Shown here: piece by piece, positions 1 to 64,000 of the stretch | Position numbering within the stretch: position 1 is the first letter of the stretch | How the letters are laid out: each line of letters opens with the position of its first letter | Assembly (NCBI RefSeq): GCF_014651895.1 | Contig: NZ_BMXT01000003.1 | Location: 62,001 to 126,000, forward strand | Reading direction: 5' to 3' | DNA length: 64,000 nt | DNA from: Rhodanobacter panaciterrae | GTDB taxonomy: Bacteria; Pseudomonadota; Gammaproteobacteria; Xanthomonadales; Rhodanobacteraceae | Notes under the pieces: generated by a model | The model's input: only the letters and a program-made list of their open reading frames with translations | Database searches by the model: none | What the model was told of the DNA's origin: nothing | Made by a program: the position numbers and the translations under genes

Positions 1-505
1 CGTCAAGGAAGTGCCGACCAGCTATCAGGTGGTCATCGAACATCCGGGTGCGGCGCTCAAGGCATTCAAGAGCTCAGCCCCGCACGACACGACGTGTTTC
101 ATTCGCACGATGGACAGCATCGAGCAGGACATGCCGGCGATGAAGGCGCGCGCCAACGCATGGGCCACCGGTGATCTGCAGGCGCTGCGCGAGCTGCCCG
201 ACAGTGCGCGCCGGGATGCCTGTGTTGCGGCGCTCGCCGATGCGGGTTTTGCGCGCACGCTGGGACTCGATGATGTGCCGGCGAAGCTGGCACAGGTCTG
301 GCTGGCTGCTGCACGCGCAACATTAGGCAGCAATAAGCAGTCGTTCGCGATGCTGCCGATGGATGAGCTGCTGAAGCCGGACGGCTATATCAGCAAGCTG
401 AAGGCGCAGGGTTATGTGGTCGAGTCACCGGAAGATGACGATGCCGATCCGGCGGCCAGCAGCAGCGTCGGCGTCAGCAAGGGCGTCGGCTCGGCATCGC
501 ACTGA
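1..505 (+). CDS. TraB/GumN family protein (5' end outside window)
   Basis: The reading frame enters from the left edge (codons start at base 2), so only the last 167 or so residues are seen. The visible part ends with the 'MDELLKPDGYISKLKAQGY' type of tail, which matches the C-terminal signature of TraB/GumN proteins: a conserved 'dGll..L...GY' segment after a helical region. Family members are predicted membrane-associated or secreted proteins of unclear biochemistry, some resembling metal-dependent peptidases (Tiki-like). The N-terminal motifs that would test this lie upstream. The stop abuts the stop of the convergent aldo/keto reductase with no gap. Confidence 0.75.
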   Translation, partial: VKEVPTSYQVVIEHPGAALKAFKSSAPHDTTCFIRTMDSIEQDMPAMKARANAWATGDLQALRELPDSARRDACVAALADAGFARTLGLDDVPAKLAQVWLAAARATLGSNKQSFAMLPMDELLKPDGYISKLKAQGYVVESPEDDDADPAASSSVGVSKGVGSASH

Positions 506-1453
506 TCAGCCGGCGCTGGCCAGATCCAGCTGCGCGATCTCGTCGTGGCTCAGCTGCAGTGACGTGGCGCCAAGCAATTCATGCAACTGTTCCACGCTGG
601 TGGCGCTGACGATCGGTGCGGTAAGACCGGGCCGGGCGATCAGCCACCCCAGCGCGACCTGGGCCGGCGTGGCGTGGTGTGCGGCAGCGACCGCATCGAG
701 CGTGGCGAGCACCTGCTGGCCATGCGGATTCAGGAATTTCTTCACGGCGCCACCGCGTGCCGCGCTCTTGGCCAGGTCGGCGGCATTGCGGTACTTGCCA
801 CTGAGGAAGCCACTGGCCAGCGCGTAGTAGCTGATCACCCCGATGTTTTCCGCGCGGATCAGCGGTTCCAGTTCCTTCTCGTAGCCGGCGCGGCTGACCA
901 GGTTGTATTCCGGTTGCAGGCTTTCGTAGCGCGGCAGGCCATGTTGTTTCGAGACCGCCAGCGCATCGGCAAAGCGTGCGGCGCCGTAGTTGGAGGCGCC
1001 GATCACGCGCACTTTGCCGGCCTCGATCAGTCGTGCGAACGCGCCCAGCGTTTCCGCCATCGGCACGCTGGCATCGTCCTCATGCGCCTGATACAGATCG
1101 ATGTGGTCGGTCTGCAGGCGCTGGAGCGAGCCATCGACGGCCTGCTGGATATTGGCCGGCGACAGGCCGGGGTGCTCGGCCCATTTCGCCACCTTGGTGG
1201 CGATCACCACCTGGCCGCGCTTGCCGCTCTGCTTGAGCCAGCGACCGATGATGGTTTCCGACTCGCCGCCGCGATTGCCCGGGACCCACGCGGAATACAC
1301 ATCAGCGGTATCGATCAGATTGCCGCCGCCGCCGACGAACGCATCAAGCAGTTCGAACGAGCGCTTTTCGTCGGCACTCCAACCGAACACGTTGCCGCCG
1401 AACGCGAGCGGGGCGATGGACAACGACGATTTGCCAAGTGGGCGCTTGTGCAC
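506..1453 (-). CDS. aldo/keto reductase
   Basis: A 315-residue (alpha/beta)8-barrel NADPH-dependent oxidoreductase of the aldo/keto reductase family (YajO/Tas-like). The catalytic tetrad is visible: Asp and Tyr in 'DTADVYSAW', Lys in 'ATKVAKW' and His in 'YQAHEDD'. The C-terminal coenzyme-binding segment 'PIVSATSVEQL' is also present. I chose the GTG start at 1453 because GAGGTG lies just upstream of it and homologues begin with 'HKRPLG'; an upstream in-frame extension to 1489 has no ribosome binding site. The substrate cannot be told. It converges with the TraB/GumN gene. Confidence 0.9.
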   Translation of the reverse strand: MHKRPLGKSSLSIAPLAFGGNVFGWSADEKRSFELLDAFVGGGGNLIDTADVYSAWVPGNRGGESETIIGRWLKQSGKRGQVVIATKVAKWAEHPGLSPANIQQAVDGSLQRLQTDHIDLYQAHEDDASVPMAETLGAFARLIEAGKVRVIGASNYGAARFADALAVSKQHGLPRYESLQPEYNLVSRAGYEKELEPLIRAENIGVISYYALASGFLSGKYRNAADLAKSAARGGAVKKFLNPHGQQVLATLDAVAAAHHATPAQVALGWLIARPGLTAPIVSATSVEQLHELLGATSLQLSHDEIAQLDLASAG

Positions 1454-1558
1454 GGGTGAACACCTCGAGCCATGGGAAGTGCCAAGCATGCACGCGTCCG
1501 GGCAAATAAGGCGTGATTGATCCGGGGCGGTTGCGCGCCGGACACGGGTGGCGTCGAC

Positions 1559-1738
1559 TCAGCGCGGTCCGACCAGCCGCGGCCAGACCGCCGCGCAGCA
1601 CATCCGCGCGATGGTCTTGGGTTTCGCCGGGGCGGGCTTGCGCCGACTCGTCGTGGTGCGGGTATCGGGGCGCCAGGGCAGATCGTTATGGGTGACGTGG
1701 CCATGCAGGAACAACAGGTTGGTCCAGAGTGAGCTCAT
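1559..1738 (-). CDS. small hypothetical protein (59 aa)
   Basis: A 59-residue basic protein starting 'MSSLWTNLLFLHGHVT' with a tail rich in Lys, Arg and Pro. The case for a real gene is its ribosome binding site, AGGAGA seven bases before the ATG, and its position on the side of the LysR gene where a divergently controlled gene is expected. The hydrophobic start is too short for a clear membrane segment. I do not recognise a family. It ends about 105 bases before the aldo/keto reductase on the same strand, so the two may be cotranscribed. Confidence 0.5.
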   Translation of the reverse strand: MSSLWTNLLFLHGHVTHNDLPWRPDTRTTTSRRKPAPAKPKTIARMCCAAVWPRLVGPR

Positions 1739-1845
1739 GACGGGATCTCCTGAGAGCATCGAGGCTTGGTGTGAGTTCAAGATACGCGGGCCACACGCCG
1801 CCAAAAAGCGATATATTGGCAAGCCAGACTTGAGAGAAATTCAAG

Positions 1846-2766
1846 ATGGGAAAGCTGCCGCTGGGCTTGCTGCAACAGTTCGTGCTGGTCGCCCGGCTGG
1901 GCAATCTGTCGCGCGCCGCGACGCAGGCGAATCTCACCGTGAGTGCGCTCAGTCATCAGATGCGCCAGCTGGAAGAGCGGCTGGAGCGACGGCTGTTCGA
2001 ACGCGGGCCGCGTGGAGTGACACTGACCGTCGAGGGCTGCAGCCTGCTCGAGGCGGTCGGCGAGCATTTCGACGGCATCGAGCATGCGCTGTCGCGCTAC
2101 CACCAGCGTCGCCACGATGCGCTCGCGCTCAGCGCCAGTCCCGGCATCATGTCGAGCTGGCTGGTGCCGCGACTGCCGCGACTGGTCGCGCGGCATCCGG
2201 ACCTGGAACTCAGCCTGCAGTCGACGTCGGCGCTGGTGAATTTCGAGCGTGAGCCGGTCGATGTCGGTCTGCGCTACGGTCGTGGCGACTGGCCCGGCCT
2301 GCACAGCGAGCGGCTGTTCGGTGAATGGATTGCGCCGGTCGCGGCGCCCGAACTGGTGGCGCGGATGGACGGCGTCGATCCGCGTGACCTGTCGCGCTGG
2401 CCGCTGCTCGGCGAACCGCCGCCCTCCACGCGCTGGAGTGACTGGTTCGCCCGCAGCGGCGGTACGCCACCGACGCGCTACGTGGCGCAGTTCGACAGCC
2501 TCGATGCGCTGCGCCACGCAGCGCTGGAAGGTCTTGGCGTGGCGCTGGGGCGGATGGTGACGTCGAAGTCGCTGATCGACGCCGGGCGGCTGCAGGTGCT
2601 GGGCGAAAGCTACCTGGCGGTGAAGGAGGCGTACTGGCTGGTGTATCCGCCGCGCTCGCAGGAGCATCGCGGCTTGCAGCTGTTCCGCGAATGGCTGCTG
2701 GCTGAGGCGGACGACTATGGCCGCCAGATGTCGGCGTTTCGGCCCGATGACACGCCACTGGGCTGA
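1846..2766 (+). CDS. LysR family transcriptional regulator
   Basis: A 306-residue LysR-type regulator. Residues 5-62 form the winged helix-turn-helix ('FVLVARLGNLSRAATQANLTVSALSHQMRQLE' pattern, broken here for description), and residues 90-295 form the periplasmic-binding-like effector domain. It resembles the GcvA branch ('LERRLFERGPRGVTLT'). It is divergent from the small protein gene at 1738, with a 107-base gap, and sits 72 bases upstream of the formaldehyde dehydrogenase gene on the same strand. Regulation of the small protein/aldo-keto reductase pair is plausible; the effector is unknown. Confidence 0.92.
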   Translation: MGKLPLGLLQQFVLVARLGNLSRAATQANLTVSALSHQMRQLEERLERRLFERGPRGVTLTVEGCSLLEAVGEHFDGIEHALSRYHQRRHDALALSASPGIMSSWLVPRLPRLVARHPDLELSLQSTSALVNFEREPVDVGLRYGRGDWPGLHSERLFGEWIAPVAAPELVARMDGVDPRDLSRWPLLGEPPPSTRWSDWFARSGGTPPTRYVAQFDSLDALRHAALEGLGVALGRMVTSKSLIDAGRLQVLGESYLAVKEAYWLVYPPRSQEHRGLQLFREWLLAEADDYGRQMSAFRPDDTPLG

Positions 2767-2835
2767 TGCGGTTTCGCAAAGCGGGCGGACCCGTCATCAT
2801 CGTGGGTCGTTGCAGGCCGCTTGCCAGGAGTTTGA

Positions 2836-3951
<1,116 letters not shown>

Positions 3952-4212
3952 CAGGAGCTGCCGAAGCTCTAGAATAAGCGCGCGCCGCCAGCTCATCTTG
4001 CTGGTGGTGTTTATCTTTCCATGTCTGCATGTCCATCGGGTCATCCTGAGAGCCGCGCCGTCAGCCTTGTCGACGGCACGGCGAATTTCAGCCCCGTGGC
4101 GAAACGGGCGCGTTGTGGGGGCATCGACTTCTCTGAAGCATCCACCGGGCGTGCACATGGTTTTCGTGATACTGCGTCAAGTCTGGCTGGCTGATACGCC
4201 AAGGGGTCACCA
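3952..4212. other. intergenic region with possible hairpins
   Basis: These 261 bases hold no convincing gene. Two short inverted repeats are visible: GCCGTC / GACGGC around 4057-4078 and CCCGT / ACGGG around 4094-4110. They could form a structured leader for the downstream methyltransferase-like gene, but they match no riboswitch consensus that I know. Confidence 0.3.
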
Positions 4213-5154
4213 ATGAAACGCGGGATGAAAGCGACTGGTCTGGGTGCTGCCTTGTTGCTGGCCATGCTTTTCGGCATGCCGGTCATGGTCAACGCCCAAG
4301 TAGCGCCAACGGCGTCGACCGAGCCGGATCAGCCCACCGACGAACTGGTGCCGCCGACCAGTGCCAGCGATTTCACGTCGTCCCAGTTGGACAGCGTGCT
4401 GGCCGGCAGCTGGCGCTCGCCCGCGAACCGTGCACGCGACGTGTATCGCCATCCCAAGGCGACCTTGCAGTTCTTCGGTATCCGGCCGGATCAGACGGTG
4501 GTGGAAATCACGCCAGGCGGTGGCTGGTACAGCGAAATCCTCGCGCCGCTGCTGCATGACAACGGCCACTACATCGCCGCGGTGCAGGTGCCCGCCGGTG
4601 GTGGCGAAGCGCGTCGCGATGGCGATGCCCTGCATCAGAAGTTTTCCGCTGACGCGGCGCACTATGGCAAGGCGAAGTTCGTCGAATTCGATCCGAAGGC
4701 GCCGGTGTTCGGGGCGCCCGGTTCGGTCGATCTGGTGTTGACCTTCCGCAACGTGCACAACTGGATCGCCTCCAATAAAGATGGGGCCGATACCGCGCCG
4801 GCGATGTTCAAGGCGTTCTTCGCGGTGTTGCGGCCCGGCGGCGTGCTCGGGGTGGTCGACCATCGGGCCAACGATGGGACATCGTTGGACGCGGTGAAGC
4901 AGAGCGGCTACCTGCCGACCCGTTACGTGGTGCAGTTGGCTACCGCGGCGGGCTTCACGCTGGACGAAAGCAGCGAGATCAATGCCAACCCGAAGGACAC
5001 CAAGGATTATCCGAAGGGTGTGTGGACGCTGCCACCGACGCTCACACTGGGCGAGCAGGACAAGGCGAAGTATCTGGCGATCGGCGAATCCGACCGGATG
5101 ACGCTGCGCTTCATCAAGCCGGCGGCACCGGCTGTTTCGGCATCGATTCACTGA
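4213..5154 (+). CDS. exported class I SAM-dependent methyltransferase-fold protein
   Basis: A 313-residue protein with an N-terminal signal peptide (basic start, hydrophobic residues 8-25, likely cleavage after 'VNA'). A Rossmann methyltransferase fold follows: motif I '[15 protein letters not shown]' and the later '[12 protein letters not shown]' and '[13 protein letters not shown]' segments. This matches the COG4798-type predicted methyltransferases, which are often exported although their presumed cofactor is cytoplasmic; their reaction is not known. The gene stands alone, 258 bases after frmA and 43 bases before rluE. Confidence 0.8.
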
Positions 5155-5197
5155 GGCCATCGCGCGCCCGCTGGCGAGGCGCGCGAGTCGGACACGC

Positions 5198-5734
5198 ATG
5201 CTGATCGCATTGAACAAACCGTTTGGCGTGTTGTGCCAATTCACCGATCCGGACGGGCGGCGCACGCTGGCCGAATTCGTCAGGCAAAAAGACGTCTATG
5301 CGGCTGGACGGCTGGATCATGATAGTGAAGGTCTGCTGTTGCTGACCGACGATGGACGATTGGCGCAGCGGCTGACTGACCCACGCTACAAGCAGGGCAA
5401 GACCTACCTGGCCCAGGTCGATGGTGCGATCGACGAGGCGGCGCTGCAGGCACTGTGTCATGGCGTGCTGTTGAACGACGGCCCAACCCTGCCGGCCGAA
5501 GCCGTATTGGCCACCGAGCCGGACTGGCTGTGGCCACGCGATCCGCCGGTCCGTTTCCGCAAGAGCATTCCCACCAGCTGGCTCAGCCTCACCCTGCGCG
5601 AAGGCCGCAACCGCCAGGTGCGTCGAATGACGGCGGCGGTGGGCTTTCCGACCCTGCGCCTGATCCGCGTGCGGATCGGCGAGCATGCGTTGGACGGGCT
5701 GGCGCCGGGTGAAACGAGGGTGCTCGCCGGTTGA
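5198..5734 (+). CDS. rluE: 23S rRNA pseudouridine synthase RluE-like
   Basis: A 178-residue RsuA/RluB/E/F family pseudouridine synthase. The catalytic Asp lies in '[14 protein letters not shown]', and '[10 protein letters not shown]' forms the second conserved block. There is no N-terminal S4 domain, and the protein starts directly with '[14 protein letters not shown]'. This is the RluE arrangement, for the enzyme that modifies U2457 (E. coli numbering) in 23S rRNA. The product would act in the cytoplasm on the large subunit. Confidence 0.9.
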
Positions 5735-5750
5735 GGGCGGACGTTGTACT

Positions 5751-5774
5751 CCCTCCCCTGCATGCAGGGGAGGG
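5751..5774. repeat. perfect 24-base palindrome, possible terminator
   Basis: A perfect inverted repeat with 12-base arms (CCCTCCCCTGCA and its complement) and no loop bases lies 17 bases after the rluE stop. The following bases, 'AGGGTTGGCGACC', 'GGGAGTCC' and 'TTTAGGTGAGGGGTGCTTTT', resemble a dispersed intergenic element common in xanthomonads. It sits between the convergent rluE and tatD genes, so it may end transcription from one or both sides. There is no clean T-tract directly after the stem. Confidence 0.5.
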
Positions 5775-5853
5775 TTGGCGACCGCAAGGGAGTCCTTTAG
5801 GTGAGGGGTGCTTTTGACCATGAAGTGCCCCCTGCGCGCAGAGGGACCAGACC

Positions 5854-6642
5854 TCACGGCAGCCCGAAGAACACCTCGGCCGTCGCCGTGCTGTTGGCCG
5901 CGGTGACTTCCACCGGCTCGCCGCGGTCGCGCGCGATCTCCTCGCAGATGTGCTTCAGATACATCGGCTCGTTGCGCCGGTGTGCCGGTGGCGGCCGCAC
6001 CGTGCGGGGCAGCAGGTAGGGCGCGTCGGTCTCGATCATCAATCGGTTTGCCGGAATCTCGCGCACCAGTTCGCGCAGATGGGTGCCACGGCGTTCGTCG
6101 CAGATCCAGCCGGTGATGCCGATATGGCAATCCAGCGCCAGGTAATCCCGCAGCGCCTCGCCGGTATCGGTGAAGCAGTGCACCACGGCCGCGGGAATCT
6201 TGTCGCGATAACGGCGCAGCAGCGCGATGAAGTCCGCGTGTGCATCGCGCTGGTGCAGAAACAGCGGCTTCTGCACATCCACGGCAATCTGCAACTGCCG
6301 CTCGAACACCTGCAACTGCACATCGCGCGGCGAATAGTTGCGGTTGTAGTCCAGCCCGGTTTCGCCGATCGCGCGAACCGAAGCCTCGCGCGCCAGTTCG
6401 CGCAGCAGGGCATCAGTGGCGTCGTCATAGTCGATCGCATGGTGGGGATGCACGCCGACCGTGGCGAACAACAGGCCGGGATGGGCCTTGGCCAAGGCCA
6501 GTGCATGCCTGCTGCCGTCGCGCGAGGCACCAGTAACGATCATTCGCGTCACACCATGCGTTAGCGCACGTTGCAGCACGGCATCGAGATCAGGGTGGAA
6601 CGACTCGTGGCAAAGGTTGGCGCCGATATCAAGTAACTGCAT
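5854..6642 (-). CDS. tatD: TatD family metal-dependent nuclease
   Basis: A 262-residue TIM-barrel metallo-hydrolase close to E. coli TatD, a 3'-5' exonuclease on single-stranded DNA/RNA that takes part in DNA repair. Visible metal-site motifs are 'GVHPHHA', 'IGETGLDYNRN', 'FLHQRDAH', 'VHCFTDT' and 'IETDAPYLLPR'. The 'GITGWICDERRG' block is characteristic of TatD rather than YcfH or YjjV. I chose the start at 6642 because the family begins 'LLDIGANL'; the in-frame extension to 6732 is not family-like. Confidence 0.93.
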   Translation of the reverse strand: MQLLDIGANLCHESFHPDLDAVLQRALTHGVTRMIVTGASRDGSRHALALAKAHPGLLFATVGVHPHHAIDYDDATDALLRELAREASVRAIGETGLDYNRNYSPRDVQLQVFERQLQIAVDVQKPLFLHQRDAHADFIALLRRYRDKIPAAVVHCFTDTGEALRDYLALDCHIGITGWICDERRGTHLRELVREIPANRLMIETDAPYLLPRTVRPPPAHRRNEPMYLKHICEEIARDRGEPVEVTAANSTATAEVFFGLP

Positions 6643-7141
6643 GGTCTTGGCCGTTAAAGAGCCGCCAATTCTGGCAGACGCCATGTTTCGCACAAGCGTA
6701 CTGACACTCGCATTGCAGCATTTTGTGTGCATTGAACGTCAAGAATTTGCGTTGACGTTCGCAAGAACTTGCTGTTAGTTTTCGTGATGTGCTCCACAGA
6801 CTTTAAGTCGCGGTTAAAAGTCGCGGCTCTCTTCCACGGACATGACGATCGCTAACGAACGGGGGTTCGCAGCAGGCGGGAGCCGATGATGTTCTGAGTT
6901 GATCAGGCATCGTCGAGGTGAGGGGCGGGATGCGGGGGGCGAGTCATTGGACGACTGCGGCATGGTCGAAACAGCGGCTCTGGTGTATGCGCAGCGTAGT
7001 GCTTGCGGACCCATCCCCTCCGAGCATGACCAAGTAACCAATTTTCAGGCTGTGTGCGCGATTCGGGCGCGGTGGAAGAGTGCGCCTTGATTTTTTTGGT
7101 GCCGGCTGACGGCGCTATTTCAACGGGAGGGGTTTTGCACC
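6643..7141. other. 499-base intergenic region before the exported-protease pair
   Basis: I see no convincing gene here. It contains the 9-base inverted repeat listed separately at 6734-6760, a repeated GTCGCGG at about 6805-6830, and just before the downstream ATG a strong ribosome binding site (GGGAGGGG). The inverted repeat nearest tatD could be an operator for tatD or part of the promoter for the 7142 gene. Confidence 0.4.
6734..6760. promoter_or_regulatory. inverted repeat GAACGTCAA-N9-TTGACGTTC
   Basis: Perfect 9-base arms are separated by nine bases and lie about 92 bases upstream of the tatD start. The right arm begins with TTGACG, which could serve as a -35 element for rightward transcription. 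The symmetry and spacing suit a dimeric regulator, but no regulator can be named. Confidence 0.4.
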
Positions 7142-7588
7142 ATGAAGAACGTAATGACTCAGGCAGCAGCGGTGATCCTGACTGGCTTTTTCGCCAGTGC
7201 GGCGATCGCGGCTGATAAAAAGCCGGCGCCGCCGGTACAGCCAGTGAATACCGCTGGCGGTTCGCTGCAGATCGCTTTTATTGATCCGGTCACCAAGAAG
7301 CTGCGTGCGGCCACGCCGGAAGAAGCTGCCAATTTTGCAGCAAAGCTGGAAGCCCAGCGCGCGCTTCAGGCACAGCAGCCCAGCACGAGTGGCCGCCCGC
7401 GCACCGATGCCGAGGCGCTGAAGGCCGCTCGTACGGTGAGCGTCAACGGCTACACCATGGTCGTTGCCGACACTCCCGAGACCGAAGTCAATTATCTGAT
7501 CGGCATGGTCGATGCCAACGGCAATTTGGTGGGGGCGCATTCCACCGGTGACGCTGCGACCACGACCGCCGCGGAGGTGACGAAATGA
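7142..7588 (+). CDS. small exported protein coupled to the metalloprotease
   Basis: A 148-residue protein with a clear signal peptide ('MKNVMTQAAAVILTGFFASAAIAA'), a Pro/Ala-rich mature start, then 'LQIAFIDPVTKKLRAATPEEAANFAAKL' and a C-terminal part around 'YLIGMVDANGNLVGAHS'. It resembles small proteins annotated as 'post-PEP-CTERM-1 domain' proteins, from memory only. The stop overlaps the ATG of the protease gene (ATGA), which points to translational coupling. A role as pro-region, chaperone or inhibitor of that protease is inferred from the pairing, not from sequence. Confidence 0.8.
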   Translation: MKNVMTQAAAVILTGFFASAAIAADKKPAPPVQPVNTAGGSLQIAFIDPVTKKLRAATPEEAANFAAKLEAQRALQAQQPSTSGRPRTDAEALKAARTVSVNGYTMVVADTPETEVNYLIGMVDANGNLVGAHSTGDAATTTAAEVTK

Positions 7589-9564
7589 TCCGTCGTAACA
7601 AGCTTTTCGCCGCCCTGATGGTCGCGGGTGTGCTGAGTCTGGCCGGCAATGCCATGGCCGCGACCCTCACCGTCATCAACAAGGACCCTGCTGGCCAGGG
7701 TCTCAACGATCCGAAGCCTGCCGCCCCGATCGGCGGCAACGTCGGCACCACCCGCGGCGAGCAGGCGCGCATCGTGTTCGAGTTCGCCGCCAACATGTGG
7801 GGCGCGGTCCTGAAGAGCGACGGCCCGATCGCGATCGACGCCAAATTCTCTCCACTGCAGTGCGACAGCACAGGCGTCGTCCTGGGCTCCACCGGCACCA
7901 ACGGCACCGGGCGTTTTACAGTCGCCAATGGCGTACCTCCGGGTGCGAAAGCGGATATCTGGTATCCCGGCTCGATGGTCAATATGTTCATCGGCGGCGA
8001 CGCCTCGCCGACCCAGTCCGAAATGACCATGTCATTCAACGGCGCGCTGGGTTCCACGTGCCTGCCCGATGGTGGCTGGTACTTCGGTCTGGATGGCAAT
8101 ACGCCGCAGGGCCAGAACAACCTGCTGAACGTGATGCTGCATGAAATGGGTCATGGCCTGGGCTTCAACTTCCGCAGCAACCTCACCAGCGGTGCGTTGA
8201 GCGGCGGCTTCGACGATATCTGGACGTCGTTCATGTACGACAACCAGGTCGGCAAGGCGTGGGCTGCGATGACCAATGCCGAGCGCGTGGCTTCGGTAAA
8301 GCGAGATGGCACGCTGGTGTTCCGCGGCCCCAACGTCGTGGCACAAGCACCCCTGGCCCTGGGCAAGCCGCCGGTGCTGAAGGTGACGGCTCCGGCCGCT
8401 GCGGCCGGTGACTACGTCTATGCAGCGGCTGCATTCGGCCCCACCCCCACCCCGGCGAACTTCAACGGTTCGGCCGTGGTGGCAGCGGATCCCACTGGGC
8501 TGGCTTGTGAAGCGTTGACCAATGCTTCGGACATCGCAGGGCATATTGCAATCGTTACGCGTGGCACCTGCGGCTTTGCTGTCAAGGCGCGCAATGCCGA
8601 GGCTGCTGGCGCCTCAGCCGTGATCATCGCCAACAATGTGCCGGGCGTGCTTACCGCCGCGGGCGATACGTTGCCGAACAACATTCCGACGATTCTGGTC
8701 AGCGATACGGACGGTGCCAAGCTCAAGGCGAACACCGCGGGCTCCAGCATGACGCTGGGCCTCGGTACAGGCCTGGCCGGCGCCGACGCGAACGGCAACG
8801 TGTTGATCTACACGCCGACGGTAGTGTCGCCGGGCTCGACGCTCTCGCATTTCGACACCCGTCTGTCGCCGAATGCGTTGATGGAACCTTTCGAAAGCTC
8901 CGACCTGAAGGGTCACATCAACCTCGACCTGTCGCCGGCCATGTACAAGGACGAAGGCTGGGTGCTGAATGAAACCGGCCAGATGCTGCTGAGCTGCAAC
9001 ACCGGCGTGCCGACCTGGGTCCCGGGCGGCAGCGTGATCGGCGCCAACGTGTATGCCAAGGCCAAGAATCTGGCCGCATCGGCGGCCAATATCGGCACTT
9101 ACCGCGCGTCGATGCAGGCCTATGCAGCCGACCTGGCTACCCAGGAGTTGGTCACGGCACAGCAGGCCACCAGCCTGAATGCCTGCCTCAGCAATGCGGA
9201 AACGCAGAAGCAGTACAGGGCCTGGAGTCCGTTTGCGCCGGCCACCCTGCAGAACGGGCTGACGGTCGCTGGTCAGAGTGGAAAGGCCGGTAGCGCCAAG
9301 ATCTACGAGCTTGATGTGCCGAGCGGTGCGATTGCCCTGACCCTGCGTACCCTGGGTGGCACGGGCGATGTGTCGATCTACGTGAAGGTGGGCGAGGCGG
9401 CTGATCCCACGAACTACACCTACAAGTCGGTCCATGCCGGTACCAACGCCGAGTCTGTTCTGATCGCACGTCCGGCTGCCGGTACGTACAGCGTCACGGT
9501 GTACGGCGAGACCGATTACAGCGGCGTGAGCGTTCTGGGCAGCTTCGCCAATACCCCGCAGTAA
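7585..9564 (+). CDS. secreted leishmanolysin-like (M8-type) zinc metallopeptidase with inserted PA domain
   Basis: A 659-residue protein with a signal peptide ending near 'GNAMA'. The zinc motif is HEMGHGLGF at 186-194. The usual third ligand of HExxHxxGxxH is absent (Phe at that place). Instead 'LSHFDTRLSPNALMEP' at 420-435 supplies His422 and the Met-turn Met433, exactly as in leishmanolysin. Between them (about 265-400) lies a protease-associated (PA) domain with 'HIAIVTRGTCGFAVKARNAEAAGASAVIIAN'-type features. Residues 560-655 form a PPC-like beta-sandwich. The expected role is an extracellular protease exported by Sec and then by the type II system. The next gene begins after a hairpin at 9577-9615. 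Confidence 0.85.
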   Translation: MIRRNKLFAALMVAGVLSLAGNAMAATLTVINKDPAGQGLNDPKPAAPIGGNVGTTRGEQARIVFEFAANMWGAVLKSDGPIAIDAKFSPLQCDSTGVVLGSTGTNGTGRFTVANGVPPGAKADIWYPGSMVNMFIGGDASPTQSEMTMSFNGALGSTCLPDGGWYFGLDGNTPQGQNNLLNVMLHEMGHGLGFNFRSNLTSGALSGGFDDIWTSFMYDNQVGKAWAAMTNAERVASVKRDGTLVFRGPNVVAQAPLALGKPPVLKVTAPAAAAGDYVYAAAAFGPTPTPANFNGSAVVAADPTGLACEALTNASDIAGHIAIVTRGTCGFAVKARNAEAAGASAVIIANNVPGVLTAAGDTLPNNIPTILVSDTDGAKLKANTAGSSMTLGLGTGLAGADANGNVLIYTPTVVSPGSTLSHFDTRLSPNALMEPFESSDLKGHINLDLSPAMYKDEGWVLNETGQMLLSCNTGVPTWVPGGSVIGANVYAKAKNLAASAANIGTYRASMQAYAADLATQELVTAQQATSLNACLSNAETQKQYRAWSPFAPATLQNGLTVAGQSGKAGSAKIYELDVPSGAIALTLRTLGGTGDVSIYVKVGEAADPTNYTYKSVHAGTNAESVLIARPAAGTYSVTVYGETDYSGVSVLGSFANTPQ

Positions 9565-9576
9565 AGACGGAAGACA

Positions 9577-9615
9577 GCAGGAGCGGGTTCCGCTGAGACG
9601 GCGATCCGCTCCTGC
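9577..9615 (+). terminator. 10-base-pair hairpin after the metalloprotease
   Basis: Perfect arms GCAGGAGCGG (9577-9586) and CCGCTCCTGC (9606-9615) start 13 bases after the stop codon. The loop is 19 bases and the following sequence lacks a T-run, so it may be a Rho-associated or processing stem rather than a classical intrinsic terminator. Confidence 0.5.
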
Positions 9616-9877
9616 CAATTCAACCGGATCGCGCGCATGCCCTCGGTTCAAACCGTTGCATGACGCCTCCGGGCGGAAAACGGGATCCTCGGCAAGCCGG
9701 GGATTCCGTACTGGAATTGCACGGCCGTATAGACGTCCGTTTGCCATGAATAAAGAAGCTACGCCATGGCGTGAATTGTGCTCGACATGCTCGATGCACT
9801 TCAGCCTGGCGCAACGAGGTGCGGAAGAGAGTTGTCCTGCGCCAAACAATTGAATGTCGAAATTACATGGGGAAGTC

Positions 9878-12800
9878 ATGAACAAGATTTACAGCAAGGT
9901 CTGGAACAAGTCGTTGGGTATGCTCGTGGTGGCCTCGGAGCTGGCTCATGCGAACGGCAAGGGCAGCAGCGTCAAACGCGCGCGCGCCGCCGCCGCGACA
10001 CTGGCTGTGAGTCTGGTCATGGCGACCAGTTCGGCGTATGCGGGCAATAGCTGCGATGCGTTTTACGGTGGTCCGGGCGCAACGGGTGCGCCGACGGCGA
10101 CGGGCCAGGATGCGCTGTCGTGCGGCCTCTACGCCAACGCGAATGGCTTGCGCAGCGTTGCCCTCGGCTCCTGGAGTAACGCAACCGCAGACTACAGTGT
10201 TGCCCTCGGCAATGGGGCCACCGCCATGGGCGAGTACTCGATGGCATCGGGTGCGTTGAGCACGGCGTGGGGTCTGGGGAGTGTGGCGACGGGTTACAAC
10301 TCGCTGGCGCTTGGCGACCACGCGGTGGCGACGGGCGCGAGCAGCTTTGCGATCGGCGAGGAGAGTTCGGCATACGGCTTCGGGTCGACGGCGGGTGGCG
10401 ACTTCAGCACGGCGCTGGGTGCCGGCAGCGTGGCGCAGGGCACGGGTGCGTCGGCGATGGGTTGGGGTGCGGGTGCGCTGGGCGACTACAGCACGGCGTC
10501 CGGTTACGCCAGCATGGCCAGTGGTGCGAGCAGCGTGGCGACCGGTGTTGGCAGCGAGGCCACTGGTGACTTCTCGACGGCGTTGGGTGAGGGCACCGCG
10601 GCATCAGGCTATGCAGCCAGCGCAGTAGGTGCGGAAAGTGTGGCCAGCGGTGACTTGTCGATGGCGGTCGGCGTCGCCGCGACGGCGAGCGGTCAGCAAT
10701 CGCTGTCAGCAGGTTACCTGGCGGCGGCTTCGAATGATGGAGCAACCGCGATCGGCGGACGAAGTGTAGCCAGCGGCTTCCTTGGCACGAGTGTGGGCTA
10801 TGGTGCGCAGGCCATCGGCGACTCTTCGCTGGCAGCCGGCGTGAGCGCCCTTGCCAATGCAGCCAGCAGCACGGCGTTGGGCAATGGCGCGCAGGCGACG
10901 GCGGCGAACGCGGTGGCGCTGGGCAGCAACTCGGTGGCGAGTATCGCCAACACGGTGTCCTTAGGCCATCTGGCTACCGACGTGAATCCGGCCACAGGCA
11001 CGGCCTACGGCAGTGCGCTGAATCGTCGTGTGACCAACGTGGCGGCCGGTACGCTGAGTGCGACCAGCACCGATGCGGTGAATGGCAGCCAGCTCAACAC
11101 CACCAACACGAACGTGGCAGCGAATACGGCGAACATTGCGGCGAACACGGCGTCGATCAACACGATCAACAATACGGCGGTGTTCTACACGGATGCGACG
11201 CGCACAGCGGTGTCGCTGGGCGATGGCACGACACCGGTGACGGTGGGCAACGTGGCCAACGGTGTGGCCAATAACGACGCGGTGAACAAGGGTCAGTTGG
11301 ATACGGTGGCGGCGACGGCAGCGGCGGCGACGCGCTTCTTCCAGGCGGACGGTGCGACGGATGGCAGCGAAGACGCGCTGGCATTCGGCGAGCACTCGAC
11401 GGCGTCGGGCGCGAGCAGCTTTGCGATCGGCGAGGAGAGTTCGGCATACGGCTTCGGGTCGACGGCGGGTGGCGACTTCAGTACGGCGCTGGGTGCCGGC
11501 AGCGCGGCGATGGGCAGCGGTGCGTCGGCGATCGGCTGGGGGGCAGGTGCGCTGGGCGACCACAGCACGGCGTCCGGCTATGCGAGCTTCGCCAGCGGTG
11601 AGGACAGTGTGGCGACGGGTACCAACGCGCAGGCCCTCGGCGACGGCAGCGTAGCGACGGGTGGCTACAGCGTTGCCAGCGGCATCGAGGCGTCGGCCTC
11701 CGGTTACCTGGCGAGCGCTTCGGGTGATGTGGCGACGGCGGTGGGTAGTGAGAGCATCGCCAGTGGCGACGCTTCCCTGGCAGCGGGTTATGGAGCGACC
11801 GCTTCGAACGACTTCGCGACCGCCGTGGGTGAAGGCACGGTGGCGTCGGGTCTTGGCGCGAGCGCCGTAGGCGCGGAAAGCGTGGCCAGTGGCGACCTCT
11901 CGCTGGCGGTGGGCGCGTTGGCGACGGCCAGCAACACGTACGCGGTGGCACTGGGCACGTCGGCGACGGCCTCGGCGGCCAGCAGCATGGCGTTGGGCTA
12001 TAGCGCCCAGGCGACGGCGGCGAACGCGGTGGCGCTGGGCAGCAACTCGGTGGCCGACGTGGCCAACACGGTGTCGGTGGGTACTGCAACGAGCCAGCGC
12101 AAGATCGTGAACATGGCGGCGGGTACGTTGAGCGCGACCAGCAAGGATGCGGTGAACGGCAGCCAGCTGTTCACGACCAATGCCAACGTGGCGGCGAACA
12201 CGGCGAACATCGCGGCGAACACGGCGTCGATCAACACGATCAACAATACGGCGGTGTTCTACACCGATGCGACGCGCACAGCGGTGTCGCTGGGCGATGG
12301 CACGACACCGGTGACGGTGGGCAACGTGGCCAACGGTGTGGCCAATAACGACGCGGTGAACAAGGGTCAGCTGGATACGGTGGCGGCGACGGCAGCGGCG
12401 GCGACGCGCTTCTTCCAGGCGGACGGTGCGACGGATGGCAGCGAAGACGCGCTGGCATTCGGCGAGCACTCGACGGCGTCGGGCGCGAGCAGCTTTGCGA
12501 TCGGCGAGGAGAGTTCGGCATACGGCTTCGGGTCGACGGCGGGTGGCGACTTCAGCACGGCGCTGGGTGCCGGTAGCGTGGCGCAGGGTACCGGCGCGTC
12601 GGCGATGGGCTGGGGGGCAGGTGCGCTGGGCGACTACAGCACGGCGTCCGGCTACAGCAGCTTCGCTTCGGGTGCCGACAGTGTGGCGACGGGTACCAAC
12701 GCGCAGGCCCTCGGCGACGGCAGCGTAGCGACGGGTGGCTACAGCGTTGCCAGCGGTATCGAGGCGTTGGCTTCCGGTTACCTGGCGAGCGCTACGGGCG

Positions 12801-15778
12801 CGGTAGCGACGGCGATCGGTAGCGAAAGCCAGGCCAGCGGCGACGAATCGACGGCCGTCGGTTATTACAGTTCGGCATCGGGTCTAGGTGCCACGGCCCT
12901 GGGCGGAGAGAGCGTCTCCAGCGGCTACGCCGCGGTGGCGGTGGGTGCCGTGTCGACCGCGTCCGGCGACTATGCGGCTGCACTGGGCAGCTTCTCTACT
13001 GCCAGTGCCGCCAACAGCGTGGCCTTGGGCTTCAATACGGCGGCCAGCGCGAGCAACAGCGTGGCGCTGGGTGCCAACTCGGTGGCGGGTATCGCCAACA
13101 CGGTGTCCGTGGGCCATCTGGCTACCGACGTGAATCCGAACACAGGCGTGGCTTACGGCAGTGCGCTGAATCGTCGTGTGACCAACGTGGCGGCCGGTAC
13201 GCTGAGTGCGACCAGCACCGATGCGGTGAATGGCAGCCAGCTCAACACCACCAACACGAACGTGGCAGCGAATACGGCGAACATTGCGGCGAACACGGCG
13301 TCGATCAACACGATCAACAACACGGCGGTGTTCTACACCGATGCGGGCAAGACGGCGGTGGCGTTGGGTACGGCGGGCACGCCGGTGACGGTGAGCAACG
13401 TGGCCGACGGTGTGGCCAATAACGACGCGGTGAACAAGGGTCAGCTGGATACGGTGGCGGCGACGGCAGCGGCGGCGACGCGCTTCTTCCAGGCGGACGG
13501 TGCGACCGACGGCAGCGAAGACGCGCTGGCCTATGGCGAGCACTCGGTGGCTGCCGGTGCGAACAGCAGCGCGATCGGCGTGGAGAGTGCGGCGTATGGC
13601 TCCGGTTCGGGTGCCATGGGCGACAACAGCGTGGCGCTGGGTGCGGGTAGCTTCGCGTTCATGACAGGTTCGTCGGCGATCGGTTCGCTGTCCACGGCGC
13701 TGGGTGCATTCAGCACGGCGACCGGTTACACCAGTGTGGCCAGCGGTGACTACAGCGTGGCGACCGGCAACAACGCGCAAGCCAGCGGTGCCGGCAGCGT
13801 GGCGACCGGCAGCGATAGCGTTGCCAGCGATGTCGGTGCCTCGGCCTACGGCAACGGTGCAAAGGCGACCGGTCTGAACAGCACGGCCGGCGGCACCGGG
13901 TCGTTGGCCAGCGGCGAAGAGGCGTTGGCGTCGGGTTACGGTGCAAATGCATCGGACGATGGCGCGACGGCGATCGGTAGCGAAAGCGAAGCCAGCGGCA
14001 TCGAGTCGACAGCGGTCGGGTATGCCACCTCGGCATCGGGTCTGGGTTCTACCGCCCTGGGCGCTGAAAGCGTTTCGAGCGGATACACCTCGCTGGCGGT
14101 GGGCGCGTTGGCGAATGCGTCAGGCGACTATGCGGCTGCACTGGGTAGTTTCTCTACCGCCAGTGGCGCAAGCAGCGTGGCGGTAGGCGAGAGCAGCATG
14201 GCCACTGGCGACGAAAGCGTAGCGCTCGGCGGCAGCGCTGCTGGCGGCGCCTTTGTTACCGAAGCTTCCGGTTACGGCGCGACGGCGCTGGGTGCAGGCA
14301 GCTACGCAACGGGTGATTTCTCGTCGGCGGTGGGTTGGCTGGCCGGATCGGATGCGGTCAACGGCACGGCGCTGGGTGCAGGTGCGTGGGTGCAAGCCAC
14401 GGCCAACAATGCGGTGGCGCTGGGTGCGCAGTCGCTGGCTGACCGTGCCAACACGGTGTCGGTGGGCAGTGCCGGCAGCGAGCGTCAGATCACCAACGTG
14501 GCAGCCGGTACGCAGGCCACGGATGCGGTGAACAAGGCTCAGCTCGACGCAGTCGCAGCACAGGCCGGTCAGCTGGATGCGCTGGCGGTGAAGTACGACG
14601 ATGCCAACAAGGATCAGATCACTCTGGCTGGTGCCAACGGCACCCGGATCAGCAATCTGCAGGCCAGTGATGTGTCGAGCGATGCCGCCACTGTGGGGCA
14701 GATCGAAGACGTGCTGAGTGCCTTCGGCGGTGGTGCGATGTTGCAGGCAGGCGGTGCGATCACCATGCCGAGCTACGCCATTCAGGGCGGCAGCTACAAC
14801 AACGTCGGCGACGCCCTGGGTGCACTGGACTCGGTGTTGAGTGGGGCCTTGGCCAACATCGACAGTCTCGACAGCCGGATGACTTCGTTGGAACAGGGTG
14901 CTGCCAACGGCGGAATCACCAACTCGCGTGTGGCGGTCGATGGTGCGGACGACGGCAGTGATGCGGCCAGCGTGATGTCCGGTTCCAAGGGCGTCGCACT
15001 CGGCTCCAACGCCGAGGCTGGTGGCGATCACGGCACGGCGGTGGGTGGCGACAGCTATGCCGCCGGACCGAATGACACCGCGATCGGCGGCAATGCCAAA
15101 GTGAACGCTGATGGCAGCACCGCGGTCGGTGCCAACACCACCATCGCAGCGGCGGCGACCAACGCGGTAGCGGTCGGTGAAGGGGCGTCGGTGACGGCGG
15201 CTTCCGGTACCGCGATCGGTCAGGGCAGCTCGGCTACGGCGGCCGGTGCGGTCGCTCTGGGCCAGGGTTCGGTGGCCGATCGCGCTAATACAGTGTCGGT
15301 GGGTACGGCGGCGAACAACCGGCAGATCACCAACGTCGCGGCCGGCACGCAGGCTACCGATGCGGCCAACCTGGGCCAAGTACAGGATGCGTTGGTGACG
15401 GCCAAGGGCTATACCGACGCCAGCGCCCAGCAGACCTTGCAGAGCGCGAAGTCGTATACCGACCAGAAGGTCAGCAGCTTTGCCACCACCAGCGACGTCA
15501 ACTCGCTGCGTGACCAGGTCAACAACCAGTTCCACGTGATGGACAAGCGTGTGAACCAGGTCGGCGCGATGGGTACGGCGATGGCGCAGATGGCGTTCAG
15601 CACCCAGGGCATCAACACGGACAACCGGCTGGGTGTGGGCGTGGGCGGTTACCACGGCCAGGCAGCCCTGTCGGTGGGTTACTCGCGGCAGTTGTCGCCA
15701 AGGGCGAACGTGACCTTCGGTGCGGCGGTCAGCGGTAACGAGAGCTCCGGCGGTGTGGGCGTGGGTATCGGCTGGTAA
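9878..15778 (+). CDS. giant trimeric autotransporter adhesin (YadA-like, type Vc)
   Basis: A 1,966-residue surface adhesin. Residues 1-25 are an extended signal peptide region ('MNKIYSKVWNKSLGMLVVAS'), followed by a second hydrophobic core and cleavage near 'SSAYA'. The passenger consists of YadA-head 14-residue repeats ('SxAxGxxSxA.G' left-handed beta-roll), neck motifs ('NTVSLGH', 'NVAAGTLSATSTDAVNGSQL') and coiled-coil stalks. The last 70 or so residues are the YadA anchor ('NRLGVGVGGYHGQAALSVGYSRQL', ending in Trp). It should assemble as a trimer and carry its own outer-membrane pore. GGGGAAG precedes the chosen ATG; an in-frame codon at 9854 would spoil the signal. The passenger is built on an exact 1,074-base repeat, listed separately. 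Confidence 0.95.
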   Translation: MNKIYSKVWNKSLGMLVVASELAHANGKGSSVKRARAAAATLAVSLVMATSSAYAGNSCDAFYGGPGATGAPTATGQDALSCGLYANANGLRSVALGSWSNATADYSVALGNGATAMGEYSMASGALSTAWGLGSVATGYNSLALGDHAVATGASSFAIGEESSAYGFGSTAGGDFSTALGAGSVAQGTGASAMGWGAGALGDYSTASGYASMASGASSVATGVGSEATGDFSTALGEGTAASGYAASAVGAESVASGDLSMAVGVAATASGQQSLSAGYLAAASNDGATAIGGRSVASGFLGTSVGYGAQAIGDSSLAAGVSALANAASSTALGNGAQATAANAVALGSNSVASIANTVSLGHLATDVNPATGTAYGSALNRRVTNVAAGTLSATSTDAVNGSQLNTTNTNVAANTANIAANTASINTINNTAVFYTDATRTAVSLGDGTTPVTVGNVANGVANNDAVNKGQLDTVAATAAAATRFFQADGATDGSEDALAFGEHSTASGASSFAIGEESSAYGFGSTAGGDFSTALGAGSAAMGSGASAIGWGAGALGDHSTASGYASFASGEDSVATGTNAQALGDGSVATGGYSVASGIEASASGYLASASGDVATAVGSESIASGDASLAAGYGATASNDFATAVGEGTVASGLGASAVGAESVASGDLSLAVGALATASNTYAVALGTSATASAASSMALGYSAQATAANAVALGSNSVADVANTVSVGTATSQRKIVNMAAGTLSATSKDAVNGSQLFTTNANVAANTANIAANTASINTINNTAVFYTDATRTAVSLGDGTTPVTVGNVANGVANNDAVNKGQLDTVAATAAAATRFFQADGATDGSEDALAFGEHSTASGASSFAIGEESSAYGFGSTAGGDFSTALGAGSVAQGTGASAMGWGAGALGDYSTASGYSSFASGADSVATGTNAQALGDGSVATGGYSVASGIEALASGYLASATGAVATAIGSESQASGDESTAVGYYSSASGLGATALGGESVSSGYAAVAVGAVSTASGDYAAALGSFSTASAANSVALGFNTAASASNSVALGANSVAGIANTVSVGHLATDVNPNTGVAYGSALNRRVTNVAAGTLSATSTDAVNGSQLNTTNTNVAANTANIAANTASINTINNTAVFYTDAGKTAVALGTAGTPVTVSNVADGVANNDAVNKGQLDTVAATAAAATRFFQADGATDGSEDALAYGEHSVAAGANSSAIGVESAAYGSGSGAMGDNSVALGAGSFAFMTGSSAIGSLSTALGAFSTATGYTSVASGDYSVATGNNAQASGAGSVATGSDSVASDVGASAYGNGAKATGLNSTAGGTGSLASGEEALASGYGANASDDGATAIGSESEASGIESTAVGYATSASGLGSTALGAESVSSGYTSLAVGALANASGDYAAALGSFSTASGASSVAVGESSMATGDESVALGGSAAGGAFVTEASGYGATALGAGSYATGDFSSAVGWLAGSDAVNGTALGAGAWVQATANNAVALGAQSLADRANTVSVGSAGSERQITNVAAGTQATDAVNKAQLDAVAAQAGQLDALAVKYDDANKDQITLAGANGTRISNLQASDVSSDAATVGQIEDVLSAFGGGAMLQAGGAITMPSYAIQGGSYNNVGDALGALDSVLSGALANIDSLDSRMTSLEQGAANGGITNSRVAVDGADDGSDAASVMSGSKGVALGSNAEAGGDHGTAVGGDSYAAGPNDTAIGGNAKVNADGSTAVGANTTIAAAATNAVAVGEGASVTAASGTAIGQGSSATAAGAVALGQGSVADRANTVSVGTAANNRQITNVAAGTQATDAANLGQVQDALVTAKGYTDASAQQTLQSAKSYTDQKVSSFATTSDVNSLRDQVNNQFHVMDKRVNQVGAMGTAMAQMAFSTQGINTDNRLGVGVGGYHGQAALSVGYSRQLSPRANVTFGAAVSGNESSGGVGVGIGW
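10337..13558 (+). repeat. three complete 1,074-base higher-order repeat units inside the adhesin gene
   Basis: Landmark sequences recur at a spacing of exactly 1,074 bases (358 codons). The head block 'GCGAGCAGCTTTGCGATCGG' starts at 10337, 11411 and 12485, with a diverged fourth copy at 13559. The stalk landmark CACGATCAAC occurs at 11161, 12235 and 13309. Long stretches are nearly identical in DNA. The middle unit has a neck shorter by 14 residues, made up by an extra 14-residue head repeat, so total length is kept. Such repeats recombine easily and will collapse in short-read assemblies. Confidence 0.9.
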
Positions 15779-15822
15779 GAGCCGGCAGCGGCCCGGCTTG
15801 CCGGGTCGCTGGGCTGGACGGA

Positions 15823-15851
15823 AACCGGCGCCCTGGTGGCGCCGGTTTTTT
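15823..15851 (+). terminator. intrinsic terminator of the adhesin gene
   Basis: Perfect 10-base arms AACCGGCGCC (15823-15832) and GGCGCCGGTT (15838-15847) flank a five-base loop, and the T-run TTTTTT at 15846-15851 follows. It lies 45 bases after the stop codon and insulates the adhesin from the secretion operon. Confidence 0.9.
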
Positions 15852-16012
15852 GTGCGGGACGACGCAATTACCGGGTGCCGGACAGATCATTCCCCTGGCG
15901 CGTCCGGGCATGCTCGCCTGTCGTTGGCCGGATGTGATACCAATGGCGTTTGCCGCGTGAGCGTCGGGGGGCGTTGACGGGGCAATCGCATGAACTTGAG
16001 TGGGGTGGATGG

Positions 16013-17746
16013 ATGTCGGCAGCCATTGAGCCGGTGACCAGCGGGGCAGACAAGATGCCGGACAGTCGCGAGGCGGAAGTCTGCGCATGGCTGGTTGCGC
16101 GTGGTCGTCTGAAAGACAGCGATCTGGGTCGCGCACGCCGGTTGCACGAGGAATCGTCCGAGGGCACGTTGACCACCTTGATGGCCACGCTCGGGCTGGT
16201 GTCCGAGCGTGACCTGGCCGAAGCGTGGGCCGAATTGCTGCAGGTGCCGCTGCTGTCCGCGCGCGATGCGCCGGAAATGCCGCCGGCCGATCTGGACATA
16301 TCGCTGCGCTTTCTCAAGCAGCAGCATGTCGTGCCGGTACACGACGAGGTGGATGGACTGGCCTTGATCGTGTCCGATCCGGCCGATCCGTATCCGCGGC
16401 AGGCGGTCGAGCTTGCTGCCGGTCGACCGGTGGCGTTGCGGGTGGGCCTGCGTTCGGAAATCGACGGCCTGATCGAACGTTATTACGGCAGCGGCCGCTC
16501 GGCGATGGGCACGATCGTGGAGAACCTCGATGGCAGCGCTGCCGAAGAGGATGACGTCGAGCACCTGCGTGATCTGGCTTCCGAGGCGCCGGTCATCCGG
16601 TTGGTCAATCTTATTCTTCAGCGCGCGGTCGAACAGCGCGCGTCCGACGTGCACATCGAACCGTTCGAGAACCGACTGAAGGTGCGCTACCGCATCGACG
16701 GCGTATTGCATGAAGTGGAAGCGCCGCCGTCGTCATCCACCGCGGCGGTAATCTCGCGCGTGAAGATCATGGCGCGCTTGAACATCGCCGAGCGCCGCCT
16801 GCCGCAGGACGGCCGCATCCAGTTGCGCGTTCAGGGCAAGGAACTCGATCTGCGCGTGTCGACCGTGCCGACCAGCTTCGGCGAGTCGGTGGTGATGCGC
16901 ATCCTCGATCGCGAATCGGTGGTGTTCGATTTCGAATCGCTCGGCTTCACCGACAGCTTCAAACAGCGCTTCGTCGATGTGCTGGAAAAGCCGCACGGCA
17001 TCCTGCTGGTGACCGGTCCGACCGGTTCGGGCAAGACCACCACGCTGTACACCGCGCTGTCGCAGATCAACACCAACGACGTCAAGATCATCACGGTCGA
17101 GGATCCGGTCGAGTACCAGCTCGAAGGCATCAACCAGATCCAGGTGAAGCCGCAGATCGGGCTGGATTTTTCAGGCGCCTTGCGTTCGATCATGCGCCAG
17201 GACCCGGACGTGATCATGATCGGCGAAATGCGCGATCTGGAAACCTGCCGCATCGCGATCCAGTCCGCGCTCACCGGCCATCTGGTGCTGTCCACGCTGC
17301 ACACCAACAGCGCGGCCGGCGGCATCACGCGCCTGCTCGACATGGGCGTGGAGGATTACCTGCTCGGCTCGACCATCAACGGCATCCTGGCGCAGCGGCT
17401 GGTGCGCCGGCTCGATCCGGAAACCGCGATTGCCTATGAGGCCTTGCCGGAAGTGATCGCGCAATTCGAACTGGAGAAATACACCGACGAGCGGCCGATC
17501 CGGCTGTGGAAACCCGGCAGTAGCGCAGCCAATCCCAGCGGTTACCGCGGCCGCCGCGCGATCATGGAATTCCTCACCATGAGCGACCCGCTGCGCCGGC
17601 TGGTGATGCAACGCGCCAACGAAGGTGAGATCGAACGGCAGGCACGTGCCGAAGGCATGCGCACAATGTACGAGGACGGCATCGCCAAGGCCGTGGCTGG
17701 TATCACCACGCTGGAAGAGGTCCTGCGCGTGACGCAGGAAGGCTGA
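16013..17746 (+). CDS. gspE: type II secretion ATPase GspE (XpsE-like)
   Basis: A 577-residue cytoplasmic hexameric ATPase powering pseudopilus assembly. It has an N-terminal N1E-like domain, Walker A GPTGSGKTT at 335-343, an Asp box and Walker B ('IMRQDPDVIMIGEMRD'), and a His box ('TGHLVLSTLHTN'). The zinc-binding tetracysteine insert expected near residues 465-500 is replaced by a cysteine-free segment ('IRLWKPGSSAANPSGYRGR'). I chose the ATG at 16013 behind GGGGTGG; a TTG at 15950 is also in frame. It is the first gene of an eleven-gene run in which most starts overlap the previous stop. Confidence 0.95.
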   Translation: MSAAIEPVTSGADKMPDSREAEVCAWLVARGRLKDSDLGRARRLHEESSEGTLTTLMATLGLVSERDLAEAWAELLQVPLLSARDAPEMPPADLDISLRFLKQQHVVPVHDEVDGLALIVSDPADPYPRQAVELAAGRPVALRVGLRSEIDGLIERYYGSGRSAMGTIVENLDGSAAEEDDVEHLRDLASEAPVIRLVNLILQRAVEQRASDVHIEPFENRLKVRYRIDGVLHEVEAPPSSSTAAVISRVKIMARLNIAERRLPQDGRIQLRVQGKELDLRVSTVPTSFGESVVMRILDRESVVFDFESLGFTDSFKQRFVDVLEKPHGILLVTGPTGSGKTTTLYTALSQINTNDVKIITVEDPVEYQLEGINQIQVKPQIGLDFSGALRSIMRQDPDVIMIGEMRDLETCRIAIQSALTGHLVLSTLHTNSAAGGITRLLDMGVEDYLLGSTINGILAQRLVRRLDPETAIAYEALPEVIAQFELEKYTDERPIRLWKPGSSAANPSGYRGRRAIMEFLTMSDPLRRLVMQRANEGEIERQARAEGMRTMYEDGIAKAVAGITTLEEVLRVTQEG

Positions 17747-17747
17747 C

Positions 17748-18965
17748 GTGGCGCAGTTCCGTTACAAGGCGGTCAACGACGCTGGCGAGATGCTGCAGGG
17801 CCAGATGGAGGCGGCCAGCGTCGAGGAAGTGATCGGGCGTCTGCAGGATCAGGGCCATACCCCGCTGGAAGCGCAGCCAGCCGATGGTGCGGCCGGCGGC
17901 AGCGGTCTCGCGGCGTTGTTCAAGCGCGGTCCGTTCACGGGCGATCAGCTGGCCCAGTTCACCCACCAGCTGGCGACCTTGCTCGGTGCCGGCCAGCCGC
18001 TGGATCGCGCGCTCAGCATCCTGCTCGACCTGCCCGAGAGCGAGAGCGCGAAGAAGCTGATCGAGCGCGTGCGCGATCGTGTACGCGGCGGCAACACCTT
18101 GTCTTCGGCACTGGATGAAGAGCATGGCGTATTCCCCAAGCTGTACATCAGCCTGGTGCGCGCCGGCGAGGCGGGTGGTTCGCTGGAGGAAACGCTGCGC
18201 CGGCTCGCCGATTATTTGGAGCGCGCGCAGGCGATGCGCGGCAGCATCGTCAATGCACTGATCTATCCCGCATTCCTGATGGTCGGCGTGCTCGGTTCGC
18301 TGGTACTGCTGCTGGCCTACGTGGTGCCGCAGTTCGTGCCGATCTTCGAGGACATGCAGGTACCGATTCCGTGGATCACCCAGGCCGTGCTGATACTTGG
18401 CAACACGCTGCAGACGTGGTGGTGGCTGATCCTGCTGCTGATTGGTGGTGGCGTGTTCGTCTGGCGCGCGCGTCTGCGCGAACCGGCCGCGCGGCTCGCC
18501 TGGCATACCAAGTTGCTGACCTTGCGCCTGATCGGTCCGCTGCTGCTGAAGGTGGAGACGGCGCGGATCGCGCGCACGCTTGGCACCTTGCTGAAGAACG
18601 GCGTGCCGCTGTTGAGTGCGCTGACCATCGCGCGCCAGGTCACCGGCAATCTCGCGCTGGATACGGCGTTGAGCGCGGCGCACGAACAGGTCAAGGGCGG
18701 CGCCGGGCTCAGCTTCGCGCTGGGGCAGTCGAAACTGTTCCCGCGGCTGGCGATGCAGATGGTGCAGGTCGGCGAGGAAGCCGGCCAGCTCGACACCATG
18801 CTGCTGAAAGTGGCCGATACATTTGAACTTGAGTCCAAACGCGCGATCGATCGTTTACTGGCTGCGCTGGTGCCGGCGCTGACCATCGTGATGACGGTGA
18901 TGGTGGCGATCATCATGGCAGCGATCCTGCTGCCGCTGCTCAGCCTGACCAGCAATATCCAATAG
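17748..18965 (+). CDS. gspF: type II secretion inner-membrane platform protein GspF
   Basis: A 405-residue polytopic inner-membrane protein. Two cytoplasmic GspF helical domains (about 65-190 and 270-390) alternate with membrane segments near 170-195, 222-242 and 375-400. The paired motif 'LAGQPLDRAL' / 'NGVPLLSAL' and 'VRAGEAGGSLEETL' / 'VQVGEEAGQLDTML' shows the internal duplication typical of the family. It anchors the GspE ATPase. The GTG start follows the gspE stop by one base. Confidence 0.95.
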   Translation: MAQFRYKAVNDAGEMLQGQMEAASVEEVIGRLQDQGHTPLEAQPADGAAGGSGLAALFKRGPFTGDQLAQFTHQLATLLGAGQPLDRALSILLDLPESESAKKLIERVRDRVRGGNTLSSALDEEHGVFPKLYISLVRAGEAGGSLEETLRRLADYLERAQAMRGSIVNALIYPAFLMVGVLGSLVLLLAYVVPQFVPIFEDMQVPIPWITQAVLILGNTLQTWWWLILLLIGGGVFVWRARLREPAARLAWHTKLLTLRLIGPLLLKVETARIARTLGTLLKNGVPLLSALTIARQVTGNLALDTALSAAHEQVKGGAGLSFALGQSKLFPRLAMQMVQVGEEAGQLDTMLLKVADTFELESKRAIDRLLAALVPALTIVMTVMVAIIMAAILLPLLSLTSNIQ

Positions 18966-18996
18966 CCATTCCCTTCGCAGATTTGAGGTGATTCCC

Positions 18997-19422
18997 ATGC
19001 AGTACAGACAACCACGACGCATCGGCTTGAACGCCGGTTTCACCCTGCTCGAAATGCTCGCGGTGATCGTGCTGATCGGCATCATCGGTGCCGTAGTGGT
19101 GACCCAGGTCGGCAAGAACGTCGACAAGGGCAAGTACGGCGCCGGCAAGGCACAGCTGACGACGCTGAGCCAGAAGATCGAGAACTACGCGCTCGACAAC
19201 GGCGCGCCGCCGCAGCAGCTGGAGGATCTGCTGGTGAAGCCGGCCAACGCGGCCAACTGGCAGGGGCCGTATGCGAAGGAGTCCGAGCTGAAGGATCCGT
19301 GGGGACATGCCTTCGGCTATCAGTACCCGGGCCAGCACGGCAATTTCGACCTGATTTTCTACGGTCAGGACGGCAAGCCCGGTGGCGACGGTTATAGCCA
19401 GGACGTGGGTAACTGGCAGTAA
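18997..19422 (+). CDS. gspG: major pseudopilin GspG
   Basis: A 141-residue type IV pilin-like major pseudopilin. The prepilin site is 'NAG|FTLLEMLAVIVLIGI', with Glu at +5. The C-terminal part has the GspG calcium/aromatic loop 'DPWGHAFGYQYPG' and 'DLIFYGQDGKPGGDG'. It forms the shaft of the pseudopilus after cleavage by a prepilin peptidase that is not encoded in this window. I chose the ATG at 18997 behind GAGGTG; an in-frame GTG at 18988 is part of that ribosome binding site. Confidence 0.96.
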   Translation: MQYRQPRRIGLNAGFTLLEMLAVIVLIGIIGAVVVTQVGKNVDKGKYGAGKAQLTTLSQKIENYALDNGAPPQQLEDLLVKPANAANWQGPYAKESELKDPWGHAFGYQYPGQHGNFDLIFYGQDGKPGGDGYSQDVGNWQ

Positions 19423-19425
19423 GCC

Positions 19426-19884
19426 ATGAAGGCATCGCGCGCCCGCGGTTTCACCCTGCTCGAAATGCTGGCGGTGATTCTGTTGATCGGCATTGCGGCG
19501 GCAGCGGTGTCGATCTCGGTGACGCAGGGGCTGGCCAGCGCGCGCGTGCGCGCCGCCAGCAGCGAGCTGGCGGGTGCGTTGCGTGCCACCCGCGCGCAGG
19601 CGATCGTGCGCGGGCAGGAACAGCACTTCGATATCGACACCCGCACGAACAGCTACCTCAATGTGAAGCAGCAGGACGTGCGGCTGCCGAAGGGGTTGAA
19701 GGTCAGCATCACCAGCGCGAAGGAAGACCAGCCGAACGATCACACCGGGCGCATCCGCTTCTTCCCCGACGGCAGTTCCACCGGCGGGCGCATCACCTTG
19801 CAGAGTGGCAAGCGCGAGTGGCATGTCAACGTGTCGTGGCTGACCGGTGAAGTGCGTGTGGTCGACACGGTGGCGGTGCGATGA
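19426..19884 (+). CDS. gspH: minor pseudopilin GspH
   Basis: A 152-residue minor pseudopilin with the cleavage site 'ARG|FTLLEMLAVILLIGI', Glu at +5, and a beta-rich GspH/FimT C-terminal domain ('GRIRFFPDGSSTGGRITL'). It belongs to the tip complex or shaft transition of the pseudopilus. It starts three bases after the gspG stop and its stop overlaps the gspI start (ATGA). Confidence 0.93.
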   Translation: MKASRARGFTLLEMLAVILLIGIAAAAVSISVTQGLASARVRAASSELAGALRATRAQAIVRGQEQHFDIDTRTNSYLNVKQQDVRLPKGLKVSITSAKEDQPNDHTGRIRFFPDGSSTGGRITLQSGKREWHVNVSWLTGEVRVVDTVAVR

Positions 19885-20303
19885 ACGGCATACGCCGGCA
19901 GCAGGGCTTCAGCCTGCTCGAGGTGATCGCGGCAATCATGCTGCTGGCGATCGCATTCACCGCGTTGATGAAAGTGGCCGGCGCATCGATCAGCCTGAGC
20001 CACAACGCGGCCGAACACAGCCAGGCCGCGATGTGCGCGCGCAGCCTGCTCGACAGCGTGTTCGTGGGTGAACCGATCAAGTCGGGCAGCAGTTCGGGGA
20101 AATTCGACCAGCAGTACCGCTGGCAGCTCAACGTGACGCCATGGAACCAGACCGGCAACGCTGCCCCGGGTGTATCGCTGCATCTCTATCAGCTGGACTT
20201 GGACGTGTTGTGGGGGCCGCTGGCGCATCCGCGTTCGGCGCACTTCCGTACCTTGCGGCTGGGCGGTCCGGACGCTGCCAACAGCATGCAGGCAGCGCCA
20301 TGA
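19881..20303 (+). CDS. gspI: minor pseudopilin GspI
   Basis: A 140-residue minor pseudopilin. The site is 'QQG|FSLLEVIAAIMLLAIAFTAL' with Glu at +5; 'NAAEHSQAAMCARSLLDS' follows, as in GspI, which nucleates the pseudopilus tip with GspJ and GspK. Both ends overlap neighbours by four bases (ATGA), so translation is coupled along the run. Confidence 0.92.
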   Translation: MNGIRRQQGFSLLEVIAAIMLLAIAFTALMKVAGASISLSHNAAEHSQAAMCARSLLDSVFVGEPIKSGSSSGKFDQQYRWQLNVTPWNQTGNAAPGVSLHLYQLDLDVLWGPLAHPRSAHFRTLRLGGPDAANSMQAAP

Positions 20304-20959
20304 AGCGTGCCGCCGGCTTTACGTTGCTGGAAGTGCTCGCCGCGCTGGTGCTGCTGGCGCTGTTGCTGGTCGGCGTGTATTCGGGCATTCGCACCGCCAC
20401 CCACAGCGTACGCTCGGGCACCGCCGCGATCGAACGGCTTGATCAGATCCGCTCGGCCCAGCAGTTCCTGCGGCGCGAGCTGGCGCAGAGCCTGACCCAG
20501 CCGATCAGCCATACCGATCAGGGCGAGCCGATCTATTTCGTCGGCAGCGCGCACGAGATGCGCTATGTCGCGCCGCTGCCCGGCTATCTCGGCAAGCTCG
20601 GGCCGCAGTTGCAGCGGCTGCAGCTGGTCGACGACGGTCATGACGGATTGCGGCTGGAATTGAGCCTGACCTTGCTGCCGCCGGACGGCAGGCCACCGCA
20701 GCCGCTGGGTGAGCCGCAGGTGCTGCTCGATCACATCAAGGAGGGCAGCTTCAGTTATCGCGGTGTCGATGGTCAGGGCGCCGCCGTGCCGTGGGTAACG
20801 GCATGGGTCGATGGCAGGGTGCTGCCGCAGCTGGTGCGGATCAAGCTGCAGTCGCCCGGCAACGTCGAGTGGCCGCAACTGGACGTGCCGTTGCGGGTCA
20901 ATCCGGTACAGCCCAACGTGTTGCAGCGGATGGGTCTGCGCGGCAGGAGCACGCCATGA
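20300..20959 (+). CDS. gspJ: minor pseudopilin GspJ
   Basis: A 219-residue minor pseudopilin with cleavage site 'AAG|FTLLEVLAALVLLALLLVG' and Glu at +5. The body has the GspJ pattern 'RLDQIRSAQQFLRREL' and a beta-rich C-terminal half. It partners with GspI and GspK in the pseudopilus tip. The true start is the ATG at 20300 overlapping the gspI stop; the open frame extends upstream to 20141 inside gspI without a start signal. Confidence 0.92.
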   Translation: MKRAAGFTLLEVLAALVLLALLLVGVYSGIRTATHSVRSGTAAIERLDQIRSAQQFLRRELAQSLTQPISHTDQGEPIYFVGSAHEMRYVAPLPGYLGKLGPQLQRLQLVDDGHDGLRLELSLTLLPPDGRPPQPLGEPQVLLDHIKEGSFSYRGVDGQGAAVPWVTAWVDGRVLPQLVRIKLQSPGNVEWPQLDVPLRVNPVQPNVLQRMGLRGRSTP

Positions 20960-21828
20960 GATGGCAGTCGCTGCCGCGTCGTGCGAATCAGCGCGGGGTC
21001 GCCCTGTTGCTGGTGCTGTGGGCATGCACCTTGCTGGCGATCCTGCTCGGCGGTTATGCCGCACTGGCGCGTACCGAAGGCCTGCAGGCGCGTTATCAGT
21101 TTGCGCAGACTCAGGCGCATTACGCCGCCGAGGCCGGCTTGATGCGTGCCGCCTACGGCTTGCAGGATCCGGTGGCGAAGCAGCGCTGGATCGGCGACGG
21201 CCGGCCTTACACCTTCCAATACGACAACGCCACGATCTCGCTGTCAGCGATCGACGAGAGCGGCAAGGTCGATCTCAACACCGCTACGCCCGAGGTACTG
21301 CAGGCACTGTTCCATGCCACAGGGTTGAAGCCGGCCGATGCGCAGGTGCTGGCTGATCGTGTGGTGGACTGGCACAGTCCGGCCAGCCTCGGCGATGAGG
21401 CTGATACCGAGCGTGCCAAGTATGTGGGGGCCGGACGCGACTACGGTCCTCGCCATGGGTCGTTTGCCAGCATCGAGGAGTTGCAGATGGTGCTTGGCAT
21501 CACGCCGGCGCTGTATCGGCAGCTGGAGCCGGTGGTAACGATCTGGTCGGGCACCGCGAGCCCGAACCCGAATACCGCGCCGCCGTTGGCGCTGGCCGCG
21601 ATTCCGGGGATGACGCCGGAACAGCTGGTGGCGATCCAGGCCGCACGCAGCCGGCAGGCGAACGACCCAAGTCTGGCTCTCGGCAATGGAACAACGCATA
21701 GTATCCGGTCGGAGGCCACGCTGGCCGACGGCACGCACGCCGTCCTGCGTGCCACGATTCGTTTGACGGGACAGGGGAGCGCACAACCGTACGTGGTGCT
21801 GCGCTGGCAGGAGGGTGAGGCAGAATGA
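20956..21828 (+). CDS. gspK: minor pseudopilin GspK
   Basis: A 290-residue tip pseudopilin. The N-terminal segment 'QRG|VALLLVLWACTLLAILL' lacks Glu at +5, which is normal for GspK and lets it cap the fibre. The alpha domain contains 'VDLNTATPEVLQALF' and 'SIEELQMVLGITPALYRQL', the helix-hairpin-helix-like repeats of the family. The ATG at 20956 overlaps the gspJ stop. No disulfide pair is evident in the mature part. Confidence 0.93.
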   Translation: MRWQSLPRRANQRGVALLLVLWACTLLAILLGGYAALARTEGLQARYQFAQTQAHYAAEAGLMRAAYGLQDPVAKQRWIGDGRPYTFQYDNATISLSAIDESGKVDLNTATPEVLQALFHATGLKPADAQVLADRVVDWHSPASLGDEADTERAKYVGAGRDYGPRHGSFASIEELQMVLGITPALYRQLEPVVTIWSGTASPNPNTAPPLALAAIPGMTPEQLVAIQAARSRQANDPSLALGNGTTHSIRSEATLADGTHAVLRATIRLTGQGSAQPYVVLRWQEGEAE

Positions 21829-23012
21829 GTACGGCAACGCAGTCGCTGCAGCCGTTGATGGATCGCGTACGCCGCGGCTGGCGGGCTTCGCCGTTGCCGG
21901 GATTCCTGGGTTGGTGGGGTGGCGAGCTGCGCAATCTGCTGCCGTTGCGCTGGCGCGGCTGGTTCGGCAGTGGCGCGGACTGGCATCTGCTGCAGCACTC
22001 CGAGGTCGCGGCGCAATGGACGCTGCGCCGTTGTGGTTACGCCGAACCGTTGGCGAGCTGGGACGACAGCGTCGACGTCGCAACCGGCGATGCGCACCTC
22101 CCACCGGCTGCACTGGACGCCGCGTTGCGCCATGTCGATCGCGAAGATCGGCGCCTGGCGCTGCTGATGCCGGGCGCCGTCGTGTTGCGCCGTCCGCTGG
22201 CGTTGCCGCTGGCCGCGCGCGACAACCTGCGACAGGTCGTCGGGTTCGAGATGGACCGGCAGACGCCCTTCAACATGGCACAGGTGTACTACGCCGTGCG
22301 CGAGTTGGGCACGCCAGCGGCTGCGGGCCGTTTCAACGCGGAGCTGGTGGCGGTCACCCGTGGCACGCTGGATCCGTTGCTGGCGCGTCTGCATGCGCAA
22401 GGCGTTTCGATCGACGCGGTGGACGTGGCGGTGGCGAACGATCGCCTCGGCGTCAACCTGTTGTCGCCGGAACAGACGCCGCATCGCGCGCGTCCGCGCC
22501 GGCGCCTGAATCTGGCGCTGGCTGGCGCCTGCGTGTTGTTGCTGGTGCTGGTGCTCAGCGCGTGGCTGCATAACCGCGAGGCGGCACTCAGCCAGATGCA
22601 GGCCGAGGTCGACAGCATGCGCAGCGAGGCGCAGCAGGTGGTCGCGCTGCGTCAGCAGCTGCAGGACAACGCCGGCGCGGCCGGTTTCCTGGCCCAGCGC
22701 AAGAAGAACACCGTCAGCATGCTCAGCCTGCTGCAGGAAGCCACCGCGCGGTTGCCGGACAGTGCGTGGCTGGAGCGTTTCAGCGTCGACAACACCGGCC
22801 AGATCGGTTTTCAGGGGCAGAGCCAGCAGGCGACGAAACTGCTCGACGCCTTGAAGGACTCCACGCTGATCACCGATGCCAGTTTCCAGGGCAGCATCCA
22901 GCCGGATCCAACCACCGGCAAGGAGCGTTTCTACCTGACCGCGCGGGTGCATCAGCCCACCGCCGGCAAGGCGAAGTCGCCGGCTCCGGCCAGCAGCGGG
23001 AGTGCGCCATGA
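21825..23012 (+). CDS. gspL: type II secretion assembly protein GspL
   Basis: A 395-residue bitopic protein with an actin-like cytoplasmic domain (about 50-215, including 'RDNLRQVVGFEMDRQTPF'), one transmembrane helix near 231-250 ('LALAGACVLLLVLVLSAWL') and a periplasmic PilN/GspL ferredoxin-like domain. It links the GspE ATPase to GspM and the pseudopilus. The first 45 residues are rich in Trp and Arg. The N-terminal half is clearly diverged from the E. coli type but fits XpsL-like proteins. Confidence 0.88.
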   Translation: MSTATQSLQPLMDRVRRGWRASPLPGFLGWWGGELRNLLPLRWRGWFGSGADWHLLQHSEVAAQWTLRRCGYAEPLASWDDSVDVATGDAHLPPAALDAALRHVDREDRRLALLMPGAVVLRRPLALPLAARDNLRQVVGFEMDRQTPFNMAQVYYAVRELGTPAAAGRFNAELVAVTRGTLDPLLARLHAQGVSIDAVDVAVANDRLGVNLLSPEQTPHRARPRRRLNLALAGACVLLLVLVLSAWLHNREAALSQMQAEVDSMRSEAQQVVALRQQLQDNAGAAGFLAQRKKNTVSMLSLLQEATARLPDSAWLERFSVDNTGQIGFQGQSQQATKLLDALKDSTLITDASFQGSIQPDPTTGKERFYLTARVHQPTAGKAKSPAPASSGSAP

Positions 23013-23662
23013 AGATGACTGCACTCAATCCGCGCGACAGCCGCATCGTGGCGATCGGTTTGTTGCTGCTGGCCTTGCTGCTGGCTTATTTCGTGTTGCT
23101 GCACTGGTGGTTCGTGGCGCCGTTGCAGCAGATCCGCAGTGACATGGCCGACCTGCGGGATACCCACAGCCGCTACGCCGCCGCGATCGCCGAGAAGCCG
23201 GCTTTGCAGCAGCGCATCGCCACGCTCGGCGCCGGCCAGGCCGCCAGCAGCGCGTTCCTGGCGGCGGATGATCCGAACACGGCCGCGGCCGATCTGATGC
23301 AGCGCGTGGTCGACGTGGTCGCCAGCAACACGAAGGGCGGCAGCTGCGTGGTAAGTCAGAAGATGCCGTTGCCGAATCCACCCGTCAGTGCCGGTGAGCC
23401 GTACCGCAAGGCGGCGGTAAGCATCAGCCTGAGCTGCGACGTCGAGCCGCTGGCGGCCGTGCTGCAAGCGCTGGAACAGGGCACGCCGTACCTGTTTGTC
23501 GACGATATCGGCATCTATCGCAATCCGGTGGCGGCGCAGCAGAATCATGCGGCGCCGCTGGAAGTGCAGTTCACTCTGTCCGGCTATGTGCGGCCAGCGC
23601 GCAGCGCGCCCGCGCCTGCGTCATCCAGCGAGCCGCCCGTTAGCGCGGGAGCGACGCCATGA
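23009..23662 (+). CDS. gspM: type II secretion protein GspM
   Basis: A 217-residue bitopic protein. It has a short cytoplasmic start, a membrane helix at about 13-35 ('AIGLLLLALLLAYFVLLHWWFV'), a coiled-coil segment and a periplasmic ferredoxin-like fold ending in a Pro/Ser/Ala-rich tail. It works as partner of GspL in the inner-membrane platform. Two Cys residues lie in the periplasmic part ('GGSCVVSQK' and 'SLSCDVEP'), possibly a disulfide. Both ends overlap the neighbouring genes by four bases. Confidence 0.87.
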   Translation: MKMTALNPRDSRIVAIGLLLLALLLAYFVLLHWWFVAPLQQIRSDMADLRDTHSRYAAAIAEKPALQQRIATLGAGQAASSAFLAADDPNTAAADLMQRVVDVVASNTKGGSCVVSQKMPLPNPPVSAGEPYRKAAVSISLSCDVEPLAAVLQALEQGTPYLFVDDIGIYRNPVAAQQNHAAPLEVQFTLSGYVRPARSAPAPASSSEPPVSAGATP

Positions 23663-24357
23663 ACGCCGCCAACCAACGCCAATTGACGCCGATTCTGGCA
23701 GCGATTGCGGCACTGCTCGGCGCCGTGTTGTTGCTGCTGTTGAGCGGCATCGGTCGCGGTGCGCAGTGGGATGCGCCGCGCGCGCTCGCCGCGTTGCCGC
23801 CGGTTGGCAATCCGGCCGATCTGCCGCAGCCGTTGCCGCTGCAGCAGTTTGCGCTGGTCTGGCAGAAACCGCTGTTCAGCCCCGACCGCAAACCGGTGGC
23901 GCATGCGGCCGATGGTGGCAGCAACCTCGGTGATCTCGAACTGACCGGCATCATCCTCACGCCCGATCTGCACATGGCCTTGCTGCACGACAAGAACGGC
24001 GACAAGCAGGTACGCCTGCACGAAGGCGAGTCGCTGCCCGATGGCAGCGTGAAGCTGGTCGAGGTGCGTCCACGCTCGGCACTGTTCGATTCGTCCGCGG
24101 GCCGCACCGAACTGAAGCTGCCAGCTGGCGCTCTGATCGACGACAACACGACGGCTGCGACTGCAGCCTCATCTGCGAATGCAGGTCCGGGTGCCGGTAC
24201 GATCATGCGCGTCGAGCCGGGGGCTGCGGGAATGGGTACGCCGCCGCAACAGTCCGCGCCGAACCCCGCCGCAGAATCGGCCGCCGAGCGGTTGCGCCAG
24301 AGTATCCAGAAACGTCGGGCTGCCCGTGCCGCCGCGGCCAATGAAGGAGTACGTTGA
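23659..24357 (+). CDS. gspN: type II secretion XpsN/GspC-like inner-membrane protein
   Basis: A 232-residue protein with one membrane helix at 12-31 and a periplasmic region whose core, 'LGDLELTGIILTPDLHMALLHD' onward to 'VKLVEVRPRSALF', resembles the homology region (HR) of GspC that contacts the secretin N0 domain. There is no PDZ domain; the tail is low-complexity Ala/Pro. In xanthomonads this position is called xpsN and replaces a separate gspC, which is absent from this operon. It is therefore the probable bridge between inner-membrane platform and secretin. Confidence 0.82.
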   Translation: MNAANQRQLTPILAAIAALLGAVLLLLLSGIGRGAQWDAPRALAALPPVGNPADLPQPLPLQQFALVWQKPLFSPDRKPVAHAADGGSNLGDLELTGIILTPDLHMALLHDKNGDKQVRLHEGESLPDGSVKLVEVRPRSALFDSSAGRTELKLPAGALIDDNTTAATAASSANAGPGAGTIMRVEPGAAGMGTPPQQSAPNPAAESAAERLRQSIQKRRAARAAAANEGVR

Positions 24358-24360
24358 TCC

Positions 24361-26982
24361 ATGTTCCGCACGCTCACCCAGCAAGTCCTGCGCACCGCCA
24401 CACTTGCCGTTGTCGTGGGCATGGCCGGTTGTGCCAGCCTGCCGCAGCCGCATGACGACGGCGCGCTGCAGCGCGAGGCGATGGCCGGCACGCACAAGCC
24501 GGTGCCGGCGCCGCTACCGTTGAACAACGACACCGGCAGCGGCAGCGAGGCCACGGCGCAAGCCGAAGTCAGTCACGGCAGCGGCCAGTTCATCCGGCCC
24601 AGTGCGCTGAGTACGCCACGTCCGGCGGCGAGTGGTAACGGCGCGGTGACGTTCAACTTCGAGAACCAGCCGGTGCAGGCGGTGGTCAAGGCGATCCTCG
24701 GCGACCTGCTCAAACAGAACTACACCATCGTGCCGGGCGTGCAGGGCAATATCTCGTTCGCCACCTCGGAGCCGGTCGATTCGAGCCAGGCGTTGCCGAT
24801 CCTGGAGACCTTGCTGTCGTGGACGCATAACGCGCTGGTGCAGCGCAACGGCGGCTATGTGGTGATGCCGGAGAAGGAAGCGGTAGCCGGCAATCTGGTG
24901 CCGAGCCTCGGCGCCTCGGCACCGCAGGGTGGCCTGCAGGCACGGCTGTTCCCGCTGCGCTACATCTCGGCCACCGAGATGCAGAAGCTGATCAAGCCGT
25001 TCGCGCGGACGGACTCGACCTTGCTGGTGGATCAGGCACGCAACCTGCTGGTGATGTCCGGTACGCCGGAAGAACTGGCCAACTACCAGAGCATGGTGCG
25101 CACCTTCGACGTCGACTGGCTGCGCGGCATGTCGGTGGGCGTGTTCAACCTGCAGTACGCCAACGTCGGCGAGCTGATGCCGAAGCTGGACGGCATGTTC
25201 GGCAAGGGCGGCGACACACCGCTGGCCGGCATGCTGCGCTTCATCCCGATCGCACGCACCAACGCGATCGTGGTGATCAGCACCCAGCCGGAATATCTGC
25301 AGGAAGTGGGCGACTGGATCGCCAAGATCGACCGTGGCGGCGGCAACGAGCCGCAACTGTTCGTCTACGATGTGCGCAACATCAAGGCTTCGGACCTGGC
25401 GAAGTATCTGGCTCAGATCTACACCAACGGCGCCGGCAGCGGCGGCGACAACGGCGGCCAGGTCGGGCCGGGTCTGAGCAGTGGCACCCTGGGCAGTGCC
25501 AACAACACCAATGGCGCCAGCAGCATGGGCAGTACCGCCGGCAGCTTCGGCAGTTCAGCCGGCGGCATGACCGGTGCGACGGGCACAAGCGGCTTTGGCG
25601 GGCTCGGCAACACCACGGGTACGTCCGGTACCAGCGGTGGTTTCGGCGGCAGCATCGCGGGTGGCGGCGGTGGAAAGAGCTTCGGCGTGGGCGCCGCGGG
25701 CGGCACGGCTGACGCCAGCGGTAGTGGCAGCGGCGGCTCGAACGAGCAGCAGTACAGTTCCAGCGACGGCAGCGTGAAGATCAGTTCGGTCGACAGCAGC
25801 AACCAGCTGATGGTGCGAGCGCGACCGTCGCAGTGGGAGGAGATCAAGGGAGCGATCGCCAAGCTGGACAACGTGCCGCTGCAGGTGCAGATCGAGACGC
25901 GCATCATGGAAGTGACGCTGACCGGCGACTTCCAGTTCGGCGTGCAGTGGTATCTGCAGGGGCTGACCGGCAGCACCACCAACAGCGACGGCAGTGTCAC
26001 GCCCGGCGAGCCGTATCGCCATCGCCAGATCGCGCTGGGTTCGGGCGGCAATACCTACAACACCGGCGACGCGCTGTTCTATTCCTTCATCAACAGCAGG
26101 ATGCAAGTAGCGCTCAGCGCGATGGAGACCAATGGCAATACCAAGACGCTGTCGGCGCCATCGATGGTCGTGCTCAACAACCAGCTGGCGCATATCCAGG
26201 TGGGCAACCAGATCCCGGTCAACCAGACCTCGATCATCGGCTTGGGCACAGGCAGCAGCACGGAAGCGACAGCCAGCAATGTCACCTATCTGCCGACCGG
26301 CGTGATTCTCGATGTGCAGCCGCGGGTGAATCCAGGTGGCCTGGTTTACCTCAACGTGCATCAGCAGGTCAGCTCGACACTTGGCCAGGCGAACTCGCAG
26401 GGCAACTTCACCATCGCGCAACGTGACGTGGCGACCCAGGTCGCGGTGCAGAGCGGGCAGACCGTGCTGCTCGGCGGTCTGATCCAGCAAGACGAGTCCG
26501 GTACCGATACCGGCATCCCCGGACTCAATCGCATCCCGTGGCTGGGCCGGTTGTTCGGCACCACCAGCCGCGGCAAGGCACGCACCGAGCTGATCGTGCT
26601 GATCACGCCGCGGGTGATTCGCGGCGCCGAGGATGCCAAGCAGATCACCGACGACTACCAGGACAAGTTCGAGTCGCTGGCACCGCTGCGCACATCGGCC
26701 GACCATGCCGTTGCAACGCCAGCGGTCATCGCACCGCTGCCGACCACGACGGCACCTGCGCCCGGCTGGCCGGAGCAGTTGCAGCAGCATGCCGAGACCG
26801 CGCTGCAGCATTCCGACTACACCACCGCACAGGAACTGGCGATGCAGTCGTGGAAGCAGGGCTCGCAGCGCGGCGCTCTGTGCGAACGCAACTGGCAGGT
26901 CATCATCGAGGCGCGCAAGCACAGCAATCGGCTGGGTACCGTTGATGCTGCCCGCAAGCAGCAGGCCGAGTGCCTGCGATAA
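24361..26982 (+). CDS. gspD: type II secretion secretin GspD (lipoprotein form)
   Basis: An 873-residue outer-membrane secretin. The signal peptide ends in a lipobox-like 'GMAGC' (Cys24), as in the lipoprotein XpsD. N-domains follow ('VTFNFENQPVQAVVKAILGDLL', 'FPLRYISATEMQKLIKPF', 'FNLQYANVGELMPKL'), then the secretin domain ('VPLQVQIETRIMEVTL', 'QSGQTVLLGGLIQQDES', 'PRVIRGAEDA'). Residues about 357-463 are a roughly 105-residue Gly/Ser/Thr-rich insertion in the N3 region, and about 75 residues after the barrel form an unusual helical, Gln-rich tail. No pilotin gene is nearby. Confidence 0.95.
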   Translation: MFRTLTQQVLRTATLAVVVGMAGCASLPQPHDDGALQREAMAGTHKPVPAPLPLNNDTGSGSEATAQAEVSHGSGQFIRPSALSTPRPAASGNGAVTFNFENQPVQAVVKAILGDLLKQNYTIVPGVQGNISFATSEPVDSSQALPILETLLSWTHNALVQRNGGYVVMPEKEAVAGNLVPSLGASAPQGGLQARLFPLRYISATEMQKLIKPFARTDSTLLVDQARNLLVMSGTPEELANYQSMVRTFDVDWLRGMSVGVFNLQYANVGELMPKLDGMFGKGGDTPLAGMLRFIPIARTNAIVVISTQPEYLQEVGDWIAKIDRGGGNEPQLFVYDVRNIKASDLAKYLAQIYTNGAGSGGDNGGQVGPGLSSGTLGSANNTNGASSMGSTAGSFGSSAGGMTGATGTSGFGGLGNTTGTSGTSGGFGGSIAGGGGGKSFGVGAAGGTADASGSGSGGSNEQQYSSSDGSVKISSVDSSNQLMVRARPSQWEEIKGAIAKLDNVPLQVQIETRIMEVTLTGDFQFGVQWYLQGLTGSTTNSDGSVTPGEPYRHRQIALGSGGNTYNTGDALFYSFINSRMQVALSAMETNGNTKTLSAPSMVVLNNQLAHIQVGNQIPVNQTSIIGLGTGSSTEATASNVTYLPTGVILDVQPRVNPGGLVYLNVHQQVSSTLGQANSQGNFTIAQRDVATQVAVQSGQTVLLGGLIQQDESGTDTGIPGLNRIPWLGRLFGTTSRGKARTELIVLITPRVIRGAEDAKQITDDYQDKFESLAPLRTSADHAVATPAVIAPLPTTTAPAPGWPEQLQQHAETALQHSDYTTAQELAMQSWKQGSQRGALCERNWQVIIEARKHSNRLGTVDAARKQQAECLR

Positions 26983-27036
26983 GCGCCATCGGCATGATGG
27001 TGGCGCCGGGCTGACCCGAGTCAGCGAGAGTTTGTC

Positions 27037-27061
27037 GCGGGTGGTCGCACGGGCCACCCGC
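27037..27061 (+). terminator. 8-base-pair hairpin between gspD and hrpB
   Basis: Arms GCGGGTGG (27037-27044) and CCACCCGC (27054-27061) lie about 55 bases after the gspD stop and 24 bases before the hrpB ATG. There is no T-run, so it may be an attenuating or Rho-linked stem. Confidence 0.35.
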
Positions 27062-27084
27062 GGCAGCCGTTATCATCGGCGCGG

Positions 27085-29607
27085 ATGACTGCATCCCCGC
27101 CGATTTTTCCCATCACGTCACTGCTGCCGCAGATCTGCGAGTCGCTCGCCGCTTGTTCGCGGCTGGTGCTGGAAGCGCCACCGGGCGCCGGCAAGACCAC
27201 CCAGGTGCCGCTGGCCCTGCTCGACGCGGCATGGCTGGAAGGGCAGAAGATCGTGATGCTGGAGCCGCGCCGGATTGCCGCGCGCGCCGCCGCACAGTTC
27301 ATGGCGCAACAGCTTGGTGAAGCGGTTGGCCAGACCGTCGGCTATCGCATCCGCTTCGAATCGAAGGTGAGCGCGGCAACCCGGATCGAGGTGGTCACCG
27401 AGGGCATCCTCACGCGGCTGATCCAGCACGATCCGGAACTGAGCGGTATCGGCGCGATCGTGTTCGATGAATTCCACGAGCGCCATCTGGCCGGCGATCT
27501 CGGCGCCGTGCTGGCGCTGGACGTGCAGGCCACGCTGCGACCCGAGCTGCGCCTGCTGGTGATGTCGGCCACGCTGGATGGCGAGCGCATCGCGCAGTGG
27601 CTGGATGCGCCACGGCTGTCCAGTCCCGGCCGCAGTTTCCCGGTGCGCATCGAACATCCGCCGGCACGTACACAGGAAAGCATCGAGCATCATCTGGCCC
27701 GCATCGCGCGACAGGCGCTGGAAGAAAACGACGGCGACGTGCTGGCGTTCCTGCCCGGCCAGCGCGAGATCGCGCGAACACAGGCTGTGCTGGCGCAGAC
27801 GTTGACGCGCGATGACGTCGAGGTGCTCGCGTTGCACGGCGAACTCTCGCTGGCCGAACAGCAGGCCGCGCTGGCGCCGGCTGAAGCGGGGACACGGCGC
27901 ATCGTGCTGGCGACCAATGTGGCCGAGTCGAGCATCACCTTGCCGGGTATCTGCGCGGTGATCGACGCCGGCCTCGCGCGCGAGCCGCGCTTCGATCCGA
28001 ACTCCGGGTTCACCCGACTGGAGACGGTCAGCATCTCGCAGGCTTCGGCTGACCAGCGCGCCGGTCGTGCCGGTCGTGTGGCGGCGGGCACGGCGTATCG
28101 CCTGTGGCCGCAGAGCAAGCGGCTGGAACCGGCGCGCAGCGCGGAAATCGCCCAGGCCGAGCTTTCCGCGCTGGCGTTGGAACTGGCCGCCTGGGGCGTC
28201 CCGGCTGATGGCATCGAAGCGATGCACTGGCTGGATTCGCCACCGGTCGGTGCGCTGGCGCAGGCACGTGAGCTGCTGACCCGGCTTGGCGCGCTGGGTA
28301 CGGATGGCCGCATCAGCGCGCTGGGTCGCGGGATGCTGGAGCTGGGCGCCGCGCCGCGTCTTGCCGCGGCGGCATGGCGTGCGCCGGTCGAGTGGCGTGC
28401 ACTGATCGCCGATCTGCTGGCCTTGATGGAGGCGCGTTCGCCATTGCGTGGCGGACAGGCGCGCAGCGATGATTTTCGGGTGCGGGTGGCCGCGCTGCAT
28501 GCGTCGCGCGATCGCCGCGGCAGTGCCGCGCGCGGCGAGGTGGACACCGGTGCACTGGCCGCGATCGAGCAAGCCAGCAAGGGTTGGCGTCGCCGTCTGG
28601 ACGTCCGTACCGCGGCCAGCGGCATGCCGGACAGCCACCGTGTGGGTGAGCTGCTGTTGCACGCGTTTCCCGATCGTGTCGCGCGTCGCGACGACAACAA
28701 TCCGTTGCGTTACACGCTGGCGAATGGCCGTGGCGCGCGCCTGCACGAAAACACCGCCCTGCATGGCGAACCCTGGCTGGTCGCGCTGGATCTGCGCTAC
28801 GAGGCGCGCGACAGCCTGATCCTGGCCGCCGCACCGCTCGACTCGCGCGTGCTGGAGCGCGATTACCCCGCCCAGTTCACGCGTGAACGCACGTTGCGCT
28901 GGAATGCCGAACGCGCCGCCGTCGAAGCGTTCGACGAGCAGCGTTTCGGCGCCATCGTGCTGGAACGCCGCAGTGTCCCGGTACGGCCGCAGGATGCGTT
29001 GCCAGCCCTGCTCGCGGCAGTGCGCGCCAACGGTCTCGACGTGTTGCCGTGGAGCGAACATGCGCGGCGACTGCGCGCGCGCATGCAGGCGCTGCGTGCA
29101 TGGATGCCGGAGCTGGGCCTGCCCGATGTTTCCGATGCGGCCTTGCTGACGTCGCTGGAGGAGTGGCTGGCACCGTATCTGGAGGGCAAGCATCGGCTCG
29201 ACGCATTGGGTGCAGACGAGTTGTCGCAGGCGCTGGCGGCGTTGTTCGATTACGAGCAGCGGCGCCTGCTCGATGCGCAGGCACCGGAAAGCCTCACGGT
29301 GCCGAGCGGCCAGAGCCGACGGCTCGAATACGCCGAAGGCGAGCCGCCGGTGCTGGCCGTGAAACTGCAGGAATTGTTCGGCCTCGCCGATACGCCGCGC
29401 GTTGGCGGCGGCCGTATTCCGGTCACCTTGCACCTGCTGTCGCCGGCCGGTCGACCGATCCAGGCGACCCAGGATCTGAAAGGTTTCTGGGAGCGCACCT
29501 ATCCGGAAGTGCGCAAGGAACTGAAAGGCCGTTATCCGCGCCATCCATGGCCGGACGACCCGTGGACCGCCACACCAACGCATCGGGCGAAGCCACGCGG
29601 GAGCTGA
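27085..29607 (+). CDS. hrpB: ATP-dependent helicase HrpB
   Basis: An 840-residue DEAH/DExH helicase of the HrpB family. Motif I is 'APPGAGKTT' near the N-terminus, motif II is DEFH at 128-131 ('FDEFHERHL'), motif III 'MSATLDGE', and motif VI 'QRAGRAGRVAAG'. The HrpB-specific C-terminal domain runs to 'RYPRHPWPDDP'. Its cellular role in most bacteria is not settled; it binds nucleic acids and is unrelated to type III secretion genes of the same name. It is a single gene after the secretion operon. Confidence 0.95.
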   Translation: MTASPPIFPITSLLPQICESLAACSRLVLEAPPGAGKTTQVPLALLDAAWLEGQKIVMLEPRRIAARAAAQFMAQQLGEAVGQTVGYRIRFESKVSAATRIEVVTEGILTRLIQHDPELSGIGAIVFDEFHERHLAGDLGAVLALDVQATLRPELRLLVMSATLDGERIAQWLDAPRLSSPGRSFPVRIEHPPARTQESIEHHLARIARQALEENDGDVLAFLPGQREIARTQAVLAQTLTRDDVEVLALHGELSLAEQQAALAPAEAGTRRIVLATNVAESSITLPGICAVIDAGLAREPRFDPNSGFTRLETVSISQASADQRAGRAGRVAAGTAYRLWPQSKRLEPARSAEIAQAELSALALELAAWGVPADGIEAMHWLDSPPVGALAQARELLTRLGALGTDGRISALGRGMLELGAAPRLAAAAWRAPVEWRALIADLLALMEARSPLRGGQARSDDFRVRVAALHASRDRRGSAARGEVDTGALAAIEQASKGWRRRLDVRTAASGMPDSHRVGELLLHAFPDRVARRDDNNPLRYTLANGRGARLHENTALHGEPWLVALDLRYEARDSLILAAAPLDSRVLERDYPAQFTRERTLRWNAERAAVEAFDEQRFGAIVLERRSVPVRPQDALPALLAAVRANGLDVLPWSEHARRLRARMQALRAWMPELGLPDVSDAALLTSLEEWLAPYLEGKHRLDALGADELSQALAALFDYEQRRLLDAQAPESLTVPSGQSRRLEYAEGEPPVLAVKLQELFGLADTPRVGGGRIPVTLHLLSPAGRPIQATQDLKGFWERTYPEVRKELKGRYPRHPWPDDPWTATPTHRAKPRGS

Positions 29608-29919
29608 TCCAGCTTTTCAATGTGGCAGCCGGGCTATCCCGATCACGCGATCAGATGCCGCTGCGTGTTGCGAGCATGCACCAGAGCATGTGCGACAGCG
29701 AACCGGCATGAGCAGGAATCGCAAGAAATAATGTTCAAGCGTCGAGCCTTCAACCATCGGCGGGTCTTTTTTGGCACCTGCCAGTTTGCATTTCGTGAAA
29801 TCGATTACTCGCTTGTCGGTGTGAGGTTTCGGCTGCGTCAATCGTAAATCTCATGGCGTGCATTTTTTTATTAATCGGCAGCGATAAGATTTTGCCAAGT
29901 CGAAAATTGAAAGTAGAGG
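29608..29919. other. AT-richer intergenic region before the HExxE cluster
   Basis: No convincing gene is seen. The right half (from about 29840) is markedly richer in A and T than the rest of the window and leads into the CGCAAGATAATGCG palindrome. Short frames on both strands at 29617-29847 lack ribosome binding sites. Confidence 0.4.
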
Positions 29920-29933
29920 CGCAAGATAATGCG
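29920..29933. promoter_or_regulatory. palindromic operator candidate, copy 1
   Basis: CGCAAGATAATGCG has 4-base arms CGCA/TGCG around AGATAA. The same 14 bases recur at 32643 and 34240, each time upstream of a TTGACA promoter (70, 70 and 72 bases before it). This fixed place, near -100 from the predicted transcription start, fits an activator site. Confidence 0.65.
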
Positions 29934-29989
29934 AAATTTCAATGCGAACATTAAAAGTGAGATGGTAATCACATAGGATTAATTCTGGG

Positions 29990-30018
29990 TTGACACCCCT
30001 TATTGCGGCCACTAGTTT
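29990..30018 (+). promoter_or_regulatory. promoter of HExxE gene 1
   Basis: A perfect -35 TTGACA (29990-29995), a 17-base spacer and the -10-like TAGTTT (30013-30018). The weak -10 suits an activator-dependent promoter. In the three copies the boxes are kept while the spacers differ freely. TTGACA lies exactly 288 bases before the ATG. Confidence 0.7.
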
Positions 30019-30024
30019 CCCCCG

Positions 30025-30277
30025 ATCCGTCGCGGGGAAACATCAAGGCGGATGGTTCCGTAACGGCGTCATGGATCGGGGGATCCATACGTCGTTCAAG
30101 CAATGACTCGACACCGTTCTCTAGGAAAGACAGGGGGAGCAACGGTTTACCGGGTATCGCGGAATCGCAAGGCACTGATGGAAATACGAGAGTCGTGCGA
30201 GGGCGCGACATGTCATTGCCACGGGGTCTGGGCGGCCGTGTTAGGCCCGCTCGTCCTCATTTCGGGGAAATCAATTC
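30025..30277 (+). promoter_or_regulatory. candidate structured 5' leader, copy 1
   Basis: About 253 transcribed bases precede the ATG, closely similar in all three paralogues. Predicted stems are ATCCG/CGGAT near 30029-30055, ATGGATC/GATCCAT near 30071-30088, ACCGTT/AACGGT (30113-30118 with 30141-30146) and GTCGTGC-GAGG-GCGCGAC (30192-30209). GGCC-N6-GGCC and ATTTC-GGG-GAAAT over the ribosome binding site follow. Copy 3 carries base changes that preserve pairing. It matches no riboswitch class that I recognise; a protein-bound leader (for example by RsmA/CsrA through GGA motifs) is another reading. Confidence 0.6.
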
Positions 30278-32365
30278 ATGAAGCACAAGTTTTTATTGAA
30301 TACTCTTGCCGCCTGCACCTTGCTCGGCTTCGCCACCGGGCCGGCGTTCGCTGCTGCTCAGGAGACCAACCCGTATGCGCCGGCCAACGGCCACGCGTAC
30401 CGTCACGGTGCGCTGCCGCACCGCGACGTGTGGCAGAAGATGCAACAGTGGAAGGCCCAGCACAATCCAACCGTGCAGACGGCAGCCACCGGCATCGAAA
30501 CGCTGAGCTACGGCGGCGCCCTCGACAGTGTGGGCGTGATGAGCGGCAAGGTGAAGGTCTACATCGTGTACTACGGCACCCAGTGGGGCACGCGCAGCAC
30601 CAATGCCGCAGGCGACTCCGTGTTCACCGGCGACGCCGACGGCGGCGCGGCGAAAGCCGAGGAAATGTTCAAGGGCATCGGCACCAACAACGAACTGTGG
30701 TCGGCTGACCTGACCCAGTGGTGCGACGGCCCCAACGTCACCAGCGGCGCGACCAGCTGCCCGTCGAACGCCAGCTTCGTGCCGTACCAGAGTGGCGGCA
30801 CCCTTGCCGGCGTCTGGTACGACAACTCCAAGGCCTCGCCAGCTACTGCCACGCAAGCCCAGCTCGCTGCCGAAGCGGTTTCCGCTGCGGCGCACTTCGG
30901 CAACACCGCGGCAGGTTCGAACCGTTACACCTACTACATCATCATGTCGCCGCACGGCACCAACCCGGACAGCTACCAGGGTTCGTACTGCGCATGGCAT
31001 GACTACACCACGTCGTCGTACGGCGATCTCGCGTACAGCAACCAGCCGTACAACATGGATTCCGGTGCGGGCTGCGGCGTGAACTTCGTCAACTCGGGCA
31101 GCGCCGGTACGCTGGACGGCTACACCATGACGCTCGGCCACGAGTGGCACGAAATGATGTCGGATACGTATCCGGCCGGCGGCTGGACCAACCACACCGG
31201 CAATGCGACCTACAACGGCCAGGAAAACTCTGACGAGTGCGCCTGGATCGCGGCGGGTTCGCCCGGCGGTGCGGCCAACATCACCTTTGCCACCGGCACG
31301 TTCACCGAGCAGGCCAGCTGGTCCAACGACACCAACGCGTGCTCGATTTCGCATCCGATCGTCGGTGGCGGCGGCGGTGGCGGCACACCGGTCGCGAACT
31401 TCAGTGACACGATCAGCGGCTTGACGGTGAACTTCACCGACAGCTCCACCGATACCGGCGGCACCATTTCGTCGCATTCGTGGACCTTCGGCGACGGCAG
31501 CACCTCGACGGCGACCAGCCCGAGCCACACCTATGCGGCAGCCGGCACCTACAGCGTGACCGAGACGGTGACCGACAGCGTCAGCGGTGCGACCAACTCC
31601 AAGACGTCCTCCGTGACCGTCGCGAGCACCGGTGGCACGCCGACCGCCAACTTCACCGACACCGTCAGCGGCCTGACTGCGACCTTTACCGATACTTCCA
31701 CTGATTCGGGCGGCACCATCGGCTCGCATGCGTGGACCTTCGGTGACGGCAGCACGTCGACCGCCACCAGCCCGAGCCACACCTATGCGGCAGCGGGTAC
31801 CTACAGCGTCACCGAGACGGTGACCGATAGTGTCGATGGCCAGACCAGCTCCAAGACGGCATCGGTGACGGTCACCAGCGGCGGTGGCTCGTCGCAGCTG
31901 TTCGGCAACACCGGCTTCGAAAGCGGCGCTGCCTCGCCGTGGACGATGAGCTCCGGCACGCTGTGCAGCAACAGCACCTGCTCGGGTGAAGTTGCCCATG
32001 GCGGCACCTGGTTCGCGTGGCTCGACGGTTACGGCACAACGCACACCGACACGCTGTCGCAGTCAGTGACCATTCCGGCTGGCAAGACCTCGGCCACCCT
32101 GTCGTACTACCTGCACATCGATACGGCGGAGACCGGATCGACGGCATATGACAAGCTGACCGTGCAGGTGCTGAACAGCGCGGGCACGGTGCTCGCGACA
32201 TTGGCGACGTACTCGAATGTCAACGCCGCGAGTGGTTACACCGTGCATACGGCCAACCTTGCCGCGTACATCGGGCAGACGGTGACGATCAAGTTCACCG
32301 GCAAGGAAGACAGCTCGCTGCAGACCTCGTTCGTGCTGGACGATGTCACGCTGACCGTGCAGTAA
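30278..32365 (+). CDS. secreted HExxE protein 1 with two PKD domains and a C-terminal beta domain
   Basis: A 695-residue exported protein with signal peptide '[25 protein letters not shown]'. The core (30-365) begins with '[13 protein letters not shown]' and '[13 protein letters not shown]', recalling the EXORDIUM/Phi_1 family. It carries HEWHE at 288-292 in '[18 protein letters not shown]', followed by '[10 protein letters not shown]'. This HExxE arrangement suggests a metal site but not a standard HExxH protease. After a Gly linker come two near-identical PKD domains (about 370-448 and 452-531) and a jelly-roll-like domain (537-695). The PKD and beta domains usually bind polysaccharide or protein surfaces. 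It is the first of three tandem paralogues and a likely type II substrate. Confidence 0.8.
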
Positions 32366-32374
32366 GTAAACCTT

Positions 32375-32403
32375 GACGGCAGCCGTCTCGCGCGGCTGCC
32401 GTC
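32375..32403 (+). terminator. hairpin directly after HExxE gene 1
   Basis: Arms GACGGCAGCC (32375-32384) and GGCTGCCGTC (32394-32403) start nine bases after the stop. No T-run follows; the true terminator is probably the stem at 32459. This stem may protect the mRNA 3' end. Confidence 0.45.
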
Positions 32404-32458
32404 AATGGCTCCAGGATGCGCAAGGTTGCGCCTCCGGTTTCGACCAGGAAGTCCACCG

Positions 32459-32488
32459 GCCCGATCGGCAACGATCGGGCTTTTTTTT
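32459..32488 (+). terminator. intrinsic terminator of HExxE gene 1
   Basis: Arms GCCCGATC and GATCGGGC with a six-base loop are followed by eight T residues (32481-32488). An almost identical terminator follows HExxE gene 3 at 36047. Confidence 0.92.
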
Positions 32489-32642
32489 GCGCGCGGGTGA
32501 CGGGGCCAGGCTGACACGGTATTTGAAAGGGGCGAGACATCTTTTTTGCCACCGGAATATCTGTGGATATTGACGAATTCAACCGATGGATTCGCGCCGT
32601 GCATTGACCTGTAGTGCGTTGACGAACGGATTTGATCAATAT

Positions 32643-32656
32643 CGCAAGATAATGCG
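32643..32656. promoter_or_regulatory. palindromic operator candidate, copy 2
   Basis: CGCAAGATAATGCG again; here the symmetry extends to ATCGCA/TGCGAT on the flanks. It lies exactly 70 bases before the TTGACA of gene 2, as in copy 1. Confidence 0.65.
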
Positions 32657-32712
32657 ATTTACACATGGTGCACATTATTTACTCGCCGTAACCGTCTAGG
32701 ATTAATTCCCAG

Positions 32713-32742
32713 TTGACACAAGCGAGCCGGAGCCATTAGTTT
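32713..32742 (+). promoter_or_regulatory. promoter of HExxE gene 2
   Basis: TTGACA at 32713-32718, an 18-base spacer unlike those of copies 1 and 3, and TAGTTT at 32737-32742. TTGACA is 288 bases before the ATG. Confidence 0.7.
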
Positions 32743-32748
32743 CGCCTG

Positions 32749-33000
32749 TCCGTCGCGGGGAGACATCAAGGCGGATGGTTCCGTAACGGCGGCATGGATC
32801 GGGGGATCCATGTGTCGTTCAAGCAATAACTCGACACCGTTCTCCAGGGAAGACAGGAGGATCAACGGTTAATCGGGTATCGCGGAATCGCAAGGCACTG
32901 ATTGAAATACGAGAGTCGTGCGAGGGCGCGACATGTCATTGCCACGAGGTCTGGGCGGCCGCGTTAGGTCCGCTCGTCCTCATTTCGGGGAAATCAATTC
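32749..33000 (+). promoter_or_regulatory. candidate structured 5' leader, copy 2
   Basis: Nearly identical to copy 1 over about 252 bases. Stems ACCGTT/AACGGT (32836-32841 with 32864-32869) and GTCGTGC-GAGG-GCGCGAC (32915-32932) are intact. A C-to-T change turns one GGGC/GCCC pair near 32960-32980 into a G-T pair, and GTCCG opposes CGGAT in the first stem with a G-T pair, so pairing is kept. Confidence 0.6.
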
Positions 33001-34074
33001 ATGAAGCACAAGTTTTTATTGAACACTCTTGCCGCCTGCGCATTGCTCGGCTTTGCCGCCGCGCCGGCGTTCTCTTCAACTTCGGAGACCAACCCGTATT
33101 CGCCGGCCAACGGTCACGCGTACCGTCACGGTGTGCTGCCGACCCGCGATGTGCTGAACCAGATGAACCACTGGACGGCCTCGCATTCGCTTGCCGCAGT
33201 CAATACAGCCACCGGTGCGAACACGCTGAGCTACGGCGGCGCCCTCGATAGTGTGGGCGTGATGGACAGCCACGTGAAGGTCTATATCGTGTACTACGGC
33301 ACCCAGTGGGGCACGCGCAGCACCAATGCCAAGGGCGACTCCGTGTTCACCGGCGACGCCGACGGCGCCGCGGCGGTGGCTGAAGAAATGTTCAAGGGTA
33401 TCGGCACCGGCAACGAGCTGTGGTCGGCGGACCTGACCCAGTGGTGCGACGGCCCCAACGTCGCCAAGGGTGCGACCAGCTGCCCGTCGAACGGCAGCTT
33501 TGTGCCGTACCAGACCGGCGGTACCCTTGCCGGCGTGTGGTACGACAACTCCAAGGCCTCGCCTCGCGCTGCCACGACCGCCCAGCTGGCGGCTGAAGCG
33601 GTCGCTGCCGCGAAGCACTTCGGCAACACCGCGGCAGGCTCGAACCGCTACACCTACTACATCATCGCGTCACCGCACGGCACCAACCCGGACAGGTATC
33701 AGCGTAGTTACTGCGCGTGGCATGACTACACCACTTCGAGCTACGGTGACATCGCGTACAGCAATCAGCCGTACAACATGGATTCCGGCGCGGGCTGCGG
33801 TGTGAACTTCGTCAACTCGGGCAGTGCCGGTACGCTGGACGGCTGGACCATGACGCTCGGTCACGAGTGGCACGAAATGATGTCGGATACGTATCCGGCC
33901 GGCGGCTGGACCGCGAGCAGTGGCCAGGAAAACTCCGACGAGTGCGCCTGGATCGCGGCGGGTTCACCCGGTGGTGCGGCCAACGTCACGATGGGCACCG
34001 GCACGTTCACCGAGCAGGCCAGCTGGTCCAACGACACCAACGCGTGCGCGATTTCGCACCCGATACTCCACTAA
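33001..34074 (+). CDS. secreted HExxE protein 2 (catalytic-type domain only)
   Basis: A 357-residue paralogue with signal peptide '[25 protein letters not shown]'. The whole core domain is present, including '[13 protein letters not shown]', HEWHE at 288-292 and '[10 protein letters not shown]', and it ends at 'SHPILH' exactly where the others enter the Gly linker ('SHPIVGGGG'). It therefore has no PKD domain. Whether this is the ancestral short form or a loss of the tail cannot be decided here. It has its own promoter, leader and terminator, so it is an independent unit rather than a broken gene. Function as for protein 1. Confidence 0.8.
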   Translation: MKHKFLLNTLAACALLGFAAAPAFSSTSETNPYSPANGHAYRHGVLPTRDVLNQMNHWTASHSLAAVNTATGANTLSYGGALDSVGVMDSHVKVYIVYYGTQWGTRSTNAKGDSVFTGDADGAAAVAEEMFKGIGTGNELWSADLTQWCDGPNVAKGATSCPSNGSFVPYQTGGTLAGVWYDNSKASPRAATTAQLAAEAVAAAKHFGNTAAGSNRYTYYIIASPHGTNPDRYQRSYCAWHDYTTSSYGDIAYSNQPYNMDSGAGCGVNFVNSGSAGTLDGWTMTLGHEWHEMMSDTYPAGGWTASSGQENSDECAWIAAGSPGGAANVTMGTGTFTEQASWSNDTNACAISHPILH

Positions 34075-34131
34075 GTAGCGAACTGGTGGCATGCGGTGCG
34101 CAGGGACGCGCATCGGTCATTTGAAGCATGG

Positions 34132-34159
34132 GGCCCGGCCGGCAACGGTCGGGCCTTTT
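34132..34159 (+). terminator. intrinsic terminator of HExxE gene 2
   Basis: Arms GGCCCGGCC (34132-34140) and GGTCGGGCC (34147-34155), with one G-T pair and a six-base loop, are followed by TTTT. It is 58 bases after the stop. Confidence 0.85.
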
Positions 34160-34239
34160 CGTGTCGGTCATTTGAAGACATGCCGCTCGACAATATGAAC
34201 AGCGCAAGATCGTGTCTGCATGATTAATCGAAAACGATG

Positions 34240-34253
34240 CGCAAGATAATGCG
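34240..34253. promoter_or_regulatory. palindromic operator candidate, copy 3
   Basis: The identical CGCAAGATAATGCG is present although the surrounding bases have diverged from copies 1 and 2. It lies 72 bases before the TTGACA of gene 3. Confidence 0.65.
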
Positions 34254-34311
34254 TAAATCTTGATGTGTGCGTTAGATTTTGCGCCTGTAATCACGCCTGA
34301 CCAATGCTGAG

Positions 34312-34341
34312 TTGACACTCGCGCATCATCGCGACTAGCTT
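34312..34341 (+). promoter_or_regulatory. promoter of HExxE gene 3
   Basis: TTGACA at 34312-34317, an 18-base spacer unrelated to the other copies, and TAGCTT at 34336-34341. TTGACA is again exactly 288 bases before the ATG. Confidence 0.7.
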
Positions 34342-34347
34342 CAAACG

Positions 34348-34599
34348 ATCCGTCTCGGCGAAACATCAGGCGGATGGTTCCGTAACGGCGTCATGAATCG
34401 GAAGGTCGCGCACCGTTCAAGCAACAACTCGACACCGTCCTCGAGGAACGACAGGGGGAGCGACGGCTCACCGGGGCCGCGGAACCGCAAGGCAATTGAT
34501 TGCAGTACGAGAGTCGCGCGAGCGCGCGGCATGTCTATTGCCACGAGGTCTGGGCGGCCGTGTTCGGCCCGCTCGTCCTCATTCCGGGGAAATCAATTC
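34348..34599 (+). promoter_or_regulatory. candidate structured 5' leader, copy 3
   Basis: The most diverged leader, and so the most telling. The stem 34434-34439 with 34462-34467 reads ACCGTC/GACGGC: the inner T-A pair of copies 1 and 2 has become C-G, while the outermost pair is lost. The second stem reads GTCGCGC-GAGC-GCGCGGC (34513-34530): a T-G pair became C-G and a T-A pair became T-G, so all seven pairs remain. The ATGGATC/GATCCAT stem of the other copies is not preserved. Overall length is unchanged. Confidence 0.6.
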
Positions 34600-35934
34600 A
34601 TGAAGTCCAATTTTCTGTTGAACACTCTTGCCGCCTGCAGCTTGCTCGGCTTTGCTGCCGCGCCGGTATTCGCCCAGGAGACCAACCCCTATTCGCCGGC
34701 CAACGGCCATTCGTATCGCCACGGTGTCGTGCCGCATCGCGACGTGTGGCAGAAGATGCAGCACTACGAAGCCCAACACCCGCTTGCCGCGGTCAACAAG
34801 GCCTCCGGTTCGAAGACGCTGCACTACGGCGGTGGCATCAGTGGCGTCGGCGTCATGTCCACCCACGTGCGGGTCTATCTGGTGATGTACGGCAGCCAGT
34901 GGGGCACCCAGGGCACCGACAGCAAGGGCAATGCCACGTTCACCGGTGATCCGAGCGGAGCGGCGCCGGTCACGCAGATGATGTTCAAGGGCATCGGCAC
35001 CGGCAACGAGCTGTGGTCGGCGGATCTGACCCAGTGGTGCGACGGCCCCAACGTCACTACTGGCGCGACCAGCTGCCCGTCGAACGGCAGCTTCGTGCCG
35101 TACCAGACCGGCGGCACGCTCGCCGGCGTGTGGTACGACAACTCCAAGGCCTCGCCTGCTGCTGCCACGCAAGCCCAGCTCGCTGCCGAGGCGGTCGCTG
35201 CCGCGGCGCACTTCGGCAACACGGCCGCCGGGTCGAACCGTGACACCTACTACGTCATCATGTCGCCACACGGCACCAATCCGGACAACTACCAGGGTGC
35301 GTACTGCGCGTGGCACGACTACACCACCTCGAGCTACGGCGACATCGCGTACAGCAACCAGCCGTACAACACGGATTCCGGCGCCGGTTGCGGCGTCAAC
35401 TTCGTCAACTCGGGCAGTGCCGGTACGCTGGACGGCTACACCATGACGCTCGGTCACGAGTGGCATGAAATGATGTCGGATACGTATCCGGCTGGTGGCT
35501 GGACTGCAAGCAACGGTCAGGAAAACTCCGACGAGTGCGCCTGGATCGCGGCAGGATCACCCGGTGGCGCAGCCAACATCACGATGGGCAACGGCACCTA
35601 TACCGAGCAGGCCAGCTGGTCCAATGACACCAATTCGTGTGCGATCTCGCACCCGATTGTTGGCGGTGGTGGCGGCACCAGTGGTACTCCGGTGGCGAAC
35701 TTCACCTTCACCACGAGCAAACTTGTCGCAAAATTCACCGACACCTCCACGGAGACGGGCGGCACGATCAGCGGGCACTCGTGGAGCTTTGGCGACGGCA
35801 GCAGCTCCACCGCGACCAGCCCGAGCCACACCTACGCGGCGGCCGGCACCTACAGCGTGACCGAGACGGTGACCGACAGCGTCAACGGCACCTCGAACGC
35901 CAAGACAGCATCGGTAACCGTAAAGAGGCATTGA
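34600..35934 (+). CDS. secreted HExxE protein 3 with one PKD domain
   Basis: A 444-residue paralogue with signal peptide '[25 protein letters not shown]'. The core domain carries HEWHE at 286-290 and '[10 protein letters not shown]', then a Gly linker and a single PKD domain (about 364-443) that ends the protein. The ATG at 34600 is chosen because it follows GGGGA and the conserved leader; the frame is open back to 34393, but only through the leader. The N-terminal third differs most from paralogues 1 and 2 ('GGGISGVGVMSTHVRVYLVMYGSQWG'). Function as for protein 1. Confidence 0.8.
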   Translation: MKSNFLLNTLAACSLLGFAAAPVFAQETNPYSPANGHSYRHGVVPHRDVWQKMQHYEAQHPLAAVNKASGSKTLHYGGGISGVGVMSTHVRVYLVMYGSQWGTQGTDSKGNATFTGDPSGAAPVTQMMFKGIGTGNELWSADLTQWCDGPNVTTGATSCPSNGSFVPYQTGGTLAGVWYDNSKASPAAATQAQLAAEAVAAAAHFGNTAAGSNRDTYYVIMSPHGTNPDNYQGAYCAWHDYTTSSYGDIAYSNQPYNTDSGAGCGVNFVNSGSAGTLDGYTMTLGHEWHEMMSDTYPAGGWTASNGQENSDECAWIAAGSPGGAANITMGNGTYTEQASWSNDTNSCAISHPIVGGGGGTSGTPVANFTFTTSKLVAKFTDTSTETGGTISGHSWSFGDGSSSTATSPSHTYAAAGTYSVTETVTDSVNGTSNAKTASVTVKRH

Positions 35935-36046
35935 TGACGATCATCAGTCGTACGTAACCCCGGCGGCAGTCGCTTCGCGCGGCTGCTGTCTCGGGTTCTC
36001 CGGGATGCATGACATCGCATCCCGGTTTCCGAGCTGAAGTCTTCCC

Positions 36047-36074
36047 GCCCGATCGACAACGATCGGGCTTTTTT
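36047..36074 (+). terminator. intrinsic terminator of HExxE gene 3
   Basis: Arms GCCCGATC (36047-36054) and GATCGGGC (36061-36068), six-base loop, then TTTTTT. It closes the three-gene cluster. Confidence 0.92.
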
Positions 36075-36101
36075 GTGCGAGCGACATGCGACCATGTGCG
36101 G

Positions 36102-37358
36102 ATGACTCCGACAACCCCTCCACGATTGGCGATCATCGGTGGCGGCCCGGCTGGCCTGATGGCGGCCGAGGCGGCGTGCGCGGCGGGCGTGGCCGTCGAT
36201 CTGTACGACACGATGGGTTCGGTCGGCCGAAAATTCCTGTTGGCCGGCAAGGGCGGCCTCAATCTGACCCACAGCGAGCCGCAGGCACGTTTTGTCGAAC
36301 GCTACGGCGCGCGGCGGACGGAGATCCAGCGCTGGCTCAATGCGTTCGACGCGGATGCGCTGCGCACCTGGGCGCGCGGGCTCGGGGTGGAAACCTTTGC
36401 CGGTAGTTCCGGCCGGGTATTCCCTGCCGATCTGAAGGCGGCACCATTGCTGCGTGGCTGGCTGCGACGCCTGCGCGAATCCGGCGTGACGTTCCACATG
36501 CATCATCGCTGGCTCGGTTGGCAGGCGCACGGCGCCTTGCACTTCGCCACGCCGCAGGGCGAACGGGCGGTGCCGACGGACGCGGTGATCCTGGCGCTCG
36601 GCGGCGCCAGCTGGCCGCAGCTCGGCTCCGATGGCGCCTGGGTAAAACCGTTGCAGGAAGCAGCGATCGACATCGCACCACTGCAACCGGCGAACTGCGG
36701 TTTCGAGCTGGCGTGGAGCGAGCATCTGTCCAGCCGTTTCGGCGGCGCTCCGCTCAAACCGGTGGTGGCACATTGGGTCGATCGCCGCGGAGCGGCGCAT
36801 GCGCGTCAGGGCGAATGCGTGCTCAGCGAATATGGCATCGAGGGCAGCCTGATCTATGCGATCGGCGCGGAGCTGCGCGAGCAGATTGCCGAACGTGGCG
36901 ACGCCACGCTGATGCTCGATCTGGTGCCCGGTTACACCGAATCGGTGCTCGCCGAGCGCCTCGCGGCACCACGCGGCAAGCACAGCATCGGCGACTGGCT
37001 GCGTCGTCGCGCCGGGCTGGATGCGGCGAAGTGCGCGCTGGTATTCGAGCTTACCGACAAGGCCACCCTGGCCAATCCGGTGGCGTTGGCGAAACAACTC
37101 AAGGCGCTACCGCTGCGGCTGCGCGCACCACGACCGGTCGCCGAAGCGATCAGCACTGCCGGTGGCGTGCGACTGGAAGCGCTGGATGAAAACCTGATGC
37201 TGCATGTCCGTCCCGGCGTGTTCTGTGCCGGCGAGATGCTCGACTGGGAAGCCCCGACTGGTGGCTATCTGCTGACCGCGTGCTTCGCCAGCGGGTTGCT
37301 CGCCGGTCGCGGCGCCGCACGCTGGTTGAAAGCGCAGCAGAGGCAACGCGACGTTTGA
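36102..37358 (+). CDS. TIGR03862/HI0933-type NAD(P)/FAD-dependent flavoprotein
   Basis: A 418-residue flavoprotein of the HI0933 (BaiN/RdsA-like) group. It has the FAD-binding 'IGGGPAGLMAAEAA' at the N-terminus, the family block 'GRKFLLAGKGGLNLTHSE', and the C-terminal 'GVFCAGEMLDWEAPTGGYLLTACFASG' that closes the FAD site. Substrate unknown; relatives include bile-acid and reductive enzymes in gut bacteria, which is no guide here. I chose the ATG at 36102 because the frame upstream runs through the terminator at 36047. Confidence 0.88.
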   Translation: MTPTTPPRLAIIGGGPAGLMAAEAACAAGVAVDLYDTMGSVGRKFLLAGKGGLNLTHSEPQARFVERYGARRTEIQRWLNAFDADALRTWARGLGVETFAGSSGRVFPADLKAAPLLRGWLRRLRESGVTFHMHHRWLGWQAHGALHFATPQGERAVPTDAVILALGGASWPQLGSDGAWVKPLQEAAIDIAPLQPANCGFELAWSEHLSSRFGGAPLKPVVAHWVDRRGAAHARQGECVLSEYGIEGSLIYAIGAELREQIAERGDATLMLDLVPGYTESVLAERLAAPRGKHSIGDWLRRRAGLDAAKCALVFELTDKATLANPVALAKQLKALPLRLRAPRPVAEAISTAGGVRLEALDENLMLHVRPGVFCAGEMLDWEAPTGGYLLTACFASGLLAGRGAARWLKAQQRQRDV

Positions 37359-37367
37359 TCGCCGGTA

Positions 37368-38153
37368 TTAGGGCGCGCGCTTTTTCACCAGCGTGATCTC
37401 GAACAGCTTCGGCCAGCGCTTGCCGGTGACGAACAGGCGATCGTGCGCGGCGTCATAGGCGATGCCGTTGAGTACGTCGTTGCCAGGGTCGGGCAGCTGG
37501 TTGATGTCGAACAAACCGTCGAGATCGATCCAGCCCACGACGTGGCCGTTCGCCGGGTCGATTCGCGCGATGCGGTTGGTCAGCCACACGTTCGCGTAGA
37601 TCTCGCCCTTGATCCATTCCAGCTCATTGAGGTTGGTGACCGGCACCCCGTCGGCCGTCACCGTGATGCGGCGGATCGTAGCCAGCGATTCCGGGTCGAG
37701 CACGCGCAGTACCGCCGTGCCATCGCTCATGTAGAGATGACGATCATCGCGGGTCAACGCCCAGCCTTCGCCCGGATAGGTAAACGTGCGCTGCAATTTG
37801 AAGCTGGTCAGGTCGTAGACGAAGCCGGTCTGTGTCTGCCAGGTGAGCTGCACCAGCCGGTTCTTCCAGTCCACGATGCCTTCGCCGAAATACTGCGACG
37901 GCACGTTGTAACGCTGCACCGTCTCGCCACTCTGCAGCTCGACCTTGCGTACCGTCGAGGTGCCGGCCTGGCCGGTGCTTTCGTAGAGATAGCCGTCCTT
38001 GTAGAACAGGCCTTCGGTATAGGCGCCAGGGTCATGCGGATAGCTGTGCACGACCTTGTAGCCATAGACGGGAATGGATGTGGCCGCACGCGCACCGCCG
38101 CCGAGCAGGGCGAGAGCAAAAAAGATCAGGGACAGGCCGGGCGATCGGGTCAT
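37368..38153 (-). CDS. exported glutaminyl-peptide cyclotransferase (beta-propeller type)
   Basis: A 261-residue protein with signal peptide 'MTRSPGLSLIFFALALLGGGARA', then the five-bladed propeller of plant/bacterial-type glutaminyl cyclase. Typical blocks are 'HDPGAYTEGLFYKDGYLYESTGQ', 'YFGEGIVDWKNRLVQLTW' (described in pieces), 'LNELEWIKGEIYANVW' and 'NDVLNGIAYD'. It converts N-terminal Gln of proteins to pyroglutamate in the periplasm or outside. Mature secreted proteins in this window could be substrates, which is speculation. Confidence 0.9.
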   Translation of the reverse strand: MTRSPGLSLIFFALALLGGGARAATSIPVYGYKVVHSYPHDPGAYTEGLFYKDGYLYESTGQAGTSTVRKVELQSGETVQRYNVPSQYFGEGIVDWKNRLVQLTWQTQTGFVYDLTSFKLQRTFTYPGEGWALTRDDRHLYMSDGTAVLRVLDPESLATIRRITVTADGVPVTNLNELEWIKGEIYANVWLTNRIARIDPANGHVVGWIDLDGLFDINQLPDPGNDVLNGIAYDAAHDRLFVTGKRWPKLFEITLVKKRAP

Positions 38154-38184
38154 CGGTCAGCTACACGCAGGGGAAAGGTTGGGA

Positions 38185-39564
38185 TCAGCTCAGCGGGCGC
38201 ACGCGGAAATTGCGGCCCTTGATCTTGCCGGCACGCAACCGCTCCAGTGCCTTGTTCGCCAGCGCCCGGCTGATCGCCACGTAGGCGCGAGTGGCGAACA
38301 CGTCGATCTTGCCGATGTCCTTGGCGTCGAGTCCGGCATCGCCGGTGAGTGCACCGAGGATATCGCCGGGGCGCAGCTTGTCCTGTCGCCCGGCGTCGAT
38401 CACCAAGGTCTTCATCGGCGCCAGATGCAAGGTCTTGCCGCGCGACGGCGCCACTTTCAGCGGACGCCAGGGCAGCGGCGTGCCGTTGAGCTCCTCGATG
38501 TTCGCCGCCTTCGGCCGCTCGCGCGGCGTGCACAGCGTGATCGCCAGGCCAGTCTGGCCGGCGCGGCCGGTGCGGCCGATGCGATGCGTGTGGGTTTCCG
38601 GATCGTGGGCGATGTCGTAGCTCACCACCAGCGGCAGCGCGACGATGTCGAGCCCGCGCGCAGCGACGTCGGTGGCAACCAGCACCGCGCAACTGCGGTT
38701 GGCGAAGCGCACCAGCACCTCGTCGCGATCACGCTGCTCCATGTCGCCGTGCAGCGCCAGCGCGGAGAAGCCGCGACGATCGAGTTCCTGCGCCACTGCA
38801 TCCACTTCGCGGCGCATATTGCAGAACACCAGCGCATGCTCGGCGTGCGCGCCACCCAACAGCTGAGCCAGCGCGTCAGGTTTCTGCGCAGGCTCCACTT
38901 CGTGGAAGCGCTGCTCGATCGCCGGCTGTTCATGCACCGGCGCGTCTACGGTGACCTCGACGGGATTCTTCTGCACGCGCTGGCTCACCGCGCGGATCTC
39001 GTCCGGGTACGTCGCCGAGAACAGCAGGGTCTGGTGGTGCTTGGCGATGCGTCCGATGATGTCGTCGATCGCCTCGGTGAAACCCATGTCGAGCATGCGA
39101 TCGGCCTCGTCCAGCACCAGCACCTTGATGCCGCCGCCGTGCAGGCTTTCCCGCTTCAGATGTTCCTGCACGCGGCCAGGCGTGCCGACCACGATGTGCG
39201 GGTCATGCGTCAACGAAGCCAACTGCGGCCCCAGCGGCATGCCGCCGCACAAGGTCAGCAGCTTCACGTTCGGGATGTTCGCGGCGAGTTTGCGGATCGC
39301 CTTGCTGACCTGATCGGCCAGTTCACGCGTCGGACACAGCACCAGCGCCTGCAGCCGGATCGTGTCCACGTCGATCGATTGCAGCAGGCTCAGCCCGAAC
39401 GCCGCGGTCTTGCCACTGCCGGTCTGCGCTTGTGCGATCACGTCGCGACCCTCCAGCATCGGCGGCAGGCTTTGCGCCTGCACCGGCGTCATCGTGGCGT
39501 AGCCGAGCGTTTCGACGCTGGCGAGCAGGGCGGGTTTGAGCGGGAGCGAGCTGAAGGTGGTCAT
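38185..39564 (-). CDS. dbpA: ATP-dependent RNA helicase DbpA
   Basis: A 459-residue DEAD-box helicase. Q motif 'MTPVQAQSLP', motif I 'AQTGSGKT', motif II DEAD in 'VLDEADRMLD', motif III 'SAT', motif VI 'HRIGRTGRAG'. The C-terminal DbpA RNA-recognition domain (about 385-459, 'RPGDILGALTGDAGLDAKDIGKIDV') targets hairpin 92 of 23S rRNA during 50S assembly. It is divergent from folB across 99 bases. Confidence 0.94.
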   Translation of the reverse strand: MTTFSSLPLKPALLASVETLGYATMTPVQAQSLPPMLEGRDVIAQAQTGSGKTAAFGLSLLQSIDVDTIRLQALVLCPTRELADQVSKAIRKLAANIPNVKLLTLCGGMPLGPQLASLTHDPHIVVGTPGRVQEHLKRESLHGGGIKVLVLDEADRMLDMGFTEAIDDIIGRIAKHHQTLLFSATYPDEIRAVSQRVQKNPVEVTVDAPVHEQPAIEQRFHEVEPAQKPDALAQLLGGAHAEHALVFCNMRREVDAVAQELDRRGFSALALHGDMEQRDRDEVLVRFANRSCAVLVATDVAARGLDIVALPLVVSYDIAHDPETHTHRIGRTGRAGQTGLAITLCTPRERPKAANIEELNGTPLPWRPLKVAPSRGKTLHLAPMKTLVIDAGRQDKLRPGDILGALTGDAGLDAKDIGKIDVFATRAYVAISRALANKALERLRAGKIKGRNFRVRPLS

Positions 39565-39663
39565 CTGTATATGATCGCACGACCGCCACCATACGCCCTT
39601 GCGACTTGCATCCGGCCGCCAGCTCGCGGACCCTGTGCGGCTATCGCCTCAGTGATTACCGCC

Positions 39664-40023
39664 ATGGATATCGTTTTCATCGAAGATCTGCGCATCGACA
39701 CCGTCATAGGCATCTACGACTGGGAGCGCCGCGTGCGGCAGGCGTTGTCGTTCGATATCGAGATGGCGTTCGACAACACGGTGCCGGCGGCCAGCGACGA
39801 CATCGCGCTGACGTTGAACTACAAGGATGTGTCCAAGCGCCTGATCGGTTACGTGGGTGAGTCGAGTTTCGGTCTGGTCGAGACGCTGGCCGAGCGCTGC
39901 GCGGCGATCATCCGCGAGGAGTTCGGGGTCAGCTGGGTGCGCCTGAAATTGTCCAAGCCCGGCGCGGTGCGCGGGGCGAAGGCGGTCGGCGTGCGGATCG
40001 AACGCGGCACGCGGCCGGACTGA
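39664..40023 (+). CDS. folB: dihydroneopterin aldolase
   Basis: A 119-residue FolB. It cleaves 7,8-dihydroneopterin to 6-hydroxymethyl-dihydropterin and glycolaldehyde in folate synthesis. Visible features are 'IEDLRIDTVIGIYDWERR', 'LNYKDVSKRL', Glu in 'LVETLAERCA' and the C-terminal Lys in 'LSKPGAVRGAKAVGV'. Its stop overlaps the folK start (TGATG), so the two successive enzymes are made together. Confidence 0.94.
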   Translation: MDIVFIEDLRIDTVIGIYDWERRVRQALSFDIEMAFDNTVPAASDDIALTLNYKDVSKRLIGYVGESSFGLVETLAERCAAIIREEFGVSWVRLKLSKPGAVRGAKAVGVRIERGTRPD

Positions 40024-40511
40024 TGGCGCGGGTCTACTTGAGCCTGGGCTCCAATCTCGAGCCGCGGCGCTATCTGCCTGCGGCGATTGACGCGTTGCGC
40101 GATCGCTTCGGCGCGATCGCGGTATCGCCGGCGTATCGCAGCCGCTCGGTGGGTTTTGACGGTGCGGACTTCGTCAATCTGGCGGTTGGGCTGGATACCG
40201 ACCTCTCGCCCGAGGCGCTGAATGACTGGCTGCATGCGCTGGAGGATAGCCACGGCCGCCGCCGCGATGTGCCGCGCTACTCCGACCGCACGTTGGATAT
40301 CGACATCGTGTTCTACGACGCGCTGGTGCTCGATGGGCCGGGCCATCTGCAGATTCCGCGCAACGAGATCAAGCACGCCTTCGTGCTGCGGCCAATCGCG
40401 GATATCGCGCCGGCGTTCCGGCACCCGCTGAGTGGGCGCAGCATGGCCGAACTGTGGGCGGCGTTTCCGGCGGAACAAGAGCCGCTGATCGTCGAGCCGC
40501 TGCCGGACTGA
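40023..40511 (+). CDS. folK: 2-amino-4-hydroxy-6-hydroxymethyldihydropteridine pyrophosphokinase
   Basis: A 162-residue HPPK that transfers pyrophosphate from ATP to 6-hydroxymethyl-dihydropterin, the step after FolB. Family blocks 'VYLSLGSNLEPR', 'FVNLAVGLDTDL', the Arg-rich loop 'HGRRRDVPRYSDRTLDIDIVFYD' (Asp-x-Asp magnesium site) and 'IPRNEIKHAFVLRPIADIAP' are all seen. Length is normal. Confidence 0.95.
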   Translation: MARVYLSLGSNLEPRRYLPAAIDALRDRFGAIAVSPAYRSRSVGFDGADFVNLAVGLDTDLSPEALNDWLHALEDSHGRRRDVPRYSDRTLDIDIVFYDALVLDGPGHLQIPRNEIKHAFVLRPIADIAPAFRHPLSGRSMAELWAAFPAEQEPLIVEPLPD

Positions 40512-40586
40512 GTGGTCCGCACTGTTGCGTGTCGATGGCTGGTGCTAGAAAGGCAACTCACTATCCACGGACGCGGGGCGACGCAC

Positions 40587-41450
40587 ATGGCTGGAAAATT
40601 TGCACGCAGTTGGGCCTTGATGAAGGCGAGCGCGACGGTGTTGCGCTCGGACAAGTCATTGCTGGTGTTTCCGTTGCTGTCGGGGCTGTGCACGCTGCTG
40701 GTGGCGGCGAGTTTCCTGATCCCGGTCGCAGTGATGGTGATCGGTGGCGAACATGCCGGGCAGGACTTCCATCAACGCATGTCGGCGGGCGCATATCTGC
40801 TGATGTTCGCGTTCTATCTGGTGCAGTACTTCGTGATCATCTTCTTCCAGACCGCGTTGACCGGTGTGGCGCTGATGCATCTGCGCGGTGAGCCGACCAG
40901 TGTGGCGACGGGTTTTGCGCTGGCGCGTTCGCGGCTTCCGCACATCCTTGGTTACGCGCTGATTGCGGCCACCGTTGGTCTGCTGTTGCGGATGGTGCAG
41001 GAGCGGCTCGGCCTGATCGGGCGGCTGGTGGTCGGCTTCCTCGGTCTGGCATGGACCGTGGCAACGTTTCTGGTGGTGCCGATCCTCGCCAGCCAGGACG
41101 TGGGGCCGGTGGATGCAGTCAAGCGCAGTGTGGAGCTGCTCAAGCGCAGCTGGGGCGAGAACCTGATCGGCAACGGCGGCATCGGTGTGGTGTTCGGCCT
41201 GCTGATGTTCGTGGCTGTGCTGGTGGGTGCGGCACTGATCGGCGGAGCGTTCGCACTGCAGTCGGTCGTGGCGATCGTGCTGGCGGTAACCGTGGTGGTG
41301 CTGGGATTCATCCTGCTCGGGCTGATCCAGTCGTCGCTGCAGGGTATTTATGCGGCCGCGCTGTATCGCTATGCGGAAGGTGGCGAGGCCAGTGTCGGTT
41401 TCGATCAGGCGTTGCTGGAGCAGGCGTTCCGCAGCAAGCAGAAGCAGTGA
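40587..41450 (+). CDS. multi-spanning membrane protein (DUF6159-like)
   Basis: A 287-residue integral membrane protein with about six hydrophobic segments (roughly 27-50, 68-90, 112-130, 143-165, 203-225, 230-255) and a soluble C-terminal tail ending in charged residues. Its pattern 'FARSWALMKASATVLRSDKSLLVFPLLSG' matches DUF6159 proteins from memory. No catalytic motif is visible, and function is unknown. It starts 75 bases after folK and may be read with it. Confidence 0.75.
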   Translation: MAGKFARSWALMKASATVLRSDKSLLVFPLLSGLCTLLVAASFLIPVAVMVIGGEHAGQDFHQRMSAGAYLLMFAFYLVQYFVIIFFQTALTGVALMHLRGEPTSVATGFALARSRLPHILGYALIAATVGLLLRMVQERLGLIGRLVVGFLGLAWTVATFLVVPILASQDVGPVDAVKRSVELLKRSWGENLIGNGGIGVVFGLLMFVAVLVGAALIGGAFALQSVVAIVLAVTVVVLGFILLGLIQSSLQGIYAAALYRYAEGGEASVGFDQALLEQAFRSKQKQ

Positions 41451-41459
41451 TGCGATGAA

Positions 41460-41483
41460 CTGCCTCCCCGCGCAGGGAGGCAG
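41460..41483. terminator. bidirectional terminator stem between convergent genes
   Basis: Perfect 9-base arms CTGCCTCCC (41460-41468) and GGGAGGCAG (41475-41483) with a six-base loop fill the gap between the membrane protein gene and the pteridine reductase stop at 41484. No strong T-run on either side. Confidence 0.6.
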
Positions 41484-42230
41484 TCACACCGACAATGTGC
41501 GGCCGCCGTCGATGCGGATGATCTGGCCGGTGACGAATGGCGCGTCGCGCAGCAGCCACAGTACCGCGCTGGCCACATCGTCCGGCGTGCCCGCACGCTG
41601 CAGCGGCGTGCGGGCCAGCATTACCTGCTGGTCAGCATACGGCTTGCCGTCGCTCGGCCACATCACGGCGCCGGGCGCTACGCCGTTGACGCGTATGTCC
41701 GGACCCAGATCCAGTGCAAGTGAGCGGGTCATCGCGGCGAGCGCCGCCTTGGCCATGCAGTACAGCGGGTGTGCCGCCAGTGGCCGTTCGGCGTAAATGT
41801 CGATCATGTTGACGATGCCGCCGCGCGCTGCGCGCAGGGCCGGTATCGCCGCCTGGCTGAGGAAGAACGGTGCCTGCGCGTTGGAGGTGAACAGCTCGTT
41901 CCATTGTTGCACTGTCGCGGTGCCCAGCGGGGTGGGATAGAACGCCGAGGCATTGTTGACCAATGCGTCGAGCCGGCCGTAATGCGCCAGCAGCTGATCG
42001 ATCATGACCGGTAGCGTCGACAACTCGGCCAGTTCGGCCTGCAGCAGCAAGGTGCTGCCGCTGCGCTGCTGCTCCAGTTCATCGGCGAGTACGCGGGCAT
42101 CATCGACGGAATGGCGATAGTGCAGGGCGAGGTCGTAGCCGGCCGCGTGCAGCGTGCGTGCGATCACCGCACCCACGCGACGACCGGCGCCGGTGATCAG
42201 TGCGACGGGGCGATCATGGCGTGGCTTCAT
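41484..42230 (-). CDS. pteridine reductase (short-chain dehydrogenase, FolM-like)
   Basis: A 248-residue SDR. It has the NADPH motif 'TGAGRRVGAVIA' with Arg-Arg in the third Gly region, as in PTR1/FolM; 'NNASAFYPTPLG'; the catalytic Tyr/Lys in 'YCMAK'; and 'GVAPGAVMWPS'. These point to reduction of dihydrobiopterin, dihydromonapterin or dihydrofolate rather than fatty-acid or sugar chemistry. The location next to folB and folK supports a pterin role. It is convergent with the DUF6159-like gene. Confidence 0.85.
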   Translation of the reverse strand: MKPRHDRPVALITGAGRRVGAVIARTLHAAGYDLALHYRHSVDDARVLADELEQQRSGSTLLLQAELAELSTLPVMIDQLLAHYGRLDALVNNASAFYPTPLGTATVQQWNELFTSNAQAPFFLSQAAIPALRAARGGIVNMIDIYAERPLAAHPLYCMAKAALAAMTRSLALDLGPDIRVNGVAPGAVMWPSDGKPYADQQVMLARTPLQRAGTPDDVASAVLWLLRDAPFVTGQIIRIDGGRTLSV

Positions 42231-42302
42231 GCGTCGGTTCCTGCGGCAGTCCAGCGGGCAGCTTGCCGTAAAGCATGCAGTGCGTCATCCACTGGCGAGC
42301 GA

Positions 42303-43085
42303 TCAGTCCGCCTTCGGCTGGCGCGGTTTCCTGCTGGCGGCCTTGCGTGCGGCATTGGCGACTTTGCGCGCGGCACCGGTGGTCGCCTTGTCGACCAGCT
42401 TGTCCATCGCGCGACGCACCGGTGAGGCCTTCTTGCGCGGCGCCGCCTTGACCGCTTCCGCAACGGTTTCATCGCCTTCGTCGGTCATCACGACATCGCC
42501 ACTGAACAGGGCGATCGCGGTGCTGGCGACCTGTCCGGTGTCGTAATACGCGTAGGCGCCGACACCGAGCGCGCCGATCACCGGCAGCCAGCGCGAAAGG
42601 CCCTCGCTCACCGTGCGCTGGGTCAGCTTCACGCCGACCTGCTTGGCCACCCGTTGAGCGACGGTGTAAGACATCCGTCGGAACACCAGCCGGTCGCCCA
42701 TCTGCACGACCAGGTCGCGGAACGCCTGCGCGGCGGTATGCCGGAACAGGCACCACAACATCTGTTCGCGGCCCAGGCTGTGATTGCGACCGTAAGCGGC
42801 GGCGATATCGCTGACCATCTGGCCCTGGATTTTCCAGATCGCGATCAGCTCCGGCAGCAGAGTCAGCCAGCCCAGCGGACCCGGCGGCAGCGCCAGCGAA
42901 CCGGCGGTGAGTGCGGCGCGCTGGGCCGCGCGCTGGGCTAGCCGGCGCGCCTCCGTGGCGGGGTCCTTGCTGCTGCCGACCTTGCTGTCCGGCACCTTGC
43001 TGACGAAATCGAGGATCGCCTGGGTCACCCGGTTGTGCTCGACCGGTGCGATGACGGCGGGAACCTGCTCGCTGTGCTTGGCCAT
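42303..43085 (-). CDS. EcsC family protein
   Basis: A 260-residue EcsC-like protein. It has a hydrophobic centre ('LALPPGPLGWLTLLPELIAIWKIQ' and 'WLPVIGALGVGAYAYYDTG'), the family block 'QGQMVSDIAAAYG', and a Lys/Arg/Ala-rich histone-like C-terminal tail (about 215-260). The tail may bind nucleic acid or polyphosphate. In Bacillus EcsC is encoded with an ABC transporter; none is seen here. I chose the ATG at 43085 because GGAG lies six bases before it; another ATG is at 43097. Confidence 0.82.
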   Translation of the reverse strand: MAKHSEQVPAVIAPVEHNRVTQAILDFVSKVPDSKVGSSKDPATEARRLAQRAAQRAALTAGSLALPPGPLGWLTLLPELIAIWKIQGQMVSDIAAAYGRNHSLGREQMLWCLFRHTAAQAFRDLVVQMGDRLVFRRMSYTVAQRVAKQVGVKLTQRTVSEGLSRWLPVIGALGVGAYAYYDTGQVASTAIALFSGDVVMTDEGDETVAEAVKAAPRKKASPVRRAMDKLVDKATTGAARKVANAARKAASRKPRQPKAD

Positions 43086-43244
43086 GCGGTACTCCATGGA
43101 ATCGCCACCGTGAAAGGCGGACGTCCATGCAGTCTAGAGGAGCTGTGTGAAGCCGGACTCAATGGCCGGCAGTGGCTGATCGCGGCGGGTTACGGCCCTG
43201 GACAAGACATGACTTCTGGCCCAGGCAGGTGAGGCGGATGGTTA

Positions 43245-43262
43245 GTAATGTTATAACATTAC
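43245..43262. promoter_or_regulatory. Zur-box-like palindrome
   Basis: GTAATGTTATAACATTAC is a perfect 18-base palindrome ending 34 bases before the ATG of the TonB receptor. Its ATGTTATAACAT core is the hallmark of proteobacterial Zur (zinc uptake regulator) sites. Position near the promoter fits repression when zinc is plentiful. Confidence 0.8.
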
Positions 43263-43296
43263 ACACAACTCCCTTTTTGACCCCTTGCTGGAATTC

Positions 43297-45462
43297 ATGA
43301 TGAAACCATCCCTGCTCGCCCTGAGCCTTGCCGCTGCCCTGGCGGTGACCGCCGTGCACGCCACCGAGACGCCGCTGACAACAGTTGCCGCCACAGGCAC
43401 GGATGACCCGGCTGATAGCGGCAACGACCAGCCCACGACCAAGACTCTGGGCGCGATCGACGTGTCGGCCAAGCTGGATCAGGCGCGCAACGCGCTATCG
43501 CCGGATACCGGCAGCAGCCAGTACGTGATCGACCAGAAGGCGATCGCCCAGCTGCCACTGGGTGCGGCCACGCCGATGAACCAGGTGTTGTTGCAGGCGC
43601 CGGGCGTGGTGCAGGATTCCTATGGCGGCCTGCACGTGCGCGGCGACCACGCGAACCTGCAATACCGCATCAATGGCGTGATCATTCCCGAGTCGATCGG
43701 TGGCTTCGGGCAAAGTCTCGATGCGCGCATGATCGATAACGTGAAGCTGCTCGATGGCGCACTGCCGGCCCAGTACGGCCTGCGCACGGCCGCGGTTGTC
43801 GACATCACCACCCGCAGCGGGCATGACCTGGGCAATGGCGGCAGTGTCGGTATCACCGCTGGCTCTTACGGCACGCTCAACCCGAATGCGTCGATCTGGG
43901 GCAGCGATGATCGCTGGAGTTACTTCCTCACGGCCAATTATCTGGAAAACGACGTCGGCATCGAGAACCCGACGGCCAGCAAGAAGGCGATCCACGACCA
44001 TACCAATCAGGTGAAGAGCTTCGGCGACATCAGCTACCTGATCAACGACGACACCCGCTTGAGCCTGCTGTTCGGCATGGCCAACAACCGCTTCCAGATT
44101 CCAAACAATCCAGGCCAGCAACCGCAGTTCGGCTACCTGGATACCGTCGATTTCAACTCCGCCGATCTGAACGAGCAGCAGCGCGAGAACACCCGCTTCG
44201 GCGTGCTGGCGCTGCAGGGTCGGTTGGGCCTGACCGACTATCAGGTATCGGTGGGCCAGCGTTACAGCAGCGTCGCCTATACGCCGGACGAGATCGGTGA
44301 GCTGATGTTCAACGGCGTTGCCTCGGCGGTGACTCGCGACAATCGCGCCAGCACGTTGCAGGCGGATTTCTCCACGCCGATGGGCAGCAGCCATACCTTG
44401 CGCTACGGCGTCTACAGCAGTTTCGAACGCGCCGTCAGCGGCAACGATGCGTGGGTGTTTCCGGCCGACGCCGATGGCAACCAGACCAGCACCACGCCGA
44501 TCAACATCCTCGACAACAGCCGCCTCACTGCAAAGACCTGGTCGGCCTATGTGCAGGACGAGTGGAGCATCGGCGACAAGTGGACGCTGAACTATGGCTT
44601 GCGCGGCGACCAGTACCAGTTGGCGCGCACCGAGAGCCAGCTGAGCCCGCGCCTCGGCTTGGTCTGGCAGGCGACCGCCAGCACCACCGTGCACGCCGGC
44701 TACTCGCGCTACTTCACGCCGCCGGCGACCGAGATGATCGCCAGCGCCAATATCGCCAAATTCGACGGCACCACCAACGCCGTGCCGGACAACGGCAACA
44801 ACACGCCGCTGGCCGAGCGCTCGGACTACTTCGACGCGGGTATTTCGCAGAACCTCGGCAGTGCCTGGACCGTGGGCGTGGACGCTTACTACCGCAACGT
44901 GCAGCGACTGCAGGATGAGGGCCAGTTCGGTTCCGCGCTGGTCTATTCGACCTTCAACTACGACCTCGGTCGGGTGAAAGGTCTGGAGTTCACTGCCAAC
45001 TACCAGCAGGGCCCGCTGTCGGCCTATTTCAACGTGGCGCTGAGCCAAGCGATGGGCAAGCGCATCATCACCAGCCAGTACAACTTCTCGCCGGAAGATC
45101 TGGCCTACGTCTACAACCATTACATCTTCCTCGACCACGACCAGAAACTGTCTTCCTCCGGCGGCGTCAACTACGCGCTGGACAGCAACACCAAGCTCGG
45201 CGCCGATTTCCTGTTCGGCAGCGGATTGCGCAAGGACGGCACCGTGCCGAACGGCGCCTCGCTGCCGGCGTACTTCCAGTTGAACCTCAACGTCTCGCAC
45301 GACTTCACCTTTGATCATTTCGGCAAGCTGCATACCCAGCTGGCGGTGATCAATGCGTTGGACCGCACCTATGAGCTGCGCGACGGCACCGGCATCGGCG
45401 TCGGCGCACCACAGTTCGGTCCGCGTCGCGGCCTGTATCTGAGCCTGCAGAAGGATTTCTGA
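43297..45462 (+). CDS. TonB-dependent outer-membrane receptor, probably for zinc
   Basis: A 721-residue receptor with signal peptide ending near 'AVHA', a disordered Asp/Thr-rich stretch, a plug domain (about 60-175, 'QVLLQAPGVVQDSYGGLHVRG') and a 22-strand-type barrel ending in Phe ('LSLQKDF'). TonB receptors move metal complexes or small ligands across the outer membrane using the proton motive force. The Zur-like palindrome directly upstream suggests zinc or a zinc-carrying ligand. No His-rich loop like that of ZnuD is seen, so the ligand is inferred from regulation only. Confidence 0.9.
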   Translation: MMKPSLLALSLAAALAVTAVHATETPLTTVAATGTDDPADSGNDQPTTKTLGAIDVSAKLDQARNALSPDTGSSQYVIDQKAIAQLPLGAATPMNQVLLQAPGVVQDSYGGLHVRGDHANLQYRINGVIIPESIGGFGQSLDARMIDNVKLLDGALPAQYGLRTAAVVDITTRSGHDLGNGGSVGITAGSYGTLNPNASIWGSDDRWSYFLTANYLENDVGIENPTASKKAIHDHTNQVKSFGDISYLINDDTRLSLLFGMANNRFQIPNNPGQQPQFGYLDTVDFNSADLNEQQRENTRFGVLALQGRLGLTDYQVSVGQRYSSVAYTPDEIGELMFNGVASAVTRDNRASTLQADFSTPMGSSHTLRYGVYSSFERAVSGNDAWVFPADADGNQTSTTPINILDNSRLTAKTWSAYVQDEWSIGDKWTLNYGLRGDQYQLARTESQLSPRLGLVWQATASTTVHAGYSRYFTPPATEMIASANIAKFDGTTNAVPDNGNNTPLAERSDYFDAGISQNLGSAWTVGVDAYYRNVQRLQDEGQFGSALVYSTFNYDLGRVKGLEFTANYQQGPLSAYFNVALSQAMGKRIITSQYNFSPEDLAYVYNHYIFLDHDQKLSSSGGVNYALDSNTKLGADFLFGSGLRKDGTVPNGASLPAYFQLNLNVSHDFTFDHFGKLHTQLAVINALDRTYELRDGTGIGVGAPQFGPRRGLYLSLQKDF

Positions 45463-45512
45463 TCGCGCCCCATCCGCTATGCTTGCCGCGCTTTTCACTA
45501 CCGGCAAGTCCG

Positions 45513-46706
45513 ATGCCTTCCCGTCTCCCTGAACCCAGCGCCGACGAGCGCGCGCATTCCGATCATCTGCTGCAGTTGTTGCGCGAGCAGATCGCCTCGC
45601 ACGGGCCACTGCCGTTCTCGCAATACATGGAGCGTTGTCTGTATACGCCGGGGCTGGGTTACTACAGCGCGGGCAAGACCAAGTTCGGCGCGGCTGGTGA
45701 TTTCGTCACTGCGCCGGAACTGGGTGATCTGTTCGCGCGCTGCGTGATCAATGCAGTGCAGCCGACACTGGCGATGCTTGGCGACGACGCGGATTTTCTG
45801 GAGCTGGGTGGAGGCAGCGGCGCCTTCGCCGAGGCAGCACTCAAGGCGCTGGTGGCTGACGGCACGCTGCCGCGGCAGTACCTGATCCTCGAACCCAGTG
45901 CGGACCTGCGCGAGCGTCAGAACGAACGGCTGCACGCAAATCTCCCAGCCGAGCTCAGCGCCCGTGTGCAATGGCTGGATCGTCCACCCGAACAGGACTG
46001 GCGCGGCGTGCTGTTTGCCAACGAAGTGATCGACGCGCTGCCGGCCACGCGCTTTGCGATGCGTGCTGGTGAAGTCTACGAAGAATACGTGGCGCTGGAT
46101 GGCGAAGGCCGTTTGATGCGCATCGATCGTCCGGCCGATGCGCTGGTGGCCGGTGCAGTGCGTCATGTCGAACGCGATCTCGGCAGCGACTTTGTTGATG
46201 GCTATCGTTCGGAAATCCTGCCGCAGCTGCCGTACTGGATCCAGGCGGTGGCCGGTTCGCTCACGGCTGGACTGATGCTGTTCGTCGACTACGGTTACGT
46301 GCGTCGCGAGTTCTACCTTCCCGAGCGCGACGACGGCACCTTGATGGCGCATTACCGCCATCACGCGCACAACGATCCGCTGTACCTGCCAGGCCTCAAC
46401 GACCTCACTGCCTCGGTCGATTTCACTGCGCTGGCCGAAGCGGGCAACTCGGCCGGCTTCGGTGTGGCCGCGTACCTGCCGCAGGCACAGTTCCTGATCG
46501 GCGCCGGTCTGCAGGAGATCTTCGAAAGCGAGCAGGCGAAGATCGCCGACGAGCACAGCCGCTATCGGCTCGCGCAGCAGGTGAAGCGGCTGATGCTGCC
46601 CGATCAGATGGGCGAACGCTTCCAGGCGATGCTGCTGGCGCGTGGCCTCGACGTGCTACCGTTGCCGGCCGAGCTGCTGGCGGCCGATCAGGGCGGCCGG
46701 CTTTGA
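45513..46706 (+). CDS. MidA/NDUFAF7-type SAM-dependent methyltransferase
   Basis: A 397-residue member of PF02636. It has an N-terminal 'GPLPFSQYMERCLYTPGLGYY' block with 'FVTAPELG', methyltransferase motif I 'FLELGGGSGAFAEA', 'LFANEVIDALPATRF' and 'FVDYGYVRREFYLPERDDGT' later on. The mitochondrial relative NDUFAF7 methylates an arginine of complex I subunit NDUFS2; the bacterial substrate is not known. I chose the ATG at 45513; a TTG at 45483 is also in frame. Confidence 0.9.
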   Translation: MPSRLPEPSADERAHSDHLLQLLREQIASHGPLPFSQYMERCLYTPGLGYYSAGKTKFGAAGDFVTAPELGDLFARCVINAVQPTLAMLGDDADFLELGGGSGAFAEAALKALVADGTLPRQYLILEPSADLRERQNERLHANLPAELSARVQWLDRPPEQDWRGVLFANEVIDALPATRFAMRAGEVYEEYVALDGEGRLMRIDRPADALVAGAVRHVERDLGSDFVDGYRSEILPQLPYWIQAVAGSLTAGLMLFVDYGYVRREFYLPERDDGTLMAHYRHHAHNDPLYLPGLNDLTASVDFTALAEAGNSAGFGVAAYLPQAQFLIGAGLQEIFESEQAKIADEHSRYRLAQQVKRLMLPDQMGERFQAMLLARGLDVLPLPAELLAADQGGRL

Positions 46707-47125
46707 CCGGACCGGTGTCGATTCAGCCGTCTGGACGGCTGCGCTGGCAACGGCTATGGATCGCGCTGGGCGGCGTGATCATGCTCTGGATACTGTGGAT
46801 GGCGCTGCGCCCGGACCCCGGCATTACGCTGGATTTCCCGTATGGCGACAAGCTGCTTCACGCGACCACGTTCACCTGCCTGATGGGCTGGTGGGGCAAT
46901 GTCTATCGCGAACGGCATGCCCGTGGCTGGGCCGCATGGGGCTGCCTGGCATTCGGCATCTTCATCGAGTTCGCGCAGTGGTTGTGCCCACCACGCGATG
47001 CCGATGTGTTCGACGTACTGGCCGATGGCATCGGCATCCTGCTGGCGCTCTTGTTGCTGCGCACGGCGCTCGCCAATGTACTGGCGAGCGTCGAGTCATG
47101 GTCAATGCGTTGGCGCAGGCACTGA
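46703..47125 (+). CDS. VanZ family membrane protein
   Basis: A 140-residue small membrane protein with four hydrophobic segments and the VanZ-like 'DKLLHATTFTCLMGWW', 'FGIFIEFAQWLCPPRDADVFDVLADGIGILLALLLL' features (described in pieces). VanZ-like proteins are linked to glycopeptide tolerance and envelope processes, mostly without known mechanism. The start is a TTG overlapping the upstream stop; a GTG at 46715 is an alternative. Its 3' end overlaps that of the opposite LTA-synthase-like gene by 24 bases. Confidence 0.82.
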   Translation: MTGPVSIQPSGRLRWQRLWIALGGVIMLWILWMALRPDPGITLDFPYGDKLLHATTFTCLMGWWGNVYRERHARGWAAWGCLAFGIFIEFAQWLCPPRDADVFDVLADGIGILLALLLLRTALANVLASVESWSMRWRRH

Positions 47126-49318
47126 GCCGATCGAACTGGCGGTAGCCGGCGCGGTTGAGCTGGCTGGCACCGGCACGGAAGCCGCTGCTGCCGGCAATGG
47201 CTCCACCGCGGTCGAATCGGTTGGCCGGCGCACCAGTCCGCCATGTCGGAACAGCCCGCTGGCGACCTGGTAATAGGCGATCGCTTGATCGATCTGACCT
47301 TCGTCTTGCGGCGTGATCGGCGTGGCATCGCCGGTGGCGTAGTCCGGCTTCATCTGCTCCAGCTTGCGCTGCGGTTCCAACACGGTGAGCACGTCGTTGT
47401 GCAGGTAGCCAAGCTTCTCGTAGGTGGCCGGGAACGCGCGCTCGCGACCGGGCTCCAGCTGGAACAGGTCGTAGCCGAAGAAGCGCGAGCGGTAGCTGAA
47501 GTTGAGCAGGCCGAGCAGGGTCGGCGCGATGTCGACCTGGCCCATCAGCCGCTCCACGCGCTGCGGCTTGATGTGCTTCGGCGCATAGATCCACAGCGGG
47601 ATGTGATAGCGGTTCACCGGCACGCTGGTCTTGCCGGCGCTGGAGGCGCAGTGGTCGGCAGTGATCACGAACACGGTGTCGTCAAAATACGATTTCTCGC
47701 GCGCACGCTTGATGAAGTCGCCGATCGACCAGTCGGTATACGCCACCGCGCCGGGACGGGTCTGGTTGGCCTGGCTGACGCGTCCGGCCGGGAAGGTGTA
47801 CGGCCGGTGGTTGGAGGTGGTCATGATGTGCAGGAAGAACGGCTTGCCGGCGGCATGTGCGTCGTCCATCTGCTTCAGTGCCAGCGTGTACAGATCCTCG
47901 TCGGCCACGCCCCACACGTTCTCGCTGTGGATCGTGGCGCCCTTCGGGATGTCGCGACGATCCACCGTGCGATAGCCGTTGTGGCCGAAGAAGTAATTCA
48001 TGTTGTCGAATTCGCCGTAGCCGCCGTAGACGAAGTCCGACTGGTAGCCGCGGTCGTTGAAGATGTCCGCCAGCGAGAACAGGTTCTCGTTGTTGTGCTC
48101 CTTCAGCAGCGAGTCGCCGGGCGTCGGCGGCACCGACAGCGACAGCGCTTCCAGCCCGCGCACGGTGCGCGTGCCGTTCGCGTAGAGGTTGTCGAAGAAC
48201 AGGCTCTGGCTGACCAGCGAGTCGAGGTACGGCGTGATGTTTTCCTTGCTGCCGAACGTGCCTAGATAATCGCCGGACAGGCTCTCCACGCTGATCAGCA
48301 CCACGTTGAGATGCTGCTCCGGGCCGACCCGGCGGATCGCGCGGGTGAGATCCTGCGGGTCATCGCTGAGGTAGGTCGCGTCCGGCGTCTTGAGGCCTTC
48401 GCGCACCAGCCGGAATGCCTGATCATCCGGCAACGTGCGGTAGAACTTCGCGTAGTCGAGATGGCTGCTGCGGAATGCGTTGAAGAACTGGTAGATGCCG
48501 TTGCCGGCCAGTTCGTTGACGTAGTTGTTGCTGGTGCGATCCTTCATGCCGCCGTTGACTGCGGCCAGCGAGACCACGGTCAGCACCAGCCACAGCAGCG
48601 CGATCTTGCCACGCTGCCATAAGCGACTGCCGTCGTCGCGCGCACGCAGGCCGCGCCGGCCGATCGCGAACACCACCAGGGCGCCCACCACCAGCAAGGC
48701 CAGCCAGCGGCCGATCGGGTACGACTCGCGGATATTGCCGATCACCTCGTTGGTGTAGACCAGATAGTCCACCGCGATGAAATTGAAGCGCACGCTGAAC
48801 TCGTTCCAGAACACCAGCTCCGACGCCGCCACGAACAGCAGCCCGTACAGCAGAACCAGCGCCAGCCCGTACAGCGCCCACTGGCCGCCGCGCGAGACAT
48901 AGGCGAAACCCGGGATCGGCAATACCAGCAGGAACAGCACCACCAGCGGCCAGGTCATGCCTATGTGTGCGCGATACAGCGCATACAGCACGCCCAGGCA
49001 CAGTGCATACACCAGCGCCAGCGCCAGTATCCACAGCAGCCACTGGCCCAGGCCGGAGACCGTGGCACGTCGCGTCGGCACCAGCCACAGGAACAGCACC
49101 AGCGGCCACGCCACGTAGATATAGGTGATCAGGTCATAGCCGAAACCCACGCCGAATGCGTACAGCAGGTTCAGTGGCGTATGTGCCACTTCGTTGCCGG
49201 ACATGATCAGCAGCACCACGCGGGTGACGAACGAGATCGCGATGAAGGTGATCGCCAGCCACCACAACGGGCGAAAACGCTGACGCAGCGGGGAAGTCGG
49301 GGTGAATGCGCTCGACAC
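47102..49318 (-). CDS. LTA-synthase-like phosphoglycerol/sulfatase-fold membrane enzyme
   Basis: A 738-residue protein with five N-terminal membrane helices (about 20-215) and an alkaline-phosphatase-fold catalytic domain (about 315-650). Metal ligands and nucleophile appear as Glu in 'ISVESLSGDYLG', Thr in 'NGTRTVRGLEALS', and Asp-His in 'ITADHCASSAGK'. The family transfers phosphoglycerol or phosphoethanolamine to envelope glycans, for example osmoregulated periplasmic glucans (OpgB) or lipid A. The tail (690-738) is Ser/Ala/Pro/Val-rich. I chose the GTG at 49318 behind GGAG; a TTG at 49333 is in frame. Confidence 0.88.
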   Translation of the reverse strand: MSSAFTPTSPLRQRFRPLWWLAITFIAISFVTRVVLLIMSGNEVAHTPLNLLYAFGVGFGYDLITYIYVAWPLVLFLWLVPTRRATVSGLGQWLLWILALALVYALCLGVLYALYRAHIGMTWPLVVLFLLVLPIPGFAYVSRGGQWALYGLALVLLYGLLFVAASELVFWNEFSVRFNFIAVDYLVYTNEVIGNIRESYPIGRWLALLVVGALVVFAIGRRGLRARDDGSRLWQRGKIALLWLVLTVVSLAAVNGGMKDRTSNNYVNELAGNGIYQFFNAFRSSHLDYAKFYRTLPDDQAFRLVREGLKTPDATYLSDDPQDLTRAIRRVGPEQHLNVVLISVESLSGDYLGTFGSKENITPYLDSLVSQSLFFDNLYANGTRTVRGLEALSLSVPPTPGDSLLKEHNNENLFSLADIFNDRGYQSDFVYGGYGEFDNMNYFFGHNGYRTVDRRDIPKGATIHSENVWGVADEDLYTLALKQMDDAHAAGKPFFLHIMTTSNHRPYTFPAGRVSQANQTRPGAVAYTDWSIGDFIKRAREKSYFDDTVFVITADHCASSAGKTSVPVNRYHIPLWIYAPKHIKPQRVERLMGQVDIAPTLLGLLNFSYRSRFFGYDLFQLEPGRERAFPATYEKLGYLHNDVLTVLEPQRKLEQMKPDYATGDATPITPQDEGQIDQAIAYYQVASGLFRHGGLVRRPTDSTAVEPLPAAAASVPVPASSTAPATASSIGSVPAPTH

Positions 49319-49394
49319 AGGCAACTCCAGCAAAAAAATATGTGATCAACGGGCGCGCGATGCAGGCGCCGTAACCCGGGCTTTATACCGCGGA

Positions 49395-50630
49395 TCAGCT
49401 TGGCGAATGGTTAGTTTTCAGCGCGGCGATGGCGTGGGTTCGTGCCGTTTCCATGGCCGCGCCGATCGCTGAACCGCTCAGGCCCGCGGCAACAAAGGCT
49501 GCAGCATCGACCGCCGCCGCGGCCGCACGCGCGTCGCGCAGGTACGCCGCCTGCGGGTAGGCATCGTGCTCGTGGCCAAGCCGGCCACGTTTGTCCGCTT
49601 CGCAGGCAGCCAGGAAGGCATCCAGCCGCGCCGGTCGCCGCAGTGCATCGAGCGAACTCAGCAACTTCAGCACGGTGGCCGGCTTCAGCTCGAACGCGCG
49701 ATGCGCATTCAGATGCTCACGGCACACCAGTTCGGCCAGCGCGGCGTGCTCGGTCGGTACCTTCAGGCGAGCGGTCAGCGCGCGCAGCGGTGCCACACCG
49801 CGATGCTCATGGCCGATATGCCGCGGCAGATCGTCGGCTGGCGTCAGTGCCTTGCCGAGGTCGTGCGTGAGCGCGCAGAAACCGACCAGGTCATCGCCCG
49901 GTGCGAGCCGTGCCGCCGCATCCAGCACCATCTCCAGATGCACGCCGGTGTCGATCTCCGGATGGAACTCGGCACGCTGCGGTACGCCATACAAGGCATC
50001 GATCTCGGGAAACAGCACGGCCAGTGCGCCGCACTCACGCAGCACGCGCAGGAATGCCGACGGCTGCGGCTCGCCCAGCGCCTTGCGCGTTTCCGCCCAC
50101 ACGCGTTCGGGCACCAGATGATCGACCTCGCCGTCGCGCACCATCTGCCGCATCAGCGCCATCGTCTCCTCGGCCACCGTGAAACCGAGCGGCGCGAAGC
50201 GCGCGGCGAAGCGTGCCACCCGCAGCACACGCACCGGATCCTCGACGAACGCCGGCGACACATGGCGCAACACGCGTGCCTCGATGTCGCGCACGCCGTG
50301 GTACGGATCGGTCAGCGCGCCGTGCCCGTCCTGCGCGATCGCGTTGATGGTGAGGTCGCGCCGCGCCAGATCCTGCTCCAGCGTCACCGTCGCATCGGCC
50401 TGGAACACGAAGCCGTGATAGCCGCGCCCGGTCTTGCGCTCGGTGCGCGCCAGCGCATATTCCTCGCCGGTCTGCGGATGCAGGAACACCGGGAAGTCCT
50501 TTCCCACCGGCTTGTAGCCCAGCGCCAGCAACTCCTCCGGCAGCGCGCCGACCACCACGTGATCGCGATCGACCACCGGCCGCCCCAGCAAGTTGTCACG
50601 GACCGCGCCGCCGACCAGATAGATGTGCAT
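49395..50630 (-). CDS. cca: multifunctional CCA tRNA nucleotidyltransferase
   Basis: A 411-residue class II CCA-adding enzyme. It has the nucleotidyltransferase site '[13 protein letters not shown]' and 'DRDHVVVG', the '[11 protein letters not shown]' motif, '[15 protein letters not shown]' and an HD domain ('[13 protein letters not shown]') that gives 2',3'-cyclic phosphodiesterase and phosphatase activity in gamma-proteobacterial forms. It builds or repairs the 3' CCA of tRNAs. I chose the ATG at 50630 to match the family start; the frame is open 16 codons further. Confidence 0.95.
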
Positions 50631-50779
50631 GGGAGGATTCTGCCATGCGCCATGCCAGCTGATGCCATGCGTCGGCATCGCAGCCGGGAATCGAGACGGC
50701 CAAGCCGAGGAGTCGCCACGTGCTTTATGCCGCCGCGGCCCTCACGTAAGCTTGTGACACAGGATTGGGGAATCTCATC

Positions 50780-52321
50780 ATGGCGGTAAAGCTGGTTCAT
50801 CGGCTGATGCAGGATCGCGCTGCCGGTTTGTCGCCGGCGGTGGCGCAGCTGTTGGACGAAGCGGCCACCGCGCTGACCCGCAACGAACTGAATGCCGCCG
50901 AGACGAACTTGCTCGAGGTGCTGACGCAGGTGCCGGATTGCGTGGAGGCGCAGCGTCTGCGGGGGCTGTTGATGCATTTGCGCGGCGATTACGCGCAGGC
51001 CGTGCTGCTGCTGCGACAGGCGCTGGCGCTGAGTCCGGAGCACGCGCTGATTCACATGAATCTGGGCATTTCGCAGCACGCTTGCGGCGAGGTTGATGCG
51101 GCGCTGGTGTCCCTGCAGCGAGCCAGCAAACTGGCGGCCGATTTCGCCCCGGCCTGGTTCAACCTGGGTCGGGTGCTGAGCATGCAGGGCCGTCCGGTCG
51201 GCGCAGTGACCGCGCTGCATCGCACGCTGGATATCGATCCGGATCATGTGGCGGCGCGGGTCGTGTTGGCGGAGGTACAGACCCGGCTCGGCGCGCTGGA
51301 TCTGGCGAGCACGAATTACCGCGAAGTGTTGCGGCGCCAACCCGGTCATGCGGATGCGTGGATCGGCTTGGCCAATCTGCCGGCGGTGCGTTTCGACAAG
51401 GACGATGTCGTGTGCCTGCGGCAGGCCTTGCAGATGCCGCAGACGCCGCAGGCGCGCGTATCACTGGGCTTCGCGCTGACCCGGGCGCTGGAGGACCAGG
51501 CCGACTACCGCGCGGCTTTCCGCGCACTGTACAAGGCCAACGCACAGATGCGTCGCCTGATGGGTTGGGATGCCGCGGCCGCGCGGGCCAAGGTCAGCAC
51601 GATGCTCGACATGTTCGCCGCGCCGATGCCCGACGCGCCGGATGCCGCGCTGGGCGAGGAGGTGATCTTTCTGGTGTCATTGCCGCAGTCCGGCGCCGAC
51701 GTGACCACGCAGATTCTCGCCAGACATCCGCAGGTCGGCGCGGTCGATGCGTTGCCCGACCTGCAGCAGGTCATCAGCGCCGAGTCGGCACGCTGCGGAC
51801 AACCGTTCGCGCAATGGGCACGGACAGCCACGGCGACGGACTGGGCGCGGCTGGGGCAGGACTATCTGGCGCGCACGGCATCGGCACGCGCTGGCAAGCC
51901 GCGTTTCGTCGATGCCAATCCGCTCAACTGGCGACTGGTGGGTGCGGCGCTGGCGATGCTGCCCGGGGCGCGCGTGGTGAACAGCCGCGGCGATGCGCTG
52001 GAAACCTGCTTCGCCTGTTACCGCCAGCTGTTCGCCAACGGCCACGAGTTCAGTTACGACCTCGACCACATCGCCAGCTACTGGCGCGACTACGACCGGC
52101 TCAGCCGACACTGGCAGCGACTGTTTCCCCAGCGATTCCTCGAGTATGCCCTCGAGTCCTTGTCAGCCGATCCTGCAGTCCAGGTTCGACGCTTGCTGGC
52201 GTTCTGCGGTCTTGACTACGATCCGGCCTGCCTGGCGTTCCATCACGAACTGCCCAGCGCACGCAGTGCGCTGTATGGCCGCGATCTGGATCGATTGAAG
52301 GTGTTGCTGGGCGCCGCTTGA
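50780..52321 (+). CDS. TPR protein with a degenerate sulfotransferase domain
   Basis: A 513-residue protein. Residues 30-230 hold about five tetratricopeptide repeats ('ALSPEHALIHMNLGISQHACGEVDAAL'-like units). Residues 290-510 align with the TPR-linked sulfotransferase family: 'SLPQSGADVTTQILARHP', 'PLNWRLVGAALAMLPGARVV', 'SRGDALETCFACYRQLF'. However, the 5'-phosphosulfate loop, usually 'PRSGTT', reads 'PQSGAD', and the Arg of the 3'-phosphate motif is shifted. It is either a divergent enzyme or a binding protein. GGGGAA precedes the ATG. Confidence 0.8.
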   Translation: MAVKLVHRLMQDRAAGLSPAVAQLLDEAATALTRNELNAAETNLLEVLTQVPDCVEAQRLRGLLMHLRGDYAQAVLLLRQALALSPEHALIHMNLGISQHACGEVDAALVSLQRASKLAADFAPAWFNLGRVLSMQGRPVGAVTALHRTLDIDPDHVAARVVLAEVQTRLGALDLASTNYREVLRRQPGHADAWIGLANLPAVRFDKDDVVCLRQALQMPQTPQARVSLGFALTRALEDQADYRAAFRALYKANAQMRRLMGWDAAAARAKVSTMLDMFAAPMPDAPDAALGEEVIFLVSLPQSGADVTTQILARHPQVGAVDALPDLQQVISAESARCGQPFAQWARTATATDWARLGQDYLARTASARAGKPRFVDANPLNWRLVGAALAMLPGARVVNSRGDALETCFACYRQLFANGHEFSYDLDHIASYWRDYDRLSRHWQRLFPQRFLEYALESLSADPAVQVRRLLAFCGLDYDPACLAFHHELPSARSALYGRDLDRLKVLLGAA

Positions 52322-52394
52322 TCGGGGCACGGTCGGTTCGTGCCGCCATGAGCAACACGCCGGGCCATGCGCCGATCCTGGATACGACGCGGTA

Positions 52395-54440
52395 TCAAGG
52401 CGACGCGTTTGATGCGCTGGATGGCGCCGCCGGTGCGCTGACCGGTTCGACGGCAGGACAGCCGACCGCGCGACGCACCGTCGATGCGTTTGGCAGTCCA
52501 TACGGCTGGCCGATTGCACTCAGGCGCGTGCTCAGCGGTACGGCGGTGCCATGCAGGCGCCAGTCGTAGATCACGCTGAACGCCATCACCCGCGCCACGT
52601 ATTCGCGGGTTTCCTTGAACGGGATGGTTGCCACGAACAGCTCCGGCGTCAGCGTGCCGCGCGCGGTCAGCCACTGGTCGACCCGGTTCGGGCCGGCGTT
52701 GTAGGCGGCGCTGGCCAGCCACGGCGAACCGTTGAAGCGTTCGGCCATCTGCGCGAGATAGCGGGTGCCCAGCACGATATTGGTGGCCGGGTCGTACAGC
52801 GTGTCGCCACCGCCCCAGTTCAGGCCGTTGCGCTTAGCGACCAGTTCGGCCGTAGCCGGCAGCAGCTGCATCAGGCCGCGGGCGTCGGCGCCGGAGCGGG
52901 CGTCGCTCATCCACGCGCTTTCGGCGCGCAGGATGCCGTAGGCCCAGACCGGCTCGATGCCGGCCTGTTCGGCCTGCGGCACCACACCATCCTGGCTGGC
53001 CAGCGGGAAGCGCAGGTTGTACAGCCGCAGCGCGTCGCCACTGCTGAGGGTGAACACCGCGCGGTCATACCAGCCGCGCCGGTTGGCCAGATCGGAGGCG
53101 ACCTGCAGGGTGGCCTGATCGGCGTCCTGCAGCGCGCGTGTCCATTCGCGCCGCGCCAGTTTGGGCAGGTCGACCGCGTACAGCTCGAACGCGCGCAGCA
53201 GGCCGGGGTTGGCCAGCAGGGCCTGTTCGCGTTGCGGATCGGCGGCGACGGTCAGCGGACAGATCGCATACGGCAGGTCGAGCTTGTCGGCGGCGAGAAA
53301 ACCGAAGAACGTCGTCTTGCCAGCTTGCGCACTGAGCTGCTGCTGCGCCTCGTTGTTGCGGCCCAGCGCGATCAAGGCGCGGGCGTGGAAGTATTGCCAC
53401 TCGCCATCCTGCTGCTGGTCGGCGGGCATCGCGTCGATGGCCGCCAGCACGGCGCTCCAGTTCTGTTGCGCCAGCGCGACGCGCGCGCGCCATTCGCGGC
53501 TGGTGTCGGTCTGCATGGCGGCGGGCAACGCGATCAGCCGGGCCAGCGCGCCGTCGTCGAAATCGGTGGCATGGAACAGCGCCAGCGCATACAGGATCTG
53601 GCCGCGCTGCTGTTCGCTGAAGCTGAAGTGCGTCTGCAGCTGCTGCCATGCCGTGTCCGCATTGGCGGACTGGCGGCGCGCCAGCCGGGTCAGTGCCAGT
53701 GTGGCGGCCTGTCGGTTGCGCGAGGTATCGGGCCAGTCGGCCGCCGTCGTCAGCGCACCGGCCGGATCGCGCAGCGCCTGGGCGAGTCGTTGCGCGGTGG
53801 CGCGATCGTCCGTCGGCAGCCAGTTGGCCAGGCTGGCGATGGTGCCGGGCTGGCCGGCATCGGCAGCGCGGTCGATGCGCGTCCACAGCCGTGCACTGGT
53901 CAGCAGGCCCTGGTCGTGCGCGGCGTTGAGCACCGGGTCGCAGGCATCGGGCAGATTCGGCTTGGCCCACAACGTGGCCAGGTCCTTGTCGAAATCCAGC
54001 GCGCTGCTGCTGGCCAGTCGTGCTTGCAATGCATCGCAGCTGAGCGTGTCGCCGAGGCCGGGCTGATACAGCGCGAGGAAATTGTTCCAGTCCTGTCGAC
54101 GCGCCAGCTCCAGCAGGAACGCACGGCGCAGGTCGGCCGCGGGAATCCAGTCGGGATATTGCTTGAGATACGACTCCACGGTGGCGCGGTCGATCTGCTG
54201 GATGTCGTGCTCCAGCGCGGCCTCTTGCAGATACGGATACAGCGGATAGTCGCGCAGGCCGGCGGCGATGCTGCGCCAGCCGTCACCGCCCTGCTGCGCA
54301 ACAGCGTAGGCCTGCTTGAAGGCGGCGCGCTGGGTGGCCGTGGGCTCGCCGGCCTGTACGGACGTGGTGGCCAGCAGCCAGCCGGCCGTCAACACCAGAC
54401 AGGTAAGTGCGGTGCGCCGCGAGGGTAGACGGGAAACCAT
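52395..54440 (-). CDS. soluble lytic murein transglycosylase (Slt-type)
   Basis: A 681-residue periplasmic enzyme. It has a signal peptide (hydrophobic 11-29, cleavage near 'SVQA'), a long alpha-superhelical U-domain (about 35-460) and a C-terminal goose-lysozyme-like domain with catalytic Glu507 in 'ILRAESAWM', then 'GLMQLLPATA', 'NIVLGTRYLAQM' and 'AAYNAGPNRVDQWL'. It cleaves MurNAc-GlcNAc bonds with formation of 1,6-anhydro ends. It has an extra low-complexity tail of about 45 residues (Ala/Ser/Pro) after the catalytic domain. Confidence 0.93.
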   Translation of the reverse strand: MVSRLPSRRTALTCLVLTAGWLLATTSVQAGEPTATQRAAFKQAYAVAQQGGDGWRSIAAGLRDYPLYPYLQEAALEHDIQQIDRATVESYLKQYPDWIPAADLRRAFLLELARRQDWNNFLALYQPGLGDTLSCDALQARLASSSALDFDKDLATLWAKPNLPDACDPVLNAAHDQGLLTSARLWTRIDRAADAGQPGTIASLANWLPTDDRATAQRLAQALRDPAGALTTAADWPDTSRNRQAATLALTRLARRQSANADTAWQQLQTHFSFSEQQRGQILYALALFHATDFDDGALARLIALPAAMQTDTSREWRARVALAQQNWSAVLAAIDAMPADQQQDGEWQYFHARALIALGRNNEAQQQLSAQAGKTTFFGFLAADKLDLPYAICPLTVAADPQREQALLANPGLLRAFELYAVDLPKLARREWTRALQDADQATLQVASDLANRRGWYDRAVFTLSSGDALRLYNLRFPLASQDGVVPQAEQAGIEPVWAYGILRAESAWMSDARSGADARGLMQLLPATAELVAKRNGLNWGGGDTLYDPATNIVLGTRYLAQMAERFNGSPWLASAAYNAGPNRVDQWLTARGTLTPELFVATIPFKETREYVARVMAFSVIYDWRLHGTAVPLSTRLSAIGQPYGLPNASTVRRAVGCPAVEPVSAPAAPSSASNASP

Positions 54441-54572
54441 GGGAGCTCCTGCAATCGATCCGTCGGCAGTCTAGTTCATGCTCCCTCGGCGCCAGGTGAA
54501 CACGGGCCATCGGCGCACTTGGATGTGCCTGTTAAGCTGACGCGCTTCGTCGTCAGCATCTACGGACCCGGC

Positions 54573-56165
54573 ATGTCGTCTGCCTTTTCGCCCCTCAATC
54601 GCCGGCAAGGATTCGCCTGGCTGGCGCTGGTCTTGCTGGCGCTGGCCGGCGCGTACTGGTGGTGGGCGATCGGCCGGCCGGTGGCGCTGCCGGATGCGCC
54701 GTCGGCGCGGATCGCCTGTGTGTCGTATGCGCCGTTCCGCAACGCCGGCGAAACACCGCTGGATGCGCAGGCCTTCATCAGTTCCGAGCGCATCGACGAG
54801 GATCTGCGTGCGCTGTCGCAACGCTTCGATTGCGTGCGCACCTACTCGCAGGGACAGGGTCTGAGCGCGGTGCCGCAGATCGCCGAACGTTACGGCATGA
54901 AGGTGCTGCTGGGCATCTGGCTGGGCAGCGACAAGAAGGCGAATGCGCAGCAGGTCGAGCTGGGCATCGCCACTGCGCGCAAATATCCGCAGGTATTGCG
55001 CGGGGTCATCGTCGGCAATGAGGTGCTGTTGCGCGGCGATCTGTCGGCGAAGCAATTGGACGGCTATCTGCGCGAAGTGCGCGCCGCGGTCAGCGTGCCG
55101 GTGACGTATGCGGACGTGTGGGAGTTCTGGCTGCGTCATCCCGAACTGGCCGGCTCGGTCGACTACCTCACCATCCACATCCTGCCGTACTGGGAGGACA
55201 CGCCGGTGTCGCCGGAGCGCGCGGTACAACATGTGGCGACGGTGTACGCGCAAGTGCAGCAGGCGTTTCCTGGCCGGCGCGTGATGATCGGCGAAACTGG
55301 CTGGCCCAGCGCCGGGCGGCCGCGCCAGGCAGCCAGCGCCAGCGTGGTCAACGAGGCGCGCTATCTGCGCGAATTCCTGCTCTACGCGGCCACCGTGCAG
55401 ATGCCGTACAACGTGATCGAGGCGTTCGACCAGCCGTGGAAGCGCGCGCAGGAAGGCACCGCCGGCGGTTACTGGGGCATCTTCGATGCGCAGGCGCGGC
55501 CGAAGTTCGCGATGGTCGGCCCGGTGACCGAGGAGCCGCGCTGGTGGGCCGGCTGGCTCGCGGGTGTGGCCGGTGCGTGGCTGTTCGTGCTGGTCGGCGT
55601 ATGGCGTCGACGCTGGAGCGGCTGGCGCGGTTGGCTGGCCTTGAAGCTGGGCGGCTTTGCCAGTGGTTGCGCACTGGCGTGGCAGTTTCGCCAGATGCTG
55701 TTCGCCTGTCGCGATACGTGGGAATGGACGGAGTCGCTGATCGCCTGCGCGCTGGCGTTGCTCAGTGCGCTATGGCTGGCGCGCTGGATCGCTGCGCGGA
55801 TGGCCGGAGGCGTCTCGCTTTCGTTGCCGCATTGGCTGCGCCTCGGCTGGCTGTTCGCGCTGGCGTTCTATGAATTGCTGCTGGTATTCGACGGGCGCTA
55901 TCGGGATTTTCCGCTGGGACTGTTCCTGCTGCCCTGCGCCGGCTTCGCGCTGATCGGCTGGCTGTCCGATCGAGGCGAGGTGGCGATGCCGCTGCTGGAG
56001 GAACGTTTCCTCGCCGCCTGGCTGCCGCTGCTGGCGGCGATCGTGCTGGTGCAGGAAGGCGGCCTCACGCCGGTGGCGTGGTTATGGCTGGGATTGAATC
56101 TGCTGCTGGCGTTGCCGGTGCTGTTCGACTGGCGCAGCGCGCGACTGCAGTCGCAGCAGGCGTAG
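54573..56165 (+). CDS. membrane-bound GH17 beta-1,3-glucan enzyme
   Basis: A 530-residue protein with an N-terminal membrane anchor (about 14-33), a GH17 barrel (about 45-320) and six or seven C-terminal membrane helices (340-520). The acid/base Glu150 lies in 'VGNEVLLRG' and the nucleophile Glu241 in 'IGETGWPSAG'; both are intact. Bacterial relatives act as glucosyltransferases or branching enzymes on cyclic or linear beta-(1,3)/(1,6) glucans. The start at 54573 is inferred from the anchor. Its 3' end overlaps the opposite small membrane protein gene by 84 bases. Confidence 0.85.
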   Translation: MSSAFSPLNRRQGFAWLALVLLALAGAYWWWAIGRPVALPDAPSARIACVSYAPFRNAGETPLDAQAFISSERIDEDLRALSQRFDCVRTYSQGQGLSAVPQIAERYGMKVLLGIWLGSDKKANAQQVELGIATARKYPQVLRGVIVGNEVLLRGDLSAKQLDGYLREVRAAVSVPVTYADVWEFWLRHPELAGSVDYLTIHILPYWEDTPVSPERAVQHVATVYAQVQQAFPGRRVMIGETGWPSAGRPRQAASASVVNEARYLREFLLYAATVQMPYNVIEAFDQPWKRAQEGTAGGYWGIFDAQARPKFAMVGPVTEEPRWWAGWLAGVAGAWLFVLVGVWRRRWSGWRGWLALKLGGFASGCALAWQFRQMLFACRDTWEWTESLIACALALLSALWLARWIAARMAGGVSLSLPHWLRLGWLFALAFYELLLVFDGRYRDFPLGLFLLPCAGFALIGWLSDRGEVAMPLLEERFLAAWLPLLAAIVLVQEGGLTPVAWLWLGLNLLLALPVLFDWRSARLQSQQA

Positions 56166-56492
56166 GCAGCCGAGCAGCAGCGCCAGCGCGCCGGCCTCGA
56201 AGCAGTACAGCTCCAGCGCGAACACGCCCAGCGCGGCAGCCAGCCATGCCAGCCACGGGCGTTGCCACAGCAGCGCCAGTACGGCAGTAATCAATGCCAC
56301 GACACCGTAGACGTTGTGCAGGAAGCCCAGCACCAGCCACTGTCGTCCGCTGCACCACGAGGGCGCGTGGCTGGTGCTGCACAGCTGTCCGATCGCACTG
56401 GATTCGATCAGGCCGTAGCGCAGCCATGCTGTAGCCAGCGCCACGATCAGCAGCAACACCCATGGGAGTGCAAAGCGCCACGTCGACTTCAC
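56082..56492 (-). CDS. small hypothetical membrane protein
   Basis: A 136-residue protein with three or four hydrophobic segments ('FALPWVLLLIVALATAWL', 'VLGFLHNVYGVVALITAVLALLW', 'WLAWLAAALGVFALELYCFEAGALALLLG' in pieces) and a Gln/Arg-rich tail. The GTG start overlaps the stop of the EEP gene upstream (GTGA), which supports translation. I do not recognise a family. Its last 28 codons are antisense to the GH17 gene. Confidence 0.65.
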   Translation of the reverse strand: MKSTWRFALPWVLLLIVALATAWLRYGLIESSAIGQLCSTSHAPSWCSGRQWLVLGFLHNVYGVVALITAVLALLWQRPWLAWLAAALGVFALELYCFEAGALALLLGCLRLLRLQSRAAPVEQHRQRQQQIQSQP

Positions 56493-57301
56493 GGGCGCCG
56501 CCCCCGCGATGCCTTGCCGCCGACATGTGCCGGCAGACGGATTTCCGCTGCCAGCGGCAGGTGATCGGAGAACGCCTGCGGCAGCGCCCAGGTCTTGTCC
56601 AGCTGGATCGCGGAGGTGGTCAGGATGTGATCCAGTGCCCGGCGTGGTTTCCAGCTGGGGAAGGTCGGGGTCGACTGCGTCGGCGGCTGCAGATTGCACT
56701 TGGCGAACAGGTGCGCCATCTCGACGCTGTGCGGCTCCGTATTCAGGTCGCCCATCAACACCGCGTGCGGGAAATCATGCAGCAACTCGGCGATGAAGCC
56801 GAGCTGGCGCGCACGCGCAGGTGCGCTCAAGGACAGATGCGCGATCATCACCGCCAGTGCGTTGTCGCCTTCGCCGAACTGCGCCAGCAGCGCGCCGCGG
56901 CCAGGGATCCGGCTGGGCAGCGGATAGTCCGTCACCGAATGTGGTTCAAGCCGGCTGATCAGTCCGTTCGCCGAATGCGCCAACTTGGCCATCGCCCGAT
57001 TCGGCTGGTGGCTCCAGTACGGCATGCCGGCGGTTTCGGCGAGGTAGCGGGTCTGGTTGAGAAAGCCCGAGCGCAGGCTGCCGGCATCGGCCTCCTGCAG
57101 GCCGATCACGTCGAACTGCGGCAGTACCTCGGCGAGCCGGTCGAGGTTGTCCATCTTGTTGCGTCCCGGCAGTACCGCCGTGAAGCTGCGGGTGACGTAT
57201 TCGCTGTAACGCTGCACGCTGGCGCCGGCCAGGATGTTGCAGCTCAGCAGGCGCAGACGGCGCTCGGCAGGGGCGGCTTGGAGAATCGCGGCGCGGGTCA
57301 T
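56489..57301 (-). CDS. endonuclease/exonuclease/phosphatase (EEP) family protein
   Basis: A 270-residue EEP-fold hydrolase. Motifs are Asn in 'LLSCNILAG', Glu in 'VIGLQEADAG', His in 'IAHLSLSAPARARQL', Asp-x-Asn in 'LMGDLNTEP', and 'LDHILTT' with the final 'SDHLPLAAEI'. Substrates in this fold range from DNA to sphingomyelin and phosphoinositides, so the target is open. There is no signal peptide. It is followed by the coupled small membrane protein gene. Confidence 0.9.
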   Translation of the reverse strand: MTRAAILQAAPAERRLRLLSCNILAGASVQRYSEYVTRSFTAVLPGRNKMDNLDRLAEVLPQFDVIGLQEADAGSLRSGFLNQTRYLAETAGMPYWSHQPNRAMAKLAHSANGLISRLEPHSVTDYPLPSRIPGRGALLAQFGEGDNALAVMIAHLSLSAPARARQLGFIAELLHDFPHAVLMGDLNTEPHSVEMAHLFAKCNLQPPTQSTPTFPSWKPRRALDHILTTSAIQLDKTWALPQAFSDHLPLAAEIRLPAHVGGKASRGRRP

Positions 57302-57432
57302 CGCAACACACTACACGGGGAAGGGGATGCCCACACTCACGGACGTGCGCCGGGCAAGAGCAGCGAAGCATGATCCACCGCATGTGAACGAGATGCCAGC
57401 CGCGCCACCAAAGGTGACGCGGTGCGGGTGGC

Positions 57433-58083
57433 TTATTTGCCGGCCAGCTCGCGTTTGACCAGCCACAGTGTCACGGCAACCATTTCGTCATACGAGTGGA
57501 CGGTGGCCACGCGATACTTGCCGTTGACCACGATGGTCGGCGTGCCATCCACCTGCCACTTCTGGATCAGGGCCAGGTCGCTCTTCAGCTTCGCGGTCGC
57601 TTCGGGGGATGTGGCGATGCGCATGAACGCGGCCCGGTCGACGCCCTCGCGTGCGTAGAAGTCAGCCAGCTCGTCCATCGAATTGATCGGATAGTTCTGG
57701 CCGAACTTGGCGGCGAACAGCGCCAGATGGGTGCGGTCGACCACCTTCAGCTGGTCCGCCGCGTAATAGGCGCGTGCGAACGGCAGCCATTCGGCGCTGA
57801 ACGGCGCCGGCATCAGCTTGAACTCGGCACCTGCCGGCAGCTGTTTGCGCAACTCTTCGGCGACCGGCGCGAACTGCGCGCAGTGAATGCAGCCGTACGA
57901 AAATACCTCGACCACTTCCACCTTGCCGGTGCTGCTGTAACGCTGTTGCGGGGCGGGCAGGGTCACGTATTCGTTGCCGTCGGTATACGGCGCGGCGGCA
58001 CCGGGCTGCGCGCTGCAGGCGCTGGCCAGCAGCAGGCCGCCGATCAGGAAGATGGCACGCAATCGGGTCATTCGCTTGAGCAT
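57433..58083 (-). CDS. thiol:disulfide oxidoreductase DsbA-like (CIHC)
   Basis: A 216-residue periplasmic DsbA-family protein with signal peptide, possibly a lipoprotein ('LLLASAC', Cys23, but without the usual aliphatic residue at -3). The active site is Cys65-Ile-His-Cys68 in 'FSYGCIHCAQF' and the cis-Pro loop is 'VDGTPTIVVNG'. It is a close paralogue of the next gene upstream. A Cys-x-His-Cys pair as in E. coli DsbA suggests an oxidant of secreted proteins. Confidence 0.92.
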   Translation of the reverse strand: MLKRMTRLRAIFLIGGLLLASACSAQPGAAAPYTDGNEYVTLPAPQQRYSSTGKVEVVEVFSYGCIHCAQFAPVAEELRKQLPAGAEFKLMPAPFSAEWLPFARAYYAADQLKVVDRTHLALFAAKFGQNYPINSMDELADFYAREGVDRAAFMRIATSPEATAKLKSDLALIQKWQVDGTPTIVVNGKYRVATVHSYDEMVAVTLWLVKRELAGK

Positions 58084-58144
58084 GGGGTGTTCTCTTCGCA
58101 GGGCGGCCATGGGCCGTGGATGAGTCAGAATCAAATGAACCGGC

Positions 58145-59026
58145 TTACTTGCCGGCCGCTTCCTTGGCCACCAGCCACTGGGTCAGCTCGATCGACTGCG
58201 CGAAGCCACCCGCGGAGTTCGGCGTGAAGCGGTACTTGCCGTCGATGATCATGGTCGGGGTGCTGTCTACACCATAGGCCTTCATCAGGTCGTCGGCGCG
58301 CTTCATCTGGGTATTGATCGAGAACGAGTTGGCGACGCCGAGGAACTCTTTCGGGTCGACGCCGTACTTGGCGTAGAACTTCGCGATGTCGTCGATCGTG
58401 GGCCACGCATCCTTCGGCTTGGGCTTGCCGGCCTTGAGGTCGTAGGTGGCCAGTTCGCCGGTTTTCCAGGAGGCATCGAACATCGCATCGTGGGTCTTGT
58501 CGACCACGCCGAGCGCCTGCGCCGCGTAGAACGCGCGCTGGAACACCGGCCAGTTCTCGTCCGGACGGAACGAGGCCGCCAGATAGTTCATCACCGCGTT
58601 CGGCGGCAGGCTCTTGGCGATCTGGTCGACGGTGGAATGGAAACCGTTGCAGGCCGGGCAGGCATACGAGAACACCTCGGTCACCTCGATCTTGCCCGGA
58701 TGGCTGGTCGGCTGTGCCGGCTCGATCACGAAGTAGTTCTTGCCCTCGACCCATTTGCCGTTGTCGACGAACGGTGCGGCCGCGGCAGCTGGCGCGGCTT
58801 CGGCTGGTGCGACGGCGGTGTCGGCGGCAGCCGGCGCTGCACTGCTGCTGGCTGGCGGGGCCGCAGTTGTCGTGGCGCTGGCCGGTGCCGTGCTGCTGGC
58901 TGCGGCTGGCGTGGCCGCGGTGCTGCTGACCACGGGCGCGGTCGGCTGAGCGCTGCCGCTGTTGTCATGGCTGCAGGCGGCAAGCGCGAGCAGGGCGGCA
59001 CACAGGAACGGCAGACGCTTCAACAT
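58145..59026 (-). CDS. lipoprotein DsbA-like thiol:disulfide oxidoreductase (CPAC)
   Basis: A 293-residue DsbA-family protein with lipobox 'LALAAC' (Cys18). About 65 residues of low-complexity Ala/Ser/Thr/Pro (20-85) act as a tether, then the thioredoxin fold has Cys123-Pro-Ala-Cys126 and cis-Pro 'VDSTPTMIIDG'. The tether could place the enzyme some distance from the membrane. It lies 61 bases upstream of the shorter paralogue on the same strand, and the pair probably forms an operon. Confidence 0.92.
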   Translation of the reverse strand: MLKRLPFLCAALLALAACSHDNSGSAQPTAPVVSSTAATPAAASSTAPASATTTAAPPASSSAAPAAADTAVAPAEAAPAAAAAPFVDNGKWVEGKNYFVIEPAQPTSHPGKIEVTEVFSYACPACNGFHSTVDQIAKSLPPNAVMNYLAASFRPDENWPVFQRAFYAAQALGVVDKTHDAMFDASWKTGELATYDLKAGKPKPKDAWPTIDDIAKFYAKYGVDPKEFLGVANSFSINTQMKRADDLMKAYGVDSTPTMIIDGKYRFTPNSAGGFAQSIELTQWLVAKEAAGK

Positions 59027-59088
59027 GGCAAACCTCGAAAGATGGGGCCCGAATCGATGGGGCTGATCGAGTGGGGCTAAAACCGACA

Positions 59089-59110
59089 GCGCCGACCTTT
59101 CGGTCGGCGC
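59089..59110 (-). terminator. terminator of the cytochrome c gene
   Basis: Perfect 9-base arms GCGCCGACC / GGTCGGCGC around a four-base loop (GAAA on the minus strand), nine bases beyond the stop. The minus-strand downstream bases include GGTTTTAG, a short T-run. Confidence 0.75.
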
Positions 59111-59118
59111 GTGGTCGA

Positions 59119-59892
59119 TCAGGGCGTGGCGGCCGGCTGGGTATCGGCGCTGTGCAAGCCCTCGATGTAACTGGACAGTGCGGCGATGTCGTCGGCGTCG
59201 AGCTTCTTCGCGATCGTCGGCATGATCTGCGCGTGGGCGTCGTCGCCCCAGGTGGTGCCGTCATGCCAGGCCTTCAGCGTGGCCTGGATGTACTGCGCGT
59301 GCTGACTGGTCAGCTGCGGATACATCGCGCCCGGATTGCCGCGGCCGTCGATGCTGTGGCAGGCCATGCAGGCCGGGATGCCACGCGTGCTGTCGCCTTG
59401 GCGGAACAGCGTCTCGCCTTTTTCCACCAGCGCCTGATCGGCCACGCCGGGCAGCGGGGTCTTGCTGGCGAAGTAGGCACCGACGTCGTGCATGTCCTGG
59501 GTGGACAGCGGTGTGGCCATGCCCAGCATGATCGGGTTCTGTCGCTTGCTCGCCTTGAAGTCGGTCAGCTGGCGCACGATGTACTGCTCGCTTTGGCCAG
59601 CCAGCTTCGGGTATTGCGCGTCGCTGGAGTTGCCGTCCATGCCGTGGCAGGCACCGCAGACGGCGGCCTTGGCCTGGCCGGCGGTGGCATCACCCGGCTT
59701 CACGGCGACTTCGGCACCCGCGGCAGCAGCAGGTGCTGTGCTGGCCGGCGTCGCCGCAGTGGTGGCAGCGGCTGGCGCAGCAGTTTTCGGCTGGGCGTCT
59801 TGTGCCGTCACCACACTGGCAGACAGGGCGAACACAAGGGCAATGGCGGACCCGAGAACAGCGGGCCGAAAACCAGCGGACCGAAAACTCAT
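59119..59892 (-). CDS. diheme cytochrome c (c4-like)
   Basis: A 257-residue periplasmic electron carrier with a signal peptide ('VLGSAIALVFALSASVVTA'), an Ala/Thr/Pro-rich linker and two cytochrome c domains carrying CGACH and CMACH. Distal Met ligands are likely in 'NPIMLGMATPLS' and 'AQIMPTIAKKL'. Cytochromes c4 pass electrons from the bc1 complex to terminal oxidases. I chose the ATG at 59892 behind CGGGAG. It is divergent from engB. Confidence 0.92.
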   Translation of the reverse strand: MSFRSAGFRPAVLGSAIALVFALSASVVTAQDAQPKTAAPAAATTAATPASTAPAAAAGAEVAVKPGDATAGQAKAAVCGACHGMDGNSSDAQYPKLAGQSEQYIVRQLTDFKASKRQNPIMLGMATPLSTQDMHDVGAYFASKTPLPGVADQALVEKGETLFRQGDSTRGIPACMACHSIDGRGNPGAMYPQLTSQHAQYIQATLKAWHDGTTWGDDAHAQIMPTIAKKLDADDIAALSSYIEGLHSADTQPAATP

Positions 59893-60008
59893 ACACTTGA
59901 CTCCCGAGAGACTTGCAAACACTGCCAGAGATTGCGGCCATGCGGCCCGCAACAGGCAGAAACCGCAGAATTATCCCTGTGCCACCATAGCTTGGTCAAA
60001 CCATTCCC

Positions 60009-60668
60009 ATGTCGAATCCCCTTCAGGGCGCGCAATTCGTGCTCGCCGCCCACCGCATCAGCCAGCTTCCCGCCGACCAGGGCGCCGAGGTGGCGTTTGC
60101 CGGCCGCTCCAATGCCGGCAAGTCCAGCGCGCTGAATGCGTTGACCAATCACAAGGGACTGGCGCGTACGTCCAAGACGCCTGGCCGCACGCAGCAGATG
60201 GTCGCGTTCAGCCTGCCGCCGCCGACCCAGGTCGATGGCCAGCCACCGGCGGATGTGCGCCTGATCGACTTGCCGGGCTACGGCTACGCCAAGGTGCCGC
60301 TGGAAATGCGCGAGCACTGGAAGCTGGAGATCGACGCCTACCTGCATCAGCGCCGCAGCCTGCGCGGGCTGGTGCTGATCGTCGACATCCGCCATCCGCT
60401 GAAGGAGTTCGACCGGCTGATGCTGGAGTTCTGCTTCGCCACCCAGCTGCCCTGCCACCTCTTGCTGACTAAGGCCGACAAACTCTCGCGCGGTCAGGCC
60501 ACGCAGGCGCTGGCCACCTTGCGCAAGCAGTTCGCCGCTGAAGGGCTGCATGCGACCGCGCAGATCTTCTCGTCCTCCGCCGGTACCGGCGTGGAAGAGG
60601 CGCGGCAGGCGGTGATGACGTTGCTGCGACAGCCGCGCGACGGCGCCCATCAAGGCCACGAACGCTGA
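60009..60668 (+). CDS. engB: ribosome biogenesis GTPase EngB (YihA/YsxC)
   Basis: A 219-residue GTPase needed for 50S assembly. G1 is 'GRSNAGKSSALNAL', G2 region 'RTSKTPGRTQQM', G3 'DLPGYGYAKV', G4 'LLTKADKL' and G5 'SSSAGTG'. It has the normal length and is essential in most bacteria. It is divergent from the cytochrome c gene across 116 bases. Confidence 0.95.
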   Translation: MSNPLQGAQFVLAAHRISQLPADQGAEVAFAGRSNAGKSSALNALTNHKGLARTSKTPGRTQQMVAFSLPPPTQVDGQPPADVRLIDLPGYGYAKVPLEMREHWKLEIDAYLHQRRSLRGLVLIVDIRHPLKEFDRLMLEFCFATQLPCHLLLTKADKLSRGQATQALATLRKQFAAEGLHATAQIFSSSAGTGVEEARQAVMTLLRQPRDGAHQGHER

Positions 60669-60682
60669 AGGGTGCCTTGTTC

Positions 60683-60706
60683 CAGGAGCCCGCTAGCGGA
60701 TTCCTG
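60683..60706. terminator. imperfect hairpin between engB and the fRMsr gene
   Basis: CAGGA (60683-60687) pairs with TCCTG (60702-60706), and CCGC with GCGG inside, with one mismatch in between. It lies between convergent genes and is a weak terminator candidate. Confidence 0.4.
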
Positions 60707-60726
60707 CAGGAAATCGCGTGAGGCGA

Positions 60727-61218
60727 TCAGCCGCGCACGGCTTCCATGAACACCGCGCATAGCGCCTGCATGCCGACGCGATCGTCCTCGTCGAAGCGAT
60801 TGATCACCGGGCTGTCCACATCCCACACGCCGAGCAGGCTGCCGTCGGCCTTGACCAGCGGCACCACGATTTCCGACTGTGAGGCGGCATCGCAGGCGAT
60901 GTGTCCGTCGAATGCGTTGACGTCGCGCACCAACTGGGTCTCGCGGTTCTGCGCGGCAGTGCCGCAGACACCGCGACCGAGCGCGATGCGAATGCACGCC
61001 GGCTTGCCCTGGAACGGACCGACCACCAGCTCGCTGCCGTCGTACAGGTAGAAGCCGGCCCAGTTCACTTCGGGCAGGCTGTGATAGATCAGTGCGCTGA
61101 AATTCGCCGCGTTCGCGATCAAATCGCGTTCGCCGGCGAGCAGGCCGCGGGCCTGCTGCGCAAGGTCTTCGTAGTGCTCGCGCTTGCTGGCGTAGCTGTG
61201 GGATTTCAGTTCGAACAT
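60727..61218 (-). CDS. msrC: free methionine-(R)-sulfoxide reductase (GAF domain)
   Basis: A 163-residue single GAF-domain enzyme that reduces free methionine-R-sulfoxide with thioredoxin. Cys75, Cys85 and Cys109 ('KPACIRIALGRGVCGTAA', 'GHIACDAASQSE') have exactly the 10- and 24-residue spacing of the catalytic cysteines in known fRMsr. 'EVNWAGFYLYDGSELVVGPFQG' is the family signature. It acts in the cytoplasm against oxidative damage. Confidence 0.93.
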   Translation of the reverse strand: MFELKSHSYASKREHYEDLAQQARGLLAGERDLIANAANFSALIYHSLPEVNWAGFYLYDGSELVVGPFQGKPACIRIALGRGVCGTAAQNRETQLVRDVNAFDGHIACDAASQSEIVVPLVKADGSLLGVWDVDSPVINRFDEDDRVGMQALCAVFMEAVRG

Positions 61219-61278
61219 GCGACGCGTCCGGCGGCAAAGCCCGTATTATGCGCCGAGCGATCATGGCGGGGATGCAGC

Positions 61279-61965
61279 ATGAGCTTGACCGAACAGCGCG
61301 AGGGCATCGAGGCGGGGCGGCTGGACATGTTCGTGGATGGCGCGTTCGCGTTCATCCTGACCTTGCTGCTGATCGGCGGCGACAAGATTCCCGACAGTAC
61401 CGACAAGCTGCTGTACATGCTCGGCGGCGTGCCGGCGTTCGCGGTGTGCTTCTTCCAGATCGCCTTCTTCTGGCATGGTCATGTGCGCTGGCGCAAGCGT
61501 TGTCACAGCGCCGACAGCACCGGCCGCTGGCTGTCGCTGCTGCTGGTGTTTTTCGCGATGATCTTCGTCTATCCCTTGCACATGGTGTACTCGGGTGCGT
61601 TCAACAGCTTGAGTGGCGGCGCGTTGCCGAGCGATTTCCAGATGACGGGCGGGCCGGCGGACATGCGCGCGCTGTTCGTCTGTTTTGGCTTCGCCTATGC
61701 CTGCATGGCCGGCACGCTGACGTTGCTGTTCCTGCACGCGGCGAAGAGTGCGGCGAAGCGTGGCTTCAACAATCTCGATGCGCGCCGCGAGCTGCGCATC
61801 TGGAGCGTGCCGGCAACGATCGGCCTGGCCTCGGCGCTCACCGCACTGTTGCTGCCGCTGTCGGCGCCCGGTTGGGCATGGTCGATCCCCGGTTTCATGT
61901 ATTCGCTGTTATTCCTGATAGGGCCGGTGGTGAACCGCTTCAATCGACGTTACGCCCCGGCGTGA
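61279..61965 (+). CDS. TMEM175-like (DUF1211) membrane protein
   Basis: A 228-residue protein with six membrane segments. The first begins 'EAGRLDMFVDGAFAFILTLL', which matches the TMEM175 filter signature R-x3-F-S-D with Val in place of Ser. Bacterial members form tetrameric potassium-permeable channels. The substitution and the single domain leave selectivity uncertain. The gene overlaps bioD by four bases (GTGA). Confidence 0.8.
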   Translation: MSLTEQREGIEAGRLDMFVDGAFAFILTLLLIGGDKIPDSTDKLLYMLGGVPAFAVCFFQIAFFWHGHVRWRKRCHSADSTGRWLSLLLVFFAMIFVYPLHMVYSGAFNSLSGGALPSDFQMTGGPADMRALFVCFGFAYACMAGTLTLLFLHAAKSAAKRGFNNLDARRELRIWSVPATIGLASALTALLLPLSAPGWAWSIPGFMYSLLFLIGPVVNRFNRRYAPA

Positions 61966-62639
61966 CGACCGCCGTCTTCATCGCCGGCACCGACACCGGC
62001 ATCGGCAAGACGCATGCGGCGTGCACTTTGCTGCACGCGTTGCGCGCGGCGGGACATAGCGCCTGCGGCATGAAGCCGGTCGCCAGCGGATGTTTGGAAA
62101 CACCCGATGGCCTGCGCAATGACGATGCGCTGGCGCTGCAGGCGGCGAGCAACGCGACACCGTTATATGCGTTGATCAACCCGATTGCGTTGCGCGATCC
62201 GCTGTCGCCGCACTTGGCTGCCGCGCATGACGGTGTGGAAATTTCGCTGGCGCCGCTGCGTGCGGCCTTCGATCAATTGAGTGGTAACTATCAGAAGGTG
62301 GTGGTCGAGGGCGTGGGCGGCTGGCTGGTGCCGCTGGCGCCGGGGTTGCTGGCGGCGGACATCGCCAAGCAGTGGCGGTTGCCGGTGATCCTGGTGGTCG
62401 GTTTGCGGCTGGGCTGTCTCAATCACGCCTTGCTCAGTGCGCGGATGATCGAAGCCGATGGCTGCCGCCTGCTCGGCTGGATCGGCAACTGCATCGATCC
62501 GGCGATGGGCGCGTTGGATGAAAACCTGACTACGCTGCGCGAGTTGCTGCCCGCGCCGTGTCTGGGCGTGCTGCCGCATGGCATGGCACCGGCCCAGGCG
62601 GCGAGCCGATTGGCGGCGGCGGTGGCGGCCTTGGACTGA
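61962..62639 (+). CDS. bioD: dethiobiotin synthetase
   Basis: A 225-residue ATP-dependent enzyme that closes the ureido ring of dethiobiotin from 7,8-diaminopelargonate and CO2, the step before biotin synthase. P-loop 'GTDTGIGKTHAA', 'MKPVASGC', 'VVEGVGGWLVPL' (the usual 'EGAGG' with Val) and 'GWIGNCIDP' are visible. The GTG start overlaps the upstream stop. Other bio genes are not nearby. Confidence 0.94.
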   Translation: MTTAVFIAGTDTGIGKTHAACTLLHALRAAGHSACGMKPVASGCLETPDGLRNDDALALQAASNATPLYALINPIALRDPLSPHLAAAHDGVEISLAPLRAAFDQLSGNYQKVVVEGVGGWLVPLAPGLLAADIAKQWRLPVILVVGLRLGCLNHALLSARMIEADGCRLLGWIGNCIDPAMGALDENLTTLRELLPAPCLGVLPHGMAPAQAASRLAAAVAALD

Positions 62640-62691
62640 GCTTCACATCCGTCGTGCTTGGATAGGCGCCTACCCCATCACCGGAGGCCAT

Positions 62692-63039
62692 ATGGCTCGC
62701 AATCACTACTATCTTTCGATCGCCGATCTGGCCCATGCGCGCGGTGACGACCCGCGTTTTGCCTGGGATGGCGCCAGTCCGGACGGTTTTGCCACAGCGC
62801 TGCAACAAGCGTTGCGCGACGACGGCCTGTTCCAGCGCTGGCGCGCGGTGCAGCCCGATCCGGATGCGGTGAACAGCAGTCTGGGCGCTTCCGATCCGGC
62901 GGCGCAGGTGACGGCGCAGGTCGCCGACCTGCGCACCGACATCGATCTGCTCACCGACCTGCCGATGAGCGTCGTGCGCCATCGGCTTTATCTGCTGATC
63001 GGCTCGGCGTGGCAGCTGCGCGACATGCGCGCTGCCTGA
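62692..63039 (+). CDS. hypothetical protein (115 aa)
   Basis: A soluble protein of 115 residues beginning 'MARNHYYLSIADLAHARG' with an acidic C-terminal half ('VADLRTDIDLLTDLPMSVVRHRLYLLIG'). GGAGG lies six bases before the ATG, a good ribosome binding site. No signal peptide, membrane segment or recognised motif. It is 52 bases after bioD and may share its transcript. Confidence 0.75.
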   Translation: MARNHYYLSIADLAHARGDDPRFAWDGASPDGFATALQQALRDDGLFQRWRAVQPDPDAVNSSLGASDPAAQVTAQVADLRTDIDLLTDLPMSVVRHRLYLLIGSAWQLRDMRAA

Positions 63040-63162
63040 GCTGGCGTCGTGCCCGCTCAGGCGGCATGACCTGTGGGCTTGGAGAAACCGGGCAGGACTG
63101 GGTACAGTCGGAAGTTCCGACTTACTGTGTCCGATCACGGACGCGCCACCTGGGGAAGCCCG

Positions 63163-64000
63163 ATGTTCCGTCTCCGCTTGATTGTGATTGCCACCACGAT
63201 GGCACTGGCCGCCTGCTCGCAGCAGCCGAATGGTGCCGCCACCTCACCCGCGACAGCCGCCTCGACGGCTGCCGCCAGCAGTGCCGCACCGGCCGCCACC
63301 GCCATGACCAGCAATCCATTCTTCAGCGCCAGCACCCTGCCGTTCCAGGCGCCGCCGTTCGACAAGATCAAGGACGCCGACTACCAGCCCGCGATCGACG
63401 AGGGCATGAAGCAGCAGCTGGCCGAGATCGAGAAGATCGCAAACAACCCGGAGGCGCCGACGTTCGAGAACACCTTCGTGGCGATGGAGAAGTCCGGCGT
63501 CATGCTGAAGCGCGTGCTGGCGGTGTTCGGTGCGGTCACCGGTGCCAATACCGACGATGCGCTGCAGAAGGTGCAGGAAGACGAGGCGCCGAAGCTGGCC
63601 GCGCACCAGGATGCGATCTACCTCGACAGCAAGCTGTTTCAGCGCGTCGAGACGATCTACAACCAGCGCGATACGCTCAAGCTCGATCTGGAATCGGCGC
63701 GCCTGGTCGAGGTGGTCTACAAGGACTTTGTACATGCCGGTGCCAAGCTGTCGGATGCAGACAAGGCCAAGCTGAAGGATCTCAACAAGGAAGAATCCAC
63801 GCTCAGCACCGCGTTCACCAACAAGCTGCTGGCGGCGACCAAGGATGCCGCACCGGTGCTCGACGACAAGGCGAAGCTGGCCGGCCTGTCCGACGCCGAA
63901 CTCGCCGCGGCCACGCAGGCCGGCAAGGATCGCAAGCTCGCCGATGGCAAGTACGTGCTGACCCTGCAGAACACCACCCAGCAGCCCGAGCTGCAGGACC
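63163..64000 (+). CDS. dcp: M3 family peptidyl-dipeptidase, lipoprotein (3' end outside window)
   Basis: The first 279 residues of an M3 metallopeptidase. The signal peptide ends in lipobox 'ALAAC' (Cys18), followed by a 30-residue Ala/Thr/Ser tether, then the Dcp-type N-terminal helical domain ('NPFFSASTLPFQAPPFDKI', 'PEAPTFENTFVAMEKSG'). The HExxH site would lie beyond the window. Dcp removes C-terminal dipeptides from short peptides; the lipoprotein form is common in xanthomonads. GGGGAAG precedes the ATG. Confidence 0.88.
   Translation, partial: MFRLRLIVIATTMALAACSQQPNGAATSPATAASTAAASSAAPAATAMTSNPFFSASTLPFQAPPFDKIKDADYQPAIDEGMKQQLAEIEKIANNPEAPTFENTFVAMEKSGVMLKRVLAVFGAVTGANTDDALQKVQEDEAPKLAAHQDAIYLDSKLFQRVETIYNQRDTLKLDLESARLVEVVYKDFVHAGAKLSDADKAKLKDLNKEESTLSTAFTNKLLAATKDAAPVLDDKAKLAGLSDAELAAATQAGKDRKLADGKYVLTLQNTTQQPELQD

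Follow-up and report, generated by a model that had tools for sequence, protein, structure and literature searches.

A conserved structured leader RNA ahead of protease-like genes in Rhodanobacteraceae, a candidate point of post-transcriptional control

In Xanthomonas citri, CsrA represses the virB operon via a 5′ untranslated region with seven GGA sites, the ribosome binding site included (PMC7286519, in the part of the report available to us), and the criteria for CsrA targets include an A(N)GGA that lies close to the Shine–Dalgarno (SD) sequence or overlaps it (PMC4066749, likewise in part). Riboswitches and the cis-regulatory leaders of Rfam are covarying multi-helix RNAs before genes of one function, and the leader reported here, present three times in a 64-kb stretch of DNA (the window, i.e. 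the whole stretch analysed), is like them in this respect. It is very likely an undescribed structured cis-regulatory RNA family. A known Rfam family was rejected as its identity, as none of the 4227 models of Rfam 15 reached its gathering score in the window or in 12 leader-bearing loci; three weak matches, far short of the cut-offs, were to families of eukaryotes or viruses.

Within the window, the R1 covariance model retrieved exactly three leaders, all on the forward strand (table 1), at the places where a sequence-only reading had reported three alike copies. The pairwise identities of these approximately 262-base leaders are 92.8, 84.6 and 82.0%, against 40–51% in the DNA upstream of the promoter and 39–50% in the promoter spacer, and similarity among the copies begins at the promoter −10. 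The distance from the first −10 base to the ATG is 265, 264 and 264 bases, in agreement with the 264–265 given earlier, and the genes behind the leaders, already described as HExxE genes, all contain HEWHE.

Table 1. Features of the leader region; helix coordinates refer to leader copy 1, and signal peptides were assessed by eye.
Feature	Position	Strand	Description
14-mer CGCAAGATAATGCG	29920..29933, 32643–32656, 34240–34253	+	identical copies, upstream of promoters
Promoter 1	29990..30018	+	TTGACA 29990–29995, TAGTTT 30013–30018
Promoter 2	32713..32742	+	TTGACA 32713–32718, TAGTTT 32737–32742
Promoter 3	34312..34341	+	TTGACA 34312–34317, TAGCTT 34336–34341
Leader RNA copy 1	30015..30274	+	R1 covariance model, 233.5 bits
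Leader RNA copy 2	32739..32997	+	R1, 217 bits
Leader RNA copy 3	34338..34596	+	R1, 211 bits
P1	30025–30031/30047–30053	+	96–98% of cells paired; GGGGA in loop
P0	GGUUCC 30054–30059/GGAAUC 30161–30166	+	long-range helix closing the P2–P3 domain; 94–100% of cells paired
P2	30063–30069/30089–30095; upper part 30071–30077/30082–30088	+	variable hairpin; alignments A3, A4
P3a	30113–30118/30141–30146	+	apical UAGGAA (GGA 30124–30126); 3′ bulge AGGGGGA 30132–30138
P4	30192..30209	+	hairpin GUCGUGC/GCGCGAC; 92–94% of cells paired
P5A	30221–30223/30239–30241 and 30225–30228/30234–30237	+	hairpin; G.G mismatch 30224/30238; absent from the sequence-only reading
Shine–Dalgarno-like GGGGA	30264..30268	+	ahead of ATG 30278
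Gene 1	30278..32365	+	HExxE protein, PKD domains, signal-peptide-like start; ATG 30278
Gene 2	33001..34074	+	HExxE protein, 357 aa, signal-peptide-like start
Gene 3	34600..35934	+	HExxE protein, one PKD domain, signal-peptide-like start

The RNA has two domains: the 5′ one comprises P1 and the P0 helix, which encloses P2 and P3, and the 3′ one comprises P4 and P5A and ends at the ribosome binding site. P0 varies by C-G/U-A and A-U/G-C changes, the upper part of P2 is missing in copy 3, and on structure-blind alignments P2 and P3a pair in 78% and 61% of cells, respectively. In P5A, five of the eight positions are paired in more than 90% of sequences; 85.2% of all its cells are paired, or 93.1% on alignment A4 with the mismatch position excluded. 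The last hairpin of the sequence-only reading, said to cover the ribosome binding site (GCGGCC/GGCCCGC, helix 8), overlaps P5A and pairs in 76.6% of cells; it is not the conserved one, and it was rejected as a conserved cover of that site. More generally, a search among the leaders for any conserved helix that covers the ribosome binding site found none beyond chance. Nor was the SD enriched in loops, where it lies in 120 of 170 (71%) versus 64%, a result that counts against the CsrA reading proposed below. Similarly, a general helix between the two motifs flanking P5A (X and Z), or between either of them and the SD, was rejected with pairing no more frequent than chance, and neither X, nor Z, nor the SD region showed any other conserved pairing beyond chance. 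CUAGACA can pair with UGUCUAG beside the SD in many M4-class leaders; this option exists in only a subset of all leaders, most of them of the M4 class.

The pair-preserving changes first described between the copies prove fewer than claimed. In the stem ACCGTT/AACGGT, the inner T-A is indeed C-G in copy 3 (ACCGTC/GACGGC), but the outermost A-U is lost there (A.C). In GTCGTGC/GCGCGAC, copy 3 differs at two stem bases rather than three, the third difference sitting in the loop, and both changes are one-sided (U.G to C-G, U-A to U.G); the two stems together hold a single pair with a true two-sided change. The loss of ATGGATC/GATCCAT in copy 3 is seen in the copy comparison, as reported. The wider claim of an undescribed structured leader with pair-preserving changes is upheld, with stems kept across 14 genera and double changes in stems above shuffles both on A3 (576 cells versus 165.5) and on the structure-blind A4 (236 versus 91.2). 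Helices covary on structure-blind alignments too, P5A included. Under our tree-based null, harsher than the shuffles, none among all pairs reached E < 0.05, the best pair having E 0.10 on A3 and 0.32 on the structure-blind alignment. The support lies in the ranking by this null, where six model pairs and one of P5A fill the first seven places among 28441 pairs; 6 of the 42 model pairs had a one-set E below 35, which a rescaling by hand to the 42-pair set brings to <0.05. The number of pair types was not above shuffles on A2 (reached by 255 of 500 shuffles) or for P5A (74 of 500). The ratio of G.U to A.C was 447:111 on A3 (648:330 expected; this tally was made on the R1 structure, which still contains the last hairpin rejected above) and 208:79 on A4 (312:184 expected). 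Since G.U is retained more than A.C, the structure points to a sense-strand RNA.

As for the alignments, an 88% redundancy filter, with L064 and L065 retained regardless, gave 114 leaders, and A3 was brought down from these to 100 sources by leaving out 14 by hand (L064, L065, L112, L123, L141, L152, L163, L172, L173, L177–L181). For A4, 17 odd loci, L182 among them, were set aside by hand before a 74% filter gave 52. Rows L006 and L019 were removed beforehand from A2, and L172, L176 and L177 from A5.

A promoter of the form TTGAC plus TA.... at 17–19 bases was found in 102 of 158 loci, 24–36 bases upstream of the first model base (25–26 bases in 94 of these 102), and the last 25 leader bases contain GGA or GGGG in 147 of 158. 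Because the promoter precedes the first model base, transcript starts downstream of the conserved block, the objection raised in the sequence-only reading, are unlikely. Further upstream, CGCAAGATAATGCG occurs exactly three times in the window when up to two mismatches are allowed (chance mean 0.59) and is a probable operator, outside the RNA.

The leader was found by covariance model in 102 of 233 genomes and in 14 of 26 genera of Rhodanobacteraceae, and a model of the 3′ domain (R2) matched in 75 of 398 genomes of the order, 74 of them in the same family. Three further candidates look like chance: two outside the family, on G441 (30 bases, E 0.007) and G467 (E 0.006, with no open frame of at least 90 aa starting next to the match, L218), and one inside it (L227, E 0.0055, without protease match). 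Among the covariance-model matches listed, the leader end adjoins the beginning of a protease-like gene (M4, S53 or HExxE-type) in 155 of 159 loci, and likewise in 34 of 36 later loci, hand-picked from the R2 list with at least four left aside (on G080, G144, G045 and G081). A crude motif rule divides the 155 proteins into classes of 44, 33 and 78, and BLAST clustering gives 79 metallo-type and 75 plus 1 S53; L182, where an S53 gene is present, was omitted from the counts. A leader on every such protease was rejected, as the window's own genome has it beside none of four S53 and one of two M4 genes. The leader thus precedes three unrelated protease-like families with signal-peptide-like starts in one bacterial family, so that common descent of the genes cannot account for it; for the same reason, a single RNA device probably controls enzyme amounts, setting the output of all three secreted protease kinds.

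We propose that the leader is a shared control point, probably read in trans, that would co-regulate extracellular proteolysis. CsrA/RsmA is the most likely candidate reader, to which we give slightly less than even odds. The scaffold would expose unpaired G-rich stretches, namely GGGGA in the loop of P1, A(N)GGA in the apical loop of P3, AGGGGGA in the bulge of P3, and the SD itself; CsrA/RsmA would bind the displayed GGA sites, bridging towards the SD, and would keep translation low until titrated. Total GGA per leader is barely over shuffles (6.48 versus 5.47), and its placement is uneven: GGA is found in the P1 loop of 90 of 101 leaders (shuffled 39) and in the P3 apical part of 95 of 101, and is scarce in the P2–P3 joint (4 of 98; shuffled 19.3) and the P4 loop (1 of 86; shuffled 4.7). 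The P3–P0 joint is also above shuffles (33 of 101 versus 20.8). Among the P3 apical sites, 63 of 95 (66%) display A(N)GGA on a stem of at least three pairs, versus 22% with shuffled flanks; the strict high-affinity loop on such a stem occurs in 14 of 101 leaders. An SD-proximal A(N)GGA is present in 45 of 112 leaders (shuffled 22.8), and all published CsrA-target criteria are satisfied in 44 of 112 (shuffled 19.6). By plain GGA, at least three sites occur in 111 of 112 leaders (shuffles 105.5), and two or more pairs of sites less than 60 bases apart in 103 of 112 (shuffles 89.6). The host genome encodes csrA (90.8 bits versus a cut-off of 27), and the repression of the X. citri virB operon by CsrA is a precedent from the same order. 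The leader would thus act in the manner of a CsrA-controlled one. However, A(N)GGA was checked for at the SD of window copies 1–3 and is absent, so the leader is not classed as CsrA-controlled by this published criterion; the fourth copy (L066) has one. HExxE-class leaders are weaker in GGA (P1 loop 15 of 21, P3 bulge 8 of 21), and the near-invariant 3′ domain, P5A with its flanks, is unexplained by CsrA. Where the P1 loop contains GGA (90 leaders), its G-run is two to five bases long and an A comes next in every case. The G-runs of the P1 loop and P3 bulge suit a C-rich small RNA equally well.

The main rival to CsrA/RsmA as trans reader is an sX13-like small RNA whose three C-rich loops would kiss the P1 loop and P3 bulge, altering translation or stability of all the protease mRNAs together. 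A full-length sX13-like match lies directly behind polA in the host genome, the locus of Xanthomonas sX13, and two Rhodanobacter records have such matches behind polA; yet the host match scores 36.6 bits where Rfam sets a gathering score of 50, and matches below cut-off also occur in 3 of 14 control genomes. Its loop 3 (UCCCCCU) exactly complements AGGGGGA, and loop 1 can form nine pairs (one a G.U) with the fourth leader copy in its P1 loop. Comparing the loops of this one genome with leaders from many genomes, the best pairing of loop 2 falls inside P3 in 71 of 101 leaders (28 with shuffled loops) and that of loop 3 in 74 (23 with shuffled loops); loop 1 pairs best with the P1 loop in 39 leaders (14 when shuffled) and inside P3 in 38 (19 when shuffled). 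In 86 of 101 leaders, the 3′ part of P3 contains at least four consecutive Gs, although G-runs do not exceed two in 42 of 101 P3 apical parts. Moreover, P1 and P3 sit approximately 140–245 bases upstream of the start codon, whereas known sX13 targets carry their motif near it (PMC3771888, in the accessible part); GGGG downstream of P5 occurs in 46 of 101 leaders, the main G-rich sites being far upstream. On balance, we regard this small-RNA reading as rather unlikely.

Slightly better placed, though still unlikely, is a riboswitch or dedicated protein-binding aptamer, in which the near-invariant 3′ domain would sense and the switch would act on the nearby ribosome binding site. Its multi-helix covarying architecture, the conservation of unpaired or P5A bases and the single functional class of downstream genes in the examined loci speak for it, as does the CUAGACA pairing possible in many M4-class leaders. 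Against it, secreted proteases are not a usual target of metabolite feedback. A conserved covarying receptor domain is present, whereas mutually exclusive pairing at the SD shows no enrichment among the leaders. A leader that constitutively stabilises the mRNAs of abundant exported enzymes or enhances their translation, without acting as a switch, would fit the strong fold (copy 1, z −2.78 versus chance) and the exported-looking proteins that follow the leader in the examined loci; this role is improbable, as the sequence-specific conserved loops and P5A exceed the needs of a stabilising hairpin, and the genome's own four S53 genes and one M4 gene are without an adjoining leader. Finally, the copies are tandem and alike in the window, as expected of a block kept merely through recent gene duplication or acting as DNA. 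This reading is already contradicted, and we give it almost no weight: the leader occurs in 14 genera, before unrelated genes, similarity begins at the −10, stems covary and G.U is favoured over A.C.

The trans-acting readings and a sensing 3′ domain could also coexist. The leader would then represent a new sensing-RNA class over an exoprotease regulon, with the 3′ domain binding a dedicated ligand or protein and the 5′ domain docking CsrA and an sX13-like small RNA separately, a scheme we consider as doubtful as the small RNA alone. The proposed sensor region comprises P5A, in which the G.G mismatch is mostly fixed, together with the motifs X and Z that flank it. If true, inputs from a protein, a small RNA and a further signal would converge on one scaffold, and leaders present in abundance could titrate CsrA or sX13 in return. 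Extracellular proteolysis is a costly shared-goods trait of soil bacteria, and a shared leader before M4, S53 and HExxE-type exported proteases would mean one post-transcriptional handle on it. The leader would also add a new RNA family for annotation, and offers a test case both for CsrA sites on a conserved scaffold versus loosely structured leaders and for the role of sX13 outside Xanthomonas.

Compared with the riboswitches and Rfam leaders evoked above, the RNA described here has no Rfam match and no conserved expression platform at the SD was found among its leaders. It shares with the sX13 regulon (Rfam RF02232; PMC3771888) runs of four to five Gs, conserved here, that are complementary to the C-rich loops of a small RNA linked to polA, which the host genome appears to carry; in the accessible part of that report, the G motifs of Xanthomonas targets are short, near the start codon and without conserved position or flanks, unlike those of our leaders. 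As far as the available parts of the sources go, the leaders controlled by CsrA/RsmA (the X. citri virB7 and hrpG 5′ untranslated regions, and E. coli glgC) are alike in having several GGA sites, some of them in hairpin loops, in ending at the SD and in the presence of csrA in the genome. The difference is that the present RNA keeps an entire multi-helix scaffold across genera and genes, and that its 3′ domain bears no relation to GGA.

Each of the three HExxE genes of the window (see table) has a sigma-70-like promoter in front of it, followed by a leader some 262 bases long. The leaders share pairwise identities of 92.8, 84.6 and 82.0%, against only 39–50% in the promoter spacer and 40–51% in the DNA further upstream, so that the similarity starts at the −10 box, i.e. 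at the expected start of the transcript. An identical and partly palindromic 14-mer, CGCAAGATAATGCG, is also found 56–58 bases 5′ of each −35 box; as the surrounding DNA is only 40–51% alike, it is probably an operator for a common transcription factor, as predicted from sequence.

Leaders, 14-mers and HExxE genes of the window
Feature	Positions	Remarks
14-mer, copy 1	29920-29933	
Leader, copy 1	30015-30274 (+)	
HExxE gene 1	30278-32365	tandem with genes 2 and 3; signal-peptide-like start, judged by eye
14-mer, copy 2	32643-32656	
Leader, copy 2	32739-32997 (+)	
HExxE gene 2	33001-34074	tandem with genes 1 and 3; signal-peptide-like start, judged by eye
14-mer, copy 3	34240-34253	
Leader, copy 3	34338-34596 (+)	
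HExxE gene 3	34600-35934	tandem with genes 1 and 2; signal-peptide-like start, judged by eye

Stems P1, P0, P2, P3a and P4 covary. Double-change cells exceeded those of shuffled alignments among the 18 leaders (A2) from which R1, the covariance model of the whole leader, was derived (56 versus 21.6), in 101 sequences fitted to R1 (A3; 576 versus 165.5, the structure beating every slid version of itself) and in a structure-blind alignment of 52 sequences (A4; 236 versus 91.2). These counts bear out the pair-preserving changes claimed by the sequence-only reading; its stems do exist in the window leaders, but their details had to be corrected, the true double change being limited to one pair across the two stems cited. 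When a MAFFT alignment made without regard to structure was scanned over all its 28441 column pairs, R1 pairs took six of the top seven places, the remaining pair (30222-30240; U-A 87, C-G 12) belonging to a hairpin outside R1, P5A (AUG-G-GGUC/GGCC-G-CAU, with a mismatch that is mostly G.G, 54/101). P5A, with 57 double-change cells versus 8.8, shares bases with the last hairpin, which had been proposed earlier over the ribosome binding site, and takes its place; by reading, loci L206 and L230 apparently retain it with an altered sequence. On A3, G.U and A.C cells stood at 447:111, versus 648:330 predicted from column composition, and this surplus of G.U relative to A.C favours a sense RNA. Under an R-scape-like, tree-based null of our own making, the best E-values were 0.10 and 0.32, so no single pair is significant over all pairs. 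In the divergent leaders L148 and L180, read by eye, P5A is apparently absent; a UAGACAG/CUGUCUA pairing surrounds P4 in L148, with a similar layout in L180.

Using blastn, partial matches to the leader were retrieved in 17 of 197 family genomes (3 of 26 genera), and R1 matched 102 of 233 family genomes (14 of 26 genera). Under stricter filters, which weak matches may escape, R1 was detected in 59 of 398 genomes of the order (58 of them in the family) and in one of 185 genomes of the class, the own genome, while R2, a model of the 3′ domain, was detected in 75 of the 398 (74 in the family); the two matches beyond the family, one by each model, are both marginal. This family is probably Rhodanobacteraceae, as a 454-aa part of the PolA of the own genome shares 94% identity with that of Rhodanobacter spathiphylli B39. 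A TTGAC/TA promoter lies 24–36 bases 5′ of the first model base at 102 of 158 loci. Rfam 15 holds no match to the leader, and the open-access literature searched yielded nothing on noncoding RNA in Rhodanobacteraceae, on sX13 in Rhodanobacter or, among the titles listed, on such a leader. We rate it as a structured cis-regulatory family undescribed so far in these sources.

At 155 of the 159 tabulated loci, an open reading frame of 170 aa or more starts between −10 and +23 bases from the end of the match (+2 to +8 in 137). A Pfam scan of 10 representatives identified one M4 protease of thermolysin type, six S53 pro-kumamolisins (one S53 member resembles sedolisin structures, E about 4e-73), two HExxE proteins bearing PKD domains, accompanied in one of them by PPC, and one HExxE protein free of any match; a crude rule divided the 155 proteins into 44 M4-like, 33 HExxE-type and 78 others, mainly S53. 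The HExxE class is regarded as putative proteases on its motif alone. These families also follow the leader at 34 of 36 further places from the R2 list. Since the three protease-like families are unrelated, the leader either moved or was retained in its own right. Such genes do not all carry it: in the own genome, four S53 genes have no leader next to them, and of the two M4 genes one does, lying behind a fourth copy (L066, on G000:C4). Among the four exceptional loci, L182 (region end mistyped) does possess an S53 gene. At L051, L053 and L071, the leader is intact, no long open frame is present where it ends, and an HExxE-type coding stretch lies about 290–480 bases further 3′; these are possibly decayed copies that retained their leader. 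The family of HExxE gene 2 and its relatives displays HEWHE or HEYAE with a GQEN..DECAW-like stretch behind it; its catalytic part had no Pfam, NCBIfam or PDB match among the members scanned, and it is probably an unnamed metallopeptidase family.

How the leader acts can be read in several ways. A riboswitch, with a putative ligand or protein for the 3′ domain, would be consistent with the strong conservation of that domain (X, P5A and Z; mean column identity 57% in the 49 sequences of A5 versus 46% for the whole leaders of A4); however, conserved pairing of the flanking motifs X and Z or of the Shine-Dalgarno (SD) region was sought across leaders and none was found beyond chance, and we consider this reading unlikely. 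The unpaired parts of the leader are G-rich at fixed places. GGA occurs in 90 of 101 P1 loops (39 in shuffles; these 90 loops carry 2 to 5 Gs, then A) and 95 of 101 P3 apical parts, is somewhat enriched in the P3–P0 joint (33/101 versus 20.8), depleted in the P2–P3 joint (4/98 versus 19.3) and near-absent from the P4 loop (1/86). The recognition element of CsrA/RsmA is described as single-stranded A(N)GGA (PMC4066749), and its strong sites as stem-borne loops, either hexaloops of the form ANGGAX or pentaloops reading AGGGA or AAGGA (PMC4005645). By sequence, the G-rich sites match this element: A(N)GGA is present in 71 of 95 P3 apical sites, and in 66% it sits on a stem of three or more pairs, versus 22% for shuffled flanks.

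The main rival explanation is that these sites are read by an sX13-like sRNA. In Xanthomonas, sX13 exposes three C-rich loops and its repression requires G-rich motifs in target mRNAs; that source records it solely from Xanthomonadaceae (PMC3771888). At least four consecutive Gs, exceeding what CsrA requires, occur in the 3′ part of P3 in 86 of 101 leaders. This part reads AGGGGGA in window copies 1 and 3, to which the sX13-like loop UCCCCCU is perfectly complementary, and AGGAGGA in copy 2. Nine pairs are possible between loop 1 and the P1 loop of the fourth copy, and the best partner lies inside P3 for loop 2 in 71 and for loop 3 in 74 of 101 leaders (28 and 23 for shuffled loops). A full-length sX13-like match does lie directly behind polA in the own genome (G000:C5:49585-49698, −), but its 36.6 bits fall under the gathering score of 50; two Rhodanobacter records also carry such matches behind polA (43.5 and 42 bits). 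CsrA and an sX13-like sRNA could both act on one leader RNA. The SD was not enriched in hairpin loops across the loci tested; at L207 and L216, it does lie within a small perfect, CsrA-site-like hairpin loop (GGUC-AGGA-GACC; UGUC-AAGGA-GACA), a pattern not enriched over all loci. Only 44 of the 112 leaders analysed combine every published feature of a CsrA target (shuffles gave 19.6), and A(N)GGA is missing from the SD of the window copies; the leader is thus likened to a CsrA leader rather than filed as one, and that it works like one is the leading possibility, if short of probable. The own genome encodes CsrA, and in Xanthomonas citri this protein is reported both to repress the virB operon via a 5′ UTR whose seven GGA motifs include the RBS (PMC7286519) and to stabilize the hrpG mRNA (PMC3937308).
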